Shown here: positions 1 to 32,874 of the stretch, piece by piece | Layout of the letters: every line of letters starts with the position of its first letter | How positions within the stretch are numbered: the first letter of the stretch is position 1 | Assembly: GCA_013002205.1 (NCBI GenBank) | Contig: JABDKN010000257.1 | Coordinates: 1 to 32,874 of the forward strand | Length of the DNA: 32,874 nt | Reading direction: 5' to 3' | DNA from: Granulosicoccus sp. | Lineage (GTDB): Bacteria; Pseudomonadota; Gammaproteobacteria; Granulosicoccales; Granulosicoccaceae | The notes under the pieces: generated by a model | What the model was told of the DNA's origin: nothing | Databases searched by the model: none | What the model saw: the letters and a program-made list of their open reading frames with translations, nothing else | Made by a program: the position numbers and the translations under genes

Positions 1-177
1 GCCAGTAGAGCCTGCGCTGCGGGCGTAGTACAAGTCCGGGACAGCGTCTGACCTGGAACTGCAGCGAACCGTTAGCTTCCTTTCGAAGCGCACTCGGAAT
101 GGTTCCGGTCAGCTGTCTACCGCTTTATTCGTTGCAGGCGTAAATCACGTCGATCTGTCATTGCTGCCACTCGCTCA

Positions 178-1722
178 TCATCCGTCGGCCAGGGAGAACT
201 GGCTGAACAGCCCATTGGCCTGCAGGCACTTACGCAGCTGAACGCGCCGCGAGCGTCCACCCTGTGATGCCGTCAGGCGGTCACCCGACTGGTAGAGGTA
301 GGAGGGCACCAGGATGGTCTGCACGACGGTACGTTGAACCTTGCAGGCAATGATCAGAGCGTTCTCACCGACTTCCTGGCGGCCCTCGGCCGAGGGGGCA
401 GTTGCAGCGCCCTCCCTGACATGTCGGCTCAGCTCGTCCCGGATGACACGCACCGGCATCACACTGATGGCAAGAAACTCGACACCCATGCAGATACCCT
501 CCTTACCTGAGGCATGCACCCAGCGTACGACCCCCAGCAGGGCGTCGATCTTGCTGCTCTCACTGTCCTCCGGCGACCTCAAGGGTTTGTCTGGTTCTGT
601 GACGCTGATCAGTTCACCAACCTGTACGAGACCTGCGCGACACTGTTCGTTGGCCAGGCACATGCCTTGAGTCGACAGGTTGATGGCACGCCAGCCTGAT
701 TCTTCCCGCGCAGGGGTTTCCTCCGGCCGGTAGAGCAAGTGCGCACAGACTTCCTTGTGACCGAATACCACGCGCCGGGTTTCGTGCATGACGCGACGCG
801 TGGTCCGTCTGTGCCTGGTGCGTGACAGGGCGACATGCAGGCGCGCCAGTGACTGACGCTCCAGGACGTCACTACCCAGGACGCCCGTCGGATTGGGTCG
901 AATACGTGAAGAGTACTTGTCGATGCGATACAGCAATGGGGCGATGCTGAACCAGCGAACCTGTTCAGGCAAATCGCCGAGCAGACTCAGAGCAGGTTCG
1001 GGACGTGACCCCTGATGCAGATTGATCGCATAATCGGTGTACCGCAGGCTCGTCGCATCCCGGTCTTTTTCGATGTGGATATCGGCGACACAGGAGCGCA
1101 GGAAGTCCAGTACCAGCTGCAATTGCCTGACTCGCTGCTGCGTCAGGTCGGCGACACTGACCAGCATGATGAACCGGTAGTGATCCAGTAGTGACAGCAG
1201 TTCCGATCCCTGCCGGGCAGAGAGTAATTTGTGTTCCTCGGCCAGTGCATAGAGTTGATGTGCGTCCTGGATCAGCGCGTCAGGCACCCTGCGGTAGGCA
1301 TGGGCCATGGATTCTGCCTGGCGTGCCAGAGCCTGCATGGCGCGCCGGGCATCATCGGCGAGGGGGCCTTTGCTGTCCGACAACAGAATCTTGAAGGCAA
1401 AGGCCTCCTCTCGCAGCAGCGCATCGCGCATGCGGGCATTGCGCGAGAACTCACGGGTCAGGGGTAGTGGCTGGGCGTGGCTGAGATCACTCAGGTGCTG
1501 ATGCAGCTCCCGCAGCACGGGAATGAAGCAGCTGATGACGGCCCGGCGTTGATCCACATCATTATGCAGGCGATTGCTGTGCTTGAGACCGCGATAGACC
1601 TCACGCGCGTCCGTCTCCGATTCCAGTGGGCGGAGATCCTTCAGCCAGGCCGCCACGCCATCCGGATTGACCGGGAAGCTGCCGGTGTCCGCGACCGTAC
1701 GATGTGGAACAGTGAGTTGCAT
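178..1722 (-). CDS. PilZ-domain protein with long helical N-terminal region
   Basis: This 514-residue protein has a C-terminal PilZ-like domain (about residues 300-430) after a mostly helical N-terminal region. The domain shows Arg-rich stretches followed by the NLSTQG motif at residues 348-353, which matches the N/DxSxxG part of the cyclic-di-GMP binding signature. The family knowledge is that PilZ domains bind c-di-GMP and relay it to motility, adhesion or polysaccharide functions; the partner here is unknown. There is no signal peptide or membrane segment, so it should be cytoplasmic. I chose the ATG at 1720-1722 (MQLTVPHRT). The reading frame stays open to 1806, but the extra residues are Arg/Cys-rich and do not look native. 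It is divergent from hslV, with about 160 bases between them. Confidence is good for the gene and moderate for c-di-GMP binding. Confidence 0.8.
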
Positions 1723-1843
1723 GGCGATGAGGCTATCACACCGGCACAGTAGAGTACGACACCAGCGCACAACCGGACTCACCGGTCGGGCTGGCAACAG
1801 GTACACTGATGCCCTGGGGCAGATCGGCTGCCACTTAATGACG

Positions 1844-1861
1844 CATTGTCACCTGACAATG
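1844..1861. promoter_or_regulatory. Perfect 7+7 inverted repeat in the hslV leader
   Basis: The 18-base sequence CATTGTCACCTGACAATG has perfect 7-base arms around a 4-base spacer. It ends 21 bases before the preferred GTG start of hslV and overlaps an in-frame ATG at 1859. It could be a repressor operator in the divergent PilZ/hslV region, or an RNA hairpin in the hslVU leader. A leader stem-loop affecting hslVU message has been described in E. coli as I recall it, but no sequence relationship is claimed. Confidence 0.45.
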
Positions 1862-1882
1862 GTACCAATGAGGATAGAAGTT

Positions 1883-2422
1883 GTGGAACAGTTCCGCGGA
1901 ACCACCATCTGCTCCGTGCGGCGGGGAAATCAGGTGGTCATCGGTGGGGATGGCCAGGTGAGCATGGGCAATGTGATCATGAAGGGCAATGCGCGCAAGG
2001 TGCGACGGCTGTACCGTGACAAGGTGCTGGCGGGTTTTGCCGGTGGTACAGCGGATGCCTTTACCCTGTTCGAACGATTCGAAGCCAAGCTGGAAGCCCA
2101 CGGCGGTCAGTTGACTCGAGCCGCCGTCGAGCTGGCCAAGGACTGGCGTACCGATCGCATGCTGCGCCGTCTGGAAGCGCTGCTGGCGGTCGCGGACGAG
2201 AGTGATTCGCTGGTGATTACCGGCAACGGTGATGTGATCGAACCGGAGAGAGGTCTGATCGCCATTGGTTCAGGTGGTGACTTTGCGAAATCGGCCGCGC
2301 GGGCGTTGCTCGACCATACCTCGCTCAGCGCCGAAGAGATCGTTCGTTACAGCCTTGAAACCGCTGCGGACATCTGTATCTATACGAATAACAATCTAAC
2401 CATAGAATCTCTGAATTTCTAG
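1883..2422 (+). CDS. hslV: ATP-dependent protease peptidase subunit HslV (ClpQ)
   Basis: HslV is the N-terminal-threonine peptidase that forms double hexameric rings and degrades proteins fed to it by HslU in the cytoplasm. The protein has the family hallmarks: [12 protein letters not shown] near the N-terminus, [39 protein letters not shown] and the [10 protein letters not shown] block. I prefer the GTG at 1883, giving MEQFRGTT and 179 residues. An AGGA Shine-Dalgarno sequence (1871-1874) sits 8 bases upstream of it, and related proteins start with a similar MEQFxGTT. Six residues would then be removed to expose the catalytic Thr7. In-frame ATGs at 1868 and 1859 lack a ribosome binding site. 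hslU follows after 6 bases, so the two are co-transcribed. Confidence 0.96.
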
Positions 2423-2428
2423 ATCACC

Positions 2429-3760
2429 ATGTCCAACATGACTCCGCGCGAGATCGTTCAAGAGCTCGACAATCACATCATCGGCCAGGCCAATGCCAAA
2501 CGGGCTGTGGCCATTGCCCTGCGCAACCGATGGCGTCGTCAGCAGCTGGACGACACCATGAAGAACGAGATCACGCCCAAGAATATCCTGATGATCGGGC
2601 CGACCGGTGTGGGCAAGACCGAGATTGCGCGGCGTCTGGCAAAACTCGCCAATGCACCCTTCATCAAGGTAGAAGCCACCAAGTTCACCGAAGTGGGCTA
2701 TGTGGGACGCGATGTCGAGTCGATCATTCGCGACCTGGCTGATGTGGCACTCAAGGAGAGTCGCGAGCAGGCCATGCAGAAATTGCGCAACCGCGCCGAG
2801 GATGCGGCCGAGGAGCGGGTGCTGGACGTGCTGCTGCCGCCGGCCAAGAGTGTCGGCTTCAGCGTCACCGAAACCAGCGAGAACAGTACCCGGCAGAAAT
2901 TTCGCAAGAAGTTACGTGAAGGTGACCTGGATGACAAGGAAATCGAGATAGATATACGCATGCAGTCACCAGGGGTGGAGATCATGGCACCACCCGGGAT
3001 GGAAGAAATGTCCCAGCAACTACAGGGCATGTTCCAGAATCTGGGTGGTGGGCAGACCCGGAAACGAAAAATGCCGATACGCCAGGCACTGGCGCTCCTG
3101 GTGGACGAAGAGGCCGCCAAGCTCATCAACGATGACGAACTGAAGAGTCAGGCGCTGGAGAACATCGAACAGAACGGCATCGTCTTCATCGACGAAATCG
3201 ATAAAGTCACTCGCGGCGGCGAGCGTAGTAATGTCGCTGATGTATCACGCGATGGCGTACAGCGTGACCTGCTGCCGTTAATCGAGGGAAGCACCGTCTC
3301 GACCAAATTCGGCATGGTCAGGACCGATCATATCCTGTTCATTGCCTGCGGTGCCTTCCACCTGTCCAAGCCATCGGACCTGATACCCGAGCTGCAGGGG
3401 CGGTTGCCGATCCGGGTAGAACTGGATGCGCTGAACACGCAGGATTTTCAGCGCATTCTCCGTGAGCCGAATGCCTCCCTGACCGAGCAGGCCATTGCTC
3501 TGCTGGGTACCGAGCAGGTTACGCTGACCTTCTCCGATGATGGGATCAGACGAATCGCCGAAGTTGCCTGGCAGGTCAACGAAAGTACCGAGAACATCGG
3601 TGCGCGTCGTCTGCACACGGTGATGGAACGCCTGCTCGAGTCCGCCTCATTCGATGCATCGGACCAGTCCGGAAGCTCGGTACACGTCGATGCAGATTAT
3701 GTCGACCGGCATCTGGGTGACCTGGTGCAGGATGTCGATCTGAGCCGGTATATCCTGTAA
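2429..3760 (+). CDS. hslU: HslU (ClpY) ATPase subunit of the HslVU protease
   Basis: HslU is a AAA+ unfoldase that recognises substrates and threads them into the HslV chamber. The 443 residues match the family length. The N-terminal [16 protein letters not shown] motif is followed by Walker A GPTGVGKT at residues 57-64 and the pore-loop region with GYVGRD. Next come the variable I domain (roughly 110-240), Walker B FIDEID around D255-E256, and the C-terminal [15 protein letters not shown] sensor-2 region. It ends in DLSRYIL, the type of C-terminal tail that docks into HslV. The start lies 6 bases after the hslV stop without a strong ribosome binding site, so translational coupling with hslV is likely. 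Confidence 0.97.
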
Positions 3761-3777
3761 TCAACCCGGACCAACTC

Positions 3778-4131
3778 ATGCCCAGGCCTACCGAGATCAA
3801 GCTGCACCAGAAGAGTCGTGTGCTCGAACTGCACTTCGACGACGGCTACGAATGTCATCTAAGCTGCGAGTACCTGAGGGTCAATTCGCCCTCGGCTGAG
3901 GTCCAGGGACACGGACCGGGCCAGGAGGTTCTGCAGGTGGGCAAGCAGGACGTCGGTATAACGGCGCTCACACCAAGCGGCAACTATGCGCTGAAAATCC
4001 ATTTTGATGATGGTCACGATTCTGGTCTGTTTACCTGGGACTACCTGTATACCCTGGGCAGGCACTACGAGGAAAACTGGCAGCGCTATCTGGACAAACT
4101 GGAATCAGCAGGAATGAGGCGCAAGGCCTGA
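3778..4131 (+). CDS. DUF971 / gamma-butyrobetaine hydroxylase-like N-terminal domain protein
   Basis: A 117-residue single-domain protein of the DUF971 family. The signatures are an N-terminal [20 protein letters not shown], the [20 protein letters not shown] block, and [27 protein letters not shown]. The same fold forms the N-terminal zinc-containing domain of gamma-butyrobetaine hydroxylase. Stand-alone members commonly sit between hslU and ubiE in proteobacteria; their function is not established, although links to iron-sulfur metabolism have been suggested for relatives. The gene starts 17 bases after hslU, and GGA lies about 8 bases before the ATG. No membrane segment is seen. Confidence 0.93.
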
Positions 4132-4229
4132 CTGCTGGAAGGCGCAAGCGGCACCGTTTTCGGTATCCCGTCCGCTGGCCGGTGCTGGCGCGCGCCGGAT
4201 CATGCAGTGACAGACAAGGTGAAAAGGAC

Positions 4230-4976
4230 ATGGACAACGAGAAAACGCATTTTGGCTACCGGAGCGTCGATGCACAGGCCAAGGCCGGCATGGTCGGGCA
4301 AGTGTTCGATTCAGTCGCGGCCAGGTACGACATCATGAACGACCTCATGTCACTGGGGGTACATCGACTGTGGAAGCGTTTCACCATCGACCAGTCCGCA
4401 GTACGGCCCGGACAGTGCGTGCTGGATGTCGCCGGCGGTACCGGTGATCTGGCCGCCGGATTTTCCCGTCGAGTGGGCAAACATGGCCTGGTTGTCCTGG
4501 CCGACATCAATGCGGCAATGCTCGAAACCGGGCGTAACAGACTCATGGATGACGGCCTGATCGGGAATATCGACTATGCGCAGGCAAATGCAGAATGCCT
4601 GCCTTTCGACGACGATACCTTCGATTGCGTCACCATCGCCTTCGGTCTGCGCAATGTGACGGACAAGGACCAGGCGCTGGCCTCCATGCACCGGGTACTC
4701 AAGCCGGGTGGACGTCTGCTGGTTCTGGAATTTTCCAAACCGGTACTACCCCTGCTCAGCAAGGCCTATGATGCCTACTCCTTCGTGGCCCTGCCCATCA
4801 TGGGCAAACTGGTTGCGAATGATGCCGACAGCTATCGTTATCTGGCCGAGTCCATTCGCATGCACCCGGACCAGGACACACTCCAGCAGATGATGGATGA
4901 GGCGGGTTTTGGCAAGACGAGCTATCACAATCTGACGGGCGGCATCGTAGCCTTGCACAAAGGCTTCAAACTCTAG
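4230..4976 (+). CDS. ubiE: Ubiquinone/menaquinone biosynthesis C-methyltransferase UbiE
   Basis: UbiE is the SAM-dependent C-methyltransferase of the ubiquinone pathway (and of menaquinone where present). The 248-residue protein begins [18 protein letters not shown], the standard UbiE start, with AAAAGG 2 bases before the ATG at 4230. SAM motif I is [12 protein letters not shown]. The family signatures [18 protein letters not shown] and [20 protein letters not shown] are present, and the C-terminus [15 protein letters not shown] is typical. The open frame extends upstream to 4182, but those 16 residues have no family match. ubiJ and ubiB follow immediately. Confidence 0.97.
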
Positions 4977-4988
4977 CGGCACAGCACC

Positions 4989-5651
4989 ATGTCACTGCCA
5001 ACACCACTGAATGTCGTCATCGAGCAGGCCATCGAGGCACTGCTGACCATCGACCCTGACACACGGGAAAGGCTCTCGGTCATCGAGGACAAACTGGTAC
5101 GAGTCCGGGTCAGTTCACCGGCGATAACGGTGACTCTGTCTGTTACCAATGGCTGTGTCTACGTGGTCGGTGACGATGACGTGGCAGCTGATACAACCAT
5201 CAGCGGATCGCTGGCTGCCTTGCGATCACTGTCGCGCGGTAATGAATCGCTGTACCGTGGAGAGGTCACTGTCGATGGCGATGTCGCCACTGGCCAGCAA
5301 CTGAAAGAGATCATCGCCGGTCTGGACCCGGACTGGGAAGAGTTGATTTCACCACTGTTGGGTGACTCGCTGACCCACCGGTTCGGGCAGGCGGGCAGGC
5401 AGTTCGGCGGGTGGGTGGCGCGCACCCGCTCGGCCCTGCAACGTAACACCAGTGACTACCTGCAGGAGGAAGTCAGCCTGGTAGCACCTGATTGCGCGGT
5501 TCACGCATTCTGTCAGGAGGTCGACCTGCTGCGTGCTGATGCAGACAGGCTGGAGGCCAGAGTCCGGCTGATGGAGCGACAGCTCGCTGTAAGCGATGAC
5601 ACGACCGGATCACCGGTGCCGGATCCGGGTAGCACCGGGGATGATTACTGA
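4989..5651 (+). CDS. ubiJ: Ubiquinone biosynthesis accessory factor UbiJ (SCP2 domain)
   Basis: UbiJ is a lipid-binding accessory protein of the aerobic ubiquinone-biosynthesis complex. Residues about 10-120 form an SCP2-like domain (SPAITVTLSVTNGCVYV, then DTTISGSLAALRSLSRGNES and GEVTVDGDVATGQQLKEI). An amphipathic helical region follows, and the C-terminal part includes a likely coiled coil (VDLLRADADRLEARVRLMER). The 220-residue length and the position between ubiE and ubiB support the call more than sequence identity alone. The stop codon overlaps the ubiB start by one base (TGATG), indicating coupled translation. Confidence 0.9.
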   Translation: MSLPTPLNVVIEQAIEALLTIDPDTRERLSVIEDKLVRVRVSSPAITVTLSVTNGCVYVVGDDDVAADTTISGSLAALRSLSRGNESLYRGEVTVDGDVATGQQLKEIIAGLDPDWEELISPLLGDSLTHRFGQAGRQFGGWVARTRSALQRNTSDYLQEEVSLVAPDCAVHAFCQEVDLLRADADRLEARVRLMERQLAVSDDTTGSPVPDPGSTGDDY

Positions 5652-7312
5652 TGGGTCGTATCGCGCGGTTCGCTCGTATCGAACACGTCATGGTGAAGTA
5701 CGCACTGGAAGAGCTGTTATTGCAGAACACGCAGGCTCAGTTACTGCGCCACGTGTTTCTCCTGTCACCGACTCGCTGGATGAGTCGCGAGACACGCGCG
5801 TTGCCACGCAGTACGCGGATCAGGCTGGCACTTGAAGAACTGGGTCCGGTCTTCGTCAAGCTCGGCCAGGTACTGTCCACACGCCGGGATCTGCTGCCCG
5901 ATGATATCGGCGATGAACTGACCTTGCTGCAGGACAAGGTCAAGCCGTTTGCCAGCGAGTTGGCTCGCGAGGAGATCGAACGTGCCCTGAGCCAGCCGGT
6001 CAGTGTCATCTTCAGGCAGTTCGAAGACATCCCGATCGCTTCGGCCTCTGTGGCGCAGGTACACGGCGCAGTGCTGCATGACGGCAGTGAAGTGGTGGTC
6101 AAGGTTCTGCGTCCAGGCATACGCGATACCATTCGTCGCGATGTGAGCCTGATGTACCTGTTGGCCGATATGGCTGCACTGGTGCTCCAGGACGGCCGGC
6201 GGTTGCGACCGCGCGAGGTGGTCGCCGAGTACGACAGAACCATCCACGCTGAGCTGGACCTGGTGGCAGAGGCCACCAATGCCGTCGTGCTACGGAACAA
6301 TTTCAAGGACTCGAAAACGCTGTACATTCCGGAAATCCACTGGGACCTCACGCGCAGTGCCGTCATGGTCCAGGAACGCATCAGTGGCATACCGATACGT
6401 GATATCAAGGCCATGGAAGCTATCGGCATGGATATGCGCCGACTGGCAGAACACGGTGTGGAGATTTTCTATACCCAGGTGTTCGAACATAATTTCTTCC
6501 ATGCCGACATGCACCCCGGCAATATCTTCGTTTCGCGTGAACACCCGAAGCATCCGCAATACATTGCCGTTGATTTCGGCATCATCGGCTCATTGACCGA
6601 TGAGGATCAACGCTATATCGGCGAAAATCTGCTGGCCTTTTTTCAACGTGATTACCGGCGTGTGGCGCAGTTGCATATCGACTCGGGATGGGTACCCAGA
6701 GACACCCGGGTCAGTGAGCTGGAAGCTGGGGTGCGGGCTGTCTGCGAACCCATATTCGAAAAGCCCTTGTCCGAAATATCCCTGGGAGATGTATTGCTGC
6801 AGCTGTTTCACGTGGCCAGACGCTTCGAAATGGAAGTCCAGCCGCAGCTGGTCCTGTTGCAGAAGACGCTGTTGAACATCGAAGGCCTGGGCCGCCAACT
6901 GTATCCGGATCTGGATCTGTGGGCGACCGGCAAGCCGTTCCTGCAGCGTTGGGTGGTCAAGCGCAACAATCCGCGGATCCTGATCCGGCGCTTCGTTGAT
7001 CAGGCGCCTGCCATTCTCGAGGTGCTGCCGGAGCTGCCGATGATGGTGCATGATTTCGTGGCACAGAAGAACCGGTCCTTACGCCAGGAATCGGCTGCAC
7101 ATGGACCCTACCGGCAGAGCCCGGGAGGCCGCGGATCCAACGGCTCCGACAGGACCCTGCGTTACAGTATCACTGGCGGCGCACTGCTGTTGTCGGCAGC
7201 GTTGCTGAGCAGTGCGTATATCGTCAGTGAGACGGTCCGTACGCCCTGGTGGATTCTGCTCGTAGCGCTGGCCGGAATCGCTTGCCTGCTCGTCGGTCTG
7301 CGTCGCCGCTGA
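5651..7312 (+). CDS. ubiB: UbiB, atypical kinase/ATPase of ubiquinone biosynthesis
   Basis: UbiB belongs to the ABC1/ADCK atypical kinase family and supports ubiquinone synthesis at the membrane. The 553-residue protein contains the KxGQ region FVKLGQVLSTRRDLLP and the Ala/Ser loop IASASVAQVHGAV that replaces a classic glycine loop. VVVKVLRPGI carries the ATP-binding lysine. FFHADMHPGNIF and AVDFGIIGSL supply the catalytic and metal-binding residues. Two hydrophobic segments at the C-terminus (about 497-518 and 525-548) are the family's membrane anchor, flanked by a Gly/Ser/Arg-rich linker. The start overlaps the ubiJ stop by one base. This appears to be the last gene of the hslV-ubiB run. 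Confidence 0.96.
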   Translation: MGRIARFARIEHVMVKYALEELLLQNTQAQLLRHVFLLSPTRWMSRETRALPRSTRIRLALEELGPVFVKLGQVLSTRRDLLPDDIGDELTLLQDKVKPFASELAREEIERALSQPVSVIFRQFEDIPIASASVAQVHGAVLHDGSEVVVKVLRPGIRDTIRRDVSLMYLLADMAALVLQDGRRLRPREVVAEYDRTIHAELDLVAEATNAVVLRNNFKDSKTLYIPEIHWDLTRSAVMVQERISGIPIRDIKAMEAIGMDMRRLAEHGVEIFYTQVFEHNFFHADMHPGNIFVSREHPKHPQYIAVDFGIIGSLTDEDQRYIGENLLAFFQRDYRRVAQLHIDSGWVPRDTRVSELEAGVRAVCEPIFEKPLSEISLGDVLLQLFHVARRFEMEVQPQLVLLQKTLLNIEGLGRQLYPDLDLWATGKPFLQRWVVKRNNPRILIRRFVDQAPAILEVLPELPMMVHDFVAQKNRSLRQESAAHGPYRQSPGGRGSNGSDRTLRYSITGGALLLSAALLSSAYIVSETVRTPWWILLVALAGIACLLVGLRRR

Positions 7313-7422
7313 TTAATCTGCACTTCAGCACACTTCCCGGCAATCGCCTTCAGGGCGGTCGGATTCTGGCAGCAAGATTGCAACATGAGCCTCACCAATC
7401 AACTAAATTCAGTGACTCACGC

Positions 7423-7734
7423 ATGCAACAGCTTCAGGTTGATCCTCTCTGGGACGAGGGTATCTCGTCTTTTCTGCTCGGCGAATACCAGAAACGCCAG
7501 GTTCCGCTGACCATCGATGACCTGCAGACGTTTGCCGCAGAGCAGGCCGTGCGCGTGGGCGACATACTGGAAACGCTGTTTCTGATGGCCATCTATGGTG
7601 TCTGGAACTACACCAATGCCGACGGCGAAGCGCAACACCTGGACGAAGCTGCGCTGGATGAGCTGTACGCAAAAGGTCGATTGACGCCAGATGACCTGCA
7701 GGCTTTCAATGGTGTCTGGGCACCTTGCGACTAG
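7423..7734 (+). CDS. Small conserved-looking cytoplasmic protein, unknown function
   Basis: I do not recognise this 103-residue protein. It has no signal peptide or membrane segment. It is acidic and rich in Leu, Ala, Asp and aromatic residues. The ordered helical-looking sequence (PLTIDDLQTFAAEQAVRVGD, then ETLFLMAIYGVWNYT and LDEAALDELYAKGRLTPDDL) resembles a genuine folded protein. I chose the ATG at 7423 (MQQLQVDPLWDEG); the frame is open back to 7249, but that part overlaps ubiB in another frame and has non-native composition. It is 110 bases downstream of ubiB and convergent with the carbonic anhydrase gene. Confidence 0.7.
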   Translation: MQQLQVDPLWDEGISSFLLGEYQKRQVPLTIDDLQTFAAEQAVRVGDILETLFLMAIYGVWNYTNADGEAQHLDEAALDELYAKGRLTPDDLQAFNGVWAPCD

Positions 7735-7774
7735 AAGACTGCACGGCAGAAAATCCTGGCCTGAGCTGATGCGC

Positions 7775-8425
7775 TCAGTGCTCGATGGCGGCTGGTCGAG
7801 CCACATCGAAGTCTTCTTCAAAGAAATCCACTTCACCCGTTTCCAGTGAGTACTCGGCACCGACGATGCACAGTCCATCGTTGGCAATGAGGTTTTCCAG
7901 TATCTGTGAACCGTGCTTGAGGTGAGCCACGGAAGAGCGGATGTTGGCACGGGTAGCCAGCTTTACCAGCGTCGTCTCGTCGTTGTCCAGGCCAGCTTCC
8001 ATCAGTGTCTGCACGGAGGGCTGAATGCGGTTGACGATGGATTGCAGGTTCGGGGATCTGTTGGCTGAAGGTTGCTTGAGCTCGCTGACGGTGGCCTGAA
8101 TGGCGCCGCACAGAGTGTGTCCCAGTACCACCACCAGTCGCGCGCCGTGCTGAACGGCAGAAAACTCCACGCTTCCGAGTAGCGAGGGTGCCACGATATT
8201 ACCGGCGACGCGGATGACAAACAGATCCCCCAGTCCCTGATTGAAAATAATCTCCGCCGGTACCCTCGAATCGGAACAACCGAGGATGATGGCAAAGGGG
8301 GTCTGCTCCTTGATCAGGTCGGCCCGGCGAGACTGGTTGGCCATGGCCGGCAAGTCCAGGAGGTCGGCAACGAACCGTGCGTTGCCCGTCTTCAGCCTTT
8401 TCAGGGCTTCGTCTGCAGGTATCAT
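7775..8425 (-). CDS. Beta-class carbonic anhydrase
   Basis: This enzyme interconverts CO2 and bicarbonate. The 216-residue protein contains the zinc and catalytic residues of the beta class: C50-S-D52-S-R54 in the GCSDSRVPAE motif, and H103 and C106 in GHTLCGA. The sequences GLGDLFVIRVAGNIV and GSVEFSAVQHGARLVVVLGH are typical. There is no signal peptide, so it should be cytoplasmic and supply bicarbonate for anabolism or pH balance. The ATG at 8423-8425 gives the usual N-terminus (MIPADEALKRLKTGN). No Shine-Dalgarno sequence precedes it, and a TATACT hexamer lies seven bases upstream, suggesting a leaderless message. Confidence 0.95.
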   Translation of the reverse strand: MIPADEALKRLKTGNARFVADLLDLPAMANQSRRADLIKEQTPFAIILGCSDSRVPAEIIFNQGLGDLFVIRVAGNIVAPSLLGSVEFSAVQHGARLVVVLGHTLCGAIQATVSELKQPSANRSPNLQSIVNRIQPSVQTLMEAGLDNDETTLVKLATRANIRSSVAHLKHGSQILENLIANDGLCIVGAEYSLETGEVDFFEEDFDVARPAAIEH

Positions 8426-8431
8426 GATGGA

Positions 8432-8437
8432 GAGTAT
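8432..8437 (-). promoter_or_regulatory. Candidate -10 box for the carbonic anhydrase gene
   Basis: On the minus strand TATACT (five of six matches to TATAAT) lies 6-7 bases before the ATG, so transcription would begin at or next to the start codon. I found no convincing -35 hexamer at the normal distance, so this is tentative. Confidence 0.3.
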
Positions 8438-8663
8438 AGCGCCGAGAGTTCACTGACGGATATCAGTGAGTGTCCACGGTACGGTGATTGCTGATTAATG
8501 TGCAAGTCTTCCGTAGCCGCTATAGTCAGTCCTGTGCCGATGAATCCTCCGCAACGTCGCCGCTCGCACCATGAACACCCATGAGGCAGTTGAACCCGCC
8601 AACCCCAGCCCTGGCACCAGCCGAGGCATATGGCAGTGACATGGCACCCGAGCTGAAGCTGAC

Positions 8664-9506
8664 ATGAGCTACACGCTGTTACAGCATCTGCTGTCCCACC
8701 GGGCGACACTGACGGTTGCAGTCATACTGTGTGCCGTATTGCTGCGTGGCCTGATCATCCGGCGAATACGACGCACGAGTACCATTCTCACCTCCTCTGA
8801 GCGCCGCACCATGTCCACGGTGCACGTCACCACGGTCACGGTCATCATCGTGACGATCCTGGTGCTGTGGCTCTCGCAGATCCAGGAATTCATCCTGTCG
8901 ATCACGGCCATTGCCGTGGCCATCGTCATTGCCACCAAGGAGCTGTCCCTGTGCCTGCTGGGAGCCTTCGTCATCCGCACCAGCCGTGCGTTTTCGATCG
9001 GGGACTGGATCGCCATCGGTACGCATGTCGGCGAGGTCATCGAACGTAACTTCATGACCACGACCATTCAGGAAATCGAACTGGGCAACTACACCTATAC
9101 CGGTCGCACGGCCGTGTTGCCCAACAGCCTGTTTCTGGCCAATACGGTCATCAACCAGAATTTCCTGCGACGTTATCAGTTTCACAGCTTTTCCATCACC
9201 GTCGAACCCGGCGACTTCCCGATCGATGCGGAAAACCAGCTGGTCATGCAAATCGAAGCGCTCACTGCGCACTTCATCGAGACCGCGCAGCGCTACAACA
9301 CGATGCTCGAACAGCGCACAGGTATCGATATTCCCGATGCCAGGCCGGCCGTGGAATTCTCCACCAATGAGGCAGCCATGATCGTGACCACCCTGTCTGT
9401 CTTCTGCCCGACAGAAGAAATCGCTGCACTGGACAAGGCGATGATGAAAGAGTTCTTTGACTGGTACCGACGTAACCGTAAGCAACAGCTTAGCAATGAC
9501 GGATGA
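8664..9506 (+). CDS. MscS-family mechanosensitive channel-like membrane protein
   Basis: This 280-residue inner-membrane protein has about three hydrophobic segments in the first 100 residues (roughly 14-34, 55-75 and 77-100). The MscS beta domain follows: the GDWIAIGTHVGEVIERNFMTT stretch and then TAVLPNSLFLANTVINQN. The family gates ion flow on membrane tension and protects against osmotic downshock. The third hydrophobic helix lacks the classic Gly/Ala alternation of E. coli MscS, so it may be a divergent or solute-specific member. The ZntB-like gene follows directly and the two are probably co-transcribed. Confidence 0.85.
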   Translation: MSYTLLQHLLSHRATLTVAVILCAVLLRGLIIRRIRRTSTILTSSERRTMSTVHVTTVTVIIVTILVLWLSQIQEFILSITAIAVAIVIATKELSLCLLGAFVIRTSRAFSIGDWIAIGTHVGEVIERNFMTTTIQEIELGNYTYTGRTAVLPNSLFLANTVINQNFLRRYQFHSFSITVEPGDFPIDAENQLVMQIEALTAHFIETAQRYNTMLEQRTGIDIPDARPAVEFSTNEAAMIVTTLSVFCPTEEIAALDKAMMKEFFDWYRRNRKQQLSNDG

Positions 9507-9510
9507 GGCG

Positions 9511-10491
9511 ATGGCAGATACACGTGCCCTGATCTACGGTTTCACCGTCGATGCGGCGGGCAGGGTGACAGAGCTGGACTGGGCGAGTCTGAATCAGCTG
9601 AATACCAGGGATGAGGGGCGGTGGTGCTGGATACATATGAACCGATTGTCGCCGGAGACCCAGTCGTGGCTCCGGCGTGTCGGCGCACCGGATGAACTGG
9701 TGCTGGCAGCATTGCTGCAGGATGATACCCGGCCACGCATCGTGCGCCATGAAGACGGATTCCTGTTGAACCTGAGAGGGGTGAACCTGAACCCGGGCGC
9801 ACACCCGGAGGACATGATCTCGCTACGTATGTGGGCAACCCACCGCTGTGTCATCACCACGCGCGCTCACCGGATTCTGGCCACTGAAGATGTTCGTGAT
9901 CAGTTCCGTGCAGGCACACCGCCGCAGGGTACCGGCAGTCTCATCACAATGATCGCCAAACAACTGGTCGCGCGCATGAGTCCGGTCATCTCCGAACTCG
10001 ATGAACGGGTGGATGATATCGAGGAGCAACTGCTGTCGACAAACGCCTCCACCTCCAGAACCGGCATCAGTGCCTTTCGCCGCACGGTTCTGACCCTCAG
10101 ACGTTACCTGGCACCGCAGCGTGAAGCGCTTGCCGGTTTCCTGCGTGATGCTGATGATTTTCTGATCGGCGAGGATCGCAACTCACTACGTGATACACAG
10201 GATGCGCTGGTTCGCTTGCTGGAGGATCTGGACATGATCCGCGAAAGAGCCCTGTTACTGCAGGAGCAACTGGTCGAGGAGCGGGCTGAGGCGATGAACG
10301 ATCGCTTGTTCGTGCTGTCGATCATTTCGGCCATTTTCCTGCCCCTGGGTTTCATCACCGGTCTGTTCGGTGTGAATGTGGGCGGCATGCCCGGTGTCGA
10401 GAACAACCTGGCCTTTGTAGTGTTGTGCGTGGGCATGGGCTTGTTTGCGCTGCTGATCGTCTGGCTGTTCCGCCGCCTGAAGTGGATCTGA
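9511..10491 (+). CDS. ZntB-like CorA-family divalent metal transporter
   Basis: This inner-membrane metal transporter is about 326 residues long, close to E. coli ZntB. Its long cytoplasmic N-terminal region contains conserved blocks (DDTRPRIVRHEDGFLLNLRG, then AFRRTVLTLRRYLAPQREAL). The two C-terminal membrane helices are joined by GVN at residues 287-289 inside GLFGVNVGG, the ZntB form of the CorA GMN motif. The C-terminus RRLKWI matches the ZntB type. Family members move Zn2+ (ZntB) or Mg2+ (CorA), and the closeness to ZntB suggests zinc. I place the start at the ATG at 9511 (MADTRALIYGF), with GGATGAGG upstream. An in-frame ATG at 9496 would overlap the preceding stop. Confidence 0.88.
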   Translation: MADTRALIYGFTVDAAGRVTELDWASLNQLNTRDEGRWCWIHMNRLSPETQSWLRRVGAPDELVLAALLQDDTRPRIVRHEDGFLLNLRGVNLNPGAHPEDMISLRMWATHRCVITTRAHRILATEDVRDQFRAGTPPQGTGSLITMIAKQLVARMSPVISELDERVDDIEEQLLSTNASTSRTGISAFRRTVLTLRRYLAPQREALAGFLRDADDFLIGEDRNSLRDTQDALVRLLEDLDMIRERALLLQEQLVEERAEAMNDRLFVLSIISAIFLPLGFITGLFGVNVGGMPGVENNLAFVVLCVGMGLFALLIVWLFRRLKWI

Positions 10492-10515
10492 GCACGATCG
10501 CAGCCCGCCATTTGC

Positions 10516-11430
10516 TCAGTGGCTGGTATACCCGATCAGCTGCGTATCGGTACAGGCGTGGCGCCGGCATTCCAGTTCCAGTGTCACATGAGCAATCGAA
10601 TGGTCACGGAGCAGCACATCCCGCACATGCTGTTTGATGTCATCGGCACGGTGCCAGCTGCCACCGTCGATGACGATGTGGGCGTCCATCGCGTTACGGT
10701 GCTCATCCATTTGCCACAGATGGGCATGATGGACGCCGTTCACACCCACGACCTCTGTGATTGAATCGATCAGCTGGTTCATGTCGATGTCCGGCGGACT
10801 GCCGAGCATGAGTATGCGGATGACCCCGCCGATTTCGGTGATGGACAGCCACAGGATATAGCCGGCGATACCCAGCGTGACGATCGGGTCGATGATCCAC
10901 CAGTCATAAATGATGATCAGGGTACCGGCGACGATGACGCCGACGGACCCGAGAGCGTCCGCTACGTTGTGCAGGAAGGCGGCTCGCATGTTAATACTCT
11001 GCCTGGACAGGGTGTAGGTCAGCAAGCCGGTAATGGCATCCACCGCCAGTGCGATGCAGGCAATGATGACGATCAGCCAGCCATCCACAATCTGCGGTTC
11101 AAAGAACCGCATGGACGCTTCGTAGACCAGGAACAGGCCGATGATGATGAGCGTGGTGTAGTTGATCAGCGCCGCTACGATCTCCACCCGTGCATAACCG
11201 AATGTCATGCTCTCGTCAGATGGTCGCCTGCCTATCCTGCGGGCAACGAAGGCAATGATCAGGGACATCGCATCCGACAGATTGTGCAGCGCATCGGCGA
11301 TCAGTGACAGGCTGCCGGCGAACAGACCACCGACAATCTGCGCAACGGTGAGGGCCAGGTTGACCGCTACGGCGAGGGCAACACGCAGGTCTCCGGCAGC
11401 CGGGTCGGGGTGATGGTGATGTCTGGCCAT
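10516..11430 (-). CDS. Cation diffusion facilitator, zinc exporter type
   Basis: This 304-residue CDF protein has six predicted membrane helices and a C-terminal cytoplasmic domain. Metal-site motifs are ADALHNLSDA with H49 and D53 in helix 2, and LHNVADALGS with H154 and D158 in helix 5. HxxxD in both helices is the pattern of ZitB/CzcD-type Zn2+ exporters. A His-rich N-terminus (MARHHHHPD) and VHHAHLWQMDEH in the C-terminal domain add likely metal ligands. It would export zinc from the cytoplasm using the proton gradient. It is convergent with the ZntB-like gene, and together they form a small zinc-homeostasis locus. Confidence 0.93.
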   Translation of the reverse strand: MARHHHHPDPAAGDLRVALAVAVNLALTVAQIVGGLFAGSLSLIADALHNLSDAMSLIIAFVARRIGRRPSDESMTFGYARVEIVAALINYTTLIIIGLFLVYEASMRFFEPQIVDGWLIVIIACIALAVDAITGLLTYTLSRQSINMRAAFLHNVADALGSVGVIVAGTLIIIYDWWIIDPIVTLGIAGYILWLSITEIGGVIRILMLGSPPDIDMNQLIDSITEVVGVNGVHHAHLWQMDEHRNAMDAHIVIDGGSWHRADDIKQHVRDVLLRDHSIAHVTLELECRRHACTDTQLIGYTSH

Positions 11431-11687
11431 AGGTCAGTGCAAGCCTTCGGTCGTCCGGCATGTCCGGGTACTGCAACGATGTGTCTGCGCCGGGCTGGTT
11501 TACTGAATCATACAACGCGTTCATCCAGCCATGGCGTGATTCAAGTACACCTGTGTGTCTGCAGGCCATTGCGACGCCCAGGGCCAGTGTAGTCCTGTCC
11601 GGATCCAAACCTGCCTGCGCCCGGATCTGCTGGATAAATCATCAGGTTCGAGGTGCGTGAAGTGGCGTCCATTGTTACCATGCGCCA

Positions 11688-13859
11688 ATGGATGTATCCG
11701 ATCTCATCGATTCCCTGAACGAGGCACAGCGGCAGGCCGTCACGGCCCCTCCCGGGCACCTGCTGGTGCAGGCCGGCGCAGGCAGCGGCAAAACCCGCGT
11801 GCTGGTGCATCGTATCGCCTGGCTCAACCGTGTCGAGGGCGTGTCCCCGTTCAGTATCATGGCGGTGACCTTCACCAACAAGGCGGCACGCGAGATGCGC
11901 CAGCGCGTGGAGAAGTTACTGGGACAGGCAACCGGGCCCATGTGGATCGGAACGTTCCATGGCATCGCCCATCGATTTCTGCGCATGCACTGGCAGGAGG
12001 CCGGTCTTCCACAGGCATTCCAGATTCTGGATTCCGATGACCAGTTGCGTCTGGTCAAGCGCACGATTCGTTCCCTGGAGCTTGACGAGGCGCATTTCCC
12101 GCCAAGACAGGTGCAGTGGTTCATCAACGGTCACAAGGATGAGGGGCGCCGACCTTCACATATCGACGACGGGAACGACCCGATTACCGCTCAGTACATT
12201 CGCGTGTACACAGCCTATGAGGCGGCCTGCAAGCGGGCAGGTGCCGTCGACTTTGCCGAACTGCTGCTGCGAGCTCTGGAAACACTGCGGGACAATGCTG
12301 TACTGCTGGCTCACTACCGCCAGCGTTTGCAGCATCTGCTGATCGATGAGTTCCAGGATACCAATGCCATCCAGTATGCTTGGATACGGCTGCTGGCCGG
12401 TGACAGTGGGCATGTGTTTGCCGTCGGCGACGATGATCAATCCATCTATGCCTGGCGTGGTGCACGGGTCGAGAACATCCTCAACTTCGACAAGGATTTC
12501 ACCAGTGCTGAACTGGTACGGCTGGAACAGAATTACCGGTCCACCAGTAACATCCTCGATGCGGCCAACGCGCTGATCGACAGGAACCAGGGGCGTCTGG
12601 GGAAAAATCTGTGGACTGCCGGTGGCGAAGGCGAACTCATCACCCTGTACAACGCGTACAACGAAACCGATGAAGCGCGGTTCATCGTTGAGACCATCAT
12701 CGATCACGTCGCTGATGGTGGCCAGCGACAGGACTGCGCCGTCCTGTACCGCTCCAACGCCCAGTCGCGGGTCATTGAGGAATACCTGGTCGCGGCCGGC
12801 GTCAACTACCGCGTCTATGGTGGGTTGCGATTCTTCGAACGCGCCGAGATCAAGGATACGCTCGCCTACCTGCGACTGGCCACGCACAGCTACGATGACG
12901 TGTCGCTGGAGCGTATCATCAATCAGCCGGCACGCGGTATCGGCGACAAGACGGTTGCCGACATTCGCCAGGAAGCCAGAACACGCAGCATTCCCATGTG
13001 GCAGGCCGCCACCGAACTGGTCAGCGAGAAGCGTCTCAGTGGCCGGGCCAATACGGCTGTCGGCAAGTTCCTGTCACTGATGGATTCGATGCAGAAGGCC
13101 ATTGCGGAACAGGCCTTGCCACAGCAGGTACAGACAGTGAGTGAACTGAGCGGTCTGATCGAGCACTTCGGCAAGGATACCAGCGAGCGCGGCCAGAGCC
13201 GGGTAGAGAACGTCGAGGAACTGGTCAATGCTGCGCGCACTTTCGTTCATCAGTCCGACGAGGATCCGGACCTGAATGCCATCGATGAATTTCTCGCCCA
13301 TGCAGCGCTGGAGGCGGGCGAGGGGCAGGCGGCACCGGATGACAATGCAGTGCAGTTGATGACCCTGCACTCGGCCAAGGGGCTGGAATTTCCGGTGGTC
13401 TTCATGGCCGGCATGGAGCAGGGCCTGTTTCCCCACCAGCGATCCGCAGAAGATCCGGTGCGCATGGAAGAGGAGCGCCGTCTGTGCTACGTGGGTATCA
13501 CGCGCGCCGAGCGCAAGTTATACCTGTGCATGGCTGAACAGCGTCGCCTGCACGGCCGTGACCAGTACAATCCGCCATCGAGATTCGTTACCGAATTACC
13601 CGGCGAACTGCTCGAGGAGATCCGCCCGCGTATGCAGGTGAGTCTGCCGGTCTATCGACCCGCTCAGTCGAGCCGCTTCGTGGAGGAGGCAACGGATACC
13701 GGCCTGAGTGTCGGTCAGATGGTCAGGCATGGCAAGTTCGGTGTGGGAATCGTGCTGGACCAGGAAGGGCGCGGCAAGCAGGCGCGGGTGCAGGTCAACT
13801 TCGAGGACGCGGGCAGCAAATGGCTGGTCCTGGCCTATGCGAACCTGCAGCCTGCCTGA
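11688..13859 (+). CDS. uvrD: DNA helicase II UvrD
   Basis: A 723-residue superfamily 1A 3'-5' helicase; E. coli UvrD has 720. It acts in nucleotide excision repair and mismatch repair. Motif Q (LNEAQRQAV) precedes Walker A AGAGSGKT with K35. Later motifs are TFTNKAAREM (Ia), DEFQD near D220 (II), GDDDQSIYAWRGA (III), QNYRST (IV), LMTLHSAKGLEFP (V) and VGITRAERKLYL (VI). The C-terminal domain (GQMVRHGKFGVGIVLDQEGR) is the Tudor-like module that contacts RNA polymerase in UvrD-type enzymes and separates it from Rep. No LexA box of the E. coli form was found in the 257 bases upstream. Confidence 0.96.
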   Translation: MDVSDLIDSLNEAQRQAVTAPPGHLLVQAGAGSGKTRVLVHRIAWLNRVEGVSPFSIMAVTFTNKAAREMRQRVEKLLGQATGPMWIGTFHGIAHRFLRMHWQEAGLPQAFQILDSDDQLRLVKRTIRSLELDEAHFPPRQVQWFINGHKDEGRRPSHIDDGNDPITAQYIRVYTAYEAACKRAGAVDFAELLLRALETLRDNAVLLAHYRQRLQHLLIDEFQDTNAIQYAWIRLLAGDSGHVFAVGDDDQSIYAWRGARVENILNFDKDFTSAELVRLEQNYRSTSNILDAANALIDRNQGRLGKNLWTAGGEGELITLYNAYNETDEARFIVETIIDHVADGGQRQDCAVLYRSNAQSRVIEEYLVAAGVNYRVYGGLRFFERAEIKDTLAYLRLATHSYDDVSLERIINQPARGIGDKTVADIRQEARTRSIPMWQAATELVSEKRLSGRANTAVGKFLSLMDSMQKAIAEQALPQQVQTVSELSGLIEHFGKDTSERGQSRVENVEELVNAARTFVHQSDEDPDLNAIDEFLAHAALEAGEGQAAPDDNAVQLMTLHSAKGLEFPVVFMAGMEQGLFPHQRSAEDPVRMEEERRLCYVGITRAERKLYLCMAEQRRLHGRDQYNPPSRFVTELPGELLEEIRPRMQVSLPVYRPAQSSRFVEEATDTGLSVGQMVRHGKFGVGIVLDQEGRGKQARVQVNFEDAGSKWLVLAYANLQPA

Positions 13860-13931
13860 GCCATTCGACAGCGGCATGTTCACCGCCCGAGTTTCCCCTA
13901 TCAGCGGCACCTGTTCGCTGCATTGGCCTGC

Positions 13932-14402
13932 TCAGAAAATTCCCGACTCCAATCCGGCTGCCATGAGCATGCCCAGTTCCTCGCACTGCGCTATGAATTC
14001 GTCCTGGTAGTCACCCCTGAGAATGACACAGGGTTGTATCGCGGACCAGCGCAGTCCGGTGACAATCCGCTCGACCGCGCTCTGCGCACCATGGCCATCG
14101 TTACCTGCCCGGACATACAGGGCATAGGGCAGGCCCTGGGTACGCTCCAGGCAGGGGTAATAGATGCGTTCGAAGAAATCCTTGAGCAAGCCACTCATGT
14201 AGCCGAAATTCTCGGTGGTGCCGATGATGATTCCCTGGCAGCCGAGTACATCCTCGGGTGTGGCCTGCAGAGGTTCGCGAAACAGGACGTCGACGCCTTC
14301 GATGCTGGTGTCGCCGGCACCGCGAACCACCGCATCACTCAATCTTCGAGTATTCGCCGAGGGCCGGTTGGCGACGATCAGCAATTGCCTGTTCACGGAC
14401 AT
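13932..14402 (-). CDS. Flavodoxin-fold NAD(P)H-dependent reductase-like protein
   Basis: A 156-residue single-domain protein with a flavodoxin fold. The N-terminal strand and phosphate-loop region read QLLIVANRPSANTRRLSDAV. The flavin-side loop is GIIIGTTENFGYMSGLLKDF, followed by FERIYYPCLERTQGLPYALYV. Such proteins usually bind FMN and transfer electrons or reduce quinones and small compounds. The substrate is unknown. It lies 10 bases after the stop of the lipoprotein gene and is the last of three minus-strand genes that are probably co-transcribed. Confidence 0.82.
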   Translation of the reverse strand: MSVNRQLLIVANRPSANTRRLSDAVVRGAGDTSIEGVDVLFREPLQATPEDVLGCQGIIIGTTENFGYMSGLLKDFFERIYYPCLERTQGLPYALYVRAGNDGHGAQSAVERIVTGLRWSAIQPCVILRGDYQDEFIAQCEELGMLMAAGLESGIF

Positions 14403-14412
14403 CGTTTGCAGT

Positions 14413-15369
14413 TCAGCGCAGGGCCGCGGTGCCCGCGCCTGACGGTGCGCTGTCGTTGACGATATACAGACTCGCCGGAGAGCCCGTGATGATCAGCGTA
14501 TACGTGTGCGCCGCGGCCACGGTCAGGGCGATAGGATCGAAGCGCGCTGCGGAATCGGTCAGCACGTAGCTACCCGGTGCCACCACCTCATAGGCTGCTC
14601 TGTCACCGAAGCTGTCAACGGAAATATCGTCCAGGGTGACTTCCGCACCACCCGGTTCGCTGCCGGCCGGGACCAGGGTCATGCTGGCAGGCGCATCGTC
14701 AGTGCCCAGCCGATCCGCCTGCAGCAGCCGGACACCGGCAACATCAGCAGCATCGGCCGACAGCCGCGTTGCCAGAGTGATGATCTCCACCGCCGGTGAC
14801 GGGGAGGAGGTGGCAGAGGGAGCCATTCCCTGTGCATCGGTCGGTGGCCTGTCCCTGGCAATCAGCGTGGTTACCGAAAAGGCACCCAGATGAAGCGGAG
14901 AGAGTGTGAGAAGCCGGCGGCTGCCATTCTCATCCAGTACCGTGAGTTCGGAGGCGTTCACCGAGACGCGAACCCGCTGGCTGGTGGTGCCGGACACGAC
15001 CGGTGAGGCGAACACATTGGCGCTGTCAGATCCGACACGGACCGTCAGGTTTTCACTGCTGAGGTTGACCATGACCAGTCGGGGATCACTCACTGAGCCG
15101 GTAATCAGCAGGTTGGCGAATGCCCTGGTTTCGGTGGCGCCGTTATCCTCCGGCGCATCCGGCATGGCAGCTGGATGCCCGTCATTGCCTGTGCCGTCGG
15201 GTGTCTGTGCAGGTATCTCATCACCCGGGCCGGAGGCATCCACCGTGCTCAAGGAGTCACTGCCGTCACCGGTGCCGAATATACCGCCGTCACAGCCTGT
15301 CAGTGCAGGCAGGAATGCCAGCAGCAGCAGCCAGCGTACGCAGTTGCCCTGTGAGTTCCAGCGGCTCAT
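14413..15369 (-). CDS. Lipoprotein with DUF4397-like C-terminal region
   Basis: A 318-residue exported lipoprotein. The N-terminus has basic and hydrophobic segments and then the lipobox LTGC with the modified Cys26. Asp follows directly at +2, which in enterobacteria would favour inner-membrane retention. An acidic Gly/Asp/Pro-rich linker (about 27-82) leads into beta-rich sequence. That sequence has the flavour of DUF4397 repeats (LVMVNLSSENLTVRVGSDSA early, and AAHTYTLIITGSPASLYIVN near the end). No catalytic motif is visible. Its ATG overlaps the DUF6502 stop (ATGA), so translation is coupled. Confidence 0.78.
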   Translation of the reverse strand: MSRWNSQGNCVRWLLLLAFLPALTGCDGGIFGTGDGSDSLSTVDASGPGDEIPAQTPDGTGNDGHPAAMPDAPEDNGATETRAFANLLITGSVSDPRLVMVNLSSENLTVRVGSDSANVFASPVVSGTTSQRVRVSVNASELTVLDENGSRRLLTLSPLHLGAFSVTTLIARDRPPTDAQGMAPSATSSPSPAVEIITLATRLSADAADVAGVRLLQADRLGTDDAPASMTLVPAGSEPGGAEVTLDDISVDSFGDRAAYEVVAPGSYVLTDSAARFDPIALTVAAAHTYTLIITGSPASLYIVNDSAPSGAGTAALR

Positions 15370-16202
15370 GTCCGATCTCCCTCTGCATCGTCTGCTGCAT
15401 CGCCGTTCGCGGGATATTCATCCTCGATCCAGTACAGGCCGAGCCCGACACGGTGATGTCCAACGCCCCGTATGCCGGGGTTGGCATCCCGATCATGCAC
15501 CGACAGTGCCTTGTCCAGGCTCTTCAACAGTTTCAGGCCTTCTGCGGCGCTCAGGGCGCGGAATTGATCACGACCATCGGTGGTTACATCGTCATAGGCC
15601 ACACTCATCTGCAGGCGGCGCTCTCCGCTGGTGTGCAGATTGAATTCGAGCGTCGTCAGCAGATCCGTGGCACTGATCGCAAAGAGATCCAGTAGTGCGG
15701 CTTCACTCTGATGGGGTACGTAGCCTTCCTGCTGCAGGGTAACCTTGCCATCATCGTGCCGCACCGTGCCAACACGTACCAGCTCATCAAGCATCGCCCG
15801 GGCCGGAACATCGCCACCATAGCGCTTCACCAGCTGGTTGAAACCATCCTGTGCATCACCGTAGCTGAGCGCACGTGGTCGACCCGTGGCGCTCTGGAAC
15901 TCCTGATCCTGCAGCCAGCCGGTCACCACACGCATGGCACGGTTGTGCTTGCCCGGATCTGCATCGACGTCACTGTGCAGTTCCCGCATGCGTTTCACCT
16001 CCTTGCGATTGATGCCGGTGACGATGGCGATCCGCGAGACAGTGGGTGCCTTGCCATCGATGCCAAAGTGTTCATAAGCTTCCGCGACGTAGGACTGCTT
16101 GGCCCAGTTGACGAACTCGGCGTGCGAGACACCGTGACGCAGCAGCAGTCTCACCAGCGGCGAGAGAACTTTGGTGACAGCTTTTTGCAGGTTGGCGTGC
16201 AT
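15366..16202 (-). CDS. DUF6502 family protein with helix-turn-helix-like segment
   Basis: A 278-residue protein I recognise as DUF6502-like. The N-terminus (MHANLQKAVTKVLSPLVRLL, then LRHGVSHAEFVNWAKQSYV) is typical. A segment around residues 50-75 (TVSRIAIVTGINRKEVKRM) looks like a winged helix-turn-helix, so DNA binding is possible but unproven. The C-terminal tail is acidic (ANGDAADDAEGD). There is no signal peptide. It heads the three-gene minus-strand unit with the lipoprotein and the flavodoxin-like gene, and a strong palindrome lies about 90 bases upstream of its start. Confidence 0.8.
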   Translation of the reverse strand: MHANLQKAVTKVLSPLVRLLLRHGVSHAEFVNWAKQSYVAEAYEHFGIDGKAPTVSRIAIVTGINRKEVKRMRELHSDVDADPGKHNRAMRVVTGWLQDQEFQSATGRPRALSYGDAQDGFNQLVKRYGGDVPARAMLDELVRVGTVRHDDGKVTLQQEGYVPHQSEAALLDLFAISATDLLTTLEFNLHTSGERRLQMSVAYDDVTTDGRDQFRALSAAEGLKLLKSLDKALSVHDRDANPGIRGVGHHRVGLGLYWIEDEYPANGDAADDAEGDRT

Positions 16203-16290
16203 CTATCGCAACGCTGGCTGTCCGGACTGGTCAGGTTTGCAGCAGTTGGGTGTCATGTCTGTTCGTCAGTCGCAGGGCGCCACGGATCGG

Positions 16291-16308
16291 TTGGGATATT
16301 ATTCCCAA
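16291..16308. promoter_or_regulatory. Palindromic operator candidate upstream of the DUF6502 gene
   Basis: The sequence TTGGGATATTATTCCCAA has perfect 6-base arms around an AT-only 6-base spacer. It lies 89 bases upstream of the DUF6502 start. On the minus strand its centre contains -10-like hexamers (AATAAT, TAATAT), so a bound regulator would block the promoter. The regulator is unknown; self-regulation by the DUF6502 protein is a guess. Confidence 0.4.
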
Positions 16309-16459
16309 GTTTCACCGGAATCATAACAGGCGGGATGCCGTGCGTCGACAATCCGTCTGCAGGACTGCCAAACAGGTCACTTCAGGTGGGATGGCGGCGA
16401 GCGCCTGTCGCCACTGGTTGCCGGCCACCTGTCATCCGTGGCCAGCAGGACTCGACCGA

Positions 16460-16900
16460 CTACGGACTGACGGGCAGTGGATAGAGGTCGGTGAAGGTGG
16501 GCTTGCCGTCCACACACTGTCCGGCTGCCAGTGGCACCACGACCACGACAGTGGTCGCTGACAACATGGCCGACAGGGCGATCGTCTCTATCTGTTCCTG
16601 GCGGGCGGCTCCGCTGCCGCTGCTGGTGTCCATACGCAATACGTTACTGCGACAGCTGCTGGGTCCGATCTCGTGACCACCGATATGCAGGGTCAGGTAG
16701 TCTCTGCCGTCGAACGTTCCGCGTTGCACCTCGGAGAGCCTGGTGGCCACGGAAAGCGCAGTGACCGAGCTGTTCACCGAGCGGTTCACGGTGGCATCCA
16801 CAGCCATGGCACCAGTGCTCCAGGCGACCATCGACAGTGCCATCAGGACGATGCCGAGCAGACTCGATTCATCGATTGACCGATCGTTTTTGCAGTGCAT
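16460..16900 (-). CDS. Small secreted protein, unknown function
   Basis: A 146-residue protein that I cannot assign. Residues 1-33 form a signal peptide (hydrophobic LLGIVLMALSMVAW, then a small-residue cleavage site near AMA). The mature part has exactly two cysteines, C83 in SSCRSNVLRMDT and C129 in GQCVDGKPTF, which could form a disulfide. Between them is a helix-like SAMLSATTVVVVVPLA segment. It resembles a loosely defined class of small periplasmic proteins in marine gammaproteobacteria with two Cys at these relative positions, but this is only a resemblance. It stands alone, divergent from the TRAP genes. Confidence 0.7.
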   Translation of the reverse strand: MHCKNDRSIDESSLLGIVLMALSMVAWSTGAMAVDATVNRSVNSSVTALSVATRLSEVQRGTFDGRDYLTLHIGGHEIGPSSCRSNVLRMDTSSGSGAARQEQIETIALSAMLSATTVVVVVPLAAGQCVDGKPTFTDLYPLPVSP

Positions 16901-16996
16901 TGCTTATCTGGCGCGTAAACGGACTCTCTGGCTGAACGGTCCGAACTGATCGTGAGCGTAACACAATCGCCCCTGGGATCAAGGCATCACTGCTGC

Positions 16997-17035
16997 CTGC
17001 CGGGCCTGAGCAGGGTCAGGCGGCGTTCCCGGCAG
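16997..17035. repeat. GC-rich imperfect hairpin
   Basis: Outer arms CTGCCGGG (16997-17004) and CCCGGCAG (17028-17035) enclose inner arms CCTGA (17005-17009) and TCAGG (17016-17020), with a 7-base bulge on the 3' side. There is no T-run on either strand, so a classical terminator is unlikely. It lies about 100 bases upstream of the secreted-protein gene and 240 bases upstream of the TRAP genes. Confidence 0.4.
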
Positions 17036-17131
17036 TGTGACTGGACCATGAAAGATATCTGACCCACGCCACATTCGTGCCGCTGGTTCTGCAATGGGAG
17101 AGGATGCCGGTAGACGGCAGCTTGCCTATTG

Positions 17132-17166
17132 AGCTACATTAGCTGCGATCGGCAGTTTGCAAACTG
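17132..17166. promoter_or_regulatory. Two adjacent dyads upstream of the TRAP transporter operon
   Basis: AGCTA-CAT-TAGCT occupies 17132-17144, and the perfect 14-base palindrome CAGTTTGCAAACTG occupies 17153-17166. Their centres are about 21 bases apart, close to two helical turns, which suits a dimeric regulator on one DNA face. They end about 108 bases before the binding-protein ATG. A GntR- or IclR-type regulator is plausible for a carboxylate transporter, but none is encoded in this window. Confidence 0.45.
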
Positions 17167-17274
17167 TTGTGCCGCCTGAGCCTGAATCACTGACAAAACA
17201 CCATTGACAGGCAGGCCGGAACAGAGTCATAGCCTCATTCTAATTTTTCCTATCCGTCAGCAAGAGAACAGAAC

Positions 17275-18372
17275 ATGTCACGACGTCATTTCCTGAAAAC
17301 AGGTGCCGGTGCAGCAGGTGCTGCCGCGGTTGCAGGCTCCGGACTCATTACCTCTGCACCCGCCCTATCGCAGGGCCGGGAGAAGCTGGTCATGGTCACC
17401 ACCTGGGGCCGAGGCCTGGCGGGTGTATTCGACGCGGCTCAGCGCGTCGCCGATTCGGTCAATGCCATGTCCGACGGTACGCTGGAGATCGAAATCAAGG
17501 CGCAGGGTGAACTGGTATCCGGTCTGCCGGCGGTCTTCGATGCCGTCACCACTGGCCAGGCTGATATGTACCACGGCGCGGACTATTACTATGTCGGCCA
17601 GCATCCGGCGTTTGCCTTCTTTACGGCCGTACCCTTCGGCATGACGGCCATCGAGTTGAACAACTGGTATTACCACATGGGTGGCCACGAGATGCACCGG
17701 GAGCTGGGTGAGGAATTCGGCCTGGTCTCATTTCTGGCCGGTAACACCGGCGCACAGGCCGGTGGCTGGTTCCGCAAGGAAATCAGCAGCGCTGACGACT
17801 TCAAGGGCCTGAAATTCAGGATGCCCGGACTCGGAGGTGCGGCACTGGGCAAGCTCGGCGCCTCGGTGCAGACCATTGCCGGTTCCGAGGTCTACCAGGC
17901 GCTGGCCTCGGGTGCCATCGACGGTACCGAGTGGATCGGCCCCTGGGCTGACGAGAAGGCGGGTTTCCAGGAAATCACCAAGTTCTTCTATACCTCTGGT
18001 TTCCATGAGCCGGGCGCGGGCCTGAGTTGCGCCGTCAATGCCGATCGCTGGGCCTCGCTCAAGCCTCATCACCAGAAGATGATCGAGATTGCCTGCGGAG
18101 ACGCCAATTCCTGGAATCTGCACCAGTACCTGGCCAACAATTCCCTGGCCCTGGACCGGCTGGTTGCCGGTGGTGTACAGACACTGGAATTCCCGGATTC
18201 GGTGTGGGATGCGTTTGGTGCAGCCTCCAGGGAAGTACTGGACGAGAACATGGATGACGAGTTCTTTGCCAGGGTCCACGATTCGGTCATGCAAAGCATG
18301 AAGCTTTCCTCGCGCTGGGCTGGCTTGTCAGACGGTGCCTACACGCGTCAGCGGGATCGCGTACTCGGATAA
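17275..18372 (+). CDS. TRAP transporter substrate-binding protein, TakP (2-oxo acid) type
   Basis: This 365-residue periplasmic binding protein delivers substrate to the TRAP permease. It begins with a twin-arginine-like signal (MSRRHFLKTGAGAAGAAAVA) ending near SAPALSQ. The mature protein strongly resembles TakP: GADYYYVGQHPAFAFFTAVP, GNTGAQAGGWFRKEI, KFRMPGLGGAALGKLGA, DGTEWIGPW and FYTSGFHEPGAG. TakP of Rhodobacter binds pyruvate and other 2-oxo acids with Na+, so such acids are the most likely ligands. That specificity is inferred. The ATG is preceded by AAGAGA. The two membrane-subunit genes follow after 150 bases. Confidence 0.92.
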   Translation: MSRRHFLKTGAGAAGAAAVAGSGLITSAPALSQGREKLVMVTTWGRGLAGVFDAAQRVADSVNAMSDGTLEIEIKAQGELVSGLPAVFDAVTTGQADMYHGADYYYVGQHPAFAFFTAVPFGMTAIELNNWYYHMGGHEMHRELGEEFGLVSFLAGNTGAQAGGWFRKEISSADDFKGLKFRMPGLGGAALGKLGASVQTIAGSEVYQALASGAIDGTEWIGPWADEKAGFQEITKFFYTSGFHEPGAGLSCAVNADRWASLKPHHQKMIEIACGDANSWNLHQYLANNSLALDRLVAGGVQTLEFPDSVWDAFGAASREVLDENMDDEFFARVHDSVMQSMKLSSRWAGLSDGAYTRQRDRVLG

Positions 18373-18463
18373 TCCGGGAGGCGTTCCAGCTGGGTGATGT
18401 AATCGCCGCAACACCAGGTCACGGTCCGATTGTCCGCCATGGTGCGGATAGTCACCGGTCGTG

Positions 18464-18477
18464 CAGGCCCGGGCCTG
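18464..18477. repeat. 14-base palindrome between binding-protein and permease genes
   Basis: CAGGCCCGGGCCTG is a perfect palindrome inside the 150-base gap between the TRAP binding-protein gene and the permease genes. Its right side also pairs with CACCAGG at 18412-18418, so a larger RNA stem is possible. It may stabilise the upstream message or attenuate downstream expression, a common way to make more binding protein than permease. No T-run follows. Confidence 0.3.
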
Positions 18478-18522
18478 GTGTGGCAAAGACTGTTTTCCTG
18501 ACAGGAGTTCGAGGAGGCCCGC

Positions 18523-19611
18523 TTGGCGACACTTCTATCGATTTTAACTGGGCTGGTTAACGGTTTTGTGGACCTGGCGATGCTGCCGTGGACCATCTGG
18601 CAGTGGTTTCACATGGACGTGCTCAAGGAGCGCATGGTGGCACTGACGCTGGCCGGTAAATCGCCGGAATTTCTGTACATGATGCTCAGTCTGGTGTTGC
18701 TGCTGGTGCTGCTGGGCCTGCTGAGCCGGCGATTTCTCAAGGCCACGGTACTGACGCTGGAATCGTTCAATCGCACCATCGGCCAGCTGAGCGCCTGGTT
18801 CGTGTTGCTGATGATGCTGCAGCAAGTCCTGATCATCATCATGGGTCAGGTGTTTCGCGGTAACGAGTTGTTGTTCTCACCGTTCGGCCTGCAGTTGTCC
18901 AACGCCGAGCTGCAATGGCTCTCCGGCCAGCTCAAATTCTACAACGCCATACTGATCACCTTCGCATCGGCATACACTTTCATCGAAGGCGGTCATGTGC
19001 GGGTCGATCTGGTTTACGGTAACCTGGGTTACCGGGCCCAGCGACTGATTGATCTGCTCGGGGCCATCTTTTTCATGCTGCCAACCACCATCCTGCTGTG
19101 GTGGTTTGCCTGGCCGCTGGCGACCAACTCGATCTTTGCCCAGCGTCCGATGAATATCTTTTCTGACAAGGCCAGTTGGCGCGGGGTGCGACTGGAAACC
19201 TCCGGTACGGCTGAATTCACCTGGGTGTGGGCGTTCAAGGTATTGATCCTGGTGTTTGCGGCTCTGTTGTTTATACAAGCGGTGGCCTTCCTGTTGCGCA
19301 ACCTGTGGGCACTGCTGGCGCGCGACGAAGAGATCGAGTCACACCCGGCCGATCCGCTCGACGCCGGACCACCCGAGCCGGAGCCGGACATCCACCTCGG
19401 CAAGCCACTGGAGGCCGGGCAGGTGGAGCGCTCGATGAGCCAGCCACCGCCGGGCAGTGCCAGTGCCCAGCTGGCCAGCGTACGCAGTGCCGAAAGTGCA
19501 CGTCGGCGAGACCGGACAGGGGCCCCCAAGCGCGCCAATCCCACCGGCGGGCTGGCAGTGCCATCGCTGGCGCCAGCCGGTAGTCGCCACCACCCGACAG
19601 GAGATCGATGA
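18523..19611 (+). CDS. TRAP transporter small permease subunit (DctQ), enlarged
   Basis: The DctQ-type subunit pairs with DctM in the inner membrane. The TTG at 18523 is the best start because GAGGAGG ends five bases before it. The 362-residue protein has about six hydrophobic segments (around 10-30, 53-68, 88-108, 138-157, 172-195 and 233-255), whereas usual DctQ has four and about 160-200 residues. The DctQ core is recognisable in FASAYTFIEGGHVRVDLVYG and GYRAQRLIDLLGAIFFMLP. Residues 265-362 form a Pro/Ser/Arg-rich polar tail that looks disordered. The stop is one base before the DctM ATG. Confidence 0.85.
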   Translation: MATLLSILTGLVNGFVDLAMLPWTIWQWFHMDVLKERMVALTLAGKSPEFLYMMLSLVLLLVLLGLLSRRFLKATVLTLESFNRTIGQLSAWFVLLMMLQQVLIIIMGQVFRGNELLFSPFGLQLSNAELQWLSGQLKFYNAILITFASAYTFIEGGHVRVDLVYGNLGYRAQRLIDLLGAIFFMLPTTILLWWFAWPLATNSIFAQRPMNIFSDKASWRGVRLETSGTAEFTWVWAFKVLILVFAALLFIQAVAFLLRNLWALLARDEEIESHPADPLDAGPPEPEPDIHLGKPLEAGQVERSMSQPPPGSASAQLASVRSAESARRRDRTGAPKRANPTGGLAVPSLAPAGSRHHPTGDR

Positions 19612-19612
19612 C

Positions 19613-21715
19613 ATGATCTTCGGTCTGGATGGCGTTGAAATTTCGCTGATCATCACCTTCACCTGCCTGTTCATCGGCATCCTGTCGGGTTTTCCGGTGG
19701 CCTTTGCCATTGCCGGTTCGGCGATCATCAGCTTTGCCATCATCGCGCTGATGAGCCATGGCGGGCTGCTGTATACCCTTGCTGAGGGTGCAGAGGGCAG
19801 CCGCATGATTCCCGTGCTGCCCCAGGGCTGGGACGGCGCCTTTCTGTCCACACTGTCGACCTGGTCCGGTGGGGTGTTTTCGCGTGCCTTCGGCGGTAAT
19901 GTGGAAACCCTGCTGGCAGTGCCGTTGTTCGTCCTGATGGGTATCGCGCTGGAGCGTTCCCGCATTGCCGAAGATCTGTTGACGACCATGGCACGCACCT
20001 TCGGTACCCTGCCGGGCGGGCTGGCCATTTCCGTGGTACTGGTCGGTACCCTGCTGGCGGCCAGCACCGGCGTGGTCGGTGCCACCGTGGTGACTATGGG
20101 CCTGATTGCACTGCCCACCATGCTGCGTGCCGGATATTCGAAGCCTCTGGCCACCGGTGTCATCGCCACCTCGGGCACCTTGGGACAGATCATTCCGCCG
20201 TCCATCGTGATCGTGCTGCTGGGCTCCATCGTCGGTGACATGTATTCCATCGGGCAGGAGAACCGGGCCAGGGAACTTGGTCAGACGGTCATGCAGATGC
20301 TCGGTGAACCGGCCGTCCTGTCCACCGGTACACTGTTCAAGGCTGCGTTCATTCCCGGCGTCGTGCTGGCCTTCATGTATGCCCTGTATGCGCTGTGCTA
20401 TGCATTGTTCAACCCCAAGGCGGCGCCGCCCATCGAACTCGAGGATCCCCACCCCGATGCATTTCACATAGCTGCTCATTATGGGCACCGCACCGGGCTG
20501 CTGGTCCTGCTGAGCATCGGGCCGCTGGTGCTGTTGTCGGCTGGCTGGATCGTGCTGGCAAAGCTGGGAATCGTCAGCGCCCAGGATACCGTTGGCGACA
20601 CCGGACTGGTATCGCACGGAACGGCGGCGCTCGTCGTGGGGTCGCTGTTCATACTGTTGCTGGCACTGGCGCTGCAGCCCCAGTACAGTCGCCGACCGAT
20701 TCTGCTCGGTATTGCAGGCGTCATCGGCTATGTGCTGGTGGATGTGTACCTGCTCGATCTGAACGACACGGCCGGTGTCCGGTTTCTCGACTATGCAGTG
20801 CCACTGCTGCTGATACTGTACGGGCTCAAGGCCGCCATCAACCGGCTGGCGAATATCGATGTACTGCGCGTGGTTTCACCGCCGGTCATCCTGATCGTTT
20901 CGGTGCTCGGCTCGATACTCGGGGGTGTGACCAGCCCGACACCGGCGGCGGCCCTGGGTGCCGCCGGGGCGATCATGCTGGCAGCCGCGCGCCTGTCCGA
21001 AAACGACCGGAGTGCCACGAGAGTCATCCTCTGGGCTGCATTTGCGGTGATCATTCTGCTGCTGATGCGCGGCAATTTCGACCTGCGCATGACACTTGAC
21101 GAGGTCACGCTGGAGAATCGCATTGCTGTCTGGGTGTCCATCATCGCGTATCACATGGCCGTGTTCGGACTGCTGTATTCCTGCGTGGTACTGGTGAACA
21201 AGAAAGTCATGTCGCCGGTGGTCCGGGAAACGACCAAGGTCACCTGCATGGTGTTCATGATCCTGATCGCCTCCCTGTTCCTGAGTCTGTCCATTCGCGC
21301 CTACGGTGGTGAGCACTACATACAGGAGGTGCTGCGCAGTATCGAGGATCCGCGCACCCTCTTGCTGGTGGTGATGGGTGTGCTGTTCCTGCTCGGTTTC
21401 GTCCTGGACTTCATCGAGATCATTTTCATCGTCATCCCGATCGTCGGTCCGGTGATCTATGCGGCAGACCCTGCGTTGATGCCACCGGAATGGATCACCA
21501 TACTGATCGCTGTGAATCTGCAGACCTCCTTCATCACGCCACCCTTCGGATTCGCCCTGTTCTACCTGCGCGGCGTGGCGCCACCGTCAGTGACTACCGG
21601 CGATATCTATCGGGGTATCTGGCCCTTTGTGCTGATTCAGGTAGCCGGTCTCGTGCTGCTGTGGAATTTCCCTCAGATAACCACATTCCTGCCCGACATC
21701 CTGCCAGCTAACTGA
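19613..21715 (+). CDS. TRAP transporter large permease subunit (DctM), enlarged
   Basis: DctM is the ion-coupled transport subunit. The family signature is clear: GVVGATVVTMGLIALPTMLR, ATGVIATSGTLGQIIPPSIV, then in the second half SVLGSILGGVTSPTPAAALG, GFVLDFIEIIFIVIPIVGPV and NLQTSFITPPFGFALFYLRG. The protein has 700 residues where about 430 is common. The extra length lies mainly in a central insertion (about 290-420) with roughly four more hydrophobic segments, and in the 465-545 stretch. The ATG at 19613 follows AGGAG and the DctQ stop. The frame is open upstream to 19457, but that part overlaps dctQ and is not hydrophobic. Confidence 0.92.
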   Translation: MIFGLDGVEISLIITFTCLFIGILSGFPVAFAIAGSAIISFAIIALMSHGGLLYTLAEGAEGSRMIPVLPQGWDGAFLSTLSTWSGGVFSRAFGGNVETLLAVPLFVLMGIALERSRIAEDLLTTMARTFGTLPGGLAISVVLVGTLLAASTGVVGATVVTMGLIALPTMLRAGYSKPLATGVIATSGTLGQIIPPSIVIVLLGSIVGDMYSIGQENRARELGQTVMQMLGEPAVLSTGTLFKAAFIPGVVLAFMYALYALCYALFNPKAAPPIELEDPHPDAFHIAAHYGHRTGLLVLLSIGPLVLLSAGWIVLAKLGIVSAQDTVGDTGLVSHGTAALVVGSLFILLLALALQPQYSRRPILLGIAGVIGYVLVDVYLLDLNDTAGVRFLDYAVPLLLILYGLKAAINRLANIDVLRVVSPPVILIVSVLGSILGGVTSPTPAAALGAAGAIMLAAARLSENDRSATRVILWAAFAVIILLLMRGNFDLRMTLDEVTLENRIAVWVSIIAYHMAVFGLLYSCVVLVNKKVMSPVVRETTKVTCMVFMILIASLFLSLSIRAYGGEHYIQEVLRSIEDPRTLLLVVMGVLFLLGFVLDFIEIIFIVIPIVGPVIYAADPALMPPEWITILIAVNLQTSFITPPFGFALFYLRGVAPPSVTTGDIYRGIWPFVLIQVAGLVLLWNFPQITTFLPDILPAN

Positions 21716-21744
21716 GGGCGTCCGGGACGGCGCGGCTGCGAGGT

Positions 21745-24700
21745 TCAACCCACTTTTTTCATCATCTCGATCGTCGCTGCGCGATTGGCAGCCCGTCGAT
21801 CAGCCTCGACCTTGCCAGCGGCGTCCAGTCTGAGCGTGGCACGCCGATCGCCGAGTTTGTCCTTCAGTGCCCGTCGCTCAAGGCTCTGCTGATAGCGGAA
21901 GATGGCACGTGAGTTCATCTGATAGATACTGACCGGCGAGATCTGCACCTGGGCGGAATCCACCTCGATGGACTCGCCCGGCCGCACCGCAGCGACTGCA
22001 GGTGCCTGGCCTGTCGTCCGTTCCTGCGCTGCGGGCCTTTCCGTGCGACGCTCTTCGATGACTTCCACCGAGCCTGTCAGGTCCATGCGAACGATGTCGC
22101 CAGTCTTCAGGCGCTGGCAGACACCGTTGACACCGACGATCGCTGGCAGATCGTATTCGCGGGCGACGATGGCCGCATGGCTGAGCCAGCCACCCACTTC
22201 TGTAATGATGCCGCGTGCCTGTGAAAACAGCGGATACCAGGTCGGATCGGTCATCCTGGCAACCAGAATCTCCCCTTCCTTGAACGTGTTGATCTGGTCG
22301 ATGTCAGTGATCACCCTGACCGTGCCCATCACTTCATGTTCGCCGGCAACGCGCTTGCCGGCGAGGTCCGTTTGCACGATGGCATCCGGGCGCGTACCGG
22401 TCAGCATGTCGATGCGTTCCAGATCGCTGATGGACAGTGAGGCAGGAAGCTGCAGCGACTTCCAGGCCATGGACGCTTCGAAGCGTCTGTCGGCAACCTG
22501 GCTCAGTACCAGGCGCTGTGCCGAATCGGCCAGCTGGACCGCTTCGCCGATGTGCAACTGGAAGATCCGACCATCAAGCTGACACTTGGTATCGATGGCC
22601 AGCAGTAAGCGGCGGATCTGCGCAAGTTCGATCAGGCAATAGTGCTTGGCCTCTTCTTTCAGGCGCATGAAGTTGCGGGCACGTTGTACCGTAATCGACA
22701 GAACCCTGCTGTCGGGCAGCGCGTTATCACCAGCCTGCGAATCCGGCTTGTCAGCATCACCGGCATGCGGCACCGTCGATACCGACCGCTCGATGTACTG
22801 TCTGACCAGATCCATGTCTTCACTGAAGCGCGGCTCTGACAGCTCATAGTCCAGTGGTGCCCGATGCCCGAATATCAACAGAAATTCCTCGATGCTCTCG
22901 CGGCTGACGGTATGGCGATTCAACAGCGACATTGCATGGCTGACGACGGTCTCCTCCGCATCATTGAGAAACTGAGTCGGCTCAAGGTTTGCGGCCCCCA
23001 GCTTGTCGAGAGCGGTTTTCATGTGGAAGTCGGCACTGATATTGATCAGCTCGGCGGCGCAGTAAGTCTGCTCCACAAAACGATCCACCCAGGCCTCCAG
23101 CAGGGCGGTAGCAGCCTCCAGGGTCAGCCGGTCCATGTCGATGGCGTTGCGTTCGATCATCTCGGACTGGAACTGCGGCAGGAATTCGGTACGGAACTGC
23201 TCCTCGGTGGCTTCGGCATTGCGTGCCAGCCTGAATGAGGCCAGTGCACCGGGGCCTTTGCCCAGGCGGCGCCTCTCTTCCTGCTTGTTCACGTAAGTCC
23301 AGCCGAATACCGTATTGATGTAGGGCATCGAGCGGTAGTGGACATTATAGGGAATACCCAGCATCTGGCACGCCAGATCCGTACTGCCACCGGCAGACCA
23401 CAGACGCTCCATGAAATCTGCACTGAAGGGTGTAGGCCGTGGCAACAGTTCGGACAATTCACTTTGAACGTAGACAGGATCGTCCGCATCGATCTTCTCA
23501 CTGCCGCGCAAGCGCTTGCGCTGACCCAGCAGATTCTTCAATAGCTTGCCGCGTTCGCTCTCGGCAAGGTTTTTCAGGGAGTTGCCGGAGGCCACCGAAC
23601 GCGTGATGTCACGTGCCTGCAGCAGGTAGAACTTGCCGCGGGCGTAGGCCCACTCGATGTCCTGGGGCTGCCCGAACAGGGTTTCCAGCTCCCGACCCAG
23701 TGCCAGCAGTGGTGACACATCGATCGGTGGCGTCTGAGTGCTGCTCGATTCCTCTTCCAGCAGCGCTCCGGTGAGCTTGCCATAGGCGAAGGTATCGGGT
23801 GTCACATTGCCACTGACCAGCTCTTCGCCCAGTCCGGTCACCATCTCCACCATCATGGCACCGGTGGTTGCCGGATGTTCGGTGAACATGACGCCGGCGA
23901 ATTCTGCCGGTACCATCTTCTGAATCACCACACCACCCTGGTCCATGTCAAAACTCTCGCCGATCTCGACGGTGGACTGCGTGTAGGCAGCTGAGCGTTC
24001 CGAACACAGGGACTGATAGACCTCCTTGACTGCAGATTCCAGTTCGTCTCGGCTGACGTTCAGGATCGACTCATAGACACCGGCAAAACTGCTGTCGGCT
24101 CCGTCTTCGTTGGCACCTGAGCTCCTGACGGCCACCTTGCCGGTATCGAGCTTATTCCACAGGCGGTTCAGCGTCTTGAACTGCGCCCTGGTGAGCAATG
24201 GTCTATCGGGTTTACGGCGAGTGCGATTGGTGATCACACTGGTGAACACGAAGCCATCGGGTACGTTGTAACCTGCTTCGATAAGCTGTCCAAGTCTAGT
24301 GGCCTTCTTGCCAGTGGACTCGGGCAGAAAGTGTGCCTGGGACAGGGGAATCAGGCCGGTGTCATCAATGGAATCCGTCTTGTCTGCACCGGCAGTGTCC
24401 CACTCCAGTGCATTGCCGATGACGCGGAACAGCACGCTCTGGGCAATCAGGAAGGCCATGCTGATGGCCAGGTACAGATTCACGGCAGCGCCCAGGCCCT
24501 GCAGCAGCCAGAACAGGGCAGCTCCACCGAGGATCAACAGCAGTGCCTTGCGCCTCGTTCGGACCGGGCTCTGTGACACCAGGACACCGACGAACAGGGC
24601 ACTGGCAAGTATCGGCAGTATCAGCAATGGATCAGGAGCGGAGGCTGATTCGAGCCACAGGAAAGTCTGTTCCCAGGCAACGCTGCTCTGGTTGACGGCG

Positions 24701-26196
24701 GAGTAGAACAGCAGCATCAGTGATAACTGAAACAAACTGGCAAGCATGTTGATGACAGGTCGGATCCTGTAACGTTTGTATAACTGTACGGTGGCCTCGG
24801 ACAGTGCGCGCGGATGATCCGACAGCTCATCCTTCAGGTCGGTGATACGGCCCGCCAGCGACTTCTGCACGCGCGTGTCGCGTTCAGCCTTGAGTGCCAA
24901 TGGCAGCAACGCCAGGCGAATCAACAGAACGACACCCAGCAGGGCGAGCACATAATGCCCGGTCAGCTCCACCATCTTGTCGAGCAGTGTACGCATCGGG
25001 GTGATGACGTAGCTGGCGAGGGTCAGTTGATCCTGTGTCTGCTTCCAGGCCTGGACATGCGCCCGCTCGCCGGACTTGGGAATGTAGTACTCGTGCGGAA
25101 CCGTGTATCGGCCCCGAAAATCCAGTCCGGCCCGTTCCAGTCTCAGTCCGATCAACTGTGAATAGAAGCAACTGCGCTTGTCATAGCAGGCGGCAATATA
25201 CGGAACGTCCTTAAGGCCGGCTATGCGTTCGGCAAGAGCCGGGCTGCTCAGTGCCCGCATGGTGATGTTGGTGGCACCCGGCAGATGTCCCTTGACGAAA
25301 TCATTGGGATAGCGCACATCGAGAAATTGGGCACCTTCTTCGGCAACCAGCTTGTGCACGTCCGGTGTGTCCAGCAGGACGTCCTTGTTCTTGAAATCGG
25401 GTAGCTGCCGGAGATCGTCCTTGGACAGGTCGATCTTGGACGACAGGGGTCTGGATTCGGTCAGCCATTTCTCATAGCCGCCCATCATGAAATTGCATTC
25501 CTTGCCTTGCTTGGTCAGTTCTTCGCACAGTTCTGAACTTCTGTTGCCTGAATAGCACAGTAGCAGTGTGCGTGTGTTCTCCGGAATCAGGGATGAACGC
25601 GCCAGCACGTCCGGGTAGCGTAAATGCGCCGCTCCCTCGATAGCCCCGGTTTCGAATTCCTCGTTTTCCCGCACGTCGATGATGTTCAGCGGCACATCGC
25701 TTTCCAGCCATTCCGCCAGGGTCTGGGTGGTGATACCTTGTGGATGGTCCAGCTGCTCGCTGAATGACAGCGTCTTCAGGCTGGTATCACCTACGGCTTC
25801 ACCGTTCTCGATCGACTTGCGCACGAGATTGGTGTGCAGTCGCTGATTCTTGGCATCGATGGAGCTGGTGTATTGCAGGACATTGGCTGCCAGCGATCCC
25901 AGCAGCATGATGCCGGACACACCGAGCAACAGCTTTCCGCCCAGTGAAGGACGCTTGTTCCTGGCCTTTGCCTTTTTCTTGGCCGACATGGCGAAGCCAC
26001 CGAATACGACGCTCAACAGGCCCAGCAGCTGTGCGACACTGGCAGAGAGGTTGATGACGAGGTCCGGTGATGGGATTGCCAGTGCCTGGGAGCTGTGCAG
26101 CAGCATGGCCAGGGCAATCAGGCTCATCGAGACGGTGATGGGTTGCCTGCAGCGCCGCCTTGCTCGAGCCCCGTATCTGTATATTATTATAGTCAT
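21745..26196 (-). CDS. Fusion protein: two rhodanese domains, YidC/Oxa1-like core, PEP-synthase/rifampin-phosphotransferase-like module
   Basis: A single uninterrupted 1483-residue frame. Residues 22-40 look like a signal segment (SSQALA), 48-70 a membrane helix, 72-82 a basic loop and 86-108 a helix. Rhodanese 1 (155-250) has the active loop CYSGNRS with C214. Rhodanese 2 (270-375) has C337 and C343 in CYDKRSC. Residues 411-597 match the YidC core: LIRLALLPLALKAER with R427 at the hydrophilic-groove position, the charged hairpin QLYKRYRIRPVINML, and five helices. Residues 615-865 are a PEP/pyruvate-type ATP-binding domain (VAVRSSGANEDGADSSFAGV, DIEWAYARGKFYLLQARDI). Residues 900-1290 carry rifampin-phosphotransferase-like motifs (ELLPRPTPFS, FGHRAPLDYELSEPRF). 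Residues 1305-1380 are the swivelling phosphohistidine domain with H1340 in GGWLSHAAIVARE. The ATG lies 13 bases after the kinase stop. The substrate is unknown. Confidence 0.9.
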   Translation of the reverse strand: MTIIIYRYGARARRRCRQPITVSMSLIALAMLLHSSQALAIPSPDLVINLSASVAQLLGLLSVVFGGFAMSAKKKAKARNKRPSLGGKLLLGVSGIMLLGSLAANVLQYTSSIDAKNQRLHTNLVRKSIENGEAVGDTSLKTLSFSEQLDHPQGITTQTLAEWLESDVPLNIIDVRENEEFETGAIEGAAHLRYPDVLARSSLIPENTRTLLLCYSGNRSSELCEELTKQGKECNFMMGGYEKWLTESRPLSSKIDLSKDDLRQLPDFKNKDVLLDTPDVHKLVAEEGAQFLDVRYPNDFVKGHLPGATNITMRALSSPALAERIAGLKDVPYIAACYDKRSCFYSQLIGLRLERAGLDFRGRYTVPHEYYIPKSGERAHVQAWKQTQDQLTLASYVITPMRTLLDKMVELTGHYVLALLGVVLLIRLALLPLALKAERDTRVQKSLAGRITDLKDELSDHPRALSEATVQLYKRYRIRPVINMLASLFQLSLMLLFYSAVNQSSVAWEQTFLWLESASAPDPLLILPILASALFVGVLVSQSPVRTRRKALLLILGGAALFWLLQGLGAAVNLYLAISMAFLIAQSVLFRVIGNALEWDTAGADKTDSIDDTGLIPLSQAHFLPESTGKKATRLGQLIEAGYNVPDGFVFTSVITNRTRRKPDRPLLTRAQFKTLNRLWNKLDTGKVAVRSSGANEDGADSSFAGVYESILNVSRDELESAVKEVYQSLCSERSAAYTQSTVEIGESFDMDQGGVVIQKMVPAEFAGVMFTEHPATTGAMMVEMVTGLGEELVSGNVTPDTFAYGKLTGALLEEESSSTQTPPIDVSPLLALGRELETLFGQPQDIEWAYARGKFYLLQARDITRSVASGNSLKNLAESERGKLLKNLLGQRKRLRGSEKIDADDPVYVQSELSELLPRPTPFSADFMERLWSAGGSTDLACQMLGIPYNVHYRSMPYINTVFGWTYVNKQEERRRLGKGPGALASFRLARNAEATEEQFRTEFLPQFQSEMIERNAIDMDRLTLEAATALLEAWVDRFVEQTYCAAELINISADFHMKTALDKLGAANLEPTQFLNDAEETVVSHAMSLLNRHTVSRESIEEFLLIFGHRAPLDYELSEPRFSEDMDLVRQYIERSVSTVPHAGDADKPDSQAGDNALPDSRVLSITVQRARNFMRLKEEAKHYCLIELAQIRRLLLAIDTKCQLDGRIFQLHIGEAVQLADSAQRLVLSQVADRRFEASMAWKSLQLPASLSISDLERIDMLTGTRPDAIVQTDLAGKRVAGEHEVMGTVRVITDIDQINTFKEGEILVARMTDPTWYPLFSQARGIITEVGGWLSHAAIVAREYDLPAIVGVNGVCQRLKTGDIVRMDLTGSVEVIEERRTERPAAQERTTGQAPAVAAVRPGESIEVDSAQVQISPVSIYQMNSRAIFRYQQSLERRALKDKLGDRRATLRLDAAGKVEADRRAANRAATIEMMKKVG

Positions 26197-26209
26197 GTCG
26201 TCTACTCGA

Positions 26210-28516
26210 TCACGCGGCCTGATCCAACTCTTTGACATCATCTGCCAACAGTTCGGATAGACGGGTGGACAACCAGAATATGATCTTCTCTTCCAGTGCG
26301 TGTTGTTCAAAAGGTTTCGACAGATAGTCATCCATTCCTGCCGACAGGCATTTCTCTGCATCACCGGTCATGGCATTGGCTGTCAGGGCAATGACCGGCA
26401 ATCTGCTACGAGGCTCACCGGATGTGCTCTCGCGCAGGCGCAGAGCACGTGTCGCTGCATAGCCGTCGAGCACGGGCATCTGGCAATCCATCAGTACCAG
26501 GTCGAACCGGCCGGAGTCTATCTGGTCAAGACCTTCCTGACCGTTATCCGCTACATCGGCCGAAAAACCGATCTTCTCGAGCATCCCCAGGGCCACTTCC
26601 TGGTTGACCGCGTTGTCCTCGACGACCAGGATATTGAGTTTGGAATAGGCCTGGCGCCGCGCCTCGAGAGACTTGTCCTCGACGACGACTTCAATGAAGT
26701 TTTCGTTCATTGCCCGTTCCAGTATGCTGCCAAGTTCAGAGCGTTTGATGGGTTTGGTGATCTGCGCCGAAATGCGCGGGTTATTGTGTGGATAAAGCTC
26801 CTGCACCTGTTCGGTGACATAGGCCATGGGAACCAGCTTGATATTGTCGAAGGCCGGGTCCGCATCGATGCAGCGGGCAAAGATTTCGCCGGGCATGTCC
26901 GATAGCTGAGCGTTGAACAGAACGAGATCGGGCATTTCATCGTTAGCTGCGGCACTGCGGATGGATTCCAGTGCGGCGCTGCCGGAGGGTACGGTCACAG
27001 TGGCCAGAGACAACTCTGCAAGCAGTGTCTGCATCAACTCGTTGGAGGACTGCTTGTCTTCCACCAGCATGACGCGTCTGGCTGTCACCGTCTGCTGCTG
27101 TGCCTTTTCGGTCAACGAAGAACCGGAGGCCGGCATAGTCAGTTCAAACCAGAAATCACTGCCTTCTCCGACTCTGGAGGAGACACCGATCTTGCCACCC
27201 ATGCCTTCGATGAGCCGGCGACTGATGGCCAGGCCCAGTCCGGTTCCGCCGAACTTGCGAGTGGTCGATCCGTCAGCCTGCGCAAATGATTTGAAGACCG
27301 CTTCGAGGGCGGACTGATGAATGCCGACGCCGGTGTCAATGACGTTGAACAGCAGCCTCGAACCTGACGGTGTCTGTTCCAGTTCCTTGACGGTGACTTT
27401 GACTTCACCCTCATTGGTGAATTTCACTGCGTTGCCCATCAGGTTGGTCAACACCTGGCGAAGTCGCGTGGGGTCTCCCTTGACGTTCTGCCGGACATTG
27501 CCGTGGATATGGCACAGTAGTTCAAGATTCTTGCTGTTCGCCTGCTCGGACAGGGAAATGGCACACCCTTCGACAAGGTCTTCGAGGTTGAAGTCGATCG
27601 ATTCGAAATCCAGCTTGCCGGCTTCGACCTTGGAGAAGTCAAGGATGTCGTTGATCAGGGTCAGCAGGGAGCGCCCCGAGGTGGTGGCAATCTTGACCTG
27701 TTCGGTCTGTTCAGGATCAAGAGAAGTGCCCTTGAGCAATGACAGCATGCCCAGCACGCCATTCATTGGTGTGCGCAGCTCATGCGACATGTTGGCCAGG
27801 AATTCTGACTTGGCACGTGAGGCTTCCTGCAGCTCACGTTCCTTCTGCTTGCGTAACTCGAGAATGTTACCCAGCTCGTTGACTGAACTGCCAAGGTCCA
27901 TCAGCTCACGTGCAGCAACGATGTCCAGCTCACCGGTTGCCTTGTTCGCCTGCAGCAGCAGCAGGTGATTGTGGATAAGCCTGATGGGTGTCACGACCAG
28001 TCCGTTGATCAGGCCGACGACGATCAGCGCCAGGATCAGTGAGATACCGGCTGCGTAGAGGTAGATCTTGGTCGCGTAGGTACGTATGTCCGCCTGCTGG
28101 CGCTGGACGTTCCATGTCACGTCGATACGACCGAAAGACTCCCCTTCGAGCAGTACATCATGTGAGAAGTCCATGCACAGACTCGGATCGATGTCATCGC
28201 TTTTCTGCCACTGAGTCAGAATCTCATCATTTTCGTTGTAGACGCTGACAGCTTCCACGTCGGCATCGTTGTCGACCAGTTGCTTGATAGTGGTGTCCAG
28301 CACAGGCCGATCCTCACTGAGAATCGCGTCCAGCGATGTTGCCGAGAGCATGGACACCAGCTTCTGTGTCTGATCGCGGAAGTTCCGTTCGAATGCACGA
28401 TTTTCGTTGAATCGCACGAACTCGGCAGCGGAGAGTCCGACAGCCAGAATCGTACATCCCATGACCAGGATGATCTGTTGTCTCAGTGGCCAGTTTTTGA
28501 AGAATCTTGCAAACAC
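26210..28516 (-). CDS. Membrane hybrid histidine kinase with two receiver domains
   Basis: A 768-residue sensor kinase starting with GTG. Two membrane helices (about 12-31 and 151-175) flank a periplasmic sensor of about 115 residues, whose pattern ([20 protein letters not shown], then [14 protein letters not shown]) resembles CHASE8/Cache-like sensors. A HAMP-like linker leads to HisKA with H245 in [10 protein letters not shown]. The ATPase domain has the N box [13 protein letters not shown] and [22 protein letters not shown]. Receiver 1 (480-605) has Asn535 in place of the phospho-accepting Asp, although E486-D487 and K588 remain. Receiver 2 (627-750) is complete, with D677 in [13 protein letters not shown]. 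No Hpt domain is present. The gene lies between the PhnD-like and fusion genes, 64 and 13 bases from them. Confidence 0.94.
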
Positions 28517-28580
28517 GGCGTATAGTGCTCCCGAAGGGGTCAGATCGTGGGTGGACGATTAACGGACTTCAATCAATGGA

Positions 28581-29774
28581 TCAGCGGCTGACTGCAGGCA
28601 TTGCAGTGTCACTGACGGCCGCATCGGGAATGGTCAGGTTGATCGTGACACTGTGTGAGCCGTCAACCGAATCACGCCGGAAAAGGCTGTGCGGCAATGT
28701 GATGTTCAGTATCAGATGATGGCCATCCGCAGCCGGTGCGTGGTTGACGTCGGTTGTCGTCTGTACCGCTGTCTCGACAGACATGGCCCGGGTAGAGTCA
28801 CTTTGCTTCGTGTTATCTGCAAGCGCGGCCTTCAGTCCTGGTTCTGCAACCGGTTCGGTAGCGGTGGCGGTCAGTGCAGATAGTGGCTGCACTTCCGGCT
28901 CATCGCGTTCGGCGAAAAATACCGGGTTGTTATCCATTGCCTTGCGGATGACGCTGTAGTCCTCATCCGTACCTTCCAGGAATCCCTCTATCTTCAGTGA
29001 AGCCAGTGTCTTCTGGTCCTTTACCTCAAGCAGTGATTCACGCAGTGCCTGCAGTACATCCTCGTCCAGGCCCGAACGTGCAATCCATGGCTTGGTCACA
29101 TTGGGAAAACGAACCAGTTCGCGGATATTCTCTCCGGCCTCTACCAGCTTCTTGAAGGTTTTCTCGTTCAGGGCACCTGCATCGAAATCTCCGGCGCCTA
29201 CGGCAGTTCCCACTTTGTCATGTCGACCCAGATACTCATAGCGGACCAGATCGCTGGCATGTATGCCGGCTTGCTCCAGTTCCAGTTGCGAGAGAAAGCG
29301 GCCGATGGTCGAGCCTTCATCGCCAAACGCAAAGGACTTGCCCCTGAGTTCCCGGATACTGGTGATAGGGCTGTCCTTGCTGACGGCAATGATGCCGTAG
29401 AACACCTTGGAGTTCTTGACATTCTCGACAGCCAGGATGTTGATCCCCTTGTTCATCCGCTTGGCCTCAACGTAGGAGGCCGGACCGAATGCGGAAAAGT
29501 CGACGCGGCCATTGATCAGGTGCGAGATGCCCTGGTCATAGTCCTTGGCTATCTGCATGCGGATATCGACGGAACGCCGCAGTCTCTGCGACATGCTGAC
29601 TTCCAGTTCCTTGAGGATCGGTCTGTACACCTTCACCATCGCTGATGGTTTGTTGGAACTGTAGACGCCGAAATTGAGCCTCACCGTGCCTTCCGCAAGG
29701 GCAAGTGGACTGAGTACGGATACCATGAGCCCTGTCAGCAGCAGGCCAGTTCGAGAGAGTAACGTTAAAGACAT
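28581..29774 (-). CDS. PhnD/SsuA-family periplasmic binding protein with C-terminal extension
   Basis: A 397-residue exported protein with a signal peptide cleaved after about residue 27 (SPLALA). AGGA lies six bases before the ATG at 29774. Residues 30-285 match PhnD-type phosphate/phosphonate-like binding proteins: VDFSAFGPASYVEAKRM, GKSFAFGDEGSTIGRFLSQL, LGRHDKVGTAVGAGDFDAGA and EGFLEGTDEDYSVIRKAM. Residues 290-397 are an added tail, first acidic and Ala/Thr-rich, then two similar strands (LILNITLP, VTINLTIP). No PhnC/PhnE-like transporter genes are next to it, while a sensor kinase gene follows. It may therefore serve as a ligand-sensing partner rather than a transporter component. The ligand is unknown. 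Confidence 0.9.
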   Translation of the reverse strand: MSLTLLSRTGLLLTGLMVSVLSPLALAEGTVRLNFGVYSSNKPSAMVKVYRPILKELEVSMSQRLRRSVDIRMQIAKDYDQGISHLINGRVDFSAFGPASYVEAKRMNKGINILAVENVKNSKVFYGIIAVSKDSPITSIRELRGKSFAFGDEGSTIGRFLSQLELEQAGIHASDLVRYEYLGRHDKVGTAVGAGDFDAGALNEKTFKKLVEAGENIRELVRFPNVTKPWIARSGLDEDVLQALRESLLEVKDQKTLASLKIEGFLEGTDEDYSVIRKAMDNNPVFFAERDEPEVQPLSALTATATEPVAEPGLKAALADNTKQSDSTRAMSVETAVQTTTDVNHAPAADGHHLILNITLPHSLFRRDSVDGSHSVTINLTIPDAAVSDTAMPAVSR

Positions 29775-30109
29775 GAAAATTCCTGAGGCAGATGATTGGT
29801 GGCTATCAGGTGTGAAAACGGCAACAGCACACATTTCTGAAGTGGCTATTTCCGCCCCTGGGGGAAAAATGTGACGCAGCAACTCAAATGCCGATTCCCG
29901 GGAGTTTCATCACAGTAGACCTGCTCCACGTTTCGGCAACTGGTCATCGTTCTCCGTGCAAGTCATTGGATTGGGAATCAAGGATTGCGTCCCATTGTCG
30001 ATACACGATTTATCAGTGATGGAACAGAGCCAGAGGCACCTGTGCGTCGAACCGGATGTTCTTCTTTCAGGAAGGTCGATAGCCCGCATAGTTGAGAGGC
30101 AGCATTAGC
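29775..30109. other. Divergent promoter region between the PhnD-like and second kinase genes
   Basis: No gene is supportable in these 335 bases. An imperfect dyad with TTTCC/GGAAA outer arms spans 29849-29867 around GCCCCTGGG. AACTC (29881-29885) pairs with GAGTT (29902-29906). These lie 75-130 bases upstream of the PhnD-like start. Both divergent promoters should be here, but I found no convincing -35/-10 pair or sigma-54 site. Confidence 0.4.
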
Positions 30110-32874
30110 GTGGAATCAGTAAATGGCAGTACGCCGATCACATCGGCTGACAGCAATCCTGTAGACGTGCCTGATGGCGAGAGCACGGGCAGGTCGATAT
30201 TCCTGCGTGTATTGCTGGTGCTCGTCGCCTGTGTAGCGACGGTAGCGGTGCTCGTCAGCCTGAAACTGGATCAGAATTTCTGGCAGATCGCTTGGCTTGA
30301 TGGACAGCGCATCAATGCGCAGGTACTGCAGGCACTGGGCCAGATGGAGTATCAGTTGGCGGCCGTGGTACTGGTCGGACTCAATTTCATGCTGTATCTG
30401 GTTCATTCAAGTCGCAGTAGCAGGCCCCTGCCGGTCAAGAATCCCGATGCCTTTGCAGATTGGGAGGGCGAGGCGGTCACCAGCGCTGAGAACCAACCGG
30501 AGAGAACTGCGCCCGAGGATGACGCTGCACTGTGTGATGAGCTGGCCATGGATCTGTCCGAGCAGGGCCTGGCAGTCGAGTGTGTGCCGGAACTCACTGG
30601 CCTGCGCCTGGAGCGTACTGGCGACGATACGCGCAGCCGTAATGCCAACGCTGATGCACAGTTGCAGATTGCCACGGATGAGTTGACCCGGGTCAGGAAG
30701 GAGCTGGTCAATTGCCGCCAGCAACTTGAAACCGCCAATCAGGCAAAGTCACAGTTTCTGGCCAATATGAGTCATGAGCTGCGCACGCCGATGAATGGCA
30801 TCATGGGCATGACTGATCTGTTGCTGGGTGGTTCGCTGTCGGCACGCGAGGAGAGATTCGTCAATTCCATTGCGGCGTCCTCCAGCGCATTATTGGCCAT
30901 CATCAATGATCTCCTGGATTTCTCCAAGATAGAATCGGGCATTCTGCAGCTCGAGCATGGACGTTTCTCTGTGCGTGACTGCGTCGAGGATGTCTGCTCC
31001 TCACTGGCAGGCTCGGCGCATCTGAAGAACATCGAACTGATCTGCTATGTCGATGAGAATGTACCTGCGCAAATGGACGGCGATCCCGGTCGCGTGCGAC
31101 AGATACTGCATAACCTGATTACCAACGCCATTGCCTTCACGCAGGAAGGTGAAGTCGTGGTGCGGATGACCTGCAAGGAGGAACGTTCGGGCAAGTCGCT
31201 CTATCAATGCGATGTGCAGGACACGGGTGAAGGCATCTCTCCGGAGATGCAGATTCGTTTGTTTGAGGCGTTCACCCAGGGTGATGTCTCCAATACCCGT
31301 GGTCACGGTGGCCTGGGCATGGGTCTGGCCATCACTCGACAACTGGTTTCCATGATGAATGGCAACATCAGTTTTCGCAGCCGCCTGGGTGAAGGAACCC
31401 GCTTCAGCTTTACCATGGAGCTTGAGGATGTTGCCGAGGGCAAGAAGGGCGCTACCCGGCGTCGTTCGCTGCATGGTGCCCGTGTGCTGGTGGTGGATGA
31501 CAATGAGACCAACCGGACCATTCTGTTCCATCAGCTGTCCAACTGGGGTCTACTGGTGGAGACCGTCGCAGGTGGCGAGCTGGCCTTGCAGGCGCTGCGC
31601 GCCGCACACGACCGCGGTCAGGGATTCGATGTACTGATTCTTGATCTGCACATGCCGGAGATGGACGGCATTCAGCTGGCCAAGGCGATTCAGGCCGAGC
31701 CAGACTTTCGCCACATCCAGGCAATCATGCTTACCTCTGCCATTCTGCAACTCGATGGCATGGAGCTACGGCGCCTGGGTATCTACAAGTACGTCAGCAA
31801 GCCGGCCAGACAGTCGGTTCTGCACGATTCACTGGCATCCTTGATGCCTCATGAAAATGGCGGTAGAGAACCGGTAGTCCATAGTGCGTTCGTGCAGCCG
31901 AAAGTCAATGCGCGGGTATTGCTGGTTGAAGACAATCCGGTTAATCAGGATGTCGCGATGGGCATGCTGGAACAGCTTGGCTGCGAAGTGGTTCTGGCAA
32001 CCGACGGCCAGCTTGCAGTCGAACTGGGCGAGGTCGAGAAGTATGACATCGTGCTGATGGATTGCCAGATGCCCACCATGGACGGGTACGAGGCGACGCG
32101 CAGAATCAAGTCTGATGGTGCGCTCAATGCACCGACGCCAGTAGTGGCGCTGACTGCCAATGCGATGGAAGGTGATCGGGAGAAATGCCTGTCCGCGGGT
32201 ATGGATGACTATGTCTCCAAACCGGTGCGCACTCAAGTGCTGTCACATATGATCGAAAAGTGGGTGGGACGTCCCATGGAGCCCTTTGATGCAGACGCAC
32301 ACAGCCAGACGCCTGCCCTGCTGCCATCGGGCAACCGGGACGATGATCTGCCGGTCAGTGGCCTGGTGCTGGATCATGATGTTGGCCAGCCACTTGACAA
32401 TGCAGACGAGGTGGCACCGTCCGTGGATATCGCGGAAGCGCCGGTTGCTGACGAGGCGGCGGTGCAGGCAGAACAGCAGATCACTGCGGCTGACGCCGTG
32501 GAACACGAGATAGCTGTTGAAGATTCACTCGATGTTGAGGAAACATCCGTAAGACCAGTCGGGGCACCCTTGCAGTCCGGGAATGAAGCTGAGAGTACTG
32601 TGGCAGCTGATGCCGGGTATCCGGATAGCCACGCGGCGACGGACATCCCGGCGAACAGTGCGGCGCAGGCGCCGACTGCTGAAGCTGGCGATGACGCAGG
32701 CGATGAGTCTGGCCGTGATTCAGGCGGTGAGTCTGGCCGTGATTCAGGTGATGAGTCTGGCCGTGATTCAGGTGATGAGTCTGGCCGTGATTCAGGTGAT
32801 GAGTCTGGCCGTGATTCAGGCGGTGAGTCTGGCCTTGATTCAGGTGGGGCTCCGGCCGGTGATCAGGCTGGCAG
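30110..32874 (+). CDS. Hybrid histidine kinase with two receivers, truncated by the window end
   Basis: The frame opens after a stop at 30089 and continues past the window edge; about 921 residues are visible. I chose the GTG at 30110, with GAGAGG ten bases upstream; a TTG at 30092 is the alternative. Two membrane helices (about 30-51 and 82-99) enclose a loop of only about 30 residues. HisKA carries H222 in [14 protein letters not shown]. The ATPase domain has NLITNAIAFTQEG, where the usual Lys of the N box is Ala, and DTGEGI, GGLGMGLAI. Receiver 1 has D512 in LILDLHMPEMDG, and receiver 2 has D651 in LMDCQMPTMDGYEATR. From about residue 725 the protein is acidic and low-complexity, ending in tandem DESGRDSG repeats. 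An Hpt domain beyond the window is plausible. Confidence 0.92.
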   Translation, partial: MESVNGSTPITSADSNPVDVPDGESTGRSIFLRVLLVLVACVATVAVLVSLKLDQNFWQIAWLDGQRINAQVLQALGQMEYQLAAVVLVGLNFMLYLVHSSRSSRPLPVKNPDAFADWEGEAVTSAENQPERTAPEDDAALCDELAMDLSEQGLAVECVPELTGLRLERTGDDTRSRNANADAQLQIATDELTRVRKELVNCRQQLETANQAKSQFLANMSHELRTPMNGIMGMTDLLLGGSLSAREERFVNSIAASSSALLAIINDLLDFSKIESGILQLEHGRFSVRDCVEDVCSSLAGSAHLKNIELICYVDENVPAQMDGDPGRVRQILHNLITNAIAFTQEGEVVVRMTCKEERSGKSLYQCDVQDTGEGISPEMQIRLFEAFTQGDVSNTRGHGGLGMGLAITRQLVSMMNGNISFRSRLGEGTRFSFTMELEDVAEGKKGATRRRSLHGARVLVVDDNETNRTILFHQLSNWGLLVETVAGGELALQALRAAHDRGQGFDVLILDLHMPEMDGIQLAKAIQAEPDFRHIQAIMLTSAILQLDGMELRRLGIYKYVSKPARQSVLHDSLASLMPHENGGREPVVHSAFVQPKVNARVLLVEDNPVNQDVAMGMLEQLGCEVVLATDGQLAVELGEVEKYDIVLMDCQMPTMDGYEATRRIKSDGALNAPTPVVALTANAMEGDREKCLSAGMDDYVSKPVRTQVLSHMIEKWVGRPMEPFDADAHSQTPALLPSGNRDDDLPVSGLVLDHDVGQPLDNADEVAPSVDIAEAPVADEAAVQAEQQITAADAVEHEIAVEDSLDVEETSVRPVGAPLQSGNEAESTVAADAGYPDSHAATDIPANSAAQAPTAEAGDDAGDESGRDSGGESGRDSGDESGRDSGDESGRDSGDESGRDSGGESGLDSGGAPAGDQAG
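32702..32845 (+). repeat. Six tandem 24-bp units encoding DESGRDSG-type octapeptides
   Basis: Units start at 32702, 32726, 32750, 32774, 32798 and 32822. Units 1, 3, 4 and 5 encode DESGRDSG; units 2 and 6 start with Gly, and unit 6 has Leu for Arg. The near-identical DNA, not only protein, implies recent duplication by slippage or recombination. It lies in frame in the acidic linker of the second hybrid kinase. Confidence 0.95.

Follow-up and report, generated by a model that had tools for sequence, protein, structure and literature searches.

A rhodanese-rhodanese-YidC-dikinase fusion protein of Gammaproteobacteria and Alphaproteobacteria encoded beside a putative oxyanion sensor

Each part of the protein described here resembles a described system. 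Rifampin phosphotransferase (RPH; 5hv1 and 5fbs) consists of an ATP-grasp domain, a helical middle domain and a C-terminal phosphohistidine domain in that order, without a PEP barrel, and converts its substrate and ATP to phosphorylated substrate, AMP and Pi via a swivelling phosphohistidine (PMC4844700). PEP synthase and pyruvate phosphate dikinase combine PPDK_N and PEP-utilizers domains with the catalytic histidine and ATP-site residues, the YidC/Oxa1 insertases have a five-helix membrane core with a C1-type loop and a groove arginine, and tandem rhodaneses such as 6mxv contain two rhodanese folds with active-site cysteines. In periplasmic sensing, a PhnD-like binding protein or domain is paired with a sensor kinase adjoining the enzyme that is served, as described for TtrS/ThsS with tetrathionate and thiosulfate (PMC5408782) and for AioX-AioS with arsenite (PMC5908839).

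The stretch of DNA that was analysed (the window) comprises 32,874 nucleotides of a contig of the marine bacterium Granulosicoccus sp. (JABDKN010000257.1, assembly GCA_013002205.1). A single unbroken frame on its reverse strand, from an ATG at 26196 to a stop at 21745, encodes a protein of 1483 aa, in which a predicted signal peptide and two transmembrane helices are followed by two rhodaneses, a five-helix YidC core, an ATP-grasp domain, a middle domain and a phosphohistidine domain (Table 1). The program-called frame begins further upstream at a GTG (26364) within the sensor kinase gene; the column of the ATG start was invariant in an alignment within Granulosicoccus. The Pfam scores of PPDK_N (144.8 bits), PEP-utilizers (81.7 bits), Rhodanese (76.4 bits, in two stretches, with the active-site C214 and C337 present) and 60KD_IMP (66.9 bits against a cut-off of 35) all exceeded their cut-offs. 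Chance domain matches were ruled out by these scores together with the invariance of the catalytic residues.

Table 1. Features of the fusion protein and of the two genes upstream of it, in window coordinates.
Feature	Coordinates	Strand	Basis or remark
Rhodanese-rhodanese-YidC-dikinase fusion, 1483 aa	21745..26196	-	Open frame, Pfam, orthologues
Predicted signal peptide, residues 1-40, cut after ALA	26077..26196	-	Charged N-terminus, hydrophobic 23-41, ALA/IPSPD
IPSPDLVINLSASVAQLLG... membrane motif, residues 41-70	25987..26076	-	Conservation
Second N-terminal transmembrane helix, residues 89-107	25876..25932	-	Hydropathy; preceded by basic loop 65-88
Rhodanese 1, residues 151-250, loop CYSGNRS with C214	25447..25746	-	Pfam, alignment
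Rhodanese 2, residues 265-375, C337-x5-C343-F	25072..25404	-	Alignment; C-x5-C-F also in the unfused family
YidC/Oxa1-like core, residues 396-600, five transmembrane helices, groove R427	24397..25011	-	Pfam, fold match, hydropathy
PPDK-type ATP-grasp, residues 636-870 (R691, E697, D698, E784, Q860, R862; K631 just before)	23587..24291	-	Pfam, alignment
Middle domain, residues 911-1280, at the place of the RPH rifampin-binding domain	22357..23466	-	Comparison with RPH
Phosphohistidine swivel domain, residues 1301-1380, H1340	22057..22296	-	Pfam, alignment
Hybrid sensor histidine kinase: periplasmic sensor, HisKA, HATPase_c, two receivers	26210..28516	-	13-base gap to the fusion gene downstream
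PhnD-like periplasmic oxyanion-binding protein (PF12974), first gene of the triad	28581..29882	-	Pfam, alignments

Among solved structures, RPH was the best match of the second half of the protein by sequence and by fold; the alignment from the sequence search covered just the ATP and His ends. No PEP/pyruvate-binding barrel was found; PPDK_N and PEP-utilizers were the only such domains detected, and the His domain lies close to the C-terminus. The description of the C-terminal half as RPH-like without the barrel, given earlier by a sequence-only reading of this DNA, thus held. In contrast to RPH, the fusion is membrane-bound and carries the rhodaneses and the YidC core, and its score for the NCBIfam RPH equivalog, 188.3 bits, did not reach the cut-off of 999. 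It differs from PEP synthase and pyruvate phosphate dikinase in its added domains and scores below all the equivalog cut-offs. Relative to YidC/Oxa1 (fold match 3wo7), rhodaneses take the place of the P1 domain and a kinase follows at the C-terminus; the protein represents a second copy besides the housekeeping YidC of the same genome, which is encoded on a separate contig (593 aa, 213 bits), and it did not reach the cut-off for TIGR03592 yidC_oxa1_cterm (75.9 against 84.3 bits). Unlike the tandem rhodaneses, those of the fusion are predicted to be exported and membrane-anchored, have C-x5-C-F in the second domain and are coupled to a dikinase. To judge from the sequence, the catalytic parts all come from known families, and the kinase is a dikinase of the RPH/PEP-synthase type.

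Transmembrane segments were predicted by hydropathy at residues 46-64, 89-107, 416-434, 481-499, 523-541, 551-569 and 576-594. The loops at 65-88, 435-480 and 500-522 contain 8, 11 and 0 Lys/Arg residues, respectively, so that the basic residues are concentrated in the loops predicted to be inside by the positive-inside rule. These data fit a layout with periplasmic rhodaneses, a cytoplasmic kinase module and the YidC core between them, consistent with the earlier proposal that the rhodaneses occupy the P1 position. An odd number of membrane passes would be needed between outside rhodaneses and an inside kinase, and the five YidC helices would supply exactly that. Structure models built from shallow alignments were weak (mean pLDDT 54.7 and 55.4, and poor over much of 900-1290); a fold search with these models still recognised rhodanese 6mxv, YidC 3wo7 and RPH 5hv2.

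The fusion was found unbroken in nine other Granulosicoccus assemblies at 61-80% identity, and split across two contig ends in a tenth. Among 369 sampled gammaproteobacterial genomes, G161 and G227, from two other families, encode fusions of 1398 and 1458 aa with 42-43% identity, and two more fusion genomes, from another class, were present in the phylum sample. A tblastn search against plasmids identified this class as Alphaproteobacteria and yielded 82 Roseobacter plasmid records that carry the fusion, from Phaeobacter (Phaeobacter inhibens DSM 17395 among them), Leisingera, Tritonibacter, Parasedimentitalea and Ruegeria; where an NCBI annotation was listed for these records, it read only "PEP/pyruvate-binding domain-containing protein". 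The distant fusions were missed by a contig scan with generic rhodanese patterns and recovered by the genome sequence search. A match in Methylococcaceae (L041) was rejected, being an ordinary YidC adjoining an apparent trmE, and the remaining matches of the genome scans were generic rhodaneses.

Alignment of 18 fused proteins from the two classes showed no variation (18/18) at C214, C337, C343, R427, K631, R691, E697, D698, E784, E848, Q860, R862, H1340, R1346 and E1347. The residues picked out by the sequence-only reading (C214, C337/C343, R427 and H1340) were thus correct, and the conservation of R427 and H1340, on which its functional interpretation had depended, was borne out. The dN/dS ratio stayed under 0.13 for each of the domains and reached 0.24-0.38 for the tail. 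A frame error or chimaera as the origin of the fusion was ruled out, because the gene is intact in many independent assemblies and is under purifying selection.

Conservation differed among the domains. The most conserved stretch, both within the genus (98%) and between gammaproteobacterial families (72-73%), was the N-terminal motif at residues 41-70, which reads IPSPELVIGS in Alphaproteobacteria and AIPPPD in unfused proteins. Between gammaproteobacterial families, the rhodaneses showed 51-59% identity and the middle domain 44%, whereas the YidC part showed 32%, the lowest value apart from the loops and tail. The tail (21748-22050, reverse strand) is fast-evolving and contains conserved ERR/DRR motifs (ERRALKDKLGDRR...DRRAANR), which are kept in decayed Granulosicoccus copies and missing from Alphaproteobacteria. 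Two such copies were seen at syntenic Granulosicoccus loci: an 891-aa remnant of the kinase half, in which the catalytic His is replaced by Arg and the ATP lysine is lost (L104:7692-10364, reverse strand), and a 547-aa remnant with the middle domain and tail and without the ATP-grasp and His domains (L105:7999-9639, reverse strand). The binding protein is gone at both loci, and the remnants may reflect either decay or a retained non-catalytic role of the middle domain.

An unfused version in another gammaproteobacterial family, f75, came to light when the N-terminal segment was used as query. There, tandem rhodaneses occur as separate proteins that carry a signal peptide, the AIP.PD motif, the C-x-S-G-x-R loop and C-x5-C-F. 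In 9/9 genomes with such a protein, the rhodanese gene is directly followed by a co-oriented kinase gene (550-616 aa), the two either touching or overlapping. The kinase is homologous to the ATP and His domains of the fusion, with the catalytic histidine region kept, and in a profile comparison, the ATP-grasp domain of this kinase and the beginning of its middle domain were related to the fusion at 97% probability. This Rosetta-stone case, with rhodaneses and kinase separate in one family and fused elsewhere, argues that both work together. No YidC was seen in or beside the pairs in the nine genomes, which shows that the core job can be done without a YidC part, and no binding protein or sensor adjoined them, so that the sensing part is not always present. 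A tree of the rhodanese part placed all of the fused proteins together in one group, opposite the unfused ones (100/100); the tree was midpoint-rooted with long branches, and we claim no direction of change from it.

The fusion is the last gene of a triad in one orientation, with 64 bases between the binding protein and kinase genes and 13 between the kinase and fusion genes. The order binding protein, kinase, fusion was kept in all full-length Granulosicoccus loci examined. Across 27 Granulosicoccus genomes, binding-protein orthologues with at least 58% identity occurred in exactly the fusion-bearing genomes (11/11 versus 0/16), a match with a chance of 8e-8 under the assumption, not fully valid, of independent genomes; two fusion-less genomes contained only a 42-46% relative. 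In Phaeobacter, Leisingera, Parasedimentitalea and Tritonibacter, the genes for the binding protein (47-52%) and the kinase (32-34%) adjoin the fusion gene in divergent orientation, and the plasmid search gave 83 records with the binding protein at 60% identity or above and 82 with the fusion, as totals rather than record by record. In G161, the binding protein (53% identity) adjoins the fusion. Beyond it lies a gene for a PAS-GGDEF-EAL protein (L102:3606-6131, reverse strand) with the periplasmic sensor domain of the Granulosicoccus kinase (28% over 208 aa, E 4e-29); the output is apparently swapped here, with the sensor and binding protein kept. A sensor kinase of another type is located upstream of the G227 fusion. 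The proposed search of genomes for the same domain order and neighbours returned both orthologues and a recurring binding protein and sensor; these putative oxyanion-sensor genes, which the earlier reading had missed, are as conserved as the fusion. In contrast to AioX-AioS and TtrS/ThsS, the sensing genes are here partnered with the fusion, and the output of the sensor is either a kinase or GGDEF-EAL.

PhnD-type binding proteins have an STS-H oxyanion motif (PMC5700983), which reads STI, with the His kept, in the binding protein of the triad. In all 12 triad binding proteins aligned, the Lys of NVTKPW occupies the position of the tyrosine that caps phosphite. Phosphite thus seems unlikely as the ligand, although Lys for Tyr excludes little. 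A sulfur oxyanion is our guess, by analogy, because relatives of the fold sense tetrathionate, thiosulfate or arsenite and because rhodaneses are present.

Other genes were seen around the triad. A TRAP transporter (17233-21712, forward strand) with DctP, DctQ and a long DctM of ~750 aa adjoins the fusion, in either orientation, in most Granulosicoccus loci; it was set aside as a part of the system, since it does not adjoin the fusion in the G161, G227 and Roseobacter loci. A second hybrid histidine kinase (30092-32872, forward strand), with a DSGDESGR repeat near the contig end, is divergent from the binding protein, and a related kinase is found at the same place in other Granulosicoccus loci. 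In Phaeobacter, Leisingera and Parasedimentitalea, the triad occurs together with a Fur-regulator/zinc-ABC cluster. The triad of P. inhibens DSM 17395, made up of the fusion gene PGA1_RS19240, the binding-protein gene RS19235 and the kinase gene RS19230, is located on a 262-kb plasmid (L171 and L173), which also encodes the biosynthesis of tropodithietic acid, a sulfur antibiotic (PMC5421792).

We tentatively prefer, at rather less than even confidence, to regard the fusion as a transmembrane sulfurtransferase-phosphotransferase with periplasmic rhodaneses, a cytoplasmic RPH-type kinase and a YidC core as adaptor, under the control of oxyanion sensing. We infer its substrate and coupling as follows. 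The binding protein would detect an oxyanion, probably of sulfur, and control the operon through the sensor kinase. The rhodaneses would take or pass sulfane sulfur as cysteine persulfide on C214 and C337/C343, and the cytoplasmic module would convert ATP to AMP and Pi, with phosphate carried on H1340, and phosphorylate a small molecule held in the middle domain; this RPH chemistry is proposed because the kinase half matches RPH best. The YidC core would mainly serve to hold both halves in one complex at the membrane, which is the simpler reading because YidC is missing from the f75 pair and ranks among the least conserved domains between families. The invariance of R427 exceeds what a mere adaptor would need and counts against this assignment. 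Conservation of the fusion together with a sensor over two classes argues for a definite physiological job, and would equally fit a signalling role.

In such a role, which we consider doubtful, sulfur or the redox state would be sensed by the rhodaneses in the periplasm, and the dikinase half, as a phosphotransfer output, would act on the neighbouring hybrid kinase or the c-di-GMP network rather than on metabolism. A sensor lies beside every fused copy whose flanks could be read, and the G161 sensor, with the same periplasmic domain, has a PAS-GGDEF-EAL output. The G227 fusion (L103:5014-9381, reverse strand) ends in a marginal PilZ domain of the c-di-GMP-binding type (22.6 bits against a cut-off of 22.5), and a gene without the histidine in G017 still adjoins the kinase. 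However, a PilZ domain was detected in a single member, no sensor adjoins the two-gene form, and H1340 and all of the ATP-site residues are kept, together with a large middle domain at the place of the RPH substrate domain.

It is unlikely that the YidC-like groove is the route by which sulfur, or a sulfur-containing small molecule, passes from the rhodaneses to the other side to be phosphorylated there, even though the topology would set the two enzyme halves on either side of the groove and the groove arginine could guide an anion. YidC has an open groove and, to our knowledge, no role as a small-molecule channel, and such a membrane part is missing from the two-gene form. The earlier suggestion of a small molecule brought through the YidC part was not upheld, given this form and the weak conservation of the domain. 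Very unlikely, too, is a dedicated second insertase, in which the YidC part would insert one or a few membrane proteins under regulation by the rhodanese and kinase domains. The five helices, the cytoplasmic C1-type loop and the groove arginine (18/18) would suit it, and a positively charged groove residue is described as strictly conserved in YidC homologues (PMC8920935). Against this stand the position of YidC as the least conserved large domain between families, its score below the TIGR03592 cut-off, the housekeeping YidC encoded elsewhere in the genome and, in particular, the two-gene form without YidC, which makes an insertase role less likely. We regard as highly improbable a vectorial enzyme under a sulfur-oxyanion sensor, in which periplasmic rhodaneses would load sulfane sulfur, the YidC groove would pass the sulfur or its carrier, and the dikinase, converting ATP to AMP and Pi, would make a thiophosphate-type or phosphorylated sulfur compound; the reaction of selenophosphate synthase has a like stoichiometry, and the proposed enzyme would act across a membrane.

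In the open-licence literature, we found nothing relevant on a rhodanese combined with YidC, PEP synthase or PPDK, in line with the earlier view of this combination as apparently undescribed, and no description of the system-level arrangement of the fusion with its sensor triad; a description elsewhere is possible. In two P. inhibens papers, the terms tried gave no mention of the fusion gene. While its parts are familiar, the joining of periplasmic sulfur transfer to a cytoplasmic dikinase appears to be undescribed. The fusion is a natural example of an enzyme with a reused YidC core among its parts. The Rosetta-stone pair predicts an interaction between two uncharacterised f75 genes. Because P. 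inhibens DSM 17395 has an orthologue, PGA1_RS19240, with the same neighbours, the question is directly testable in that organism.
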